A stretch of DNA of 64,000 nt. Origin: an uncultured Chlorobiaceae bacterium. Lineage in GTDB: Bacteria; Bacteroidota; Chlorobiia; Chlorobiales; Chlorobiaceae. Each line of letters begins with the position of its first letter. The first letter of the stretch is position 1. This document shows positions 1 to 64,000 of this stretch, piece after piece. Both the position numbers and the translations under genes were made by a program. The notes beneath the pieces are model-generated. The model was not told the DNA's origin. It was given only the letters and a program-made list of their open reading frames with translations, and did no database searches. The stretch spans positions 62,001 through 126,000 of the forward strand of contig CAJAJL010000067.1 in assembly GCA_903940125.1 (NCBI GenBank), given 5' to 3'.

Positions 1-17
1 AGTTCGTTCTTGGAGAT

Positions 18-482
18 ATGGCAGGTACTGAGTATTGTAAAATAAATCTTCAAAAAGCTATTGGGCATGTCTATCGAGCAGCATTCGATGCTCTGGATGG
101 AACAGTAATGTCTTTAAGAGAAAAAATTATAAACAGTCTGGACGCATTTCCTCTCGAAGCAGTAAAAGATATTCTCCCTGAATACTGGGATATTCGTATT
201 AAGCTTGAAGAGCTAAATGAACATATTGGAGAGCACCGCGCCAAAAAAGATATCGGGAACAACATAGGGGAAGTATATGACCAGTTCATCAAAGACGTTG
301 AAATCCTGAAAAGTTTTCATAAGAAACTTCTTACTGCAAGTCCGGCACTTACCGAATATATTTCTAAGCAAGGCAAAATCCAGGACTCAAGTACAAATAG
401 ACAAATTATTGTAGCAATAATTGGTGCGGTTGTCGGTGGTCTTATTGTGGCAGCCTGTGTGGCGCTAGTATCCGCTCATTAA
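18..482 (+). CDS. Hypothetical protein with C-terminal transmembrane segment (possibly tail-anchored)
   Basis: ORF of 154 aa preceded by a GGAG-like RBS; C-terminus NRQIIVAIIGAVVGGLIVAACVALVSAH is one hydrophobic helix; no recognised family. Confidence 0.6.
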   Translation: MAGTEYCKINLQKAIGHVYRAAFDALDGTVMSLREKIINSLDAFPLEAVKDILPEYWDIRIKLEELNEHIGEHRAKKDIGNNIGEVYDQFIKDVEILKSFHKKLLTASPALTEYISKQGKIQDSSTNRQIIVAIIGAVVGGLIVAACVALVSAH

Positions 483-812
483 TTTGCCAACACCTCGGTT
501 TACGAGTTTTTTTTGTAGGGCCTGTGTTTTCTCTATAACCTGCAGGGTGATGTTATTATTTTTTCAACTTCTCCCACTTCCTCTCCAGCCTTTTTTAGCC
601 TCATGAGCCTGTAAGAGCTTATCAATAATGAGCATACTTCAATCGCCTCTAACAACCCAGTTTTATTGAGTCAACATTGGGGTAGATAGCTCCGCTGAAG
701 TTATTTTATTACTTTAGCACCTATCGCAATAGAACTGAATGCGGTTTTGATAACCCTGGCATTGAGCCCGGTGGAACAAAGTTCTGTTTAAGGCATATAA
801 ATACAAGATATT

Positions 813-2261
813 ATGGATACCACTGAACAACCGAAATTAAAACGAGACGATATTATAGAGTTGAGAATAACTGATCAGGCGGAGAAAGATCAGTGTTTCG
901 GGCGGCTTGAGAATGGGATGGGAGTTATGGTCAGCGGAATGCTTGCGGTAGGCGACCTGGTATCGGCAAAGATAAAAAAAATAAGGCAGCGCTATATCGA
1001 GGCATTTGTGGTTGAGGTGCTTGAGCCATCGCCCGACCGGACCGAACCACTATGCAGCTATTTCGGTGTTTGCGGCGGATGCAAGCTGATGCATATCCGT
1101 TATGAGGCCCAGCTGCAGTACAAACAGAAAAAGGTAAAAGATGCCCTTGAGCACCTCGGGGATTTTATTAATCCACCGGTTGCCCCTGCGGTTCCCTGTT
1201 CCGATCCTTTCCACTACCGGAACAAGATTGAGTTTTCCTTTTCAAATATGCGCTATCTGCTGGCAGAAGAGCTCTCCATGGAAACACTTGACCGCCCGAA
1301 GGATTTTGCGCTTGGGTTTCATACGCCGGGCAATTTTGAAAAGGTCATTGACATAGACTACTGTTATCTGGCCAAAGAGTCGATGAACAGAGTGCTTAAA
1401 CTGACCAGAGAGTTTGTGCTTGCCAATGCCCTTGTGCCCTATTCCGCTAAAGCGCATACCGGATATTTGCGCAATCTTGTGGTGCGGTTCAGCGAGAATC
1501 GCGAAGAGGTTATGGTCAACCTTGTCACCTCCTGTTATGATGAGGACATTATGCAGCGATACAGGAAGCACCTTGAGTCGGGGATGGAGGGCGTGAAGAT
1601 GACGGTGCTGAATAATGTGACTCAACGTCTGAACAGTGTTGCAACGGGCGATGAGGAGTTTACCCTGAGCGGCGACGGGTATATTACCGAGCGCCTCGGC
1701 AGCCTTGATTTCAGGATATCGGCAAATTCGTTTTTTCAGACCAACTCATCACAGGCGGAGGTGCTCTACAATGCCATTCTGGAGGTTGGAGGTCTGAAGC
1801 CGGGGGATACCGTCTATGACCTTTATTGCGGAACAGGAACTATAACACTCTATCTGGCAAAGCACTGCCGGCAGATTATCGGGCTTGAAGTGGTTGAAAG
1901 CTCCATCAACGATGCACGTTCAAATGCTGAGTTGAACGGCATTGCCAATGCGGCATTTTACAAGGTTGACCTCAAGGATTTTCATGCGCTGTTAGGGACA
2001 CTTGACAGCTTTGATATTCCCGGGGTGATTATTACCGATCCACCAAGGGCAGGGATGCAGCCGAAGGCGCTTGCCACAATGATCCGGCTGAGACCGAGAA
2101 GAATAGTCTATGTCAGCTGCAACCCTGCCAGCCTTGCGCGCGACGGGAAAGAGATATGTGCACACGGCTACACCCTTTTATCGGTGCAGCCGGTTGACAT
2201 GTTTCCGCATACCAGCCATATTGAGAGCGTGGCATGCTTTGAGAGGACAGGTCCCTGCTGA
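813..2261 (+). CDS. rlmD: 23S rRNA (uracil-5-)-methyltransferase, RumA/RlmD family
   Basis: TRAM-like N-terminus, Fe-S cysteines CSYFGVCGGCKLMH, SAM motif DLYCGTGTITL, catalytic motif YVSCNPASLARD. Confidence 0.9.
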   Translation: MDTTEQPKLKRDDIIELRITDQAEKDQCFGRLENGMGVMVSGMLAVGDLVSAKIKKIRQRYIEAFVVEVLEPSPDRTEPLCSYFGVCGGCKLMHIRYEAQLQYKQKKVKDALEHLGDFINPPVAPAVPCSDPFHYRNKIEFSFSNMRYLLAEELSMETLDRPKDFALGFHTPGNFEKVIDIDYCYLAKESMNRVLKLTREFVLANALVPYSAKAHTGYLRNLVVRFSENREEVMVNLVTSCYDEDIMQRYRKHLESGMEGVKMTVLNNVTQRLNSVATGDEEFTLSGDGYITERLGSLDFRISANSFFQTNSSQAEVLYNAILEVGGLKPGDTVYDLYCGTGTITLYLAKHCRQIIGLEVVESSINDARSNAELNGIANAAFYKVDLKDFHALLGTLDSFDIPGVIITDPPRAGMQPKALATMIRLRPRRIVYVSCNPASLARDGKEICAHGYTLLSVQPVDMFPHTSHIESVACFERTGPC

Positions 2262-2284
2262 GGATAGGGCTGAATGTTGAAGAA

Positions 2285-3103
2285 TTACTTGCCGCCGGCT
2301 TTGAGGAGTTTTCGACGTTCTTCGGCAGTCAATGAGGCGTACCCATGCGCCGATATTTTGTCGAGGATGGCATTGATTTCCGCTTCGGACACCGGCGCCT
2401 CCACTCTGTTGGTTCGATGAAGGCGAGGCCCGGTTTTCTTCTTGCCCAGGGAGCGGATTTTATCCGTCAGCCCGAAAAATGACCACTCGGCCCGTTTGAT
2501 GGAAATGTAGATGAAGCCGATAAGCATTCCACCGAGGTGCGCAAAATGGGCAATGTTGCTGCCGCTGCCCATAGAGCGGCTGCCGAAACCGGAGAAAAAT
2601 TCGATGAGCGCATAGCCTGCTATAAAATACTTTGCCTTGACGGGAAAGAGGAAATAAAGAAAAATATAGCGGTCGGGGAACATCATGCCGAATGCAAGCA
2701 GTACACCATAAATGGCCCCTGAAGCACCAACGGTTGGATAGGGATCGCCAATGGTGGCCAGCAGGTTGATAATGGCCGCTCCGATGCCGCAGACAAAATA
2801 ATAGGTGTTGAATTGCCTGGTTCCCCAGTAATTTTCAATTTCAGCTCCGAACATCCAGAGCGCGAACATATTGAAGAAGAGGTGAGCACCACCTCCATGA
2901 AGAAACATGTAGGTAACCGGCTGCCATATACGGAAGTTGCCGGAGCCGATAGGCCAAAGCGAACCGAGGGCGAGAATGGTTTCGCCGAACGGGGATAACT
3001 GCAGCAGAAAGACTGCGACGTTAATAAAGATTATTGTTTTTATCGCCGGAGGTATAACCTGAAAGCCGCCGGGACTGTAAGGCTGGTTGGAATAGTTCAT
3101 CAA
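2285..3103 (-). CDS. Rhomboid family intramembrane serine protease
   Basis: GASGAIYG catalytic serine motif, HLGGMLIGF histidine motif, multiple TM helices. Confidence 0.92.
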   Translation of the reverse strand: MMNYSNQPYSPGGFQVIPPAIKTIIFINVAVFLLQLSPFGETILALGSLWPIGSGNFRIWQPVTYMFLHGGGAHLFFNMFALWMFGAEIENYWGTRQFNTYYFVCGIGAAIINLLATIGDPYPTVGASGAIYGVLLAFGMMFPDRYIFLYFLFPVKAKYFIAGYALIEFFSGFGSRSMGSGSNIAHFAHLGGMLIGFIYISIKRAEWSFFGLTDKIRSLGKKKTGPRLHRTNRVEAPVSEAEINAILDKISAHGYASLTAEERRKLLKAGGK

Positions 3104-3196
3104 TAGCTGTAGTTCTGCTCATCCCGCTGATGAACAGCGGGATAGGGCGTATCAAAATTATGTACCGTCAAAAATGTATCTAATGTACGGAACGGG

Positions 3197-4390
3197 TTAA
3201 TCGTTCAGGGCGGCAATACCCGGGAGTTCCTTGCCTTCAAGAAATTCGAGACTTGCGCCTCCTCCTGTTGAGATATGGGTAATCTCATTGGACAGACCTG
3301 CTTTGGCTATTGCTGCAGCAGAGTCGCCGCCGCCGACAATTGTTGTGGCTCCTTTTGCGGTGGCTTCGGTTAAAGCTTTTGCAACGGCCATGGTGCCTGC
3401 CGCAAAATTGTCGATTTCAAACACGCCCATAGGACCGTTCCAGAGCACTGTCCGTGCTGACAGAATTTCGTTGCGGTATGTTTCGGCCGTGATTGGCCCG
3501 ATATCAACGCCGATCATATTATCAGGTATACTGGCAATACTTGCAGGATAGCTGCCGGCATCGGCTGAAATTTCAGCTGTGAGAATCACATCTACCGGCA
3601 GGAGCAGTTTTATTCCCTTGTTTTTTGCCTCTTCCAGAATTTTCAGGGCAAGTTCAATCTTGCTCTCTTCGACCAGAGATTTTCCAATATTATAACCTTG
3701 TGCCTTGAAAAAAGTGAAGACCATGGCGCCGCCGATAAGGACAGTATCAACCTTTTTGAAAAGGTTTTCGAGCACATCGATTTTCCCTGATATTTTTGAG
3801 CCGCCGAGAATTGCAACAAATGGACGCTCAGGTTCCTGCAGAGCTTTGCCCAGATAGAGTAACTCTTTTTCTATCAGATAGCCTGCAACTGCAGTTTTTA
3901 TGAAGTGGGTGATTCCCTCTGTTGAAGCATGGGCTCTGTGTGCTGTACCGAAGGCGTCATTGACATAGACTTCGCCGAGTTCCGCCAGTTTTTTTGAAAA
4001 ATCCGGATCATTTGCTTCTTCTTCGGGATGAAATCTCAGATTTTCAAGCAGGATCACTTCCCCGTCCTTCATGGCGAGCACCTGCTGTGTTACCTCGGAG
4101 CCGATGCACTCTTTTGCCATGGTCACCGGTGACCCCAGAAGCTCGGCAAGTTTAACTGCAACAGGAGCAAGTGAAAAATCAGGGTTGACTTTACCTTTAG
4201 GTCGTCCAAGGTGAGACATCAATATAAGGCGGCCTCCATCATTCAGAACTTTTTTGATGGATGGAAGTGATTCAAGGATTCTTTTGTCGTCGGTGATTTT
4301 TTTGTTGTCGTCGAGGGGAACGTTGAAATCAACACGCATGAGTACGCGCTTTCCTTTGATTGCTATGTCCGACAGAGTTTTTTTCTGCAT
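3197..4390 (-). CDS. pgk: Phosphoglycerate kinase
   Basis: [39 protein letters not shown] motifs; 397 aa. Confidence 0.97.
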
Positions 4391-4490
4391 TGTTCTAACA
4401 ATTGATTAAAAAAAATCCAGTGCTCCAATAATATATATGTAATCTGCAACATAATCATTTTACCTGACAGGGATAGAAGCTATCTCTCTG

Positions 4491-5510
4491 TCAGCGCAAG
4501 TTTTCGCGATGGGCAATACGGTATTTTTTGATGTTTGCATTATGCTCTGCGAGTGATTCGGCGAAATTGTGCCCTCCTTTTCCAGTGGCGACAAAGTAAA
4601 GGTATTCAGTTTCTGCAGGGTTCAGCACAGCAAGGATCGATGCCGCTCCGGGGCTGCAGATTGGTCCGGGAGGAAGACCATTGTGGCGATAGGTGTTATA
4701 GGGTGAGTCGGTTGCAAGGTCCTTGTTGAAAAGTCGGCGGGCGGTTCCTCCAAGAGCATATTGAACCGTTGGATCGGCCTGCAGGCGCACATTATGTTTC
4801 AGACGGTTAAGATAGACGCTTGCTACAAGGGGTTTTTCCCGGTCAATCGGGGTTTCCGCTTCGACAATAGAGGCCAGAGACAGTAATGCGGTTTCGTTCA
4901 AGCCAACGGATGCGGCAGCTGCATGTAACTTGTCTGTATAGAAATGCCTGAATCGTCCGATAAGAAATCCCACAGCTTCATCCGGCGTACTTGCCCATAC
5001 AAAGTCATAGGTTCCGGGGAAGAGATAGCCCTCTGCATTTTTTGCGGTAATATTGTGTCTGAGAAGCAGTCGGGTGTTGGTTGCTGCCGCCATAACTCCG
5101 GTTGAATCCATATCAAGGTTTCGTGAGAGGAGCCGGGCAACGTGCCGGATGTCGAGACCTTCGGGGATCGTGATTCGCACTTCATCCTGTTTGCGGGAGT
5201 GCAGATAGTATAAAAGCGAAAAATTAGACATGCCGGACGGGATGGAGTATCGGCCCGGTTTGATATTGTGAAGCCTCGGTATAATGCGTCCGGTCAGGAA
5301 TATCGGCCATGAGCTCCTGATGGTACCGTTCCGGTGCAGTTCGTCCACAATGGATTTGAACCCTGTCCCGCGGTGAACAATAAGAGGTGTTGTCCGGGAG
5401 GCAGTATTGATTCCCGGAAGAAATAACATGCACACCAATGCACTCGTCAGAATGGCAGCGCCAAGTATAAACAGTTGACGCAGGGAAGTTTTTTTTGAGA
5501 CCATAGCCAT
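4491..5510 (-). CDS. mltG: Endolytic transglycosylase MltG (YceG-like)
   Basis: SIVEAET and LQADPTVQYALG, SPYNTYRHNGLPPGPICSPG motifs; N-terminal TM. Confidence 0.93.
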   Translation of the reverse strand: MAMVSKKTSLRQLFILGAAILTSALVCMLFLPGINTASRTTPLIVHRGTGFKSIVDELHRNGTIRSSWPIFLTGRIIPRLHNIKPGRYSIPSGMSNFSLLYYLHSRKQDEVRITIPEGLDIRHVARLLSRNLDMDSTGVMAAATNTRLLLRHNITAKNAEGYLFPGTYDFVWASTPDEAVGFLIGRFRHFYTDKLHAAAASVGLNETALLSLASIVEAETPIDREKPLVASVYLNRLKHNVRLQADPTVQYALGGTARRLFNKDLATDSPYNTYRHNGLPPGPICSPGAASILAVLNPAETEYLYFVATGKGGHNFAESLAEHNANIKKYRIAHRENLR

Positions 5511-5525
5511 GGTGAGGTATTTCTA

Positions 5526-5894
5526 TCAGCTGGTGTGTATGCCCGGCTGACGGTTTTTCCACTCATGCTGTAAAAGACGGCTCTCTTCGAGGATGCAGCG
5601 GTAGATTTTTTCCAGCGTATAGGCTGTCAGTGGCGAGTCGGCATTGATGAGAACATTGTTCAGCACCTCTTTTTCGCGTTCAGGTTGAAGCACCTGTTCT
5701 CCGATTCTTGATTTAAGGGAGCTGATATTCTGAGCGCAATGGAGTCTTTCACACAGGAGGGTGGATAACTGCTGGTCAATGGCATCGATTTTCTTTCGCC
5801 ATTCGTCCAGCTCCTGCCAATGAGCTGTATTTGTTATGGTGCTGTCTGACATCATAATGACTGTGGTTAAGTGAGGCTTTTTGAGACCGGACAA
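5526..5894 (-). CDS. Chorismate mutase type II domain protein
   Basis: WRKKIDAIDQQLSTLLCERLHCAQNISSLKSR...REKEVLNNVL chorismate mutase pattern; true start probably internal (MMSDSTITN, about 5855). Confidence 0.8.
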   Translation of the reverse strand: MSGLKKPHLTTVIMMSDSTITNTAHWQELDEWRKKIDAIDQQLSTLLCERLHCAQNISSLKSRIGEQVLQPEREKEVLNNVLINADSPLTAYTLEKIYRCILEESRLLQHEWKNRQPGIHTS

Positions 5895-5922
5895 GAGAAT
5901 AAGAAAAGGTGACAGGATGAGC

Positions 5923-6453
5923 TTACGATATGTCGGGAGTGAAGAGCTTCATCCATCGGTCAACTTCCTGATCGCTTAACAATTTATCGTTGAATTTCTT
6001 CTCTTTAAAGGAGAGCTGTCCAGAACGAATGTATCTGTTTTTCCGGGAGTCTGCATTGCCGGTCTTTTTGAGCTGCAGCACAAATTCCTCTGATTTTATA
6101 CAGGTGGCGCCGAATGCTGTTCCATACCGGCGAATCTCCTCGTCTGAACTTACAATAGTAACCAATTTTATTTTTGGGTTCAATGATTTTACGTAATCAA
6201 TGATCCATTGATCTGCACTTATGGAGGCAGGAGTAAAAATAATATGAAGCGGTGCGCCACAAGCGCTTTCTTCTCGACCACCTTTGCCATCGTACACAAT
6301 GGTGACAGGGGATCGAGTCTCCTGCTGAAAGCTGAGCAGCTTTTTTTCTGTCTCCTCACGCAGGACTTCAAGCGGCACTGATTCTGAAGAAAGAAAGAGC
6401 TTATGGATTAAATTATAACCATCTACCACAATTTCGCTGTGTCCTGCCCGCAT
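5923..6453 (-). CDS. NYN-domain / YacP-like RNA-binding protein
   Basis: VVDGYNLIHKL, VTIVYDGKGG, IVSSDEEIRRYGTAFGA motifs. Confidence 0.85.
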   Translation of the reverse strand: MRAGHSEIVVDGYNLIHKLFLSSESVPLEVLREETEKKLLSFQQETRSPVTIVYDGKGGREESACGAPLHIIFTPASISADQWIIDYVKSLNPKIKLVTIVSSDEEIRRYGTAFGATCIKSEEFVLQLKKTGNADSRKNRYIRSGQLSFKEKKFNDKLLSDQEVDRWMKLFTPDIS

Positions 6454-6543
6454 GGTGATCTCTGCCGTTAAAAATATACATCGCTGTCAACGGATAAAAT
6501 AGCTGAATATTTTTTTAGTGCATCCTTTTTTATACATTTTAAG

Positions 6544-6568
6544 TGGTGGATTGTGGTAAAAAATGGGT
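6544..6568 (+). promoter_or_regulatory. Putative MraZ operator: three direct TGGKN repeats at 10-bp period
   Basis: TGGTG-GATTG-TGGTA-AAAAA-TGGGT: TGG at 6544, 6554, 6564 upstream of mraZ; matches the known TGGGN-N5 repeat architecture. Confidence 0.65.
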
Positions 6569-6675
6569 GGAATTACTCTCCTTTATCTATAGTTTTCTTT
6601 TTTCTGCCGGCTTCAGGTGCTATGTGCCGGTTTGGTGGGCATTTATGCACAATGGGAACAAACTGAATCATCATC

Positions 6676-7134
6676 ATGGCAGGCTTTATTGGAAAAGAGA
6701 GACATACCATTGATGAGAAAGGTCGGCTGATGATTCCTGCAAAGTTTCGCAGGTGCTTTGGCAAAGGCGCAGTAGCGGGTGTCGAGGAGAGTGATTCCGG
6801 GCTTTACATTATGAAAGCGTCTGATCGCTCCCTTGAACTTTATGAGCCGTTTATCTGGGCCGATATGAGAAAAACTATTTCTGCTCTTTCTGATTTCAAT
6901 CCTGAGGAACGTCTGCTGAAAACGTTGATGTATGAAAGCCTTGAGATTGTTGAACTTGATCGTCAAGGGAGAATTGCACTGTCGAGGGAATTTCTTGAGC
7001 ATGCGGGTATTACAAAAGATGTCGTGATTATAGGCGGTGATACGAAAATGATTATCTGGGATCCGGATCGACTTCAGTCACTCCTGCAGGAGAGTGCAGG
7101 ACGTTTCGGTTCTCTCGCAGGAAGGTATTTTTAA
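6676..7134 (+). CDS. mraZ: Transcriptional regulator MraZ
   Basis: [13 protein letters not shown] and [18 protein letters not shown] duplicated AbrB-like motifs; first gene of dcw cluster. Confidence 0.95.
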
Positions 7135-7139
7135 CGCTG

Positions 7140-8105
7140 ATGGCACAATATTCATATCATGAGCCGGTCCTGGCTCCAGAAATTATTGCTTTACTGGTCA
7201 CGAAACCGGGTATTTATGTTGACGGGACTCTTGGAGGCGGAGGTCATTCGCTGGCGATTTTGTGTGCGCTTCATGAGGCGGGTTATGGTGAAGGATCGCT
7301 GCTTATAGGGATTGACCAGGATGACGCGGCATTACACGAGGCAGCTGAAAAGCTGAAGGAGTTCGAAGCTCGTACGGTTCTGGTTAAAGGGAATTTCAAG
7401 ACGATAGGCAGTATTGTCGAGAGTGTCTGCCGTGAAAAAGGTTTACACCCGAAGGTCACAGGGATTCTCTTGGATCTCGGGGTTTCATCGTTTCAGATTG
7501 ATACTGCGGAACGGGGGTTCAGTTATCTCAGGGACGGACCGCTTGATATGAGGATGGATATGGATGCTTCTGTCAGTGCCGGAGATATTATCAACACCTA
7601 CGAAGAGAAAGAGCTCGCCAGGCTTTTTTACAGGTATGGAGAAGAGCCCAGAAGTCGCAGCATTGCCAGGGCAATTGTCGCTTACCGGCTTAAAAACGGT
7701 TCAGTTACTGGTACAGAGGAACTTGCCGGGATTATCCGTGAAAATGCTGCCGGCCGGGATAAAATTATCAAAACTCTTTCAAGGGTGTTTCAGGCATTGA
7801 GAATAGAGGTGAACAGTGAGCTTGAAGTGCTCCGCAGTGTGCTTTATGATGGGATTGCCTGTCTTGACAGTTATGGAAGGATGGCTGTCATCAGTTATCA
7901 CTCTCTGGAAGACAGAATCGTCAAAACTGTTTTTGCCGAGAAAGCACGGAGCGATTGGGGGCCGAAAGGTGTGGGTTTGAGGGAGCCTCTTGAAAGGGGT
8001 AGCGTGTCACTTGTCACCCGGAAGCCTGTTGTTGCAGCCCGGCAAGAGATAGATGCAAACCCAAGAGCCAGAAGTGCGAAATTGCGGGTCATTGAAAAAA
8101 TTTAA
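7140..8105 (+). CDS. rsmH: 16S rRNA (cytosine1402-N4)-methyltransferase
   Basis: [59 protein letters not shown] motifs. Confidence 0.97.
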
Positions 8106-8118
8106 CAGGGAGATCATT

Positions 8119-8547
8119 GTGAGTGTCAATAATGGTTTTGCTGCAGGACAGGCTGTCGGGGTTGAAGAAACTAAGCATCTGGGAAGCGACTTGTTTGCAG
8201 GGAGTATTTCGGCATTTAAGGATGATGGAGACAAAGGTTCCGGATTCAGAGAACTGGTCAGTAATGCGCTCAAGTTTGATATCGGTGCATTGCTGCGTCC
8301 GAGGTCTTTTGTGTATCTCATGATCGGCACGGGGATCATTCTGTTCCAGACATACAATACTCTTGCGATCATCAATCTTGCTAAACAGAATGAAAGGCTT
8401 CGAGAGCAGATTGAAATGAGATACAGCGTGATTACTTCGCAGGAGCTGAAAGTGCGTGAACTGCAAAGCATCCATAATATTGCACAAGCGGCAGCCTCAC
8501 TTGGGCTTGCAGCTGCCAGTGTTTCTCCTGTTGAACTCGAGCCGTAA
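8119..8547 (+). CDS. ftsL: FtsL-like cell division protein
   Basis: Short protein with one TM (FVYLMIGTGIILFQTYNTLAII) followed by coiled coil, between rsmH and ftsI; GTG start at 8119 inside ORF 8053..8547. Confidence 0.7.
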   Translation: MSVNNGFAAGQAVGVEETKHLGSDLFAGSISAFKDDGDKGSGFRELVSNALKFDIGALLRPRSFVYLMIGTGIILFQTYNTLAIINLAKQNERLREQIEMRYSVITSQELKVRELQSIHNIAQAAASLGLAAASVSPVELEP

Positions 8548-8577
8548 ATGATTTGTCGCTAAACGAACGGGATACTC

Positions 8578-10620
8578 ATGCATACAAAACATAACATCGA
8601 CAATAAGAGTGATCATGAGTTCGGTAAGCGGCTTGGTATTGTTGTTGCGGTTTTTGCCCTGTTTATTGTGGCAATCATTATGATGCTGCTGAATATTCAG
8701 GTTGTCAATGTTAAAAAATACAAGAAGAAGGCAGCTCAACAGTACGAACGCGTGATAACAGAGAACGCTCTGCGAGGTGCAATTCTTGACCGGCATGCTC
8801 GTATTCTTGCAGAAAGTATCGAATCCATTACCTTTTCAGCTAATCTCAAGGATATCAAGAATACTCCGGTTTTAAATGAGAAAGGCAGGTCGGTTATTGA
8901 CAAGGTGACCAGAAAACAGAAGTTTTATGATAATTCCGTGGCTGTCGCTACGGTTTTTGCCCGCTCTATTGGAGGCAAAAAAGAATTTTACCTGAAAAAA
9001 TTGAGTCGTTCTAAAGGAACTGTTGTGCTTGCCCAGAAAATTCCTGTTGCAAAAGCATTGCCGATTATACAGGAAAAGATTTTCGGAATCTCTCTTAAAA
9101 AGGTTCCGCAACGCTATTACCTGAACGTGGCTGCTCAGGTGATTGGCAGCACTGATATTGAGAACAACGGAATCGGCGGGATTGAACTGCAGCTCAACAA
9201 GGAGTTGAAAGGGGTCGACGGGATGAAAATTTTTCAACAGTCAGCAGATGGAAAGCGTTATCCTGCTCCAGATGCCCTGCCGCAGGAACCTGTCAAAGGT
9301 CACAGTGTTGAGTTGACCATCGATGCTGATATTCAAGGCATTGTTGAAGAAGAACTGGCAAAGGCGGTCGACACGTTTCATGCTGAAGCAGCTTCAAGTG
9401 TTGTTATGGATGTGCGGACTGGGGAGGTTATTGCCATGGCCAACTATCCGTCTTTTGATCTTAACAACGGAACAACATGGACTTATGATAAGTCGCGTAA
9501 CCGGACGGTGACTGACAGTTATGAACCGGGATCAACGTTCAAGCTGGTCATGGCGTCTGCCGCAACGGAAGTGCTGAAAAGAAAAGCTGAAGACAGGGTT
9601 AATGGCATGAATGGGGTGATGCCCATCTATAATCTCTTTATCAAAGATCATGAACGATTCGGAAACATGTCATTTCGTGAAGCTATTATGCATTCAAGTA
9701 ATATTGTTGCTGCAAAGACCGCTATGGCTGTCGGGAGTGACAAATTTTATAACTATACAATGAATTACGGGTTTGGCAGAAAGACAGGTATCGGGCTTGT
9801 CGGGGAATCGCCGGGAAGGGTTCGACCGCTTGAACGGTGGGATAGAACCACGCTGCCCTGGATGGGATTCGGCTATCAGGTTATGGCTACTCCATTGCAG
9901 ATATTGCAGGCTTATGCGGCTGTTGCTAATGACGGACAGTTGATGAGACCTTATATTATCAGAAAAGTTACCAATGCGGAAGGCAAAGTAGTCTTGGAAA
10001 ATGCCCCTAAAATAGTCCGAAGAGTGGTGCTGGCTCAAACAGCCCGATATCTCGGAAAGGAGTATTTTAAGGCGGTTGTGGATAGCGGGACTGCGAAAAA
10101 TGTGGCCGTGCCTGGCGTTACTGTTGCAGGCAAAACCGGAACAGCAAGGCGCGCTGCAAGTCGGGCGGCAGGAGGTTCGTATGCCAAGGCTGTTTATGTC
10201 TCTTCATTTGTAGGGTATTTTCCTGTTGAAGCTCCTCGCTATGCCGTTATTGTTGTTGTTGAAAATCCGAAAACGGCCTATTATGCCGCAATGGTTGCTG
10301 CACCTGTTTTTTCCAGCATCTCAGCAAGAATGATTGCCTGTTCAGAGGAGATGCAGAAAAAGCTTTCTTTCTGTTCCGCGGAACAGGCGGCTCTTGATTC
10401 TGTATCAACAGTTGTCGTTCCGGAACTTACAGGCCTTCAAGGGCGTGATGCGCGGCGGCTGCTGAAATGGCATAATCTTGAAATGGATTTTGCTGGAGAT
10501 CTTGATGGATGTGTTGCCCGCCAGAGTGTTGCGCCCGGCCAGAAGGTTCAACAGAAGAAGATAATCAAGGTGACGCTGGCCTCAAATACTGTAAAAAGGA
10601 ACTTTTCATGGCTGCACTGA
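8578..10620 (+). CDS. ftsI: Penicillin-binding protein 2/FtsI transpeptidase with C-terminal PASTA domain
   Basis: N-terminal TM, YEPGSTFKLV (SxxK), SSN, KTGTAR motifs; C-terminal VVPELTGLQGRDARRLL PASTA-like repeat. Confidence 0.95.
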   Translation: MHTKHNIDNKSDHEFGKRLGIVVAVFALFIVAIIMMLLNIQVVNVKKYKKKAAQQYERVITENALRGAILDRHARILAESIESITFSANLKDIKNTPVLNEKGRSVIDKVTRKQKFYDNSVAVATVFARSIGGKKEFYLKKLSRSKGTVVLAQKIPVAKALPIIQEKIFGISLKKVPQRYYLNVAAQVIGSTDIENNGIGGIELQLNKELKGVDGMKIFQQSADGKRYPAPDALPQEPVKGHSVELTIDADIQGIVEEELAKAVDTFHAEAASSVVMDVRTGEVIAMANYPSFDLNNGTTWTYDKSRNRTVTDSYEPGSTFKLVMASAATEVLKRKAEDRVNGMNGVMPIYNLFIKDHERFGNMSFREAIMHSSNIVAAKTAMAVGSDKFYNYTMNYGFGRKTGIGLVGESPGRVRPLERWDRTTLPWMGFGYQVMATPLQILQAYAAVANDGQLMRPYIIRKVTNAEGKVVLENAPKIVRRVVLAQTARYLGKEYFKAVVDSGTAKNVAVPGVTVAGKTGTARRAASRAAGGSYAKAVYVSSFVGYFPVEAPRYAVIVVVENPKTAYYAAMVAAPVFSSISARMIACSEEMQKKLSFCSAEQAALDSVSTVVVPELTGLQGRDARRLLKWHNLEMDFAGDLDGCVARQSVAPGQKVQQKKIIKVTLASNTVKRNFSWLH

Positions 10621-12167
10621 AGGAAAGCCCCGTCCGTCAGGGGGTGTCGCTGGAGGAGTTGCTTAAGGGGATTACCTATCGGGCGCTTGCAGGCAATACC
10701 GGATCAGCTGAGCCGATTCGCATGGTTACCAGTGATTCTCGAGAGGCTCTTCCCGGATCGCTTTTTGTAGCAGTGAGAGGTTATTGTGCTGATGGGCACC
10801 GGTTTATCTGCAGTGCGATTAAGCGCGGTTCCATAGCAGTTATCTGTGAAGAACTTCCCTCTGAAACAAGTTCGTCCTGCCTCTATATTCTGGTTTCAGA
10901 TACACGAAAAGCTCTTGCTGAGGCAGCCCGTATGTATTATGGAAAGGCTTCAGACCGCTTGCGGATTATCGGGGTTACTGGCACTAATGGTAAAACCACA
11001 ACAGCTAAGCTGATTACTGCAATGCTCAATGCGAACGGTATCTCTACGGGATATATCGGCACTAATCTTTGCAGCATTGGAGATCAGGAAATTGTACTGG
11101 AACGTACTACCCCTGAGGCAGATGTTCTTCACGCTCTTTTCAGCAAGATGCTTGATGCTGGATGCAAGGCTGCGGTTATGGAAGTTTCTTCCCACGCTCT
11201 CATGCTGCACAGGGTGTACGGGATACGGTTTCATGCTGCGGTTTTTACCAACCTGACCATGGAGCACCTTGACTTTCACATTTCAATGCCGGAGTATGCG
11301 CTGGCAAAACAACAGCTTTTTGATCAGCTCAGCTCTGACGGGTTCGGCGTTTTTAATATTGATGACCCTTACGCTTCTCAGATGGCGGAACGTCTGGATT
11401 ATGAAAAACAATACTGCTGTACCCTGCATAACGGGGCTCGCCGGGCAATGACATGCAGCAGGTATTTTCAGGCAGACATTATTGAAGGAAACATAGCCTC
11501 CAGTTCGGTTGTTCTTCATTTTCCTGATGCTCTGATCAACATGAAGGTGCAGCTGCCGGGGATGTTCAATGTTATGAATGTACTTGAGGCCGCAGCTGTT
11601 GGTGCTGGATTTGGACTAAGGCCTGAAGCGATATGCGGGGCGCTTTCGGGAGTATCTGCGGTTGACGGGCGTATGGAGAGAGTGGGCGACAGCACTACTG
11701 GATGGAGTGCCATTGTTGATTATGCGCATACTCCCGATGCGCTTTTCAAGGCGCTTGATGCCCTGCGTACTCTCAAACCTGAGGGCTCCCGCCTTATTGT
11801 GGTTTTCGGGTGCGGTGGTAACAGGGATAAGGGCAAGAGGTCTGAAATGGGACGTATTGCTTCAGAAACAGCCGATGAGGTTATTCTTACCTCTGACAAT
11901 CCGCGGGATGAGAAGCCGGAGACCATTCTTGATGACATTGAAAGAGGTATCATCAAAGGTCATTGCACGAGAATTATTGACCGGACTGAGGCTGTAAGGA
12001 GTGCACTGTCGATGCTCAAAGAGGGAGATATTCTTCTTGTTGCAGGGAAAGGTCATGAAAAATATCAGGAGATTGCCGGCAGGAAATATTTTTTTTCGGA
12101 TCAGGAGCTGATACAACAATATATACAGCAACATTGTTCCGGATATCCGGAGAAGGAGAGTGTGTGA
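10608..12167 (+). CDS. murE: UDP-N-acetylmuramoyl-L-alanyl-D-glutamate ligase
   Basis: GVTGTNGKTTTAKLI, MEVSSHAL, DYAHTPDALFKAL, TSDNPRDEKP motifs (DNPR implies diaminopimelate specificity); start ATG 10608. Confidence 0.96.
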   Translation: MAALKESPVRQGVSLEELLKGITYRALAGNTGSAEPIRMVTSDSREALPGSLFVAVRGYCADGHRFICSAIKRGSIAVICEELPSETSSSCLYILVSDTRKALAEAARMYYGKASDRLRIIGVTGTNGKTTTAKLITAMLNANGISTGYIGTNLCSIGDQEIVLERTTPEADVLHALFSKMLDAGCKAAVMEVSSHALMLHRVYGIRFHAAVFTNLTMEHLDFHISMPEYALAKQQLFDQLSSDGFGVFNIDDPYASQMAERLDYEKQYCCTLHNGARRAMTCSRYFQADIIEGNIASSSVVLHFPDALINMKVQLPGMFNVMNVLEAAAVGAGFGLRPEAICGALSGVSAVDGRMERVGDSTTGWSAIVDYAHTPDALFKALDALRTLKPEGSRLIVVFGCGGNRDKGKRSEMGRIASETADEVILTSDNPRDEKPETILDDIERGIIKGHCTRIIDRTEAVRSALSMLKEGDILLVAGKGHEKYQEIAGRKYFFSDQELIQQYIQQHCSGYPEKESV

Positions 12168-13585
12168 AAGGGGTATTGACGGTTAACGAATTCAGTACTG
12201 TCGGACAGGTTGTTCTTGCTGAGGCGGGCTTCCCGCCACTTGAAATGGCTGATCCTGCAGTGGTTATTGACTCAAGAGAGGTTGCCGGAGGAGAGCTTTT
12301 TGTTGCGCTTAAAGGGGAGAAAACAGATGGACACTGTTATATCGGCAGCGTTTTTGATAAAGGTGCAGACTGGGCTATGGTCAGCCGTGAGTGGTATGAG
12401 GCTCAGGGCAGAGTGAAGCCGCCCCGCGGCAAAGGGTTTATTGTCGCTGACGATCCTGTTGCAGGGTTACAGCAGCTTGCAATGATATACCGCTCTGCAT
12501 TTTCAATTCCCGTTGTTGCCATAGGCGGCAGTAATGGAAAAACGACAACGAAGGAGATGGCTGCGTCGGTACTGGAAACCGGATTCATGGTTCAAATGAG
12601 CAGGGGAAACAGGAACAATCATCTCGGCGTTCCCCTCACTCTTCTGCAGATCAGGAGGGATACTGACATTGCTGTTGTCGAGATGGGGATCAATCACCCT
12701 GAAGAGATGGCATTGCTTGTCGGCATCGGCAAACCCACTCATGGCCTTCTGACCAATATCGGCCATGAGCATCTTGAGTTTCTTTGTGATCTTGACGGTG
12801 TTGCCGAGGCCGAACTGAAGCTGTTCGAGCATATTGACCGGCATGGAGGTACCGTCTTTGTCAATACTGATGACGCTCGTCTGAAGTCGGCAGGTGCCGG
12901 ACTGGAAGGAAGTGTCAGGTACGGAACAGGGGAGAGTAATGAGCATATCTGCTGGAGTCGGGATACTTCGGTGGAGAGTGATGGCCGTGTCTCATTTATG
13001 TTATGTTCTGCTTCCGGTTCAGAAAAGGTTACCCTGAATTTTGCCGGAAAGCACAATGTTATCAATGCTGTAGCTGCCGCCGCAGTCGGCAGGCATTTCG
13101 GCATTTCGATTCAGAAGATCAGGGAGGGGCTTGAGCGCTTAATTCCGGCTGCCGGATGGAAGCGTCTTGAGGTCGTTGATTCGTGCGGCATCAGGGTTCT
13201 GAATGACACCTATAATGCCAATTCAGATTCTATGCGCCTGGCGATCAATGCACTCTGCGATATGCAGTGCAGTGGCAGAAGAGTTGCCGTTCTTGGAGAT
13301 ATGCTTGAACTTGGTGCGGCGGCAGATGTTGAACATGAAACAATCGGCAGATATATTCAGGGGAGTGCAGTGGACATATTGTTCACCTATGGGGACAAGG
13401 CAAGGTTGATCTGCAGGGATGCCCCGGGCTGCTGCAGCGGTCATTTTGAGAGCCGCGAAAAACTGCTGGATGCATTGCTTGATGTGGTGCATGAAGGTGA
13501 TGCTGTGCTGTTCAAGGGATCGAGGGGTATGAAGCTTGAGCAGGTTGTCGAAGCGCTTATCAACGCACGAACAATAACCAGGTAA
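12164..13585 (+). CDS. murF: UDP-N-acetylmuramoyl-tripeptide--D-alanyl-D-alanine ligase
   Basis: GSNGKTTTKEM, EMGINHPEEM, NDTYNANSDSM, LGDMLELG motifs; GTG start 12164 overlaps murE stop. Confidence 0.95.
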   Translation: MKGVLTVNEFSTVGQVVLAEAGFPPLEMADPAVVIDSREVAGGELFVALKGEKTDGHCYIGSVFDKGADWAMVSREWYEAQGRVKPPRGKGFIVADDPVAGLQQLAMIYRSAFSIPVVAIGGSNGKTTTKEMAASVLETGFMVQMSRGNRNNHLGVPLTLLQIRRDTDIAVVEMGINHPEEMALLVGIGKPTHGLLTNIGHEHLEFLCDLDGVAEAELKLFEHIDRHGGTVFVNTDDARLKSAGAGLEGSVRYGTGESNEHICWSRDTSVESDGRVSFMLCSASGSEKVTLNFAGKHNVINAVAAAAVGRHFGISIQKIREGLERLIPAAGWKRLEVVDSCGIRVLNDTYNANSDSMRLAINALCDMQCSGRRVAVLGDMLELGAAADVEHETIGRYIQGSAVDILFTYGDKARLICRDAPGCCSGHFESREKLLDALLDVVHEGDAVLFKGSRGMKLEQVVEALINARTITR

Positions 13586-13594
13586 GAACAGGGT

Positions 13595-14701
13595 ATGTTT
13601 TATTATTTGTTAAAGTACATCAACGATGTATTTCATCCTCCGGTGCTCCGTGTTGTTGAGTATCTCACCTTCAGGGCGAGCGCTGCCGCGATTACAGCGT
13701 TGTTGATTACACTTTTTTTCGGTCCCGGATTTATCAGATATCTGCAAACCCGTTTCATTGAGCCAATCAAGGAGGAAGCGCCTCCGGAACATAAAAAGAA
13801 AAAAAAGCTGCCAACCATGGGAGGGCTGCTTATAATATTTTCCGTCGAGATATCTGTACTTCTCTGGTCAAAATTCAATGATCCGCATGTCTGGCTGATC
13901 ATGCTGGCGATGCTCTGGATGGGAGGCATCGGTTTTATCGATGATTACCGGAAAGTCGTGATGAAAATCAAAGGCGGTCTTTCGGCTCGTTACAAGCTTA
14001 TAGGCCAGTTCTCTCTCGGTCTTATCATCGGACTGTACACCTGGTTTGATCCGGCTTTTTCCGTGCTTCTTTCAACGACGACAGTACCTTTTTTTAAACA
14101 CCTGACTCTTGACTACGGTTTTTTTTATATACCGATTGTCATTTTTATTATTACTGCAGTGTCGAATGCGGTGAATCTTACTGATGGTCTTGATGGCCTT
14201 GCGGCCGGCACTTCCGCTATTGTGGTTACAGGCCTCGGTGGTTTTTCCTACCTTGCAGGAAATGCCGTCTATGCCGTCTACCTCAATATTCCTTTTATTC
14301 CCGGAGGCGGTGAGGTTGCTGTCGTCAGTATGGCGATTGTCATGGCCTGTGTCGGCTTTTTGTGGTTTAACTCAAATCCGGCTGAGATTATCATGGGTGA
14401 TACCGGATCACTGGCTCTCGGCAGCGCTATTGCGGTAATCGCTCTTTTGATCAAACAGGAGCTGCTTCTGCCGGTGATTGCCGGAGTTTTTGTACTTGAA
14501 ACACTCTCAGTCTCCCTGCAGGTACTCTATTTCAAATTCACGAAAATGCAGTTTGGTCATGGAAAGCGAATCTTTTTGATGGCACCTCTTCATCATCATT
14601 TTCAGCTGAAAGGCTGGGCTGAGCAAAAGATAGTGATAAGGTTCTGGATTGTGGCTATTCTCTTTTTTCTTGTCAGTCTCATGACCTTAAAACTCAGATA
14701 A
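13595..14701 (+). CDS. mraY: Phospho-N-acetylmuramoyl-pentapeptide-transferase
   Basis: [55 protein letters not shown] motifs. Confidence 0.97.
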
Positions 14702-14705
14702 GCTT

Positions 14706-16097
14706 ATGGATCTATCGGGTAAAAAGGTATCGGTTATCGGTGCAGGGAAGAGCGGTATAGCTGCTGCGGAACTGCTCGGGAGTGCAGGTGCTGATGTGCT
14801 GCTCAGTGATCTTGGCCGGATAGAAGAGTATGAGGTTCTGCGTCTTCAGAAGAAGAGAATATCCGTTGAACAAGAAAGGCACTCAGAGCGTGTTTATGAT
14901 GCTGATTTTTGTGTCATCAGCCCTGGAATTCCTCCGCATGCCCAGGTTGTGAAAACTCTTGAGTCAAAAGGGATTCACATCATCAGCGAAATAGAGCTGG
15001 CCAGTCTTTTCTGCAAGGCAAGAGTTGTCGGCATAACTGGAACGGATGGTAAAACTACCACATCGACGCTGATTCATCGTATCTGTGATGCAGATGGTCA
15101 TCTGAACGGATACCGGTCATTCAGTGTCGGCAATATCGGGGTGCCGTTCTCTTCGAAGGTACTGGATATGAAATCCGGAGATGTAGCAATTGTAGAACTG
15201 AGCAGTTATCAGTTGGAGCGCTGTTTTTCGTTCAAGCCGGATATTGCTCTCATTACCAATATTACACCGGATCATCTGGCCCGCTATGATGGTGATATGC
15301 CTCGGTATGCTGCAGCCAAATTCAGAATCTATGCGAATCAGGGCGAGGGAGATACGCTTATTTATAATGAGGATGATCCTCTTCTCAGTGAACATTTTGC
15401 AGGGAAGCATTTTCCGTTCAACGTTGTTCCGTTTGGTTTGGAACCTTTATCTGATGGCGGACATGATCGACGCATTGTCGTTGCAGACGGGGAGAGGATT
15501 GTAGTGCGCACTGCAAATGGGGAAGATCAGGTGATTGTGATTTCAGAATTTTTGAAAAACAGTTTTCGAGGTCGCCATAATATCTCTAATGTGCTTGCAG
15601 CTATTGCTGCAGCAAGGGCGTTGGGTATCGGTTATGAAGTTGTCCGCTCGGTTCTCAAAGAATTCAGGGGTGTTGAACATCGTCAGGAATTTGTCATGAC
15701 TGTCAACGGAGCCTGCTGGGTCAACGATTCAAAAGCTACGAACCTCAATGCCATGCGTCAGGCGCTTGAAGCTGTTCCCGGAACCTGTGTTCTTATCGCC
15801 GGAGGGCGGGATAAAGGTAACGATTACCCATCTATTGCGGGACTTGTCGGAAAAAAAGTCTCACTTCTTATTGCTCTCGGTGAGTCGAAAGCAAAGATCA
15901 CGTCGGCATTTGAAGGTATTGTGCCCGTTCATGAGGCTCTGTCACTTGAAGATGCCGTTTCCCTTGCCTATGGGTCGGCGGGTGACGGGCAGACTGTGCT
16001 GTTTTCTCCCGGGTGTGCCAGCTTTGACATGTTTGAGAATTTCGAGGATCGTGGTATAAAGTTTAAACAATGTGTGTATCACTTACAACCATGCTGA
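14706..16097 (+). CDS. murD: UDP-N-acetylmuramoylalanine--D-glutamate ligase
   Basis: [47 protein letters not shown] motifs. Confidence 0.96.
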
Positions 16098-17296
16098 ATA
16101 GAGATAAAATTGCTGACTTTGCAATGGTCGATTCTTTGGGAGCTCTTTTACCGCCGTCACGGGGAGAGGGAATCGCCGGAAAATTAATGATGCTCATTGT
16201 GGCCATTCTTATGTGCATCGGCATAGTTATTGTTTACAGCAGCGGAGCTGAGTGGGCTAAAAAACAATATTCAAGTTCTGAGTATTTTTTATGGCGTCAG
16301 CTTGCCTTCTCCGCCCTTGGCATTATTACGGTATTAATGGTTGCTCAGCTTGACTATCATATTTTCTGTAAGACCAGCAAGATTATTCTACTGGTCAGCA
16401 TTATGCTGCTCGCTCTTCTTCTTGTGTTGAAAGCGGGCGGCCGTTATTCAAAAGCTGCCCGCTGGATCGAATTTGGTCCGTTTACGTTCCAGGTATCCGA
16501 CTTTGCCAAATATGCTCTTATCTTTCATTTTTCAAGGCTCATAAGCGAAAAACAGAGTTATATAAGAGACCTGAATAACTCTTATTATCCCCTGCTCACT
16601 ATTCTGATGACTGTTGTTGCTCTTGTGGCCTTTGAGCCGAATTTCAGTACGGCCTCGCTTATTGCCTTGATAGGGTTTATGCTTATGTTTATCGGCGGAG
16701 TAAATATTCGCCATCTTCTTGCCACTTTTTCGCTGCTCATTCCGATTGCCGGGGTTTTTGCCATTGCTGCGCCTTACAGGCTTGCCCGTCTCCTCTCATT
16801 TACCAGTAAGAATGAAAAAGAGATAAGCTATCAGGTAGTGCAGGCCTTGATTGGGCTGGGAAATGGTGGATTGTTCGGCCTCGGCATTGGAGCCAGCAAG
16901 CAAAGGCAGCTTTATCTGCCACTTTCGTATAATGATCTGGTGTTTGTCGTTATCGGGGAGGAGTACGGGATGGTCGGCGCTGTTGCTCTCATTGCCCTTT
17001 TTACGGGTTTTCTGGTCTGTGGTCTTATCATAGCCAAGCACGCTCCCGATAATTTCGGCAAATACGTGGCCACCGGCATCACCATGGCGATTACTCTTTT
17101 TGCCGTTATCAATATTGCCGTAGCCTGTCACCTTATACCCACCACCGGTGTGGCGCTTCCGTTTATCAGTTACGGAGGTACGGCGCTGCTGCTCAACTCT
17201 CTTGGAGTCGGTATTCTTATAAGTATATCACGCTACAAGAAGCGGGCGATAGAAAAGAGTGTTCAGCCCTTTGCGTCAGAAAGGAGTATGGTATGA
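16091..17296 (+). CDS. ftsW: Lipid II polymerase / cell-division protein FtsW
   Basis: SEDS-family motifs ([70 protein letters not shown]); start chosen at 16091. Confidence 0.94.
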
Positions 17297-18390
17297 AGGT
17301 ACTTTTTGCTGGCGGCGGAACGGGTGGTCATTTATACCCGGCTGTAGCCATGGCAGGAGAACTTGGGAAGCTTGTTCCCGGTATAGGGATTTCATTTGCC
17401 GGTACGGCCGGAGGTATAGAATCGACTGAAGTGCCGAGACTTGGCTTTCAGCTCCATCTTATTCCGGTCAGAGGGCTGAAAAGAGGGCGGTCACTTACCG
17501 ATATCATTGCCAATATCAGCGTACTTATCGATTTTTTTTTGGCTGTGTCGCGTGCAGTTGCACTTATTGGTCACGAGAGTCCGGATGTCGTTGTCGGAAC
17601 TGGCGGGTTTGTCAGTGCTCCTTTGCTTCTTGCAGCGCAGCTGCTTGGGAAAAAAACACTTATACAGGAACAAAACGCATTTCCGGGTGTAACGACAAAA
17701 CTGCTTTCAACACTTGCTTCCGAAGTTCATCTATCTTTTGAAGAGGCCAGAGCGTTTATTGTAAAAAAAAAGGGTCTCTTTGTGTCAGGCAATCCTGCAC
17801 GTTTTTTTGAGCATAAGGATTCGTCAGCTGCAAGGCGTGCTTTCGGTCTGTACGAAGAGCGTCCAACGCTACTTGTCTTTGGAGGGAGCCGGGGGGCTCG
17901 TTCGATAAACAATGCCGTGCTTCAGCGGCTCAACGATATTACCGTTTCGGCAAATCTTGTCTGGCAGACAGGTGCGCTTGACTTCGAGCGGATACAAAAG
18001 CAGGTTGCCCCATCCCCTCATGTATGGGTGGGTCCATACATTGAAGATATGGGTTCAGCCTACAGTGCAGCTGATCTTGTGTTGTGCAGGGCTGGTGCAT
18101 CGACGATAGCTGAACTGACCAATCTCGGGAAGCCTTCGGTACTTGTGCCCTATCCCTATGCGACCGGAGATCATCAGCGTTATAATGCCAGGGCGCTCGT
18201 CAGTAACGGAGCTGCGATTATGATTGATGATGACATACTCAGTGAGCAGAGGTCGGTACATACCATTCTTGAACTGCTGCGTGATCCGGAAAAACTTAAA
18301 AACATGGGAGTTGCTTCCCGCAAACTGGCATATCCGGAAGCTGCCCGTCAACTTGCTCTCAGAATTATCGGTCTTGGAAAAAAACATTAA
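17293..18390 (+). CDS. murG: UDP-N-acetylglucosamine--N-acetylmuramyl-(pentapeptide) pyrophosphoryl-undecaprenol GlcNAc transferase
   Basis: [45 protein letters not shown] motifs. Confidence 0.96.
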
Positions 18391-18406
18391 GCAAAAGAGC
18401 TCACAC

Positions 18407-19807
18407 ATGGAACTGGGGAAAACGAAAAGCGTCCACATCGTTGGAATCGGAGGCGCTGGAATGAGTGCCATAGCAGAACTGCTTCTGAAATCTGGTTTTG
18501 GGGTGTCCGGCTCTGATCTCTCCTCTGGTGAGGTGACCGACAAACTTGTCGAGCATGGAGCCACCATCTATCGGGGACATCGTGCTGAGCAGATTGCTTC
18601 ATGCGATGTCGTTGTCTACTCATCAGCGATCAGGCCGGAAGAGAACATTGAGATTATAGCAGCTGAAAAAGCCGGTATTCCCGTCATTAAACGGGATGAG
18701 ATGCTCGGCGAGCTCATGCGCTACAAATATGGTATATGCATTGCCGGTACACATGGAAAGACAACCACGACAGCCATGATCGCCACAATGCTTATCGAGT
18801 CGGGCGAGTCGCCTACTGTCATGATTGGAGGGATATCAGACTATCTGAAAGGGAGTACCGTTGTCGGAGAGGGGAAGTATATGGTTATTGAGGCCGATGA
18901 GTATGATCGTGCTTTTTTAAAGCTTACCCCGACCATTGCTGTTGTCAACAGCCTGGAGTCCGAGCATATGGATACCTATGGTACGCTTGATGAACTGAAA
19001 CAGGCCTTCATTGCGTTTGCCAACAAAGTACCTTTTTACGGTCGGGTTATCTGTTGTGTTGACTGGCCGGAGATCAGAAGGATCATACCGTCTATGAACC
19101 GCCTTTATACCACGTTCGGGATTGACGAGCCTGCAGATGTTATGGCATCGGATATTGTGCTTGAAAAACAAAGAGCCATTTTTACGCTTCAGGCCTATGG
19201 AAAAGAGTATCGCGATGTATGCATCAATGTGCCCGGTCGACACAATGTGCTTAATGCTCTGGCTGCTTTTTCAGCAGGAATTGAGCTGGGGATTATGCCT
19301 GAGCGTCTGATTGCCGGACTTGGCAGGTATAACGGCATGAGGAGAAGGTTTCAGGTGAAATACGATAATGGCGCAGGCCTTATGGTTGTTGATGATTACG
19401 CTCACCATCCCTCTGAAGTCAAGGCGACCGTCAAAGCGGCTAAAAGCGGTTGGGTGGATTCCAAGGTTATTGCTGTTTTTCAGCCGCACTTATTTTCCCG
19501 TACCAGGGAGTTTGCTGATGAATACGGCTGGGCGCTTTCAAGAGCGGACATGGTGTATGTAGCCGATGTTTATCCTGCCCGTGAAAAAGCTCTGGATTAT
19601 CAGGGAGTTTCCGGGGAGATGGTTGCTGTTGCCGTTCGAAAGGCTGGCGGAAAGCATGTCGAGTTTATTGCCGACAGGGAGATCCTTTTTTCAGCTCTTG
19701 TTGAGCATGGAGTAAACGGGAATATGATCCTTTTCATGGGTGCCGGCGATATAACTCTTCTTGCTTCAAGATTTGCTGAAGTCTGCAGGGAGAAATCCAT
19801 TGGTTAA
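18407..19807 (+). CDS. murC: UDP-N-acetylmuramate--L-alanine ligase
   Basis: [58 protein letters not shown] motifs; start ATG 18407. Confidence 0.96.
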
Positions 19808-19850
19808 TGGGGCAGATGCGCTATGAAAATATTTCAAAAAGCTTTCGCTT

Positions 19851-20750
19851 ATGTCTGATACCGAATCGAAGGAAGATCAGACATACTTTCCTGATACAGC
19901 AGCTCAGGCATCTTCTGAAGGTGCCGATGAGGGTGCTACACATCGATATCATACTGTATCGGGTAATTCCGGCAGCGGGAAAGCCGGGGTATTTGTTATA
20001 GTAATGGCGCTCGGGGCTCTGGCTGTGCTGGCATCTTATTCGTCGAAATGGAAGACAGAAGTTGTTGTCAGGGATGTTGTTGTCGAGGGTGTTTCGAGTA
20101 TTGTCGCAAAGGATTTTTCATCAGGTATGAAGGTCTATAAAGGGAGAAATCTTCAGGAACTTGATCCGGCAGAGTTAAAAGCAAGGGTTTTGCTGTTTCC
20201 TTATGTCAGAGATGCGGTGATCAGAAAAGAGCTGAATGGAATTGTCCGTATCAGGGTTGCTGAGCGAGTGCCGATAGCCTTGACGGTTATTGATGAGCGC
20301 ATTTTTGCTGTTGACAATGAGGGATTTCTTTTTCCCTGGAGGGAAAACACGTCAGAGCAGTTTCCTAAATTGCTCCGAGTTTCAGGCATAAGCCGATTGA
20401 ATGCGGTGGCGAACAGCCAGCGGCAGATTGACAGCCGTGATGTTGAACTGCTTCGTCAATTTCTTGAGGCCTTTGCTGCAACTGAATATGCGAGGCTTCT
20501 TATTCGCGAACTCCACCTGGCAGGAAACAATATGACATACTGCATTGCAGTTCAGGCGCCTACCCGTTTTATTATCGGCAATGATGGTAATTTCAAGGAA
20601 AAGTTGAAAAAATTTGAGATATTCTGGCAAAAGGTTATTTCCAAAAAAGGTTTTGGGTCTTATGAAACAGTGGATCTGAGGTTCAGAGAGCGGATCTTTA
20701 CCAAGGATATAGTCTCGCCGGAGATTACACAAGGTGCACTTCAGAGATAA
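19851..20750 (+). CDS. ftsQ: FtsQ/DivIB-like cell division protein (POTRA domain)
   Basis: TM followed by VVVEGVSSIVAKDF...LFPYVRDAVIRKELNGIVRIRVAERVPIALTV; located between murC and ftsA. Confidence 0.85.
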   Translation: MSDTESKEDQTYFPDTAAQASSEGADEGATHRYHTVSGNSGSGKAGVFVIVMALGALAVLASYSSKWKTEVVVRDVVVEGVSSIVAKDFSSGMKVYKGRNLQELDPAELKARVLLFPYVRDAVIRKELNGIVRIRVAERVPIALTVIDERIFAVDNEGFLFPWRENTSEQFPKLLRVSGISRLNAVANSQRQIDSRDVELLRQFLEAFAATEYARLLIRELHLAGNNMTYCIAVQAPTRFIIGNDGNFKEKLKKFEIFWQKVISKKGFGSYETVDLRFRERIFTKDIVSPEITQGALQR

Positions 20751-20768
20751 TCATGCAGGAATAGAAAA

Positions 20769-22073
20769 ATGCTGAAAAGCAATATCGCGGTAGGTCTTGA
20801 TATCGGTACAACCAAGGTGTGTGTTGTTGTTGCCGAAAAAGATGAAATAGGCAAGCTTAATGTTCTTGGAAAAGGACGTTCTAATTCCGATGGTCTTCAG
20901 CGGGCAACGGTGGTCAATATCAATAAGACTGTAGAGGCAATCAAGGCTGCAGTTGCTGATGCTGAGCGGGAGTCGTCCATTCGTATACTCGGCGTCAATG
21001 TGGGCATATCCGGAGCACATGTTCATTGTATTCACAGTAATTCGGAAATCAGCATCAACCAGACAGGGATTGTCAATGATTCCGATGTAAAGCGTTTTCT
21101 GGAAAAAGCCAAGACCAATATCAGGTATCTGGATATTGATCATGAAATTATTCATGTCATTCCGCAGGAATTCATTGTTGATGATCAGGAGGGACTTCTT
21201 GATCCGATAGGAATGGCGGGTACGACGATGAGAGGCAGTGCATATATTGTGGTCGGCCTGAGGACTAAAATCCGTAATATCAAACAGTGTGTCGAGAAGG
21301 CAGGGCTGGAGATCAGTGCGGTTACCTTTGAGCCGGTAGCCTCCGGCATGGCGGTCATGAAAGAGCGGGAAAAGAAAAGCGGTGTGGTTGTCATTGATAT
21401 TGGAGGCGGCACTACGGAGGTCGCAATCTATATTGACGGGGCAATACGCTATTCTGAGGTTATCAAGGTGGCCGCAAACGATGTCACTCATGATCTTGCG
21501 CACGGTGTGAAGGCTCTCTACGAAGTTGCTGAAGAGCTGAAAATAAAACACGGTTGCGCATATACCCCGATAAGCGGTGTGGATGAGGACATTCTTATTG
21601 AAGGTATTGAAGGCCGACCGCAGAAATCCTTTCCGAAGAGCTCGCTGACCATGATCATTGAAGCGAGAATGATGGAGATTCTGGAGCTTGTTCGGGATTC
21701 AGTCAAAAGATCCGGCTACTATGAATATATCAATGCAGGTGCAATAATCACGGGAGGAGGTTCTCTTCTGCCCGGTACCGAGGAACTTGCCCATGATGTT
21801 CTGGGGCTTGATGTTCGAATCGGCTACCCTGAAGGAGTGTCGGGTGGAATCAAGGGCTCCGTTAACAACCCGATGTATGCCACTGTCATGGGGCTTGTCG
21901 CCTACGCATTTCAGAACAATATGTCGTTGCCGGATCATAATTTCGCATCGCCAGCCGAGGTGATTCCTCAGGATATTCCCGCACAGATAACGGAGGAAGC
22001 TGAGGAGCAGGTGCCGAATCCTGCAGGAAAAAAAATTGTCGAGCGAATGAAGAAGTTCTGGGATAATCTATGA
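20769..22073 (+). CDS. ftsA: Cell division protein FtsA
   Basis: GLDIGTTKVCVVV, VVIDIGGGTTEVAIY, ITGGGSLLPG motifs; amphipathic C-terminal helix KKIVERMKKFWDNL. Confidence 0.96.
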   Translation: MLKSNIAVGLDIGTTKVCVVVAEKDEIGKLNVLGKGRSNSDGLQRATVVNINKTVEAIKAAVADAERESSIRILGVNVGISGAHVHCIHSNSEISINQTGIVNDSDVKRFLEKAKTNIRYLDIDHEIIHVIPQEFIVDDQEGLLDPIGMAGTTMRGSAYIVVGLRTKIRNIKQCVEKAGLEISAVTFEPVASGMAVMKEREKKSGVVVIDIGGGTTEVAIYIDGAIRYSEVIKVAANDVTHDLAHGVKALYEVAEELKIKHGCAYTPISGVDEDILIEGIEGRPQKSFPKSSLTMIIEARMMEILELVRDSVKRSGYYEYINAGAIITGGGSLLPGTEELAHDVLGLDVRIGYPEGVSGGIKGSVNNPMYATVMGLVAYAFQNNMSLPDHNFASPAEVIPQDIPAQITEEAEEQVPNPAGKKIVERMKKFWDNL

Positions 22074-22115
22074 TGAGAGATAACACAAACGCCTTTTAAA
22101 CGGGAGTACTGACAA

Positions 22116-23408
22116 ATGGCATTTGAGCTTGATCCCGGGCTGTTCGACAGTGACCAGGGTAAAGGTGTCACCATAAGGATCGTTGGTGTCGGCGGTTGCG
22201 GCGGCAATGCTGTCAATAATATGATTGACCGGAAAATAAGCGGCGTTGAGTATATCGTGTTCAATACCGACCGTCAGGCACTCCTGAATTCAAAAGCTCC
22301 TCTCAGAGTGCAGATTGGCAAGAAAGCGACTAACGGACTTGGTGCGGGAGCTGACCCTGCAAAGGGGCGGCAGGCGGCTGATGACGACCGGGAAATCATT
22401 GCGGCGCAGTTAAGGGGTGCAGATCTTGTCTTTATTGCTGCCGGCATGGGTAAGGGTACCGGCACAGGCGCTGCTCCGGTTATTGCATCAATTGCAAGGA
22501 ATATGGGTATACTCACCATCGGCGTTGTTACCAGACCGTTCAACTTTGAGGGTCAGGTCAAGGCTAAGATTGCCGACGGGGGGATTACTGAACTGCGGAA
22601 ATATATCGATACTCTCATCCTCGTTGAAAATGAAAAGATACTGAGTATTGCCGAAGAGGGGGTAAGCGCCACCGAAGCGTTCAACATGGCAAATGATGTT
22701 CTGTACAGAGCCGCAAAAGGCATTGCCGATATTATTACCCGTCACGGGCATGTCAATGTCGATTTTGCCGATGTCCGAAGCATTATGTCCGGCGCGGGTG
22801 ATGCAGTTATGGGGTCTGCTGCCGCTGCAGGTGACCGCCGTGCACTGAAAGCGTCATCGGATGCTCTCAACAGTCCTCTTCTTGAAGGGGTATCAGTTAA
22901 AGGGGCCAAAGGCGTACTTGTCAATATTACCGGCGAGGTTACCATGAGGGACATGTCGGATGCGATGAACTATATTGAAGAGCAGGTCGGCAGCGATGCC
23001 AAGATCATCAATGGTTATGTTGATGAACCTCAGGTATCGGGTGAAATAAGGGTGACTGTTATTGTGACCGGCTTCAAACGAAAAGAGGAGATTGAAGGAA
23101 AAGAATCTGCGGTTCGTCGCCCTGTTACTCCGGTGCAGGGGCTCCGATCAGGTCAGTCGCCCTCATCTGTCAGGCAGACAGCATCAATGTATCCGGAACG
23201 GCAGGAAGATGATTTGAGAATTCCTGCCTACATCAGAAGACAGTTATCGATTCATGATTCTCGTGATGCCGGTAACAGTAAAAATACCTTACGCGATGCC
23301 GATCATAATCTTTTGAATACTGGCGGGAGTGGGGAACACGAAGATAAAATTCAGAAAGGTTTGACAGATACACCGGCTTATCTTCGCAGGAAGAACACCG
23401 GAAACTGA
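22116..23408 (+). CDS. ftsZ: Cell division protein FtsZ
   Basis: [37 protein letters not shown] motifs; C-terminal [11 protein letters not shown] and DTPAYLRRK. Confidence 0.97.
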
Positions 23409-23444
23409 ATCTCCTGTTTTATGCTAAACGAAGTTAAGGATTAA

Positions 23445-24737
23445 ATGAAGTATTGTACACTTTCCGCTGAAGATGCTGTAGCAAGAATAAAATCAGGTGA
23501 CAGGGTTTTTTTACATACTGCGGCAGCAACTCCGCAGAGGTTGATTGAGGCGATGGTTCAGCGTTCAGCTGAGTTGAAAAATATTGAAATTGTCAGTCTT
23601 CACACGGAGGGTGATGCGATTTACACAAGACCTGAGTATCGTGAAAGTTTCAGATTGAATGCATTGTTTGTCGGTAAAAATGTTCGTCAGTCGGTACAGA
23701 GTGGTGATGGTGACGCGATTCCCGTGTTTCTGAGTGATATTCCCTCCCTTTTTCGGAATAATATTCTGCCGCTTGATGTAGCCCTAGTGCATGTATCGCC
23801 TCCTGACAGGCATGGCTACTGTTCTCTCGGTGTTTCGGTTGATGCCACTCTGGCCGCTGTCCACTCAGCCAAGCTTGTTATCGCCCAGGTAAATCAGAAC
23901 ATGCCTCGCACCCATGGAGAGGGAATGCTTCATATCAGCAAGATCCATGCGATGACTGATGTGTCTGATGCCATTATTGAAACCCCCAGACATGCCTTGA
24001 GTGATATCGAAATCCGCATCGGCAGCCATATAGCATCTATCGTTGATGATGGAGCGACGCTTCAGCTGGGTATAGGCGCTATCCCGGATGCAACCCTTGC
24101 TGCACTTTGCGGGCATAAGGATCTGGGGATTCATTCTGAAATGTTTTCGGATGGGGTTGTCGACCTTGTTGAGAAAGGAGTGATCAACGGTCGTAAAAAA
24201 CGGAGCCATAAGGAGATTATTGTGGCCAGTTTTCTTATCGGTACCAGAAAATTATATGATTTTGTGGACGATAATCCGCTCGTTGCCATGCTGCCTTCCG
24301 ATTATGTCAACGATACCCGGGAAATCAGGAGAAATCCCCGTGTGACAGCGATCAACAGCGCTCTCGAAATTGACATGACCGGCCAGGTATGTGCTGATTC
24401 GATCGGCCAGAAATATTATTCCGGTGTCGGCGGTCAGATGGATTTTATACGTGGAGCTGCGCTTTCGGAAGGAGGCAAACCGATTATTGCACTGCCATCC
24501 ACAACGAAGAAAGGGTTGTCGAGGATTGTGCCGCAGCTTAAACCGGGTGCAGGTGTTGTTACGACCAGAGCTCATGTACAGTATGTGGTTACGGAGTTCG
24601 GCATTGTGAATCTGCACGGCAAAAATCTCCGGCAGAGAGCTGACGCACTTGCGAGCATTGCCCATCCGGATTTCAGGGAGGATATCTCTCGTCAGGCACA
24701 TGATCTGTATGGCTCGTACGGAAAGAGGTATATGTAA
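23445..24737 (+). CDS. Acetyl-CoA hydrolase/CoA-transferase family (4-hydroxybutyrate CoA-transferase-like)
   Basis: LQLGIGAIPDATLAAL, GIHSEMFSDGVVDL, GVGGQMDFIRGA motifs. Confidence 0.9.
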   Translation: MKYCTLSAEDAVARIKSGDRVFLHTAAATPQRLIEAMVQRSAELKNIEIVSLHTEGDAIYTRPEYRESFRLNALFVGKNVRQSVQSGDGDAIPVFLSDIPSLFRNNILPLDVALVHVSPPDRHGYCSLGVSVDATLAAVHSAKLVIAQVNQNMPRTHGEGMLHISKIHAMTDVSDAIIETPRHALSDIEIRIGSHIASIVDDGATLQLGIGAIPDATLAALCGHKDLGIHSEMFSDGVVDLVEKGVINGRKKRSHKEIIVASFLIGTRKLYDFVDDNPLVAMLPSDYVNDTREIRRNPRVTAINSALEIDMTGQVCADSIGQKYYSGVGGQMDFIRGAALSEGGKPIIALPSTTKKGLSRIVPQLKPGAGVVTTRAHVQYVVTEFGIVNLHGKNLRQRADALASIAHPDFREDISRQAHDLYGSYGKRYM

Positions 24738-24762
24738 TTTCCGGTTGTCAGGATGTCGAAAT

Positions 24763-25554
24763 CTACAGCGATCGGACTCCAATGATGCTCACCATGCGGC
24801 CTGTTACTCCTTTATCGCGCCGATAAGAAAAAAACATGCCGCTGTCACCGAATGAGCAGAATTGAGATTGTTCAATATTCGACGCAGGAATACCTGAGGC
24901 AAGCAGCTGATTGTAGTTGACCATCCTCAGGTCGAGCATGTATTTATTGTTTCCCTTCGAAACAGTGTGACACATGCAGGCGTCCGATGGAAATTCCTTT
25001 GCCACATCAAGGTCAACCTCATAGGCTGCGGATGAAATACCGGTTCCTATATAAGCGAAACACTCAGCAGGAATCGAGTTGAAGTTTTTCTGCATGGCGG
25101 CAATGGTTTTCATCACAATCTGCTTTGCACTTCCTTTCCAGCCCGCATGAACCGCTCCTGCAGCATGGTGACGCGGGTCGAAGATCAGCACTGGATAACA
25201 GTCCGCAGTAAAGATGCATAAAAAAAGATTTTTTTTGTCTGTAATGAATGCATCATAACCGTGATATCTTCCCGGGTTTTCGGCAGTCAGTATTTCTGTG
25301 GAGTGAACCTGCTCGGAGCTTACCAGTCTTTGTGGATTGATGCCGGCCTCGACGCAGAGCCGCAGGGTGTTTTCATGAACATTTTCATCACTGTCCCGGG
25401 TGTTCATGCCAAGATTCAGAGAGGAATAGGGGCCTTCGCTGACGCCGCCCGTTCTTGTAGTCTGCAGAGCGACGAGGTCGTTGAATTCGCGAAAACACTC
25501 CGGAATGATATATTTTGGCGGCACATCTGTCGGGTTTATCCTGTTTATAAGCAA
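24763..25554 (-). CDS. YfiH/LACC1 family purine nucleoside phosphorylase (laccase-domain protein)
   Basis: SLNLGMNTRD, QVHSTEI, DAFITDKKNLFLCIFTADCYPVLIFDP, GAVHAGWKG, CSFGDSGMFFSYRRDKGVTGRM motifs. Confidence 0.93.
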   Translation of the reverse strand: MLINRINPTDVPPKYIIPECFREFNDLVALQTTRTGGVSEGPYSSLNLGMNTRDSDENVHENTLRLCVEAGINPQRLVSSEQVHSTEILTAENPGRYHGYDAFITDKKNLFLCIFTADCYPVLIFDPRHHAAGAVHAGWKGSAKQIVMKTIAAMQKNFNSIPAECFAYIGTGISSAAYEVDLDVAKEFPSDACMCHTVSKGNNKYMLDLRMVNYNQLLASGIPASNIEQSQFCSFGDSGMFFSYRRDKGVTGRMVSIIGVRSL

Positions 25555-25689
25555 GAATGTGAGATAGGGTTCATTATTTCACGAAGAGATAGTATCTTTC
25601 AGCTCATGACTTATTTCTTCTGCAGCCCTTTGATGATTGTCTTGTGCAGAACGTGGTGCTGATCTGAATGTAAACAAAGACGCTCAACA

Positions 25690-25935
25690 ATGAGAAAACC
25701 TGATGAAGAGCGCTTTCCGGATCAACTGGGGCGTTCTGTTCGAGCGATTTCCGAATATATGGGTATTGGCCTGCAGATTGCAGTCAGCTTTTCTTTTTTT
25801 GTATTTCTGGGCTATTGGGCAGACAGCAGGTTCGGCACATCACCACTTCTGTTTCTTGCCGGTGTTGTCCTGGGTATGGCCGGCATGGTTCTGGTTCTTA
25901 TGAAGGTAGTTCGCCAGGCGAACAAAAAAAAATAA
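25690..25935 (+). CDS. AtpZ/AtpI-family small membrane protein
   Basis: 81 aa with two TM helices (MGIGLQIAVSFSFFVFLGYWAD... LFLAGVVLGMAGMVLVL) directly upstream of F0 genes. Confidence 0.75.
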   Translation: MRKPDEERFPDQLGRSVRAISEYMGIGLQIAVSFSFFVFLGYWADSRFGTSPLLFLAGVVLGMAGMVLVLMKVVRQANKKK

Positions 25936-25982
25936 AGCATATTGTTCTGGTGCTGTAGTTTATCAAGAAAGAAAATGGAGAT

Positions 25983-26366
25983 ATGAAGCCATTGTTTGAA
26001 TTTTTTATTAAGTTATGTATCTTGTCCGTCATTTTATGGGGCGTTATTTTTGCAGGACTTAATACGGGGAGTGTTGATTATCATTCTGTATTTCTTGCCT
26101 GGATAATGGTGGTGACCAATACCTTTGCCGGTTATCTGCTTTTTGACTACGCACTTGATAAGGAATCAGCTGTATTCACCAAGTTCGTTTTCGGCGGTCT
26201 GACCATCCGGTTACTTGTTCTTATGGTGCTTGTTGCTGTTATCATTATCAGGAATCTTGTGGTCATCAACGACTTTGTCTTTTCATTCTTCGCGTTTTAC
26301 TGTATCTATGTAATTGTTGAAATTCTCGGGTATCAAAAGAAAAACAAACAGAAAAAAACTGCATGA
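25983..26366 (+). CDS. ATP synthase I-like membrane protein
   Basis: 127 aa, four predicted TM helices, stop overlaps atpB start. Confidence 0.6.
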
Positions 26367-27400
26367 AACGGTTAAACGTCATACAGCCTAAGGCTCTTCT
26401 CAAGGTTATCGCGATTCTTGTGCCACTCCTGCTCAACGTGAATGGCCTTACTTTTGCTGCTTCCGGTCAGTCGGCAGAGGTTCCCAAAAGCAGTGCTGCA
26501 GCTGCAGCATCGCCGGCAGTTTCCGCCCCCGCAGCTGAAGCTGCCCATGGCGCTGAAGCTCCTGAAGGAGAGGAAAAGGCGGGTGATGTTATTATGCATC
26601 ATATTCTCGATAACAATGTTTTTGCTTTTGAACCATTCGGCTCAATCAATCTTCCGAAAATAGTTGTTGGCGGTTTTGATATTTCAATAACCAAGCACGT
26701 GGTGATGCTCTGGCTGGTATCTGCGCTTCTTTTGATAGTTTTTTCCGTAGTCGGCGGCAAATATAAAAATATAACTCCTCGTAACGCTCCCAGCGGGCTG
26801 GCCAACGCCATGGAGGCACTCGTGGAGTTTATTCGGCTTGATGTTGCCAAGTCAAATATCGGGCATGGCTATGAAAAGCATCTTCCTTACCTGCTGACGG
26901 TTTTCTTTTTTATCCTGTTCTGTAACCTTCTTGGTCTTGTTCCCTACGGGGCAACGGCTACCGGTAACGTCAATGTTACTCTCACACTTTCCATTTTCAC
27001 CTTCTTCGTCACCCAGATCGCCGCATTCAAGGCTCATGGTGTTAAAGGTTATCTTCAGCACCTTACCGCAGGGACCCACTGGTCTCTCTGGATTATCATG
27101 GTTCCCATTGAGATCATCGGACAGTTTACGAAACCCTTTGCTCTTACCATTCGTCTGTTTGCGAACATGACTGCAGGTCATATCATCATTCTCAGTCTGA
27201 TCTTCATCAGTTTCATTCTGAAAAGCTACATCGTCGCTGTAGCTGTTTCGGTACCATTTGCAATTTTCATTGATCTTCTTGAGCTTTTTGTTGCGTTTCT
27301 GCAGGCATTTGTTTTCACCATGCTTTCCGCGCTTTTTATCGGTCTTGCTACCGCGCACGAAGGACATGACGAAGCTGCTGCAGGAGTTGCGCATCATTAA
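26363..27400 (+). CDS. atpB: F0F1 ATP synthase subunit a
   Basis: [29 protein letters not shown] with conserved Arg; Ala/Pro-rich N-terminal leader region. Confidence 0.95.
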
Positions 27401-27520
27401 AATGAACTCAGGATTATTAAGGAATAACTCTTATTTTGGTACTTTTTATTAAGCGCTTTTAAAACTGCTAATTATCATTTAGCAAAAAACTTACAACAAA
27501 TAAACGGAGGTAATTTCAAG

Positions 27521-27748
27521 ATGGAAGGTTTAGGTTTAGCTTATTTAGGTGCAGGTCTTGGCGCCGGTCTGGCTGTTATTGGTGCAGGTCTTGGTATTGG
27601 CAACATTGCAGCTTCAGCCGCTGAAGGTACAGCCCGTCAGCCGGAAGCTACTTCGGATATCCGTACTACCATGATTATTGCCGCAGCGCTTATCGAAGGT
27701 GTTGCACTGTTCGGTGAAGTTATCTGTGTACTTCTTGCTCTTAAGTAA
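27521..27748 (+). CDS. atpE: F0F1 ATP synthase subunit c
   Basis: 75 aa two-helix proteolipid; GIGNIAASAAEGTARQPE loop and carboxylate motif ALIEGVALF. Confidence 0.96.
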   Translation: MEGLGLAYLGAGLGAGLAVIGAGLGIGNIAASAAEGTARQPEATSDIRTTMIIAAALIEGVALFGEVICVLLALK

Positions 27749-27786
27749 TATTGAGCACTTGTCAAGACTCAATACAGAAGATATCT

Positions 27787-27826
27787 CGATTGCGGCTGAT
27801 CTTTGATGATGTCGCAATCGGGTTTT
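27787..27826 (+). terminator. Hairpin between atpE and atpF (possible attenuator or stabilising stem)
   Basis: CGATTGCG (27787-27794) / CGCAATCG (27813-27820) followed by GGTTTT. Confidence 0.5.
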
Positions 27827-27846
27827 ATTAACCGTTAACGGAAACA

Positions 27847-28380
27847 TTGTACATGCTTACGTCAGGAATGATACTTCTTGCCGGTAGTCTTCTGAGCCCG
27901 AATCCCGGTCTTATTTTCTGGACTGCAATCACATTTGTGATTGTGCTGCTTATTCTCAAGAAGATTGCCTGGGGGCCGATACTTAATGCTTTGGCTGAAA
28001 GGGAAAAGGGCATTCAGTCATCCATTGACCGTGCGCATCAGGCGAAGGATGAGTCTGAGGCTATTCTGCGTAAAAACAAGGAACTGCTTGCAAAAGCCGA
28101 CGCGGAATCTGACCGGATTATCCGTGAAGGAAAGGACTTTGCCGAAAAACTCCGTTCTGATATATCTCAGAAAGCTCAGACGGAAGCTCAGAAAATGATT
28201 GCTTCAGCCAAAGAAGAGATAGAGCAGGAAAAGCGCCGTGCGCTCGATGTACTGAGAAATGAGGTTGCTGATCTTGCCGTCAAAGGCGCTGAAAAGATTA
28301 TCAAGACCACTCTTGATGCTGATATTCAGAAAAGGATCGTTGACAGCATGATTCAGGATCTTTCAACAAACCGTAACTGA
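27847..28380 (+). CDS. atpF: F0F1 ATP synthase subunit b
   Basis: [32 protein letters not shown]-terminal TM and charged coiled coil. Confidence 0.95.
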
Positions 28381-28393
28381 AACAGGTCACGAC

Positions 28394-28939
28394 ATGTCAA
28401 GTGTAATTACAAGCCGACGATATGCTTCCGCTCTTCTTTCAGCAGCTGAAGAGGGTAATTTTCTCGATCAGATTGTAGAGGAGCTTCAGGTGATTAAGGT
28501 TGTTCTTGAACATTCCCGTGATCTCGTTCAAGCTTTGCGCAGTCCACTTGTCAAAGGCGATAAAAAGATTCACATACTTGAGGATATCTTCAGGGATTCC
28601 ATAGGGGAAAAAATGTTTATTTTTTTAAAGCTGATTGCCAGGAAAAAACGTGCAGGGCTTCTGCCTGAAATTATTGATGAATTCCAGGTTCTTCTTGATG
28701 AAAAAAGAGGGATAATCAATGTCGATATAAGCAGTGCAGTTAAACTGTCAGACGAACAATCCAGTGAACTGGTCAACCGCCTTGAAGTCTATACCGGAAA
28801 GAAAATCCGTCCAAGGATGGCGCTCGATGAAGGCCTGATTGGTGGCGTTTCCGTTAAAATTGGCGATACGATATTTGATGGCAGCATCAGTCATCAGCTT
28901 CAGAGGTTCAGGCAAGCTCTTGTCACTGAAAAGGCATGA
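28394..28939 (+). CDS. atpH: F0F1 ATP synthase subunit delta
   Basis: RRYASALLSAAEE, LRSPLVKGDKK, DEGLIGGVSVKIGDTIFDGSISHQL motifs. Confidence 0.95.
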   Translation: MSSVITSRRYASALLSAAEEGNFLDQIVEELQVIKVVLEHSRDLVQALRSPLVKGDKKIHILEDIFRDSIGEKMFIFLKLIARKKRAGLLPEIIDEFQVLLDEKRGIINVDISSAVKLSDEQSSELVNRLEVYTGKKIRPRMALDEGLIGGVSVKIGDTIFDGSISHQLQRFRQALVTEKA

Positions 28940-28970
28940 ATTGTCATGTCGCCTGATGGCATCAAAATTA

Positions 28971-29001
28971 AAATAGCCTGCTTTTGCAGGCTATTTTTTT
29001 T
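28971..29001 (+). terminator. Rho-independent terminator after atpH
   Basis: AAATAGCCTG-CTTTTG-CAGGCTATTT followed by a T tract. Confidence 0.9.
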
Positions 29002-29056
29002 AACTTATCTGCTGTATTACCGGTAGCGTTGTATAGGTCTGTAGCAAAAATAAATC

Positions 29057-29129
29057 GGGGCTTTAGCTCAGTTGGTAGAGCGTCTCGTTCGCAATGAGAA
29101 GGTCAGGGGTTCGACTCCCCTAAGCTCCA
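29057..29129 (+). tRNA. tRNA-Ala (anticodon CGC)
   Basis: GGGGCTT acceptor pairs with AAGCTCC; D arm GCTCAGTTGGTAGAGC; anticodon loop TTCGCAA; T arm CAGGGGTTCGACTCCCCT; no encoded CCA. Confidence 0.96.
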
Positions 29130-29204
29130 CAAAACGTTTTTTTGTGCGGTATGGTATTATAAACGGTTAAGATTTCAAAAAAAGAGGATAATGGGAGTTG
29201 ATCT

Positions 29205-30107
29205 ATGTCGTTTGTCAGATTTTGTTCACGTTCAGTATTGATGTTGTTTTCGATAGGATTATTGATGAGTTCAGGCTGTTCCTCTTCCAAGCCGGATGCC
29301 GCTCCTACCGCTACGGTTATTGTCAGTGAAGGATATGCAAGAGCGGAGAAGATGTATGCTAAAAAAGATTATGATGGCGCCGCGCTGACGCTGGAATCAC
29401 TTCTTGTTACCTCACGTGCAACAGCGCTCGAGGATCGTGTGCTTTTTCTTCTTGGGCAGTCTTATTATCATTCCGGACAGTATCTGCTTTCATCAGAAAT
29501 ATTTACACGACTCTTAAAGCAGGTGCCCACAACTCCTTATGCTGCAACGGCACAGTTTCTTATTGCAAAATCGCATGAAAAGCTCTCTCCTCATTATGAG
29601 CTTGATCAACAGGAGACCGTTAAAGCCATAGATCAATTTTCCATCTATATGGATCTGTATCCCTCACCGGATGATTCAAAAATTTTAAGTGATGTCGAGA
29701 CCTACAGGGAACTGCTGAAGATAAATCCGGAGAATCCGAACTATAAACAGCGTTATGCTCAGGCAAAAGCTGAACTTGGCAAGATAGATTCCTTGAAATA
29801 TGCTGAAAAGGCAATTCCGGTGCTGAGAGATAAACTGGCAAAAAATGCCTATTTCATTGCCCGGCAGTATGTTCAGCTCAAAAAATACAAGGCGGCAGTT
29901 ATTTTTTATGATGAAATCATAAAACGTTATTCCGATACAAGTTATGTGCAGCAGGCCTGGGCAGGAAAAATTGATGCTTTGATAAAACGTAAAAAATGGT
30001 TTGAAGCCGGACAGGTGCTTGATCAGTTTGTGCAGCTTTACCCGGGCAAGCAGCAGGATATGAAAGGGACAAAAGAAAAAATCAGCAAAAATCTTACAAA
30101 CAACTGA
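29205..30107 (+). CDS. BamD/YfiO-like TPR outer-membrane lipoprotein
   Basis: Lipobox LLMSSGC; TPR repeats (YYHSGQYLLSSEIFTRLLKQVPTTPYAATAQFLIAKSHEKL). Confidence 0.8.
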   Translation: MSFVRFCSRSVLMLFSIGLLMSSGCSSSKPDAAPTATVIVSEGYARAEKMYAKKDYDGAALTLESLLVTSRATALEDRVLFLLGQSYYHSGQYLLSSEIFTRLLKQVPTTPYAATAQFLIAKSHEKLSPHYELDQQETVKAIDQFSIYMDLYPSPDDSKILSDVETYRELLKINPENPNYKQRYAQAKAELGKIDSLKYAEKAIPVLRDKLAKNAYFIARQYVQLKKYKAAVIFYDEIIKRYSDTSYVQQAWAGKIDALIKRKKWFEAGQVLDQFVQLYPGKQQDMKGTKEKISKNLTNN

Positions 30108-30114
30108 CCGGAGC

Positions 30115-30708
30115 ATGCCTGTGCATCTGGCGGTTTTTGGCGGAACATTTGATCCGCCGCATAATGGTCATCTTGCACTCTGTCTTTATGCCAGAGAGAT
30201 ACTCGAAATAGATAAATTATTTATTTCTGTTTCGAATAATCCCTTTAAGCATAAACGGGGTGCTGCAGACGAACATAGAAAGCGCATGGCGGAGTGTCTC
30301 GCTTCGGAAATCAATCTTACGGGCGCCTGCAGTCAGGTAAGCGGATGGGAGCTAAAACAACAGCCATCGTACACCGTTGATCTCCTGAAGTATGTCCAGC
30401 AGCTCTATCCGCATGACAGAGTGACTCTGCTTGTCGGCGAGGACAGCTTCAAAGAGTTTCATTCGTGGAAGGATTATGAGAAACTGTTTTCATTGTGCGA
30501 TATTGTGGTGTTCAGAAGAGCGTCAACAGAGGCCAGTGACCCACCTTCTGACTCTTTACTGCAGAAAGGATCTATAAGGGTTATTGATTTTGCCTATGAG
30601 GTTTCATCAACTGAAATCAGAGAGCTTGCAGCCGCCGGGCAGAGTATTTCGAGGCTTGTACCCCCTTCAGTGAGTCGTTATATCATCGAGCACGCTCTCT
30701 ATCGGTAG
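30115..30708 (+). CDS. nadD: Nicotinate-nucleotide adenylyltransferase
   Basis: FGGTFDPPHNGHLAL and SSTEIRELAAAG motifs. Confidence 0.94.
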   Translation: MPVHLAVFGGTFDPPHNGHLALCLYAREILEIDKLFISVSNNPFKHKRGAADEHRKRMAECLASEINLTGACSQVSGWELKQQPSYTVDLLKYVQQLYPHDRVTLLVGEDSFKEFHSWKDYEKLFSLCDIVVFRRASTEASDPPSDSLLQKGSIRVIDFAYEVSSTEIRELAAAGQSISRLVPPSVSRYIIEHALYR

Positions 30709-30725
30709 AGGCTTGACACTGTTTA

Positions 30726-32384
30726 CTACATTGACTCCGGAGCTGAAACGCCGAGAATTCTGAAGCCGTTGCGCAGTACTTGACGTGTCGCTAATGAAAG
30801 AAAGAGTCTCGCCTTGCAGATATCCGGCTCAGCTTTGATAATGGGACATTCCTGATAGAACCTGTGAAAAAGTTCTGCCACTGAGTGAAGGTATTCCACC
30901 ATTTTTTGCGGCTCAAGCAGGCGGACGCTTGTTTTTAACATATCCGGATAGTCAAGGAGAGCAAAGCCAAGCTGAAGTTCAGATGGAGAGGTGAGCAGCT
31001 CCAAAAGGTTGTAATCCTCACTGGATGCAGGATCAAATCCGGTTTCCTGCAGCGCCATACGCAAGAGGCTGCAGATTCGTGCATGGGCATATTGCAGATA
31101 GAAGACCGGATTTTCCTTGGACTGTTTTTTTGCCAGTTCGACATCGAAGTTCAAATGCGAATCTTTACTGCGCATGATGAAAAACAGTCTTGTAGCGTCA
31201 GCTCCGACATCATCGATCAAATCGTCAAGGAGATCGGCATTTCCTTTTCTTGTGGACATTTTCAGGGTCTGTCCGTCAACAGTCGTCGTCACAAACTGAT
31301 TGATGGCTATCCTGATCCGATCGGTATCGTACCCGAGAATTTTCAAAGCTTCAATGACATCAGGATACTCATCGATATGATCGGCACCGAAAACATTGAC
31401 CATCATTGCATAATCGCGTTCGAACTTTGAGATATGGTAGCCTATATCAGGCAGCCTGTAGCTCGGTTCGCCGGAAGATTTGACAAGAACCTTATCTTTT
31501 TCCTGACCAAGCTTTGTTGTCAGAAACCATGTCGCCCCATCGTATTCTGCAATATATCCGTTCTCTTTCAGTGCATCAATGACCCGCTGGTTCGCCGTTA
31601 TGCCCGCTTCATCCTGAGTGTACAAGGTGTGTTCATTAAAAAAAGAGTCATGGCGTATGCTGAGCCGCTCAAGAGTCTTTTTAATCGAATTGAAAATGAT
31701 TGCTTCAGCGCTGTTTTTAAATAGCAGCACATCGTCGCTTTCAGTTAAAGCCTTTCCGTGTTCGTTGTATATCTGTTCAGCAATGTCGCGGATATAATCG
31801 CCCTGGTAATGGGTATCAGGGAAAGCGATCTCTTTGCCGCAACGCTCCTGGTAGCGAAGTTGGACGGATTCTCCGAGAATCTGCATCTGCCGGCCGGCAT
31901 CGTTGAAATAGTACTCTCTCGTGACCTCGTATCCCTGAGTTTCAATAAGATTTGCAATACAGTCTCCGAGTACCCCGCCCCGGCCACGTCCAATGGTGAG
32001 GGGTCCTGTCGGATTGGCACTGACATATTCTACAATGGCTTTTTTTCCTGTTCCGATAGTTCCTCTTCCATAGTCATCGCCGTCATGCAGCACTTTCTGT
32101 AGAGAACGCATGATAAAGAGCGAGGTAAGATAAAAGTTAATGAACCCTGGACCCGCCACTTCGATTTTAGCAATAGTATCCGGAGGAAAAACCAGATGTT
32201 CAATAATCTGCTGTGCAAGATCGCGCGGTTTTTTTTTGCACTCTTTTGCGGTAATCAAGGCTATGTTTGTCGAAAAGTCACCAAACTTTTTGTCTGAAGG
32301 CTGTTCGATGATAATCTGTTTATTGGTCTCAATACCTGTCGATCGAAGAGCGCTTTTGATGACAGGGATAAAAAATTCATGCAT
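30726..32384 (-). CDS. argS: Arginyl-tRNA synthetase
   Basis: [39 protein letters not shown]-terminal anticodon-binding region; 552 aa. Confidence 0.96.
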
Positions 32385-32393
32385 TTTATTTCT

Positions 32394-33116
32394 TTATAAA
32401 AGGGTCACTGGTTGCTTTGTATAGAGATTTCTGCAAAGAGCATCAACAGAGAGCTCTGTAAAATCGTCAATAATCTTAACTATATGATCGAAATCGCTGA
32501 ATGCTTCGGCGCTGTTTGTCGTCGTTACTGCAACACATTTCATTCCGGCTCTTCTTGCAGCTTCAACTCCCGGAAGAGCATCTTCAAAAACAATACATGC
32601 CGAAGGATCTGTATCGAGCAGTTCGGCGGCTCGTAAAAAGATGTCAGGATGAGGTTTTCCCTGGAGGACATGAAAGGGATTCACAATAGCCTGGAATGTA
32701 TCTGTAAGGTTCAACAGGTCGAGTACATAGTCAATATTCCGTGGACCGGCACCGGTTCCAATGGCAAGTCGAATTTCATGTACATCGGCGGCATCAAGAA
32801 AATCGCGGAGACCGGGCATGGGTTTGATGAGGTCGCGTGACTTTACACGGTAGAGGAAATCCTTGAGTTCAGTCAATCGAGCGGCTTCAGCCTCACTGAT
32901 GTTCGGATCGAGAAAGTAGCGCAGCACATCATGCCCTTTCATTCCTGCTGTTTCGACAAGGTACCTTTCGGCGTCGAGCCCTTGCAGACCGAAATCCTTG
33001 AAAAGTTCCACCCAGGAATCGGCATGGAATCGCATATTATCGGTCAGTACCCCGTCCATATCAAAAATAAAGGCGGGTTTATTGTTGTTCAGCATTCCGG
33101 TATAAGATTGTTGCAT
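32394..33116 (-). CDS. HAD-superfamily hydrolase, beta-phosphoglucomutase-like
   Basis: FDMDGVLTDNM, GTGAGPRN, GKPHPDIFLRAAELL, VFEDALPGVEAA motifs; start overlaps trpS stop (ATGA). Confidence 0.92.
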   Translation of the reverse strand: MQQSYTGMLNNNKPAFIFDMDGVLTDNMRFHADSWVELFKDFGLQGLDAERYLVETAGMKGHDVLRYFLDPNISEAEAARLTELKDFLYRVKSRDLIKPMPGLRDFLDAADVHEIRLAIGTGAGPRNIDYVLDLLNLTDTFQAIVNPFHVLQGKPHPDIFLRAAELLDTDPSACIVFEDALPGVEAARRAGMKCVAVTTTNSAEAFSDFDHIVKIIDDFTELSVDALCRNLYTKQPVTLL

Positions 33117-34147
33117 CAGTTTGTTTCGCCAAGTTTCATGGCCGTTCTCACTTCCTGCATGGTTTTGTGGGCAATGACTTTTGCTTTTGCTTCCCCTTCA
33201 TGAAGAATGCTTTTTACAAGGTTCATATGCGATTCATAATATCGCCGTTTATCAATCAGCGGAGCCAGTTCCCGGGAGATATTTGCGGCACAGAGCTTTT
33301 TGCAGTCCACACAGCCAAGTGAACCGGTACGGCAATCCGCCTCTATGCTGCTGAGTTGTTCGGGTGATGAAAATTTTGAGTGGTAACTGAACACTGTGCA
33401 GATTTCAGGATGACCAGGATCGTTTTTACGGATTTTAGCGGTATCGGTAACTGCTGTGCGCATTTTTTTCAGGACTGCCTCAGGGTCATCTGCAAGCAGT
33501 ATGGTGTTGCCCAGTGACTTTGACATTTTCGCCTTGCCGTCAAGGCCGACAAGCCGCGAAAATTTGGTTATTTTTGGTTCAGGTTCAGGAAAGACATCGC
33601 CGATAACGGGATGCGGGTAGTGATTGTTGAATTTGCGGGCGATCTCTCTTGTAATTTCCACATGTGGAATCTGATCCTCCCCCACCGGGACAACATTGCC
33701 CTTGTAAAGAAGAATGTCAGCCGCCTGTAAAACAGGGTAACCGAGATGACCGTAAATCAGAGAATCCATATTAAGATCGCGCACCTGTTCTTTCAGAGTC
33801 GGGTTTCTTTCAAGGCGGGCTGAGGTGATCAGCATGGCAAACAGCAGAAAGAGTTCGGCATGTTCTTTGACCTGTGACTGTCGGAATACCGGGCTTTTTT
33901 GTGGATCAATTCCAGCTGCCAGCCAGTCGATGAGCATATCAAGCGTGTTGCTGTATATTTCAGCGGTTTCGAGGGATGTCGTAAGGTTATGGTAATCGGC
34001 AATGAGAAAGCAGGTTTCATAGACCTTCGAGCCGTTTTCGTCAAGCAGATTCTGTTGTTGAACCCAGCTTTCAAGGGCTCCTGTATAATGTCCGAGATGG
34101 AGTTGGCCGGTAGGCCTCATCCCGCTTAAAATCCGTTGTGTTGCCAT
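33116..34147 (-). CDS. trpS: Tryptophanyl-tRNA synthetase
   Basis: SGMRPTGQLHLGHYTGAL, PVGEDQIPHVEITREIA, KMSKSLGNTI motifs; start chosen at MATQRILSG. Confidence 0.95.
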   Translation of the reverse strand: MATQRILSGMRPTGQLHLGHYTGALESWVQQQNLLDENGSKVYETCFLIADYHNLTTSLETAEIYSNTLDMLIDWLAAGIDPQKSPVFRQSQVKEHAELFLLFAMLITSARLERNPTLKEQVRDLNMDSLIYGHLGYPVLQAADILLYKGNVVPVGEDQIPHVEITREIARKFNNHYPHPVIGDVFPEPEPKITKFSRLVGLDGKAKMSKSLGNTILLADDPEAVLKKMRTAVTDTAKIRKNDPGHPEICTVFSYHSKFSSPEQLSSIEADCRTGSLGCVDCKKLCAANISRELAPLIDKRRYYESHMNLVKSILHEGEAKAKVIAHKTMQEVRTAMKLGETN

Positions 34148-34330
34148 AAGATTATTATTGCTGCTTCGACCGGTTCGACCGGGGAGGGTGCGTTTATAAA
34201 TGCCCAAGAAGTTATAACAGTTGAAAGAAAGATAAAAGGCATTTGTTTGTTTTTTGTTTTCATAGCACTATATTATCGAACTTGTTTTTGATTTCTTGAT
34301 ACAATAAGCAATCAAAAACCGATATATTAG

Positions 34331-34430
34331 GAGAGTAAGTCCTATACAACACTCGGTTGCCCAACCATGTCAGATCCGGAAGGAAGCAGCATCCGGTAAT
34401 TTGAGTGTGTGATATAGCAAGCTTACTCTC
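34331..34430 (+). ncRNA. ffs: Bacterial small signal recognition particle RNA (4.5S-type)
   Basis: GAGAGTAAG ... CTTACTCTC closing stem; conserved CCATGTCAGATCCGGAAGGAAGCAGCATCCGG core; followed by T tract. Confidence 0.95.
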
Positions 34431-34469
34431 TTTTTTTATTTCGTCACTTTTAACAGGTCGGGAGCAGGT

Positions 34470-35519
34470 ATGCAGACAGAATTGAGAAAAAAAGAGTTAT
34501 TAAGCACGCCGGTTTGCCATATCGATATCAAAAAGCTGAATATTGTTTCTTTCGTCGAGCAGATGGGCGACACTGCATTTCAGGCAAGAAATCTTGCAAG
34601 AGCTGCCTCCATTGTTGATCTTATGCAGCAGGACAAGGAGTGCGCAGTCATTCTCACCCTTGCCGGTTCGCTCATCAGCGCTGGATTGAAACAGGTTATT
34701 ATTGACTTGATCGACAACCATATGGTTGACGCCATTGTCTCTACGGGGGCTAATATTGTTGATCAGGACTTTTTTGAAGCACTTGGGTTCCGTCACTACC
34801 AGGGCACTCCGTTTATCGATGATGCCACGCTAAGGGAGCTCCATATCGATCGTATTTATGATACCTATATCGATGAGGATGATCTTCGGGTCTGTGATGA
34901 TACCACGGCGATCATTGCCAGCGTCATGAAACCTGGAGTATACTCTTCCCGTGAATTTATTATAGAAATGGGAAAATATATCGAGGCTCATAATCATGAT
35001 AAAAACTCCATTGTCTATAAAGCTTACGAAAAAGGTGTGCCGATTTTCTGCCCTGCGTTTTCCGATTGTTCTGCCGGGTTCGGTCTGGTTCATCATCAAT
35101 GGAACAACCCTGACAAGCATGTCTCGATCGATTCGGTAAAGGATTTTCGTGAACTGACAAAAATCAAAATCGAGAATGACAAGACTGGTATTTTCATGAT
35201 CGGCGGCGGTGTTCCTAAAAACTTTACACAGGATATTGTTGTTGCTGCAGAGGTGCTCGGATACGAAGATGTGTCCATGCACACGTACGCGGTACAGATT
35301 ACGGTTGCTGATGAGCGTGACGGGGCGCTGTCAGGCTCTACCCTCAAGGAGGCCAGTTCGTGGGGCAAGGTTGATACGGTCTACGAACAGATGGTTTTTG
35401 CCGAAGCCACTATCGCTCTTCCGCTTATTGCCGGCTATGCTTACCACAAACGCAACTGGGAAGGCCGTCAGGCTAAAAACTTTAATGCTCTGTTGGATCG
35501 CCAACAGGTAAACGTATAA
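34470..35519 (+). CDS. Deoxyhypusine synthase-family protein
   Basis: Full-length DHS-like sequence; SSWGKV matches the SWGKI catalytic-lysine motif; IVSTGANIVDQD, GGGVPKNF motifs. Confidence 0.9.
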   Translation: MQTELRKKELLSTPVCHIDIKKLNIVSFVEQMGDTAFQARNLARAASIVDLMQQDKECAVILTLAGSLISAGLKQVIIDLIDNHMVDAIVSTGANIVDQDFFEALGFRHYQGTPFIDDATLRELHIDRIYDTYIDEDDLRVCDDTTAIIASVMKPGVYSSREFIIEMGKYIEAHNHDKNSIVYKAYEKGVPIFCPAFSDCSAGFGLVHHQWNNPDKHVSIDSVKDFRELTKIKIENDKTGIFMIGGGVPKNFTQDIVVAAEVLGYEDVSMHTYAVQITVADERDGALSGSTLKEASSWGKVDTVYEQMVFAEATIALPLIAGYAYHKRNWEGRQAKNFNALLDRQQVNV

Positions 35520-35528
35520 GGAATCGCC

Positions 35529-36197
35529 ATGAAATTTTTTATTGATACAGCTGATCTTGACGAAATTCAGGCAGCAAAAGAACTTGGTATGCTTGACGGT
35601 GTAACGACAAACCCTTCACTGATAGCGAAAATTGTCGAGGATCCGTCCAGATTTACCTATCAGGATTTCAAGGATCATATCGCAAGAATCTGCGACATTG
35701 TCGATGGTCCCGTGAGTGCAGAGGTGACGTGCCTGGAAACGAAGGAGATGATTGTTGAGGGTGAGGACCTGGCGGCTATTCACGAAAATGTGGTCATCAA
35801 ATGTCCGCTGACTCTCAACGGCCTCAAAGCCATCAGGCATTTTTCAGAACAGGGGATCCGCACCAACGCCACACTGGTTTTTTCGCCGAATCAGGCGCTG
35901 CTTGCCGCCAAGGCCGGAGCAAGCTATGTCAGCCCGTTTGTTGGAAGATTGGACGATATCAGCACTGATGGAATGGCGCTTGTGGAGCAGATTGTCACCA
36001 TCTACGATAACTACGGATATCCGACCGAGGTGATTGTCGCCAGTGTGCGCCATCCTCAGCATGTGGTTGATTCAGCCATGATTGGAGCAGATATTGCCAC
36101 AATTCCTTACAGTGTTATCCGCCAGCTTGTCAATCATCCGCTGACCGATCTAGGGCTTAAAAAGTTTATGGAAGACGCCGCCGTCATGAAAAAATAA
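35529..36197 (+). CDS. tal: Transaldolase (TalB/FSA-like short form)
   Basis: [50 protein letters not shown] motifs. Confidence 0.95.
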
Positions 36198-36250
36198 AAG
36201 CCATGTCAAACATTTGACGGCAAAACCGGAATTCTTCTGGATAGAGGTTG

Positions 36251-36760
36251 TTAACGGGAGATAACCTCAATCTTGACTTTTGCAGTGCCTTTTTCATAGA
36301 AGCCCAGTTGTTTGGCTGCTTCGGCGCTGAGATCAATAACACGGTCGTCAACAAATGGTCCTCTATCGTTGACCCTGACGATAATTGACGCTCTGGTATT
36401 AAGATTTGTTACCTTTACAAGGGAAGGGAGGGGAAGATATTTGTGAGCGGCGCTTGGCATTGATGGATCAAAAGTTTCCCCATATGCCGTTGGCTGTCCG
36501 TTATGCTGGTCGAGGGTTTCCTTGCCGTACCACGATGCCATGCCGGTTTCTTCATAGGCTGTCGCCTCTTCATAGTTCATAGGCACATAGACCCTGCCGT
36601 TGATAATGTACGGGGTGTTTTTGATTTTGCCCAGCCGATAAGCCTCCTCTGGTGAAATGCCTTTGAAGTCCCGCTTTGAAAAAGGGGGGCGGGTTGAGGT
36701 GCACGAACTGAGTGCCAGGGGGAGAAGGAGACATCCCGCCAGAATAAGATTTCGCATCAT
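36251..36760 (-). CDS. rlpA: RlpA-like septal ring lipoprotein / lytic transglycosylase
   Basis: Lipobox LALSSC; ASWYGKETLDQHNGQPTAYGE and VRVNDRGPFVDDRVIDLS. Confidence 0.93.
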   Translation of the reverse strand: MMRNLILAGCLLLPLALSSCTSTRPPFSKRDFKGISPEEAYRLGKIKNTPYIINGRVYVPMNYEEATAYEETGMASWYGKETLDQHNGQPTAYGETFDPSMPSAAHKYLPLPSLVKVTNLNTRASIIVRVNDRGPFVDDRVIDLSAEAAKQLGFYEKGTAKVKIEVISR

Positions 36761-36892
36761 CTTTTTCGTGGTGTTTGATTTGCTTTAAACATAGCTATTT
36801 TACGAGAAATTCCCTGATAACCTGTATGTTTCGTTTGTCGGAGCTCAGGATGTCGGCATTTTAATTTGGAGCAGCAGATTTATTGAGACGTT

Positions 36893-37669
36893 ATGGCTGA
36901 ACAACCCGCTATGTCAAGCCCTTTGGGCGTTCTTGTTATTCATGGTTTTACGGCGACGCTCGAAAGTGTCAGTGCGTTATATATGCCTCTCAGGGAGCTT
37001 GGAATTCCAGTTCGGATGCCTCAGCTTGCAGGACATGGAGCTTCATCACCTGAGGCACTTCGGGGTGTTACCTGGGAGGCATGGGTGTCTGATGCCGGCC
37101 AGGCGTTTCAGGAACTTCGAAGTGAGGCTGAGCGAGTTATCGTTATTGGTCACAGTATGGGTGCTCTCATAGCCCTGAATCTTGCCGTCTTGTATGAGGG
37201 ACAGGTTGATTCGCTTGTGCTTGTTGCTCCGGCCCTCAAGCTTGCTTCTCTGCTTGCGCCCGGTCGTCCTCTGCATTTTGCGGCATACCTTGTCAGCCGG
37301 GTCATCAGGAAATGGGAGCTGAAACCTGAGTTTGCCGATAAGAAGAATGAAGGCTGTGCTCCACACTATGCCTGGGTACCGACAGACGCTGTTGTTTCAT
37401 TGTTTGAGCTGATCAAAAAAAGCATCTCGCTGCTTGGTTATATCAAGGTTCCGGTTTTTATTCTGCATAACCGCAAGGAAAGTACCGTTCTGCCCGAAAG
37501 TGCAATTATACTCAGCGACAGCATCGCTACGGATCCGTCAGAAAAATCCATCATGTGGCTGGAGAGTTCGGAACATCAGACTTTTTGTGACTGCGAAAAG
37601 GAAAAGGCGGTTGCTGCGATTATCGACTATGTTTCCGGCAGGATCGCTCGAAGATCTTCAGCTGTTTAA
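36893..37669 (+). CDS. Alpha/beta hydrolase (carboxylesterase / monoacylglycerol lipase-like)
   Basis: VLVIHGFTAT oxyanion motif, GHSMGAL nucleophile elbow, SEHQTFCD histidine. Confidence 0.88.
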   Translation: MAEQPAMSSPLGVLVIHGFTATLESVSALYMPLRELGIPVRMPQLAGHGASSPEALRGVTWEAWVSDAGQAFQELRSEAERVIVIGHSMGALIALNLAVLYEGQVDSLVLVAPALKLASLLAPGRPLHFAAYLVSRVIRKWELKPEFADKKNEGCAPHYAWVPTDAVVSLFELIKKSISLLGYIKVPVFILHNRKESTVLPESAIILSDSIATDPSEKSIMWLESSEHQTFCDCEKEKAVAAIIDYVSGRIARRSSAV

Positions 37670-38325
37670 TGATGCGGGTTATAGATTTAACCCGGACCAT
37701 CGAACCGGGGATGCCCTGTTATCCCGGTACTCCGCAACCGGTATTTCACTCACTTTCTTCCATCGGACGGGATGGATTTGCAGAACAGCAGCTAACATTT
37801 TCCTCTCATACCGGAACCCATGTTGACCTGCCGTCTCACATCCTTCCTGCAGGGTGCTCGCTTGACGATTTTACTCTTGACCGCTTTGCTGGAAAGGGCA
37901 TGGTAGTTGATCTCCGCGGTTCAGCTGTCGGATCAATCGCCATCAAGGAGCTTCAGGTTTTCGAAGCTGACTTTGCCGGTTGCGATTTTCTTCTTCTCTA
38001 CTCCGGATGGAGTCAATATTGGGGCACTCCCGCTTATTACACCGGTTATCCGGTGCTGTCATCTGATGCGGCTCTCTGGCTGACTGGATTTCATTTCAAA
38101 GGCATTGGAGTTGATATGATTTCTGTTGATGCTTCCGATGCTTTGGATTTTTCTGTTCATACGCTGCTCCTTGAAAGCGGGATTATTCTTATTGAGAATC
38201 TTGCCGATCTTTCTCCTCTTTTGTCCAGTCCCTTTACGTTTTATTGCTTCCCACTCAAAATCGCACAGGCAGAAGCTTCGCCGATCAGAGCCGTTGCTTT
38301 TGTCGATGAGAAAAGTCATGCGTGA
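37669..38325 (+). CDS. Cyclase family protein (kynurenine formamidase-like)
   Basis: RVIDLTRTIEPGMPCYPGTPQP and SHTGTHVDLPSH metal-binding motif; TAATG overlap with preceding gene. Confidence 0.9.
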   Translation: MMRVIDLTRTIEPGMPCYPGTPQPVFHSLSSIGRDGFAEQQLTFSSHTGTHVDLPSHILPAGCSLDDFTLDRFAGKGMVVDLRGSAVGSIAIKELQVFEADFAGCDFLLLYSGWSQYWGTPAYYTGYPVLSSDAALWLTGFHFKGIGVDMISVDASDALDFSVHTLLLESGIILIENLADLSPLLSSPFTFYCFPLKIAQAEASPIRAVAFVDEKSHA

Positions 38326-38413
38326 TTTTTTTATTGGAAGTTAAAAAAGAGGACGTTACATTGAGGGCCTCAGGATAAAATCCTCTGTTCTTTCCCATCG
38401 AAATAACCATAGT

Positions 38414-39076
38414 ATGAACACCATGCTCTTGTATTCCTCTATTACCAAAAAAGTGCTCATGGCACTTGCAGGGCTTTTTTTGGTTACATTTTTATGTGTG
38501 CATCTCGGCATCAATCTGATGCTGCTGAAAGATGATGGGGGTCGTATGTTCACCGAAGCAGCAACCTTCATGGGCACCAACCAAGTCATCAAGGTTTTTG
38601 AGATTGTGCTCTTTGCAGGATTTCTGCTCCACATACTCTTCGGTATTCTGGTATCCTTCCAGAACAAGGCAGCACGACCAACCGCCTATGCCTGCAGCAA
38701 CAGTTCGGAAACATCGTTCTTTTCAAAGTACATGTTCCATACCGGGATCATTGTTTTCATCTTTCTCGTTCTGCACTTCATTGATTTCTATTTCATCAAA
38801 ATCGGCATTGTTGCTCCTCCTCCCGGCATAGCAAGCCACGACTTCTACCATCGCACACTTCTTCTGTTTTCAACTCCCTTGTATTCATCCCTCTATATTA
38901 TCAGCTTTATATTTCTCGGTATTCATCTGAATCATGCCATTCAGTCAGGATTTCAGACGCTCGGCTGGAACCACAGTAAATATACGGATGCAGTAAAGTT
39001 TATCGGCTCAGCTTATTCGGTGCTTATTGCTGTCGGTTTTAGTGTTATCCCTATTTATCTCTTATTATTTAAATAA
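38414..39076 (+). CDS. sdhC: Succinate dehydrogenase/fumarate reductase cytochrome b subunit
   Basis: Five TM helices, [24 protein letters not shown]-rich [17 protein letters not shown]; adjacent to sdhA and sdhB. Confidence 0.92.
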
Positions 39077-39134
39077 GTTAATAATTCCTGACGACTGTGT
39101 TATACACCGAAAACAACACTCACAACACTCCTCA

Positions 39135-41075
39135 ATGACACGCCTCAACGCCAGAATCCCTGAAGGGCCGGTGGCTGAAAAATGGACTGCCTACAAATCA
39201 GGCTGCAAGCTGGTTAACCCAAACAATAAACGCAAACTTGATATCATCGTTGTCGGTACAGGTCTCGCCGGGGCTTCGGCCGCTGCATCGCTCGGACAAC
39301 TCGGGTACAATGTCAAGGTTTTCTGTTACCAGGATACTCCCCGTCGTGCTCACAGCATAGCGGCACAGGGGGGAATTAATGCTGCGAAAAACTATCAGAA
39401 CGACGGAGACAGCGCTTACCGGTTGTTTTACGACACTATTAAGGGTGGTGATTACCGCGCTCGTGAAGCCAACGTCTATCGCCTTGCCGAAGTCAGCAAT
39501 CAGATTATTGACCTCTGCGTAGCTCAAGGAGTACCTTTTGCCCGCGAATATGGTGGTCTTTTGACCAACCGTTCGTTTGGCGGAGCACAGGTATCAAGAA
39601 CATTCTATGCCAGGGGGCAGACAGGCCAGCAACTCCTGCTTGGCGCCTATGGCGCGTTGAGCCGACAGATTGCAGCAGGGAATGTAACGCTCTTCAACCG
39701 CCGCGATGTCCTCGATATGGTGCTGGTCGACGGAAAAGCACGAGGGATTATTGCCCGCAACCTGGTGACCGGTGAAATAGAGCGACATGCAGCTCATGCT
39801 GTGGTTCTGGCCAACGGTGGTTATGGCAATGTTTTTTTTCTCTCCACAAATGCCATGGGTTCCAATGTGACACCGGCATGGAGCGCGTATAGAAAAGGGG
39901 CGATGTTTGCAAACCCCTCGTTTACACAGATTCATCCTACCTGTATTCCTGTGCATGGTGATACTCAGTCAAAGCTAACATTGATGAGCGAAAGCCTGCG
40001 CAACGACGGCAGAATATGGGTTCCTGCCAAGTTAAAGGATGTCGAAAGGCTCAGGAACAAAGAGATCAAGCCATCGGATATTCCAGAGTCAGATCGTGAT
40101 TATTATCTAGAACGTCGTTATCCTGCTTTCGGTAATCTTGTCCCGAGGGATGTGGCCTCAAGGGCAGCCAAGGAGCGCTGCGATGCCGGTTTCGGTGTCG
40201 GCTCTACAGGATTTGCGGTTTATCTTGATTTTGCGGATGCCATAAAGCGCAAGGGGCATGACACTATTGATTCTCTTTACGGCAATCTTTTCCAGATGTA
40301 CCAGCAGATTGTGGCAGAGAGCCCCTATGAAACGCCGATGATGATCTATCCTGCAGTTCATTATACCATGGGCGGTCTTTGGGTTGATTATGAACTGATG
40401 ACAACCATTCCCGGTCTCTACGCTATCGGCGAATGCAATTTTTCCGATCATGGAGCAAATCGTCTTGGCGCATCTGCACTTATGCAGGGTCTTGCTGATG
40501 GGTATTTCGTGCTTCCCTACACTATAGGCAACTATCTGGCAGCTGAAATTCATACTCCCCGTTTCAATACCGCGTCTTCTGAATTCAACATTGCAGCGCA
40601 AGCTGTTACTGACCGCCTGAAAGCCATTAAAAACACTGGAGCAAAGGAGTCTGTCGATCATTTCCATCGTCGACTTGGCAAGATCATGTGGGAGTATTGT
40701 GGAATGGCGCGAAACGAAGCCGGATTAAACGAAGCGCTTTATCTTATTGCAGAGCTGCGCAGCGAGTATGCTCGAGGTGTTAAAATTCCGGGAGGATTGG
40801 ATGAATATAATCCCGAACTTGAGAAAGCCTGCAGGGTCGCAGATTTTATCGAACTTGGAGAACTTATGGTGCGTGATGCCCTTCAACGGAAGGAGTCATG
40901 CGGAGGACATTTCAGGGAGGAGTTCCAGACCAGCGAAGGCGAAGCACTCCGGAACGATGATGAATTTGCATTTGTCGGTGCATGGGAATACAGGGGGCGT
41001 GATGCCGCTGCAGAGCTGCACCGTGAGGAACTTCAATTCAAAGAGATCAAGCTCTCCCAGCGGAGCTATAAATAA
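39135..41075 (+). CDS. sdhA: Succinate dehydrogenase/fumarate reductase flavoprotein subunit
   Basis: [14 protein letters not shown] motif, [30 protein letters not shown] motifs; start at 39135. Confidence 0.95.
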
Positions 41076-41084
41076 CAGGTTATT

Positions 41085-41858
41085 ATGAATTTTACGCTGA
41101 AGATCTGGCGACAGAAAAATGCAGGAGCAAAAGGACAGATGGTTTCCTATGATGTATCAGGAATATCGCCCGACAGCTCTTTTTTCGAAATGCTTGATAC
41201 CCTGAACCAGAATCTCATTATGAGTGGCGGTGATCCTGTCTCCTTTGACCATGATTGCCGGGAGGGTATCTGCGGTACCTGCAGCCTTTACATCAACGGA
41301 CGTCCTCACGGGCCTGAAAAAGGGGTGACTACCTGCCAGCTGCACATGCGTTCGTTTAAGGATGGCGATACCATCCATATCGAGCCCTGGAGGGCAAAAG
41401 CTTTTCCCATTATCAGTGACCTGATTGTTGATCGAAGTGCGTTCGACAAGATCATTCAGGCAGGGGGCTATGTTTCGGTTAATACCGGCGGTGTGCCGGA
41501 TGCCAATACCATACCGGTGCAGAAAGAGAAATCGGATGCTGCTTTTGATGCTGCAACCTGCATCGGCTGTGGCGCCTGCGTGGCGGCATGTTCCAATGCA
41601 GCTGCCATGCTCTTTATAGGCGCAAAAGTATCGCATCTTGCACTCCTTCCTCAGGGACAGGTCGAGGCGGCCAAACGTGTCCAGAAGATGGTCGCATGTA
41701 TGGATGATCTTGGTTTTGGCAACTGCAGCAATACCTATGCCTGCGAGGCGGAATGTCCCAAAGGGATTTCAGTCTCCAATATTGCCCGCATGAACCGGGG
41801 GTTTCTCAGTTCCAAACTGTTTGCTGAAAAGGAAAAGATTATTCAGGACTCCCTCTGA
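41085..41858 (+). CDS. sdhB: Succinate dehydrogenase/fumarate reductase iron-sulfur subunit
   Basis: [43 protein letters not shown] cysteine clusters. Confidence 0.95.
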
Positions 41859-41865
41859 GATAGAG

Positions 41866-41902
41866 AACCGGCCCTTTGTTCACCCCGGTACATGGGCCGG
41901 TT
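41866..41902 (+). terminator. Terminator-like hairpin after sdhB
   Basis: AACCGGCCC (41866-41874) / GGGCCGGTT (41894-41902); no long T tract. Confidence 0.6.
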
Positions 41903-42327
41903 TCGATGGCATTGAAAGTCTCACTCCAAAAAAGCAATATTCTCCGTCGAACACACTTTGTAAAACACGCAGTTAATGCTGCGGCATCGAAAGTCGCCCT
42001 TGCCCAGGACTTTCAGCTTGGAGAAAAAAGCGGATTATCCTCAGAGGTATTTCTGTCCGGAGTGCTTGCATTTCGGTGAATCAATAGTGTTATTGGTGTA
42101 AAAATAAATCATAATAGCGAAATATATTTGTATATTTAAGCGCCAGTAAGCATCTTTGAACTTCTCCATGACAAGATACAGCGCTCTCTTCATACAGCTG
42201 ACTGCCTCAGGAAGAACAAAGCTTTTTTGTGATGTTCTGAGCAGGAGGACAAAGAGCAGTTTGCATTACGGCAGGCCGTGTCGGAGAGCCGGCCTCTCCT
42301 TTTAATGAAGGTTGACCTGGGAGGTAA

Positions 42328-44403
42328 ATGAGCTATACGACGACAAGGGCTTTGGAGCTTTTACGGATCGGTTCTGGTTATCCCGAGGCGGTTTTCCGTG
42401 ACAGCCAAGAGGATGCAATTCGTTACATCGTTGAAGGCCGGGGGCGATTGCTGATCGTCCAGAAGACAGGCTGGGGTAAGAGCTTTATCTATTTTATTGC
42501 CACCAGGTTTCTTCGTGAAGAAAGCAAAGGGCCGTCTCTACTGATTTCACCTTTGCTTGCCTTAATGCGAAACCAGATTGAGGCAGCTGAACGTATGGGA
42601 GTGCGTGCCGCTACGATTAACTCAGACAATCCGGATGATTGGATTGATGTTGAAGCAAGTATTGATCGCAATGAGATTGACATTCTGATCATTTCCCCTG
42701 AACGGCTTGCGAATGAACGGTTTCGTCAAAATGTTCTGGCTGGAATTGCTGCTCAGATTTCGATGCTGGTAATTGATGAAGCGCACTGTATTTCTGACTG
42801 GGGTCACGACTTTCGCCCTCACTATCGATTGCTGGAGCGGATTGTTAAAACTTTACCGCCAAACCTCCGACTTCTGGCAACTACAGCCACTGCAAACAAT
42901 CGAGTAATGAAGGATCTCGCTGAAGTTCTTGGGCCGAATCTGGAGGTATTACGCGGTGATCTGAATCGTCCTTCACTGACCCTGCAAACCATTTTTTTAC
43001 CTGATCAAGCCCAGCGCCTTGCCTGGCTGGCAGAACAGCTCGCGACTCTTCATGGCCATGGAATTATCTATACGCTCACCGTACGTGATGCAAACATGGT
43101 TGCAAGCTGGCTGAAAAGTCGTGGTTTGGGTGTTGAAGCCTATACAGGCGAAACTGGTGATCGCCGGCCAGAGTTTGAGCAGGCACTGCTTCATAATCGA
43201 GTAAAAGCTCTTGTAGCGACTTCCGCACTCGGAATGGGTTTCGATAAGCCGGATCTGGCATTTGTGATTCATTATCAGATGCCTGGATCGGTTGTCGCTT
43301 ACTATCAGCAGGTTGGGCGGGCTGGTCGTGCTCTGGAATCTGCATACGGTGTTTTGCTCAGTGGTAAAGAAGAGGCAGATATCACTGATTGGTTTATCAA
43401 TAGCGCTTTTCCGACTCGACAGGAAGTAGACGATTTTATTAATACGCTTGAGAATGAGCCTGCCGGGTTGTCGGTACCCGAACTTCTGGGGAAGGTGAAT
43501 TTAACTCAGGGACGTATCAGAAAAATTATTGATTTGCTCTCTTTGGAATCACCTGCACCTGTAGCCAGGCAAGGGAGTAAATGGCAATTGACATCAGCCA
43601 GGCTTGGTGAAGGTTTTTGGGAACGTGCGGATCGGCTTACCTCGTTACGTCGTGATGAACAACGACAAATGCAGGATTATCTCAAATTGCCATTTGCTGA
43701 ACACATGGGGTTTCTTATTCAGGCACTTGATGGCGATCCGAACTCTGTTATTTTTCCGTTATTGCCACCGTTGCCGATAACCGTTGATGAAGGTCTTGTT
43801 CGGGAGGCGGTCGCTTTTTTGCGTCGCTCCAGTTTGCCGATAGAACCGAGACTTCAGTGGCCTGCCGGTGGTATGCCGCAATATCAACTGAAAGGAAAAA
43901 TCTCTTCAGATCTCCAGGCTCAATCCGGCAAAGCACTTTGCATCTGGGGTGATGCCGGATGGGGAGGACTCGTAAGACAAGGCAAGTACAATGACAACTT
44001 TTATGCTGACGCTTTGGTTAATGCTTGCGTTACCATGATTCAGCAATGGAATCCGGAACCAGCACCGAAGTGGGTAACTTGTGTTCCATCGTTGCGTAAC
44101 CCTGATCTCGTTCCTGATTTTGCGCAGCGTCTTGCTGAAGCACTGAACTTGCCATTCCACATGGTGCTTGCAAGGACAGACAATCGGCCGGAGCAGAAAA
44201 CTATGGCAAACAGTACACAACAGGCACGCAACATTGATGGATCACTCGCAGTTATTGTACCGACACTCCCTGAAGGTGCAGTTTTTCTGGTTGATGATAT
44301 GGTTGGTTCTCGCTGGACATTGACGGTATCGGCATGGCTTTTGAGACAAAATGGAAGAAGCGAGGTTTGGCCTGTAGTACTTGCCCAATCGGGATATGAA
44401 TAA
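42328..44403 (+). CDS. RecQ-family DNA helicase with C-terminal ComF-like phosphoribosyltransferase domain
   Basis: Helicase: QKTGWGKS Walker [35 protein letters not shown]-terminus: [25 protein letters not shown]...[19 protein letters not shown]...[15 protein letters not shown] resembles ComF/PRTase. Confidence 0.9.
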
Positions 44404-44405
44404 CG

Positions 44406-45404
44406 ATGCAGAAACTCTCTGTGAATACAAAAGCCATTCTTCTGCTGATGGCACCATTAATTGCTGGCCGTGGCAGCTCTGAGTCAGACATTCTGACTCC
44501 GGGAGAGTACAATCGGCTGGCTCGTCACCTCCATGCAATGCAGTGTGAACCAGCTGATCTATTATCTCAGGAATCGGGAAATTTGTATCGCGCATGCCAG
44601 GACGTGGTTGACGCAAAACGCATGCAAAGCCTGCTTGGGCGTGGTTTTTTGCTGAGCCAGGTTGTTGAGCATTGGCAGGCACGTGCTGTCTGGGTGGTCA
44701 GCCGTGCGGATGCTGCATATCCCCGGCGTATCAAGTCGCGATTGCGGGACAGTGCACCTGCTTTGCTTTACGGCTGCGGAGATGTCAATGTATTGGAAAC
44801 TGGTGGACTTGCTGTTGTTGGATCGCGGCATGTGGATAATGAGCTGATTGACTATACGATGGCAGCTGGTCAACTTGCTGCTCGTGCAGGCAGGACTGTA
44901 ATTTCCGGGGGAGCAAAGGGTATCGACCAGGCTGCCATGCGTGGTGCGCTTGAAGCTGGCGGCAAGGTCATTGGAGTTCTTGCTGAACGCCTTGAAAAGA
45001 GCGCAATGAACAGTGAACATCGCAATCAGATTATCGATGGCCGGTTGGTTCTGATTTCGCCTTATGACCCAGGTGCAGGTTTTAATGTTGGTCATGCTAT
45101 GCAGCGAAATAAATTGATTTACGCTTTGGGTGATGCCTCGTTGGTTGTAAGTTCTGATATCAATAAGGGTGGAACATGGGCAGGTGCAACTGAACAACTT
45201 GACAAGCTCAAGCTGGTTCCTGTCTATGTGCGATCAACGGGATTTTCTTCAAAAGGTCTCGATGCCTTGCGTTCGAAGGGAGCTTTACCCTGGCCCGAAC
45301 CTCATTCAGCTGATGCTTTTGATGCAGTTTTTGAAAACTCTTTTTCACCGATTCCTGAAAAGAAACAGGATAGTATTGGTTTATTTTTAGATGATGAAGA
45401 GTGA
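44406..45404 (+). CDS. DprA/SMF-family protein
   Basis: [58 protein letters not shown] are DprA Rossmann motifs; 2 bp after the helicase gene. Confidence 0.9.
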
Positions 45405-45519
45405 TCGAAACAATACAAGAAAAGGATAGTATTGGTTATCTTTGTAGGGGAATGTGTGTCTGTTTTTGAGAATCGTTTGATTCATTTATGAAAATAATCA
45501 CAGTTGGAGGACGACAACC

Positions 45520-45933
45520 ATGAAAAAAAACACAGGACTCTGGATTGATCACAAAGAAGCTGTTCTGGTTTCAATTGAAGGCGACGAAACTGTTGTTCAG
45601 CGGCTTGAATCGGGAGCTGAAAGCCACCATAAACCATCTGGCGGCTGGAAATCAGGAGGAACTAATGTTGCTCAGAGCGTCTCGAATGAGCATGTTGATG
45701 AAGAACGTCGAAAACACCAGTATCATGCGTTTTATCAAAAGGTGATGGAGCTGCTGGGCGATTCAGCTAAAGTTGCGCTTTTCGGACCCGGTGAGGCAAA
45801 AATCGAGTTAGCCAAAGAGATCGGAAAGGCAGCTGAGTTGCACAAAAAGGAAGTTACCGTTGAGGCTTGTGAGCGGTTGACAGAAAATCAGCTTGTTGCA
45901 AAAGTTAAAACGTTTTTTTCTGTTCAAAAGTGA
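45520..45933 (+). CDS. Small eRF1/Pelota domain 3-like (translational machinery) family protein
   Basis: GLWIDHKEAVLVSI N-terminus; FYQKVMELLGDSAKVALFGPGEAKIELAKEI and VEACERLTENQLVAKVKTFF C-terminus. Confidence 0.65.
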   Translation: MKKNTGLWIDHKEAVLVSIEGDETVVQRLESGAESHHKPSGGWKSGGTNVAQSVSNEHVDEERRKHQYHAFYQKVMELLGDSAKVALFGPGEAKIELAKEIGKAAELHKKEVTVEACERLTENQLVAKVKTFFSVQK

Positions 45934-46097
45934 ACAGTTTGACAAATGTTTGGAATTAGCAGAATAAAATTGTAGTTGGTAGCATAGAGTTCAAGATTAA
46001 TGGCATAAGAACAGAACGTTGAGGGGCTCTGCCGTATGAGTGGTTATGGCAGTCGCGTATGGTGATTTCTACTCCCTGAAGGTTCAAAACCGAATGT

Positions 46098-47429
46098 ATG
46101 GAAGTACTTTTACTTTTTTTTCTGATTATAATTAACGGTCTTTTTGCGATGTCGGAAATAGCGCTGGTAACTGCAAAGCGCTCCCGTCTTTCAAAACTTG
46201 CAGAGGATGGAGAAAAGGCTGCGGCGATTGCCATGAAGCTTGGACAGGAACCTTCCAGGTTTCTTTCGACCATCCAGATTGGCATTACATCCATCGGGAT
46301 TCTCAATGGTATAGTCGGGGAAGGTGCTCTCGCCAGTCCATTGGCTTTCAAGCTTCAATCTGTGGGTATGGATCCGGAAATAAGTCACATTGTTTCTACT
46401 GTACTTGTTGTGCTTTCGATTACCTATATCACTATTGTTATCGGTGAACTTGTTCCAAAGCGGCTTGGTCTGTTAAATCCGGAAGGAATTGCCTGTCTGG
46501 TGGCCCGCCCGATGCGTACGCTTTCGACGATAACCCGTCCCTTCGGCAGACTGCTTACGGCATCGACTGATACTATTTTGAGTCTGATGGGGAAGCACCC
46601 GCAGGCCATGCCGAGTGTTACGGAGGAAGAGATTCACGCCATGCTTGAGGAGGGGTCTGAAGCCGGGGTGATTGAACAGCATGAGCACGAAATGGTCCGT
46701 AATGTGTTCCGTCTGGATGACCGTCAACTTGGCACCCTTATGGTTCCAAGAGCTGACATTATATTTCTTGATGTTTCCCGACCGCTGGAAGAAAATATCA
46801 GCAGAGTGACAGAATCGGAACATTCACGTTTTCCGGTCTGCAATGGCGGGCTTCAATCTCTCCTTGGCGTTGTCAATGCAAAACAGCTTTTATCGAAGAC
46901 CTTGAAAGGAGGCCTTACGGAATTTACCTCGCAATTGCAGCCTTGTGTCTATGTGCCGGAAACTCTGACGGGCATGGAACTGCTCGACCATTTCAGAACT
47001 TCCGGCACCCAGATGGTCTTTGTTGTTGATGAGTATGGTGAAATTCAGGGACTCGTTACACTTCAGGATATGCTTGAGGCGGTTACCGGTGAGTTTGTTC
47101 CCCGCAATCTTGAGGATTCATGGGCTATCCAGCGCCAGGACGGTTCATGGCTTCTTGATGGGCTCATTCCTGTTCCTGAACTTAAAGACACGCTTGAATT
47201 GAAAAGTGTCCCGGAAGAGGATAAAGGGCTTTATCATACTCTCAGCGGTCTCATGATGTGGCTGCTCGGACGTATGCCGAGAACCGGTGACATTATGACC
47301 TGGGAAAACTGGACTCTTGAAATAGTAGATCTGGATGGCCAGAGGATTGATAAGGTGCTGGCCTCAAGGTTGACGGAAGCATTGAAGCCTGCTGACGGAC
47401 ACACGGAAGAATCTGTTTCTGCGTCGTGA
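46098..47429 (+). CDS. Hemolysin/CorC-family transporter (CNNM + CBS + CorC_HlyC domains)
   Basis: N-terminal DUF21 TM region, GELVPKRLGL, VMRNVFRLDDRQLGTLMVPR-type motif, CBS region, C-terminal transporter-associated domain. Confidence 0.92.
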   Translation: MEVLLLFFLIIINGLFAMSEIALVTAKRSRLSKLAEDGEKAAAIAMKLGQEPSRFLSTIQIGITSIGILNGIVGEGALASPLAFKLQSVGMDPEISHIVSTVLVVLSITYITIVIGELVPKRLGLLNPEGIACLVARPMRTLSTITRPFGRLLTASTDTILSLMGKHPQAMPSVTEEEIHAMLEEGSEAGVIEQHEHEMVRNVFRLDDRQLGTLMVPRADIIFLDVSRPLEENISRVTESEHSRFPVCNGGLQSLLGVVNAKQLLSKTLKGGLTEFTSQLQPCVYVPETLTGMELLDHFRTSGTQMVFVVDEYGEIQGLVTLQDMLEAVTGEFVPRNLEDSWAIQRQDGSWLLDGLIPVPELKDTLELKSVPEEDKGLYHTLSGLMMWLLGRMPRTGDIMTWENWTLEIVDLDGQRIDKVLASRLTEALKPADGHTEESVSAS

Positions 47430-47518
47430 TTGATTCTTTTTCCCCTTACCCTGATATTGCTTACATTATGACTGGTGAACTTTGTTTGAATGTTTTTCAT
47501 GACATTAACAATTTTTAT

Positions 47519-48034
47519 ATGCCTGTTCAATCAAAAATTCGTTCTGCCGCAATAGGTATTGCAATTTTTTCGATGTGCGCAATCCTCTCTTCCTGCCAGA
47601 AAAAACTCAGTGATGTTGTTGCTGAAAAAGTTATAGAACAATCGACAGGTAAGAAGGTTGACATCAAATCCGGCGGCCAGAGTATTACTATTGAGTCCGA
47701 GGGGAAGAAAATTGAAATTCAGGGCAACAGTGGAGTTTGGCCGGCTGATATGCCGTCTGATGTACCGAAGTTTTCCTACGGCAGGATAAAGGCAGTGACA
47801 AGGGCACAGATGCCCGAAGGGCAGAGCTGGACTGTTGTGTGCGAGAGTGTTCCGGGAAACATTATAAAGGACTACGAGGGGAAGCTTAAAAGCAGCGGGT
47901 TTAAAACTGTTTCAACAATTATGACTTCTGATAACGGAGAGGGTGGAAGTGTATCGGGTACAAAAGAGAAGCTCAACGTTACTGTCATAACAGGCAGCGG
48001 AACGGCTTCGCTCTCTGTTGTTAAAGAGCATTGA
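47519..48034 (+). CDS. Putative lipoprotein of unknown function
   Basis: Signal with lipobox CAILSSC; start chosen at MPVQSKIRS. Confidence 0.7.
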   Translation: MPVQSKIRSAAIGIAIFSMCAILSSCQKKLSDVVAEKVIEQSTGKKVDIKSGGQSITIESEGKKIEIQGNSGVWPADMPSDVPKFSYGRIKAVTRAQMPEGQSWTVVCESVPGNIIKDYEGKLKSSGFKTVSTIMTSDNGEGGSVSGTKEKLNVTVITGSGTASLSVVKEH

Positions 48035-48057
48035 ATTTAAAAGTTTCAAGAGAGAAC

Positions 48058-48438
48058 ATGACACATCAGAAATCTGACTGTTTGTTTTGCCGGATTGTCA
48101 GTGGAGAGATTCCTGCCGCCATCGTCTATCGGAACGATCATGTTCTGGCATTCAGGGATATCACCCCTGTATCTCCTCAGCATGTTCTGATCATTCCTCT
48201 GAAGCATATTGCCTCGTTGAGCGATCTTAGTCCTGAAGATGAGGCGATAGCCGGGCATATACTGCTTGCCGCCGGAACCGTGGCTGGAATTCTTGGTATC
48301 AGGGAATCCGGCTACAGACTGGTATTTAATAATGGCAAGGATGCCATGCAGAGCGTTTTTCATATCCATGGGCATCTGATAGGAGGAAGCACGATGGGCT
48401 GGCCTCCCTTTCCTGGTTTGGCTACTATGCACGGATAG
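48058..48438 (+). CDS. HIT-family (histidine triad) protein
   Basis: CLFCRIVSGEIPA and HIHGHLIGG; start ATG 48058. Confidence 0.93.
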   Translation: MTHQKSDCLFCRIVSGEIPAAIVYRNDHVLAFRDITPVSPQHVLIIPLKHIASLSDLSPEDEAIAGHILLAAGTVAGILGIRESGYRLVFNNGKDAMQSVFHIHGHLIGGSTMGWPPFPGLATMHG

Positions 48439-48592
48439 CCGTTTTCCCCCTTTTCCGCCGTATTTTAATCCGTTACGGGACTATGTGGTTCCGTACATGG
48501 GAAGATGCATGAAATTTTTCCTGTGCAATGGTTGTTCATTGAGGTTATAGTTAATCCTGTTTATTTTTATTGTTTCCCCGGGAGTTTTGCGT

Positions 48593-48874
48593 ATGAAGTT
48601 ATCGGAATTGAAAGTTGGTGATAGAGCAGAAGTTACGGCGGTAAAGGCAGAAAGTGCTGTACGTCGGAGAATTATGGATATGGGGCTGATAAAAGGCACC
48701 AGATTCAAAGTGCTTAGAGTCGCCCCGCTCGGAGATCCGATGGAGATTGTGTTCAAGGGACTCTATCTTGCCATGAGAAAAAATGAAGCAGATGGAGTTA
48801 TGGTGCGCAAAGTCAATGATGGTGTTTCATGTCCGGCAGCAAAACAGTTCTGGAGGTTTGGAGGCAAGGTATGA
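48593..48874 (+). CDS. feoA: Ferrous iron transport protein A
   Basis: KLSELKVGDRAEVTAV...RRRIMDMGLIKGTRFKVLRVAPLGDPMEI. Confidence 0.92.
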   Translation: MKLSELKVGDRAEVTAVKAESAVRRRIMDMGLIKGTRFKVLRVAPLGDPMEIVFKGLYLAMRKNEADGVMVRKVNDGVSCPAAKQFWRFGGKV

Positions 48875-51009
48875 GTGACGGCAAAGAGATCAGCATTGCA
48901 CTTGCGGGTAATCCGAATTGCGGAAAATCCTCCCTGTTCAACGCGCTTACAGGCGCTCATCAGAAAGTTGGAAATTTTCCTGGTGTCACCGTTGAAAAGC
49001 ATGAAGGGTATCTCGATTACAAGGGCTACCGGATCAGGGTTGTCGACCTGCCCGGAACCTATTCCCTGACACCGTACTCTCCGGAGGAAATAGTTACAAG
49101 AGAGTATCTTATCAAGGAGCGACCCGATGTCGTTGTCAATGTGCTTGAGGGGCCGAACCTCGAAAGGAACCTCCTGCTGACAACGCAGCTTATGGAGCTT
49201 GAGGTTGATTTCATTGTAGCCCTGAACATGATCGACGAAGTGCAGGAAAAAGGTATTGTTATTCAGATAAAACAGTTGCAGGCGCTTCTCGGTTGTCATA
49301 TTATTCCCACTTCGGCTAAAAAGAAGACAGGGCTTGAGTCATTGCTTGATCATGTGATAAGGGTTTATCGGAAGGATATCCGGATCCGTAAAAACAAACT
49401 TTTTTTTAGTCCTGAACTGGAGTCTTCGGTCGATAAAATCACCTCACTTCTTGTTCATCAGAAGGAACTCGGTGTTTTCAATCCGAGGTGGCTGGCCATC
49501 AAACTGCTTGAAAATGACAGGGAGGTTTACCACCAGGTTCAGCAGTATCCGGTATGGGTGAAAGTTGAACTGGCCTTGCAGGATGCAATCCGGGAAGCTG
49601 AGCATCTGCACGATTCGGAACCCGAGATTCTCATTACCGAAGATCGTCATGCTTTTATCCGGGGTGCGATGAAGGAGTGTGTAAGGCAACCCGAAGAGGG
49701 AAAGGTTACCTTGACTGACTATATTGATATGGTGGTGCTCAACAGGGTGCTTGGACTGCCCTTTTTTTTATTGGTTGTATGGGCGATATTTCAGTTGACC
49801 TTTACGCTCGGTTCATTGTTTACAGGCTGGCTTTCCTTTTTTTTCAGTACAATTTCCTCCCTCGTCGGACCATTTCTTTCGAATGGCACTCTACGCTCCA
49901 TAGTTGTTGACGGTGTTATTGCAGGGGTTGGCGGAGTCCTGATATTTCTTCCCAATATTGTTCTTCTTTTTATTGGACTCTCTTTTCTCGAGGCTTCCGG
50001 TTACATGGCCCGTGCAGCTTTCGTGATTGATCGGGTGATGCATCGTTTCGGTCTGCATGGCAAATCATTTATACCCCTGATCACAGGGTTCGGATGTTCG
50101 ATTCCGGCTATCATGGCTACACGGACACTGAAAAGTCAGACAGACAGGCTTGTCACCATCATGATTATTCCCTTTATGAGTTGCGGGGCCAAACTTCCGG
50201 TATATGTCATGTTGACCGCTGCTTTTTTTGCTCCATCAGTGGCGGCCAACGTCTTGTTCGGTATCTATCTACTCGGTATTGCTGTCGGTCTCTGGACCGC
50301 CTGGCTTCTGAAATCGACTATTCTTAAAATTGATTCAGAGCCGTTTGTCATGGAGCTGCCTCCTTATCGCTGGCCGACATTTGCCTCAGTATTTTTTCAG
50401 GCAAAGATGAAGGCGCTGATGTATGTGAAAAAAGCAGGGACGCTTATTTTAAGTGCAGTCATTATTATCTGGGGGGCAAGCAACTATCCCCGTCAGTCGG
50501 CTCTTGATGCAACTCTTTCGGCAGAAACAGCGCGTATTGCCGCCAGCAGTAAGAATGCTGCTGAAAAAGATGCCCGGACGAAGGCGCTTGACGTTCGCAT
50601 CAAGTCTGAACAGCTCGAATATTCTCTGGCAGGAAGAGCGGGTAAAGTGCTTGAACCCCTGATCAGACCACTTGGTTTTGACTGGCGGATCGGTATTGCC
50701 CTTGTAACGGGGCTGGCTGCAAAAGAGGTGGTTGTTTCCACCATGGGTACGATTTATTCAATCGGGCAGAGTGAAGGAGCTCCGAAAGAGCTGAAATCTA
50801 TTCTCAGGAATGATCCATCATTCAGTCGGGCAACCGCCTTAAGTCTCATGGTGTTTGTACTGCTCTATATTCCCTGTGTGGCAGCAATCGGGGTCATGAA
50901 AAAAGAGGTCGGGCGATGGCGTCCTGTGCTTCTCTATTCTGCGTACTCTTTGTCGGTAGCCTGGGTACTCTCTTTTGCAGTCTACCGGCTTGCCCTTCTT
51001 ATGCCGTGA
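48871..51009 (+). CDS. feoB: Ferrous iron transport protein B
   Basis: AGNPNCGKSSLFNALTG, DLPGTYSL, FeoB gate motifs GFGCSIPAIMATRTL; ATGA overlap with feoA. Confidence 0.96.
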   Translation: MSDGKEISIALAGNPNCGKSSLFNALTGAHQKVGNFPGVTVEKHEGYLDYKGYRIRVVDLPGTYSLTPYSPEEIVTREYLIKERPDVVVNVLEGPNLERNLLLTTQLMELEVDFIVALNMIDEVQEKGIVIQIKQLQALLGCHIIPTSAKKKTGLESLLDHVIRVYRKDIRIRKNKLFFSPELESSVDKITSLLVHQKELGVFNPRWLAIKLLENDREVYHQVQQYPVWVKVELALQDAIREAEHLHDSEPEILITEDRHAFIRGAMKECVRQPEEGKVTLTDYIDMVVLNRVLGLPFFLLVVWAIFQLTFTLGSLFTGWLSFFFSTISSLVGPFLSNGTLRSIVVDGVIAGVGGVLIFLPNIVLLFIGLSFLEASGYMARAAFVIDRVMHRFGLHGKSFIPLITGFGCSIPAIMATRTLKSQTDRLVTIMIIPFMSCGAKLPVYVMLTAAFFAPSVAANVLFGIYLLGIAVGLWTAWLLKSTILKIDSEPFVMELPPYRWPTFASVFFQAKMKALMYVKKAGTLILSAVIIIWGASNYPRQSALDATLSAETARIAASSKNAAEKDARTKALDVRIKSEQLEYSLAGRAGKVLEPLIRPLGFDWRIGIALVTGLAAKEVVVSTMGTIYSIGQSEGAPKELKSILRNDPSFSRATALSLMVFVLLYIPCVAAIGVMKKEVGRWRPVLLYSAYSLSVAWVLSFAVYRLALLMP

Positions 51010-53395
51010 CTTCGGATGGCTCTTCAGCAGCAGTGGCAATCAAGCCGGACTCTTCTGCTTTAAGAATAATATCGTCTACAGGAATGGTCATGGGTACCGG
51101 TTTGCCATCCGTCATCGTGAGCATGACTGCGGGGTGAGCTTTCAGATGGTCGGCCATGATCGATTCCCAATGGGAGTGGGCACTTTCATCAAGCGTGCTC
51201 CACGCCAGCCGTCCCCTGCACTTTGGAAATTTTGAGCAGCCGAGCCAGAGCCCCCTTTTTCCGCTTCTGAGGTAGAGCGGGGAGCCACACTTCGGGCAGG
51301 CAAGGTCTGTCAGTACCGGAGGGGTTTTCAATGGTTCAATGTGCCGCTGTTTGTTGAGATTAAGCAGCGTATTGCATTTCGGATAGTTAGAACAGGCGAG
51401 AAAAGCACCAAGCCGGCCTTTTCTCAGGAGCATCTGTCCTTCTTTGCAGGAAGGGCAGAGTATGGCAGTCTCTTTGGGTTTTTCTTTGTTCGAGCTTATT
51501 GCCTTGATGTTTTTGCACTTCGGGTAGCATGAACAACCGAGAAATTTTCCGCTGGCTGTCCATTTGATCGTCATCTGGCCAACTCCGCATTTGTCACAGG
51601 TTGTGGTATCGCTGTTTTGCGGAATAACAGGGTCGTCTTTGCGCAGACTGAGTGCAATTTCAAGTGGTCTGTAGAAACTGTCGAGAACCTTTTCGTATTC
51701 GTCGTCACCACTGGCAACTTTATCGAGTTCATCCTCCATGAAAGCGGTAAAGCCAACATTGAAAAGCTCGGGAAAATTGGCAACCAGTATCAGTGATACA
51801 TCCTTGCCGAGTTCTGTCGGCCTGATTTTTTTCTTTTCAAGCTCCACATAGCGACGATCTTGAAGCGTAGAAAAAATTGAGGCATAGGTTGATGGGCGTC
51901 CTATGCCGAAATGGTCGAGATCCTTTACCAGCGTAGCTTCACTGTAGCGTGCAGGCGGGCGGGTAAAGCTCTGTTTCCGGTCGATGTCCGCAATATCAAG
52001 CGGGTCGCTCACAGAGAGGTGTTCGGGCAGTTTTACGGCAGGCTCTTTTTCTATATCTTCTTTGGTTGAGACCTGTGCCTCGTAATCAAGTTCTTTCTGG
52101 TCGTCGAAGACACGCATGAATCCGGGAAACAACACTTTACTGCCGGTTGCCCTGAACTGAAATTTCTGTAAGGAATCCTCAACCTCAACTCTTGTCTGCT
52201 CTATTTTGGCAGGAGCCATCATGGCGGCAAGAAAACGTTTCCAGATCAATTCGTATAATTTAAACTGATCGGTTGAAAGGTACTGTTTCAGTTGTTCAGG
52301 TTTTTTTGAAATGGAGGTCGGTCGTATAGCTTCGTGGGCATCCTGGGCATTTTTTCCTGCTTTTGCAGCGCCGCCGAATCCTATATACTCTTTTCCGAAC
52401 TGTCTGTCTATATATTCCCTGGCCTGAACTATTGCTTCTGCACCGATGCGTGTTGAGTCGGTTCTCATATAGGTAATGAGACCAAGAGCGCCTTCCGTAC
52501 CAAGATCAATTCCCTCATAAAGCTGTTGCGCTATGCGCATGGTTCTCTGCGATCCAAAACCAAGCTGGTTTGATGCAGCCTGCTGCAGCAGAGACGTTGT
52601 AAATGGCAGTGGAGGCTTGCGTTGCTGAGTGCGGGGTGCGATTTCAGCGACAGAGTAATTCCCTTTTCTGATGAGAGCGGCAATGACTTCCGCTTGATCC
52701 TGATTGTTTATTTCCGGCTTATCACCTTCAAAGCGGACAAGTCTTGCTCTGAAAGATTCTTTCTCCGGGGTGACAAAATCAGCAGCAATGCTCCAGAACT
52801 CCTGTATCTGGAAACGGTTGATCTCCGCTTCGCGCTCGCAGATCAGACGGAGTGCGACGGATTGAACCCGTCCGGCAGAGAGGCCGCGCAGAACTACTTT
52901 CCATAAAAAAGGGCTTATCTTGTAGCCAACTATTTTATCAAGGCCCTGACGTGTCTGCTGGGAACGGACAAGCCGGTAGTCGATCTGTCGAGGTTCCTGA
53001 ATGGCCGCGATGATGGCATTTTTAGTGATTTCGTTGAAAAGAACCCGGAATACCGGTTTTTTTGTTACTCCAATTTCGTTGGAGATATGCCATGCAATTG
53101 CTTCTCCTTCCCGGTCAGGGTCAGTGGCAATAAGAATCTCGTCAGCTTCAGCGGCAAGTTTTTTCAACTGCCGGACCACTTTTTCCTTTCCGGGAATGAT
53201 TTCATAACGGGGCTCGTAATGATTGTCAAAATCAAGGCCAATCTCCTTTTTCGGCAGTTCCTTGATATGACCTACTGAAGCGAATACGGTATATTTATCC
53301 CCAAGGTATTTATTGATCGTTTTAGCCTTGGAGGGGGATTCGACAACAATCAGGGTTCTGTTCCTGGCAGATGCAGTTGATGTTTTTAAAGCCAT
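50999..53395 (-). CDS. topA: DNA topoisomerase I
   Basis: LIVVESPSKAKTINKYLG, ATDPDREGEAIAWH, TYMRTDSTRI, C-terminal zinc ribbons CDKC/CPSC/CPKC. Confidence 0.97.
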   Translation of the reverse strand: MALKTSTASARNRTLIVVESPSKAKTINKYLGDKYTVFASVGHIKELPKKEIGLDFDNHYEPRYEIIPGKEKVVRQLKKLAAEADEILIATDPDREGEAIAWHISNEIGVTKKPVFRVLFNEITKNAIIAAIQEPRQIDYRLVRSQQTRQGLDKIVGYKISPFLWKVVLRGLSAGRVQSVALRLICEREAEINRFQIQEFWSIAADFVTPEKESFRARLVRFEGDKPEINNQDQAEVIAALIRKGNYSVAEIAPRTQQRKPPLPFTTSLLQQAASNQLGFGSQRTMRIAQQLYEGIDLGTEGALGLITYMRTDSTRIGAEAIVQAREYIDRQFGKEYIGFGGAAKAGKNAQDAHEAIRPTSISKKPEQLKQYLSTDQFKLYELIWKRFLAAMMAPAKIEQTRVEVEDSLQKFQFRATGSKVLFPGFMRVFDDQKELDYEAQVSTKEDIEKEPAVKLPEHLSVSDPLDIADIDRKQSFTRPPARYSEATLVKDLDHFGIGRPSTYASIFSTLQDRRYVELEKKKIRPTELGKDVSLILVANFPELFNVGFTAFMEDELDKVASGDDEYEKVLDSFYRPLEIALSLRKDDPVIPQNSDTTTCDKCGVGQMTIKWTASGKFLGCSCYPKCKNIKAISSNKEKPKETAILCPSCKEGQMLLRKGRLGAFLACSNYPKCNTLLNLNKQRHIEPLKTPPVLTDLACPKCGSPLYLRSGKRGLWLGCSKFPKCRGRLAWSTLDESAHSHWESIMADHLKAHPAVMLTMTDGKPVPMTIPVDDIILKAEESGLIATAAEEPSEVTA

Positions 53396-53590
53396 TGATC
53401 AGTCCCGGGAGTAAGAGCGTTACGATTAAATTTTGAAAAAGATAGGTGTTGAAGAGCAAAAAACAAATTTTACCATTTTTGCGCAGTTTAATAAACCTTT
53501 CATTATGTGCAGGAATAGTTCCTTTTCTATTATAAAACCTGCTTCTACGGGGCAGAAAAATATATTTTATTATTATTAAGGGTCTCCTTA

Positions 53591-55357
53591 ATGTTACAGG
53601 GAAATAAAATGCATTCGACAGTCATGCTTCACTCTTCACTTCGTTTATCGTATCGTTTTGCTGTTTTGATGATAGTTGCTCTCATGATGTTTTCTTCCGA
53701 TACTCTTTCAGCTGCGATTGCTCCCCAGGCAGGACGTTCAACAGTGCCTCTCCATGTTACTACCGGAAAAGATCAGGGTTATACTATCAAGGTACTTGTC
53801 AGGAGAGAAGGAAGTGCCCTTATGGTTGATCTTGAATCAATGGCGAGGGCTTTGCGGTTGAGCTTTCGCCGTGAAGCGGGGATGCTGGTTCTTGAGGAAG
53901 CTCTCGGGGTTTCCGGCAGTTCCTGCACAGTCATGATCAATAATAATTTTGCGAAAGTTATTTCCATGGATCCCGATCATCCGAACAGGATTATTCAGTT
54001 GCAGTCTGCGCCTTCATCAATACAATCCAGGATCTATCTCCCGGTCAATCAAGCGTGCAGACTCTTTACCCTATGGCTTGACAGGGAAGTTGTCTATAGT
54101 TATTCCAGCGGGATGATGAATGCATGGTTGAACGGGAAACGTTTTGGAGAATCGGTCGGGCTTGTCGGGTTGGTAAAGAATGAAGAAAAACTTTCAGTTA
54201 AGGGGGGGGAGAGCACGCATGCTGAAGATGTATCAACGGTGATAACCGGTATTGAGATTGAAAAACGGGCAAATGGAGTCATCATAAGTTTTCTGGCATC
54301 CGGAAACCCTGCCCAATCTTCACTGCTCAAGCCTGATGCTGAAGGATATGTATATTTTTCGCTTGAAAAAGCATCATGCGATATCAACACGTTGTCAAAA
54401 ATATACAGCGGGGGAGTCGTCAAGGCAATTACACCGAAACAGTTTGCTGAAGGCGGCTTGCAATTTACTGTCGCTCTTGACAATAAGTCGTTTGAGATTA
54501 CTTCTGTTGAGTTTCATCGTGATGAAAAAAACAATCGTTATGTGCTCTATGTCCGGAGTAATGCCGATGTGCAGGAAATCCGGAAAAAAGAAATTGAACA
54601 GCAGAACGCACAGGTAATCAGCCGGGATGTTGAAAAGTGGAAACTTAATACCATAGTCCTTGATGCCGGTCATGGAGGAAAGGACCCGGGGACAATCGGC
54701 TTCAGTGGTACTCGGGAAAAAGATGTCGCACTGAACATTGTTCACGATCTCGGGACTTTTATTGCACAGAAATGGCAGGATGTGAATGTGGTTTATACAA
54801 GAAAAGATGATCGGTTCATCCCATTGCATGAACGTGGAAAAATAGCAAACCAAAGCGGTGGCAAACTGTTTATAAGCGTTCACTGCAACGCCAGTCCCAA
54901 TCGAAGTGCCCAAGGTTCGGAGGTATATATCCTCGGTCTTCATAAAAACAAGGCAGCTCTTGATGTCGCAATGTTTGAGAATTCGGTGATTCGCCAGGAA
55001 GACAATTTTCAGGAGCAGTACAAAGGATTTTCCGAGGAGCATCTTATCATGAGCAGCATGGCGCAGAATGCATTTGCCAAGCAGTCAACATCCCTGGCTC
55101 AATACATTATCAGGCCTGTCGACAGGCAATCATCAGTCAATAATGCTCGAGGAGTTCGCCAGGCGGGCTTTATGGTGTTGTGGACTCCTTCGATGCCAAG
55201 CATCCTCGTTGAAGTTGGTTACTTATCCAATCCTGAGGAGGAGCAGATGCTTCGAGATCGTCAGGTTCAGACAAAAGTTGCCTATGGTATTTTTAAGGGT
55301 GTGCAGGCTTATCGCAAGAATTACGAAACAATCAGCAAGGCAGCTCTTGCTGAGTGA
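53591..55357 (+). CDS. N-acetylmuramoyl-L-alanine amidase (amidase_3)
   Basis: IVLDAGHGGKDPGTIG, VNVVYTRKDDRFIPL, ISVHCNA, LVEVGYLSNPEEE motifs. Confidence 0.95.
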   Translation: MLQGNKMHSTVMLHSSLRLSYRFAVLMIVALMMFSSDTLSAAIAPQAGRSTVPLHVTTGKDQGYTIKVLVRREGSALMVDLESMARALRLSFRREAGMLVLEEALGVSGSSCTVMINNNFAKVISMDPDHPNRIIQLQSAPSSIQSRIYLPVNQACRLFTLWLDREVVYSYSSGMMNAWLNGKRFGESVGLVGLVKNEEKLSVKGGESTHAEDVSTVITGIEIEKRANGVIISFLASGNPAQSSLLKPDAEGYVYFSLEKASCDINTLSKIYSGGVVKAITPKQFAEGGLQFTVALDNKSFEITSVEFHRDEKNNRYVLYVRSNADVQEIRKKEIEQQNAQVISRDVEKWKLNTIVLDAGHGGKDPGTIGFSGTREKDVALNIVHDLGTFIAQKWQDVNVVYTRKDDRFIPLHERGKIANQSGGKLFISVHCNASPNRSAQGSEVYILGLHKNKAALDVAMFENSVIRQEDNFQEQYKGFSEEHLIMSSMAQNAFAKQSTSLAQYIIRPVDRQSSVNNARGVRQAGFMVLWTPSMPSILVEVGYLSNPEEEQMLRDRQVQTKVAYGIFKGVQAYRKNYETISKAALAE

Positions 55358-55414
55358 CAAACGGGAATTTCAAAGAGAAGCGCGGATATATGCCTTTTTT
55401 TTTTATTATTAAAG

Positions 55415-55446
55415 TTGTCAACCTTGGCGTTGATGCAGGTTGACAT
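55415..55446 (+). promoter_or_regulatory. Putative BirA operator
   Basis: TTGTCAACC (55415-55423) - N14 - GGTTGACAT (55438-55446), immediately upstream of birA-bioBFGCDA. Confidence 0.75.
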
Positions 55447-55476
55447 TTCATTTTTTTGTTTGATTACTCTTCTTTC

Positions 55477-56463
55477 ATGAATGATGTTGCTGCTCAGATT
55501 TTAAATCGATTGTCGAAAGCCGGTGATTTTTTGTCGGGTGAAGAGCTCTCTCGTGATTTTGGGATGACCAGAAGTGCGGTATGGAAGCATATCAGGTTGC
55601 TGCGAGCCGAGGGTTACCATGTGGATGCTTTAACCGGGAGAGGGTATCGACTATCGGGTCTGACCGGACGACCTGTCGAAGCAGAGGTTACTCCGTTTTT
55701 AACCGGGCAACGGTTCGGCAGAAACCTGTTCTATCACCGTGTTACTGCATCGACCAACCTTATGGCGAAGGCTCTTGCCAACGACGGTGCTCCCGAGGGC
55801 AGTGTCGTTGTTGCTGATTCTCAGACAGGGGGTCGGGGTCGAATGGGTCGAACCTGGGTGTCTCCATCAGGGCTCAATCTTTATTTTTCGCTGATTCTGC
55901 GACCTGTGGTTCCATCGATCCGTGTTCCTCAGCTTACGTTACTGGTGGCGGCGGCTATTCATCAAGCGTTGAGCATTGTCGTTCCTGATCTTGTTCCGTT
56001 GATCAAGTGGCCGAACGATATTCTACTCAAGAGCAGGAAGGTTTGCGGCGTACTGTGCGAAATGCAGTCTGAGCCTGATCTAACGCACTTTGTTGTGGTT
56101 GGAATCGGGATCAATGTCAACCAGTCTCTGATGCCGCCTGAACTGCAGAATATTGCAACCTCGCTTTTTTTAGAGACAGGGGGTTTACTTTCGAGACCTG
56201 AGCTTCTTGCTTCTGTTCTGAATCATTTCGAACCCCTCTACGATGCATGGCTTCTTCAGGAGGACCTTGGCTTTATACTTCCCTATCTCGAAAGGTATTC
56301 ACTTCTTCAGTCGAAGCAAGTTACAATTGATCAGTTCAAGGGAACAGTGAGCGGAACAGTTACCGGGATTTCACCGGGAGGAGAGCTGAAGATTGAGAGT
56401 TCAGATGGGCAAGTGCTTTTAATTTCATCTGGAGAAGCCCGTCTGCGCAAAGAGACATTTTAA
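55477..56463 (+). CDS. birA: Biotin--[acetyl-CoA-carboxylase] ligase with N-terminal HTH (bifunctional BirA)
   Basis: N-terminal HTH (LSGEELSRDFGMTRSAVWKHIRLLRAEGYHV), GGRGRMGRTW, IKWPNDILL motifs; start at 55477. Confidence 0.93.
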   Translation: MNDVAAQILNRLSKAGDFLSGEELSRDFGMTRSAVWKHIRLLRAEGYHVDALTGRGYRLSGLTGRPVEAEVTPFLTGQRFGRNLFYHRVTASTNLMAKALANDGAPEGSVVVADSQTGGRGRMGRTWVSPSGLNLYFSLILRPVVPSIRVPQLTLLVAAAIHQALSIVVPDLVPLIKWPNDILLKSRKVCGVLCEMQSEPDLTHFVVVGIGINVNQSLMPPELQNIATSLFLETGGLLSRPELLASVLNHFEPLYDAWLLQEDLGFILPYLERYSLLQSKQVTIDQFKGTVSGTVTGISPGGELKIESSDGQVLLISSGEARLRKETF

Positions 56464-56483
56464 TTAAAACGTTTTGATTTCTT

Positions 56484-57488
56484 ATGGATACAAAGACGCT
56501 CCATCCTCAAATTACCGCAGCATATCGGGTACTTGAAACCGGTGAACCAATCAGTCGGGCTGAAGCAGCTCTGCTGGCGGATCTTCCGGGTGAACTTGCG
56601 CTTGATCTCGCAGCTCTGGCAAACAAGGTTAAAAACAGGTATGCAAGTGGTACGGAATCGCTTCATACATGTTCGATAATGAATGCAAAATCGGGGGTGT
56701 GCGGCGAAAATTGCAAGTTTTGTGCTCAGTCACGCCACAACAGGGCAGATATTGAGGTCTATGATCTTGTCGATGAAGAGTCTGTACTTATCGAAGCGCG
56801 AAACTGCATAACGGAGGGTGTTTCCCATTTCGGCATCGTTACCAGTGGTTATGGTTATAAAAAGATAACTCCTGAATTTCAGAGGGTGCTTGCCATGATT
56901 GAGCGGTTGCATGCGGATTTGCCTGATCTGCATGTCTGTGCTTCACTTGGTATTCTGGGTGAAGAGCCTGCGGCAGCTCTTGCTGCTCAGGGGATCGCGC
57001 ATTACAATATCAATATTCAGGTTGCACCGGACAGATACCATGACCTGATTGCTGATACGCATACGGTTGAAGATCGGATCAAGACAATTAAGCTGTTGAG
57101 AAAAAACAATATATCCGTTTGCTGCGGAGGAATTATGGGCGTCGGAGAGTCTATGCAGGATCGTATTGATATGATTTTTACACTCCAGGAGCTCGATGTT
57201 TCCGTCATTCCGCTCAATGTATTGGTTCCGATAAACGGGACACCGCTTGAAGGAAGTGAACCCGTTTCTGTTGCTGACATTGTTAAAACGTTCGCAATAT
57301 GCCGTCTTGCCCATCCTGATAAAATTATAAAGTTTGCTGCTGGTCGCGAAACGATCATGAAGGATTTTCAGGGGCTTCTGATGCTTTCCGGAGCAAACGG
57401 TTATCTTACCGGTGGCTATCTGACCACACGAGGCAGGGACGTTGCTGATGACCGCAGATTTGCAAGTCAGATTGCGAGTTTTAACTGA
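56484..57488 (+). CDS. bioB: Biotin synthase
   Basis: Radical [37 protein letters not shown] motifs. Confidence 0.96.
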
Positions 57489-57500
57489 TGGAGCCTGTCA

Positions 57501-58658
57501 ATGCAGTTTTATGAACGGATCCGTGAAGAGCTTTATGAGCTCAAGAGCCTTGACCGGTACAGGTATCTTCCTGATATTTCCGCCCGCAACGGCAAGGATA
57601 TTGAGGTAAACGGACAGTTGCTTTTGAACCTCTCTTCGAACGATTATCTTGGTCTTGGTGATGACAAGGCTTTGCTTGAAGGGTATGGCAGTCAGTTCAG
57701 GAAGAGTTCGCATGCAATGACCAGTTCATCATCCCGTCTTCTGACGGGAAATCACCCGCTGTATGATCAGCTGGAAAAAGCCCTGGCATTACTCTACGGA
57801 CGGGAATCGGCTATGGTTTTCAACAGCGGGTATCATGCCAACATCGGGATACTTCCCGCACTGTGCAACCGTCATGATCTTGTACTGAGTGACCGACTGA
57901 ATCATGCCAGCATTATTGACGGAATGAAAATTGCCGAAGCACCCTATCAGCGTTATCGTCATCGGGATTACGAACATCTTGAAGAGCTGCTTTCGGAGGC
58001 ACGAGGCAAGTACCGCCAGATTTTTATTGTAACTGAATCGGTGTTCAGCATGGACGGCGATCTTGCTGATCTTTCCCGGCTCGTTGCTTTGAAAGAGCAA
58101 TACGAAGCTATTCTTATTGTTGATGAAGCGCACGGTGTCGGGGTATTCGGAGAGCGCGGTCTCGGGTTATGTGAAACAGCAGGGATGGTACAGCAGATCG
58201 ATATCATTACCGGAACATTCGGCAAGGCTCTGGCATCAACGGGTGCTTATGCCGTGATGAGCTCTCTGGTAAGAGAGTACCTGCTGAATACCATGCGATC
58301 ATTCATTTTTACCACGGCATTGCCTCCGGTTATTCTTGGATGGAGCCTGTTGACTCTTCATCAGCAGAGTGCCATGTCATCTGACAGAGCGGCTCTCCTG
58401 AAGCTTGCATCCAGGCTTCGTAGTGAACTGATCCTGCATGGCTTTGATGTTCTTGGTGAAAGTCATATCATTCCTGTGATTACAGGTGCTAATGACTTGT
58501 CTGTAGCATTGGCTGCCCGGTTGAGAAGTGCCGGATTTCTCTGTATGCCGGTGCGTCCTCCTGCTGTTCCGGAAAATGGTGCCCGTATCCGCATTTCTCT
58601 TCGTTCAATACTGCAGTGGGAAGATATTGCACGAATACCTGAAATTATCCGAGGATAA
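57501..58658 (+). CDS. bioF: 8-amino-7-oxononanoate synthase
   Basis: NLSSNDYLGL, SSRLLTGNHPLYDQLE, VDEAHGVGVFGERG, GTFGKALASTGAY motifs. Confidence 0.95.
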   Translation: MQFYERIREELYELKSLDRYRYLPDISARNGKDIEVNGQLLLNLSSNDYLGLGDDKALLEGYGSQFRKSSHAMTSSSSRLLTGNHPLYDQLEKALALLYGRESAMVFNSGYHANIGILPALCNRHDLVLSDRLNHASIIDGMKIAEAPYQRYRHRDYEHLEELLSEARGKYRQIFIVTESVFSMDGDLADLSRLVALKEQYEAILIVDEAHGVGVFGERGLGLCETAGMVQQIDIITGTFGKALASTGAYAVMSSLVREYLLNTMRSFIFTTALPPVILGWSLLTLHQQSAMSSDRAALLKLASRLRSELILHGFDVLGESHIIPVITGANDLSVALAARLRSAGFLCMPVRPPAVPENGARIRISLRSILQWEDIARIPEIIRG

Positions 58659-58665
58659 CGATATC

Positions 58666-59358
58666 ATGAAAACAGTATGGCTTCGAAAAGAGGGAGCCGA
58701 AGAGCTTTTACTTTTTTTCAACGGTTGGGGTATGGATCATCGTATTGCCGCACATCTGTTGCATGAATCGCTCGCCGCAGATTTTCACCCTGACTTTCTG
58801 GTCTGTTACGATTACCGGACGTTGGAGGCAGAGTCATGGTTTATAAAAGAGATCAGCCGTTATGGAGGTATAACGGTTGTCGCCTGGTCATTCGGTGTCT
58901 GGGTGGCGCAGCATATTGCATTGCCCGTAATTGAGCGTGCCATTGCTATCAATGGTACCCTGCATCCGGTAGATGCCGAGCTGGGTATTCCGCCAGAGGT
59001 GTTTCAGGCAACTCTTTCAACCTATTCTGAAGAAACTCGTCAACGTTTTAACCGCAGGATGTGCGGATGCAGTGAAGTGCGGGCTCTTTTTTATACAATG
59101 TCACCTGAACGTAAAACTTCGGAGCAGCTGGAAGAGCTGGTGCGGCTGCAGGAGTATCTGGGGACAGAGCGCTTGCATGATGAAGCGTTATGGCACTATA
59201 ATCATGCGATCATAGGAGGAAGAGATCTTGTGTTTCCTCCACAGCAGCAGTTTGCCGCATGGAAAGGTGTGCCCCAAACGGTTATTGCTGATATGCCTCA
59301 TTTTCCTTTTTTTCATTTCATTAATCTGCAGGAGGTACTCGCATGCTGCAGAAAATAA
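58666..59358 (+). CDS. bioG: BioG-like pimeloyl-ACP methyl ester esterase
   Basis: LLLFFNGWGMD, VVAWSFGVWVAQH nucleophile motif, location between bioF and bioC; start at 58666. Confidence 0.9.
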   Translation: MKTVWLRKEGAEELLLFFNGWGMDHRIAAHLLHESLAADFHPDFLVCYDYRTLEAESWFIKEISRYGGITVVAWSFGVWVAQHIALPVIERAIAINGTLHPVDAELGIPPEVFQATLSTYSEETRQRFNRRMCGCSEVRALFYTMSPERKTSEQLEELVRLQEYLGTERLHDEALWHYNHAIIGGRDLVFPPQQQFAAWKGVPQTVIADMPHFPFFHFINLQEVLACCRK

Positions 59359-60131
59359 AAATTGATAAGGAGCTTGTGCGCCAGAGGTTTCGCCGAACCC
59401 TCAGCAGCTATGGAAGCAATGCGATCGTGCAGAAAAGCATGGCAATAGAACTTTCGGAAATGATTTGCCGGGAGAAAGCGGAAGGCCCTTTCAATCGAGT
59501 TCTGGAGGTGGGTTCAGGTTCAGGTTCTCTTATGGCAGAGCTGCTTACCCGCTGCTCAGTAAAGAGCTATTATGCCAATGATCTTGTTGAAGAAAGCCTT
59601 CCCTGCCTTCATAAGGTACTCGAAAGTTTTCCGGTGGAGAAGTTTCATTTTATATCAGGTGATATAGAGTGCAGGGATATTTTGCCTTCAGCTCTGGATC
59701 TCGTTGTTTCAAATGCCACGTTGCAATGGCTTGATGATCTTGATGACTTTTTCAGCACAATGTTCAATCATCTCAGGCCAGGGGGTCTTCTGGCCTTCAG
59801 TACGTTCAGTACCTCAAATATGCGTGAAATCGCGAGTATTGAGGATGTCGGACTTTGTTATCACTCGATCGAGGAGCTTGAAATGCTCGCCGGACGATAT
59901 TTTGATATTATCGTCTGCAGGGAAGAGGAACAACGCCTTGAATTCAGTTCACCCGAGGCTTTGCTTCATCATATACGACAGACTGGCGTCAACGGTCTTC
60001 TGCGTCGTTCATGGACAAAAAGCAGATATCAGTATTTCGTTGCTGAGTACCGCCGTTTGTTTTCCTGCAAAAACGGTGTCTACCTTACCTATCATCCAGT
60101 CTATTGCTGTCTGAAAAAGAAGCTTGTATGA
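59343..60131 (+). CDS. bioC: Malonyl-ACP O-methyltransferase BioC
   Basis: RFRRTLSSYGSNAIVQ, VLEVGSGSGSLMAELL, DLVVSNATLQWLDD motifs. Confidence 0.93.
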   Translation: MLQKIKIDKELVRQRFRRTLSSYGSNAIVQKSMAIELSEMICREKAEGPFNRVLEVGSGSGSLMAELLTRCSVKSYYANDLVEESLPCLHKVLESFPVEKFHFISGDIECRDILPSALDLVVSNATLQWLDDLDDFFSTMFNHLRPGGLLAFSTFSTSNMREIASIEDVGLCYHSIEELEMLAGRYFDIIVCREEEQRLEFSSPEALLHHIRQTGVNGLLRRSWTKSRYQYFVAEYRRLFSCKNGVYLTYHPVYCCLKKKLV

Positions 60132-60802
60132 AAGGATCCGTTATTGCTGTTTCAGGCATTGATACCGGCATCGGGAAAACATATGCGACCGGTCTGCTTG
60201 CCAAAGCCCTGCTTAGGCAGGGAAGATCGGTCATTACCCAGAAAATAGTCCAGACAGGCTGTTCAGGTGTGGCGGAGGATATATTGGAACACCGCCGTCT
60301 TATGGGCATTGGACTGCAGGATGTTGACAAAGAGGGGTTAACCTCACCCTACGTTTTTGGATATCCAGCTTCGCCCCATCTGTCAGCACGTATGGAAGGA
60401 GTTGAGATTGATATCCTTCATGTTCGCCGAGCGACTTTAGCTTTGCAGAAACGCTACGAAATGGTTTTTCTGGAAGGAGCCGGGGGATTATTGGTGCCCC
60501 TTGCCCATAATCTGCTTTTCGCGGATTATATTCGCGATGCCGGATATGAGCTTATTCTTGTGTCCAGCCCGAGGCTTGGCAGTATCAGCCATACTCTTCT
60601 TTCAATTGAAGCATGTGCGAAACGGGGAATTGTTATCAGAGGAGTCATCTATAACCTTTTTGAGAGCACCGATAAGGTGATAGCTGATGATACTCGTGAG
60701 GTTATCCTTTACTACCTTAATAAAGCAGGATCAACGGTGCCGCTCATTGACCTTCGGGATGGTTCGCTCGAAGGAGAATCGATCGACTGTCTCCGTTTAT
60801 AA
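60128..60802 (+). CDS. bioD: Dethiobiotin synthetase
   Basis: VSGIDTGIGKTYATGLLAKAL, KIVQTGC, EGAGGLLVPL motifs; ATGA overlap with bioC. Confidence 0.95.
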   Translation: MKGSVIAVSGIDTGIGKTYATGLLAKALLRQGRSVITQKIVQTGCSGVAEDILEHRRLMGIGLQDVDKEGLTSPYVFGYPASPHLSARMEGVEIDILHVRRATLALQKRYEMVFLEGAGGLLVPLAHNLLFADYIRDAGYELILVSSPRLGSISHTLLSIEACAKRGIVIRGVIYNLFESTDKVIADDTREVILYYLNKAGSTVPLIDLRDGSLEGESIDCLRL

Positions 60803-60826
60803 AAAGAGTTCAGCGTTATCTATGTT

Positions 60827-62134
60827 ATGCCGTTAACTGCTATGGCCATGTCGTCACATACCATTGATCTTGATTTTGACCGACATCATCTCTGGCATCC
60901 GTATACTTCGGTGAGCAACCCTTTGCCGGTCTATCCTGTCTGCCGTGCATATGATGTTTTTCTTGAGCTTGAGGATGGCCGAAAACTTATTGATGGCATG
61001 TCCTCCTGGTGGGCAGCCATTCACGGGTACAATCATACGGTGCTCAACGAAGCGATAGTTTCACAGATACAGCGAATGAGCCATGTCATGTTCGGAGGTC
61101 TCACCCATGAACCTGCCGTGAATCTGGCAAAACAACTGATTGCATTGACTCCACAGTCTCTACAGAAAGTTTTTTTCAGTGATTCAGGGTCGGTCTCGGT
61201 TGAAGTTGCCATTAAAATGGCTGTTCAGTACTGGGTCGCGCTTGGAAAAACCTCAAAAAACCGGTTACTGACAGTTCGCTCAGGGTATCACGGCGATACC
61301 TTTGCCGCCATGTCGGTATGCGATCCGGAAACAGGTATGCACTCACTGTTCAAAGGCGTGATTCAGGAACAGTTTTTTGCTGCAGCCCCTGCATGCCGGT
61401 TTCATGAACCTTGTACCGAAAGGGATCTGGCAGATGTTTGTTTGATGCTTGAACAGCACCACATGGAGATTGCCGCAGTGATTATTGAACCTGTTGTCCA
61501 GGGAGCAGGAGGAATGAGGTTTTATGCTCCCGAATATCTTGTCAGGCTCAGAGAGTTGTGTGACTGCTATGATGTCCTTTTGATTTTCGATGAAATTGCC
61601 ACTGGTTTTGGCCGAACGGGAAAGATGTTTGCGCTTGAGCATGCCGGTATTGTGCCGGATATCATGTGTGTGGGTAAAGCGTTGACCGGCGGTTACATGA
61701 CTCTTGCTGCGACACTTTCAACAGACAGGGTTGCTGAAACCATCTGTTCTGGTAATCCCGGCCTTTTTATGCACGGCCCAACCTTCATGGCAACCCCCCT
61801 TGCTTGCGCTGTTGCATCGGCAAACCTTAATCTGCTGGTCAGCTATGACTGGCAGAAAACGGTACTTCGCCTTGAAGCCGGACTCCGTCAAGGGCTGGCT
61901 TCCTGCATGGAGTTCACAAATGTTTCGGATGTCCGTGTTCTGGGCGCTATAGGGGTTGTTGAACTGCACCGCCCGTTGGATATGGCTGTTGTTCAGAAAA
62001 AATTTGTTGATAAAGGGGTTTGGGTTCGTCCATTCGGACGACTGGTCTATCTTATGCCTCCCTTCATTATGCATGATGAGGAACTCGGAATATTGACTGC
62101 TGCTGTGTGCGACATTGTTAAAACAATGCAGTAG
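60827..62134 (+). CDS. bioA: Adenosylmethionine-8-amino-7-oxononanoate aminotransferase
   Basis: [69 protein letters not shown] motifs. Confidence 0.96.
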
Positions 62135-62210
62135 TTTTTGTTTTGGAGTATATTGGAGTTTTCTCTATCAAGTTCTATCTGATTTCTATGTTTAAAAGTC
62201 AAATACCGCA

Positions 62211-63902
62211 ATGAGAGCTAAACCCTGGATCAGCCATTACGACAAAGGGGTGCCCCACACGCTTCAGCCTTATCCGGAACAGACATTAATTGATGTCGTT
62301 CGAAAGACGGTGGAAGAGTCTCCGAAACAGACCATGATGTTCTTCAAGGGTGCCTCTATCTCATACGGAGAATTCGAACAGCAAAGTAATGCACTGGCAT
62401 TGGCTCTTCTCTCACTTGGTATCGGCAAAGGTGACCGCGTAGCCTTGATCATGCCTAACTCTCCTCAGATGTTGATCAGTGAGTTCGGTATATGGAAAGC
62501 AGGAGCTATTGCGGTTCCCATGAATCCGCTGTATACCCTCAATGAGTTTGAGCACGCACTTAATGAATGCGGCGCGGAAACTGCCATTGTCTTGACTCCC
62601 TTTTATAAGAAAATCAAGCAGGTTCAGCCGGATTCGCGTCTGAAAAGAGTTATTGCGACCAATATCAAGGAGTATCTATCACCTTTTAACACACTTCTTT
62701 TTTCGGTTTTTAAAGAAAAAAAGGATGGGCACAGAGTAACATTGAAGCCTGGTGATCACTGGTTGGGCGATCTTATCAGGGCTCATTCCGGGGTTACATT
62801 TACTCCGATACTCATCAAGCATGACACTCCAGCGCTTTTTCTCTTTTCAGGAGGGACAACGGGCAATCCCAAGTGTGTTGTCATTACTCATCATGGGCTT
62901 GTGATTACAGGTATGCAGATTGCCAGCTGGTTCAGTGTCATTCTCGAAAAAGGAAAAGATGTCATTCTTCTGAACATGCCGCTGTTTCATGTCTATGCCC
63001 AGGTCGGGATTATGTCCGCGGCTTTAATGCAGCGCTACCCTCTTGCCCTTGTTCCCAATCCGCGCGATATCAATGACCTGCTGCATACCATTAAAACCCT
63101 TAAACCAGCAGTGCTGCCAGGAGTGCCAACCCTGTTTACCGCCCTGATAAATCATCCAAAAGTCAAGCGGGACGGTTCAATTCTGAAATCACTTAAACTC
63201 AGTGTGTCGGGTGCAGCTCCCCTCATGCTTGAAAACAAAAGACGTTTTGAAGAGCTTACCGGAGGCAGGATTATTGATGCATACAGTCTTACCGAATCTG
63301 CACTTGCATCGGTTTTCACTCCGATATTAGGTACCTATAAGTATGGCTCGGTAGGCATTCCTGTTCCGGATGTTGAGGTTCGGATCGTTGAGGCGGAGAA
63401 CGGTCATGATATTCTTGCTGAGCTTGAAGTCGGAGAAATCATTATGCGAGCTCCCCAGATCATGAAGGAGTACTGGCAGAACCCTATTGAAACAGCACTT
63501 GTGCTTCGTGATGGATGGCTTTATACCGGGGATCTTGGTTATCTCGATGAGGATGGATATCTCTTCATTGTTGACCGTAAAAAAGATGTCATAAAACCAG
63601 GCGGCTTCCAGGTCTGGCCTAGGGATGTTGAAGAGGTCATAGCCGTTCATCCCTCAGTATTCGAAGTTGGTGTTGCAGGAGTACCTGATGCCTATCAGGG
63701 AGAAGCTGTAAAGGCCTGGGTTGTCCTGCGTGAAGGTCAGCAACTTTCCGCCGAAGAACTTCAGGAGCACTGCCGTAAAGATCTTGCCGCCTATAAAGTT
63801 CCTAAACATGTGGAATTTACGACTGCTCTTCCAAAATCAACGATAGGCAAACTGCTTCGCCGAAAACTTATCGAAGCGCATAGCGATGCCGAAAAGGCAT
63901 GA
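62211..63902 (+). CDS. Long-chain acyl-CoA synthetase / AMP-dependent ligase
   Basis: LFSGGTTGNPKCVVITH, YSLTESA, GWLYTGDLGYLDEDGYLFIVDRKKDVIKPGGFQV motifs. Confidence 0.94.
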   Translation: MRAKPWISHYDKGVPHTLQPYPEQTLIDVVRKTVEESPKQTMMFFKGASISYGEFEQQSNALALALLSLGIGKGDRVALIMPNSPQMLISEFGIWKAGAIAVPMNPLYTLNEFEHALNECGAETAIVLTPFYKKIKQVQPDSRLKRVIATNIKEYLSPFNTLLFSVFKEKKDGHRVTLKPGDHWLGDLIRAHSGVTFTPILIKHDTPALFLFSGGTTGNPKCVVITHHGLVITGMQIASWFSVILEKGKDVILLNMPLFHVYAQVGIMSAALMQRYPLALVPNPRDINDLLHTIKTLKPAVLPGVPTLFTALINHPKVKRDGSILKSLKLSVSGAAPLMLENKRRFEELTGGRIIDAYSLTESALASVFTPILGTYKYGSVGIPVPDVEVRIVEAENGHDILAELEVGEIIMRAPQIMKEYWQNPIETALVLRDGWLYTGDLGYLDEDGYLFIVDRKKDVIKPGGFQVWPRDVEEVIAVHPSVFEVGVAGVPDAYQGEAVKAWVVLREGQQLSAEELQEHCRKDLAAYKVPKHVEFTTALPKSTIGKLLRRKLIEAHSDAEKA

Positions 63903-63909
63903 GATTGAG

Positions 63910-64000
63910 TCAGCCGCAGATGTTCCGTATAGCTCCTGCAACAATCGGGATGCCTTGTGCAATCTGTTCAGGAGTGTTGTTGCAGTACGAGAGTCGCAGC
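63910..64000 (-). CDS. C-terminal fragment of a class I/II aminotransferase (continues past the window)
   Basis: Minus-strand reading gives LRLSYCNNTPEQIAQGIPIVAGAIRNICG*, typical of MocR/LysN-like aminotransferase C-termini. Confidence 0.6.
   Translation of the reverse strand, partial: LRLSYCNNTPEQIAQGIPIVAGAIRNICG

Follow-up and report, generated by a model that had tools for sequence, protein, structure and literature searches.

Genes and features of the locus

The window (the whole 64,000-nt stretch of DNA analysed, from an uncultured Chlorobiaceae bacterium) carries on its plus strand two adjacent ORFs of 691 and 332 aa, both starting with ATG and separated by a 2-bp gap (Table 1). The first-pass annotation had described them as a RecQ helicase with a ComF/phosphoribosyltransferase (PRTase)-like C-terminus and a DprA/SMF-like gene starting 2 bp past its stop, and had considered both genes to be almost certainly co-transcribed. 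ORF coordinates, profile matches and predicted folds (see below) agree with this description, and the 2-bp gap makes co-transcription probable.

A low-coding gap of 469 bp lies upstream of the pair. One flanking gene is of the fumarate reductase/succinate dehydrogenase iron-sulfur type (Pfam), and another, named from sequence resemblance only, is of the CBS-domain/HlyC type. A 137-aa gene (45520-45933), without any Pfam or PADLOC match, is conserved beside the insertion in those members of the genus that were examined. The 14-bp sequence GGATAGTATTGGTT occurs as a direct repeat at positions 45368-45381, in the psyrA 3′ end, and 45425-45438, in the flank, 57 bp apart, and was looked at as a possible insertion scar. 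A GC-rich hairpin followed by TTTT (42283-42299) lies 29-45 bp upstream of the start of the first gene; it was considered as an attenuator and discarded, as it is common only to the closest relative (G071) and absent from the other Chlorobiaceae copies.

Table 1. Features of the psyrTA locus, in window coordinates
Feature	Position	Strand	Evidence
psyrT/rqlH, RecQ-like helicase-PRTase toxin, 691 aa	42328..44403	+	PADLOC PsyrT E 6.4e-265, residues 1-688
RecQ-type helicase core, residues 22-346, Walker A TGWGKS, DEAH	42391..43365	+	TIGR00614, PDB RecQ 4q47
C-terminal PRTase domain (predicted fold), residues 480-691	43765..44400	+	AlphaFold2, Foldseek, profile matches
PRPP-binding loop; 656/D657 conserved, G660	44281..44319	+	Alignment of 80 toxins
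psyrA/rqlI, DprA-like antitoxin, 332 aa	44406..45404	+	PADLOC PsyrA E 7.2e-122
DprA/SMF Rossmann (SLOG) domain of PsyrA, residues 91-291	44676..45278	+	PF02481 E 1.4e-36; fold match
QDSIGLF, putative beta-clamp-binding-like short motif, PsyrA tail	45366..45386	+	Tail pattern counts
Segment that relatives lack at this locus (module and upstream leader)	41882..45411	.	Flank alignment to G005

The gene pair corresponds to PsyrTA/RqlHI

When both proteins were compared with PADLOC-DB, the larger one was matched by the PsyrT model and the smaller one, over residues 1-314, by the PsyrA model (Table 1). A RecQ-like SF2 core, a C-terminal PRTase with a PRPP loop, a DprA-like gene directly downstream and a full-length model match, all of them features of PsyrTA, are present at the locus, and we regard it as practically certain that the pair is PsyrTA (RqlH-RqlI). 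Two other assignments were discarded. The PADLOC models of DpdF, also a helicase, match at E 3e-85 and weaker, mainly on account of the helicase core and well short of the PsyrT score. Housekeeping RecQ and DprA proteins do not fit, since the scores lie under the curated cut-offs for TIGR01389 and TIGR00732 and the genome contains separate homologues of both.

The work on RqlH-RqlI (PMC4670107) describes a RecQ-like helicase that carries a PRTase domain, and a DprA-like interactor encoded downstream, a pair which its authors equate with P. syringae PsyrTA. Likewise, in Rousset 2022 (PMC9122126), shosTA, syrTA and rqlHI are grouped as systems with DprA-homologue antitoxins, and Hochhauser 2023 credits Millman 2022 with PsyrTA as a defence system. 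PsyrTA/RqlHI was described in 2012-2015 and is covered by PADLOC and DefenseFinder. The first-pass annotation had allowed for an architecture described already, which is the case, and its proposal of a toxin-antitoxin or defence module is consistent with the PsyrT and PsyrA matches. The locus is real, intact and an ordinary example of its kind. Taken as a whole, it very probably represents a complete PsyrTA of the abortive-infection type that reached this Chlorobiaceae genome by horizontal transfer and became inserted among housekeeping genes.

Domains and active site of the toxin

The helicase core, spanning approximately residues 22-346, matches RecQ (TIGR00614, E 9e-65; PDB 4q47, E 9e-52) with its Walker A motif and DEAH box intact; a Pfam search at E<=1 returned neither an RQC nor an HRDC domain. 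The C-terminus alone gives a weak match to PF00156 (E 0.03, under the curated cut-off), and 58 of 71 aligned homologous domains individually match this family at E<=0.01 (best 1e-8). A profile built on the domain matched PRPP synthetases, HGXPRT and PurF in the PDB. Residues 480-691 were modelled by AlphaFold2 with a mean pLDDT of 94.8 and a pTM of 0.90, and a Foldseek search of the PDB with this model returned H. pylori ComF (7p0h) first and then APRTs, with modest TM-scores of about 0.4-0.5. At the level of the predicted structure, a PRTase fold of the ComF/APRT type is hence confirmed.

The PRPP loop was compared with that of the orthologue from E. coli 536, which reads D662-D663-I-V-D666 in a protein of 698 aa, the length of the published F11 RqlH. 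According to PMC4670107, substitution D663A abolishes RqlH toxicity in E. coli. As D663A falls on the second loop Asp, the residue essential for toxicity corresponds to D657 of the window toxin, which is intact. E. coli K49 and D148 of the helicase also have their counterparts in the conserved Walker A Lys and DEAH Asp of the window protein. The DD pair of the loop is conserved, and its fourth position, usually D, is G: codon 660 (44305-44307), the equivalent of E. coli D666, encodes Gly. Among 80 aligned toxins this position is D in 71, G in three (the window included), N in three, one of them from P. syringae, and L, A or E in one each. The usual Asp corresponds to the catalytic Asp of HPRT, and with G in its place activity could be reduced. 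In the RqlH paper, the position is altered only in a quadruple mutant, DIVD to EVME (PMC4670107). Gly 660 as an inactivating loss was rejected, as D657 is intact and G or N is found at 660 elsewhere too.

The DprA-like partner and its C-terminal tail

The 332-aa protein is DprA-like by its PF02481 match, and its AlphaFold2 model (pLDDT 91.7) has S. pneumoniae DprA (3uqz) and E. coli ShosA (8zva) as nearest structures, which confirms a DprA fold for the modelled protein. The tail beyond this fold was inspected with the consensus of bacterial beta-clamp-binding peptides as motif reference. A union of clamp-like patterns occurs in 31 of 73 PsyrA tails, where shuffling leads one to expect 3.5 and never gave more than 11 in 500 rounds. 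Ten tails contain a strict Q-x-[SDNTE]-[LM]-F pentapeptide, for an expectation of 0.3. These counts overstate significance because the patterns were picked after viewing the tails and the PsyrA sequences are related to one another. The motifs cluster 26-42 residues past residue 292, just beyond the DprA fold. A literature search on clamp-binding-like motifs in PsyrA tails found nothing. Our suggestion, a speculative one which we consider unlikely to be right, is that PsyrA might dock on the sliding clamp through this Q-x-x-L-F-like motif (QDSIGLF here), stationing the toxin-antitoxin complex at replication forks, from where it would be released upon fork or clamp disturbance, e.g. phage takeover. 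If the motif is real, it would lead to a concrete hypothesis, open to experiment, on the cellular location of the complex.

QxxLF, QxxLPF and QxxLxLF forms recur at the same place of the tail across many phyla, and loci with a tail motif include L073, L117, L121, L122, L125, L141, L143, L151 and L152. E. coli PsyrA copies show QDLF or QPELF. In the closest relative, G071, the tail reads EISIGLF, without Gln.

Distribution within the genus

The host MAG (2.98 Mb in 129 contigs, 98.6% complete), whose nearest named relatives are uncultured Chlorobiaceae, was searched by protein and contains a separate dprA homologue (contig C8) and a separate recQ homologue (C124). Among 65 genomes of the same genus, psyrT is present in 12. 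At the window site the module is missing from G005, G033 and G016: their flanks are separated by 173 bp, by about 292 bp and by about 711 bp, respectively, versus 3.5 kb in the window; those of G005 align up to window position 41881 and from 45412 onwards. G005 and G033 each possess a psyrTA of their own on a different contig; the G005 copy is similar to the window only over the two genes and about 60 bp of leader. The first-pass annotation had read the block as an inserted module between housekeeping genes, following a low-coding gap, and would have given up the defence reading had the pair been a core single-copy one with the only dprA of the genome. The pair turned out to be accessory, a second dprA homologue exists, and the inserted-module reading is well founded.

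The genus comprises copies in different states. The full pair is found in the window, G005, G033, G083, G029 and G081. The closest relative, G071 (L181), has the pair at the same site; a 1-bp deletion in toxin codon 582, just ahead of the PRPP loop, shifts the frame there and the antitoxin is intact, which is what would be expected if the toxin is costly. G084 likewise has a frameshifted toxin and an intact antitoxin, and in G085 the toxin is cut off near a contig end. G081 (L193, C29) holds a fragmented remnant of both genes at the window site, its intact pair being a second, distant one elsewhere. The opposite situation occurs in G018 (L156), G028 (L157) and G061 (L184), where psyrT is intact, PRPP loop included, and the adjoining psyrA is frameshifted and truncated, by two different lesions; no other close psyrA was found in G018 and G028, the two that were searched. 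Toxin dN/dS between these two genomes is about 0.14, and pairwise values between the window toxin and its relatives are about 0.1-0.16. As the genomes of the genus are mostly MAGs, single-base lesions could have arisen during assembly, an explanation that does not readily account for the large truncations. Intact toxins beside a broken psyrA suggest that in this lineage the toxin on its own may fail to kill, or that it is silent. Such a natural series in one genus, with intact pairs, broken toxins, lone toxins, empty sites and a remnant, could help to test whether the toxin is always toxic.

Wider spread and mobility

Outside the window we analysed 80 related loci in other genomes, 77 of which leave room downstream of psyrT; psyrA adjoins it in 73 of these. 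The Chlorobiaceae copies belong to a strongly supported clade of 27 in the toxin tree, which includes many phyla, and the nearest toxin outside Chlorobiota is that of Solimonas (77% identity). The tree requires 35 label changes, versus a minimum of 22. Horizontal transfer is the simplest reading of this pattern, bearing in mind that bins can hold foreign contigs. The patchy distribution within the genus, the empty sites and different locations, and the mixing of phyla in the tree point to a mobile accessory module. The toxin had no match among the phage records searched and is rare on plasmids (13 matching records, mostly distant, in the collections searched), and neither an integrase nor a repeat boundary was identified at the insertion site; a mobile carrier was for these reasons discarded. 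With this find, a toxin-antitoxin family that is already known and has been transferred widely gains a green sulfur bacterium among its carriers.

Proposed mechanism and alternative explanations

In E. coli, the PRTase domain of the orthologue is genotoxic, causing SOS induction and filamentation, the DprA-like partner of orthologues binds the toxin directly and restrains it (also Sberro 2013, as cited there), and the helicase domain or its activity restrains the toxin as well, as stated in PMC4670107. By analogy, the module would most likely be used for abortive infection: the helicase may sense abnormal or phage DNA, the toxin-antitoxin complex would loosen and release the PRTase, and this would use PRPP to corrupt nucleotide pools or DNA, so that the cell is stopped. 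We give this course of events about an even chance for the window copy. For ShosT, phosphoribosyl transferase and pyrophosphatase activities disturbing purine metabolism are described in PMC12593503. Activity against phages has been reported for other members of the PsyrTA family. PsyrTA in its native host E. coli NILS69 gave no detectable phage protection, according to PMC12409345; this result and the orphan toxins count against a simple addiction model.

The first-pass annotation had favoured a variant of ShosTA whose PRTase toxin is joined to a helicase, and this did not hold. Both systems combine a PRTase with a DprA homologue, and PsyrA does match two ShosA models (E 1.4e-26 and 2e-7) as well as the 8zva fold; however, the E-value of the PsyrA model is about 95 orders of magnitude lower than that of the better ShosA model, PsyrT leads the toxin models by a wide margin, with no ShosT among the best 25 of 49 PADLOC models, and the toxin is not a stand-alone PRTase: it is a 691-aa helicase fusion, the defining architecture of PsyrT/RqlH. 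We consider a ShosTA variant extremely improbable.

Two further alternatives accept the family and question its role or its state. The pair might be a helicase for DNA repair or genome maintenance with a regulatory DprA partner, toxic only when their balance is upset. Three relatives keep intact toxins without antitoxin, at low dN/dS, and in PMC4670107 more than half of the RqlH-bearing strains are without RqlI, its authors proposing a cooperative role on DNA. Against this, the distribution is accessory and mobile, with empty sites and frequent decay, the genome holds its own recQ and dprA homologues, and an E. coli ST131 copy lies inside a type I restriction-modification operon; we judge a maintenance role to be a minority possibility. 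As for a decayed, inactive copy with a toxin crippled by Gly 660, D prevails at this position and decayed copies are common in the genus, but both ORFs are full length and collinear, the other catalytic residues are kept, pairwise dN/dS to relatives lies in the low range given above, and other intact pairs also have G or N at 660, which leaves inactivity rather improbable. An intact PsyrTA remains our preferred reading.

Comparison with known systems

ShosTA likewise consists of a PRTase toxin and a DprA-like antitoxin, ShosA sharing its fold with PsyrA. The ShosTA toxin lacks a helicase, and the ShosA models fit the window partner far worse than the PsyrA model, so that ShosTA is a cousin and not the family of the window pair. 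RqlH from M. smegmatis (Ordonez 2012, cited in PMC4670107) is, as in the window, a RecQ-like helicase with a C-terminal PRTase; it is described there as having no RqlI partner, whereas the window has PsyrA.

RqlH-RqlI, described by Russell and Mulvey (2015, PMC4670107) from extraintestinal pathogenic E. coli, shows the same helicase-PRTase fusion, with the partner directly downstream in the same order and at a similarly close spacing, the same motifs and similar sizes. Those E. coli copies that were compared fall into the main clade to which the window does not belong, and the one closest to the window, from a plasmid, is 47% identical. E. coli RqlI has 400 aa and a C-terminal HTH domain that the 332-aa window PsyrA lacks; in that same text, this domain is dispensable for RqlH neutralisation. 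In E. coli ST131 (L154), psyrTA sits between the specificity and restriction subunit genes of a type I restriction-modification operon. A few E. coli strains hold a Yersinia-like copy from the clade of the window. That clade also includes PsyrTA of P. syringae (Sberro 2013, known through citing papers such as PMC4670107), a host of a different phylum, whose PsyrA has a longer C-terminal extension; its toxin and antitoxin are 70 and 64% identical to those of the window, with the same gene order and spacing.
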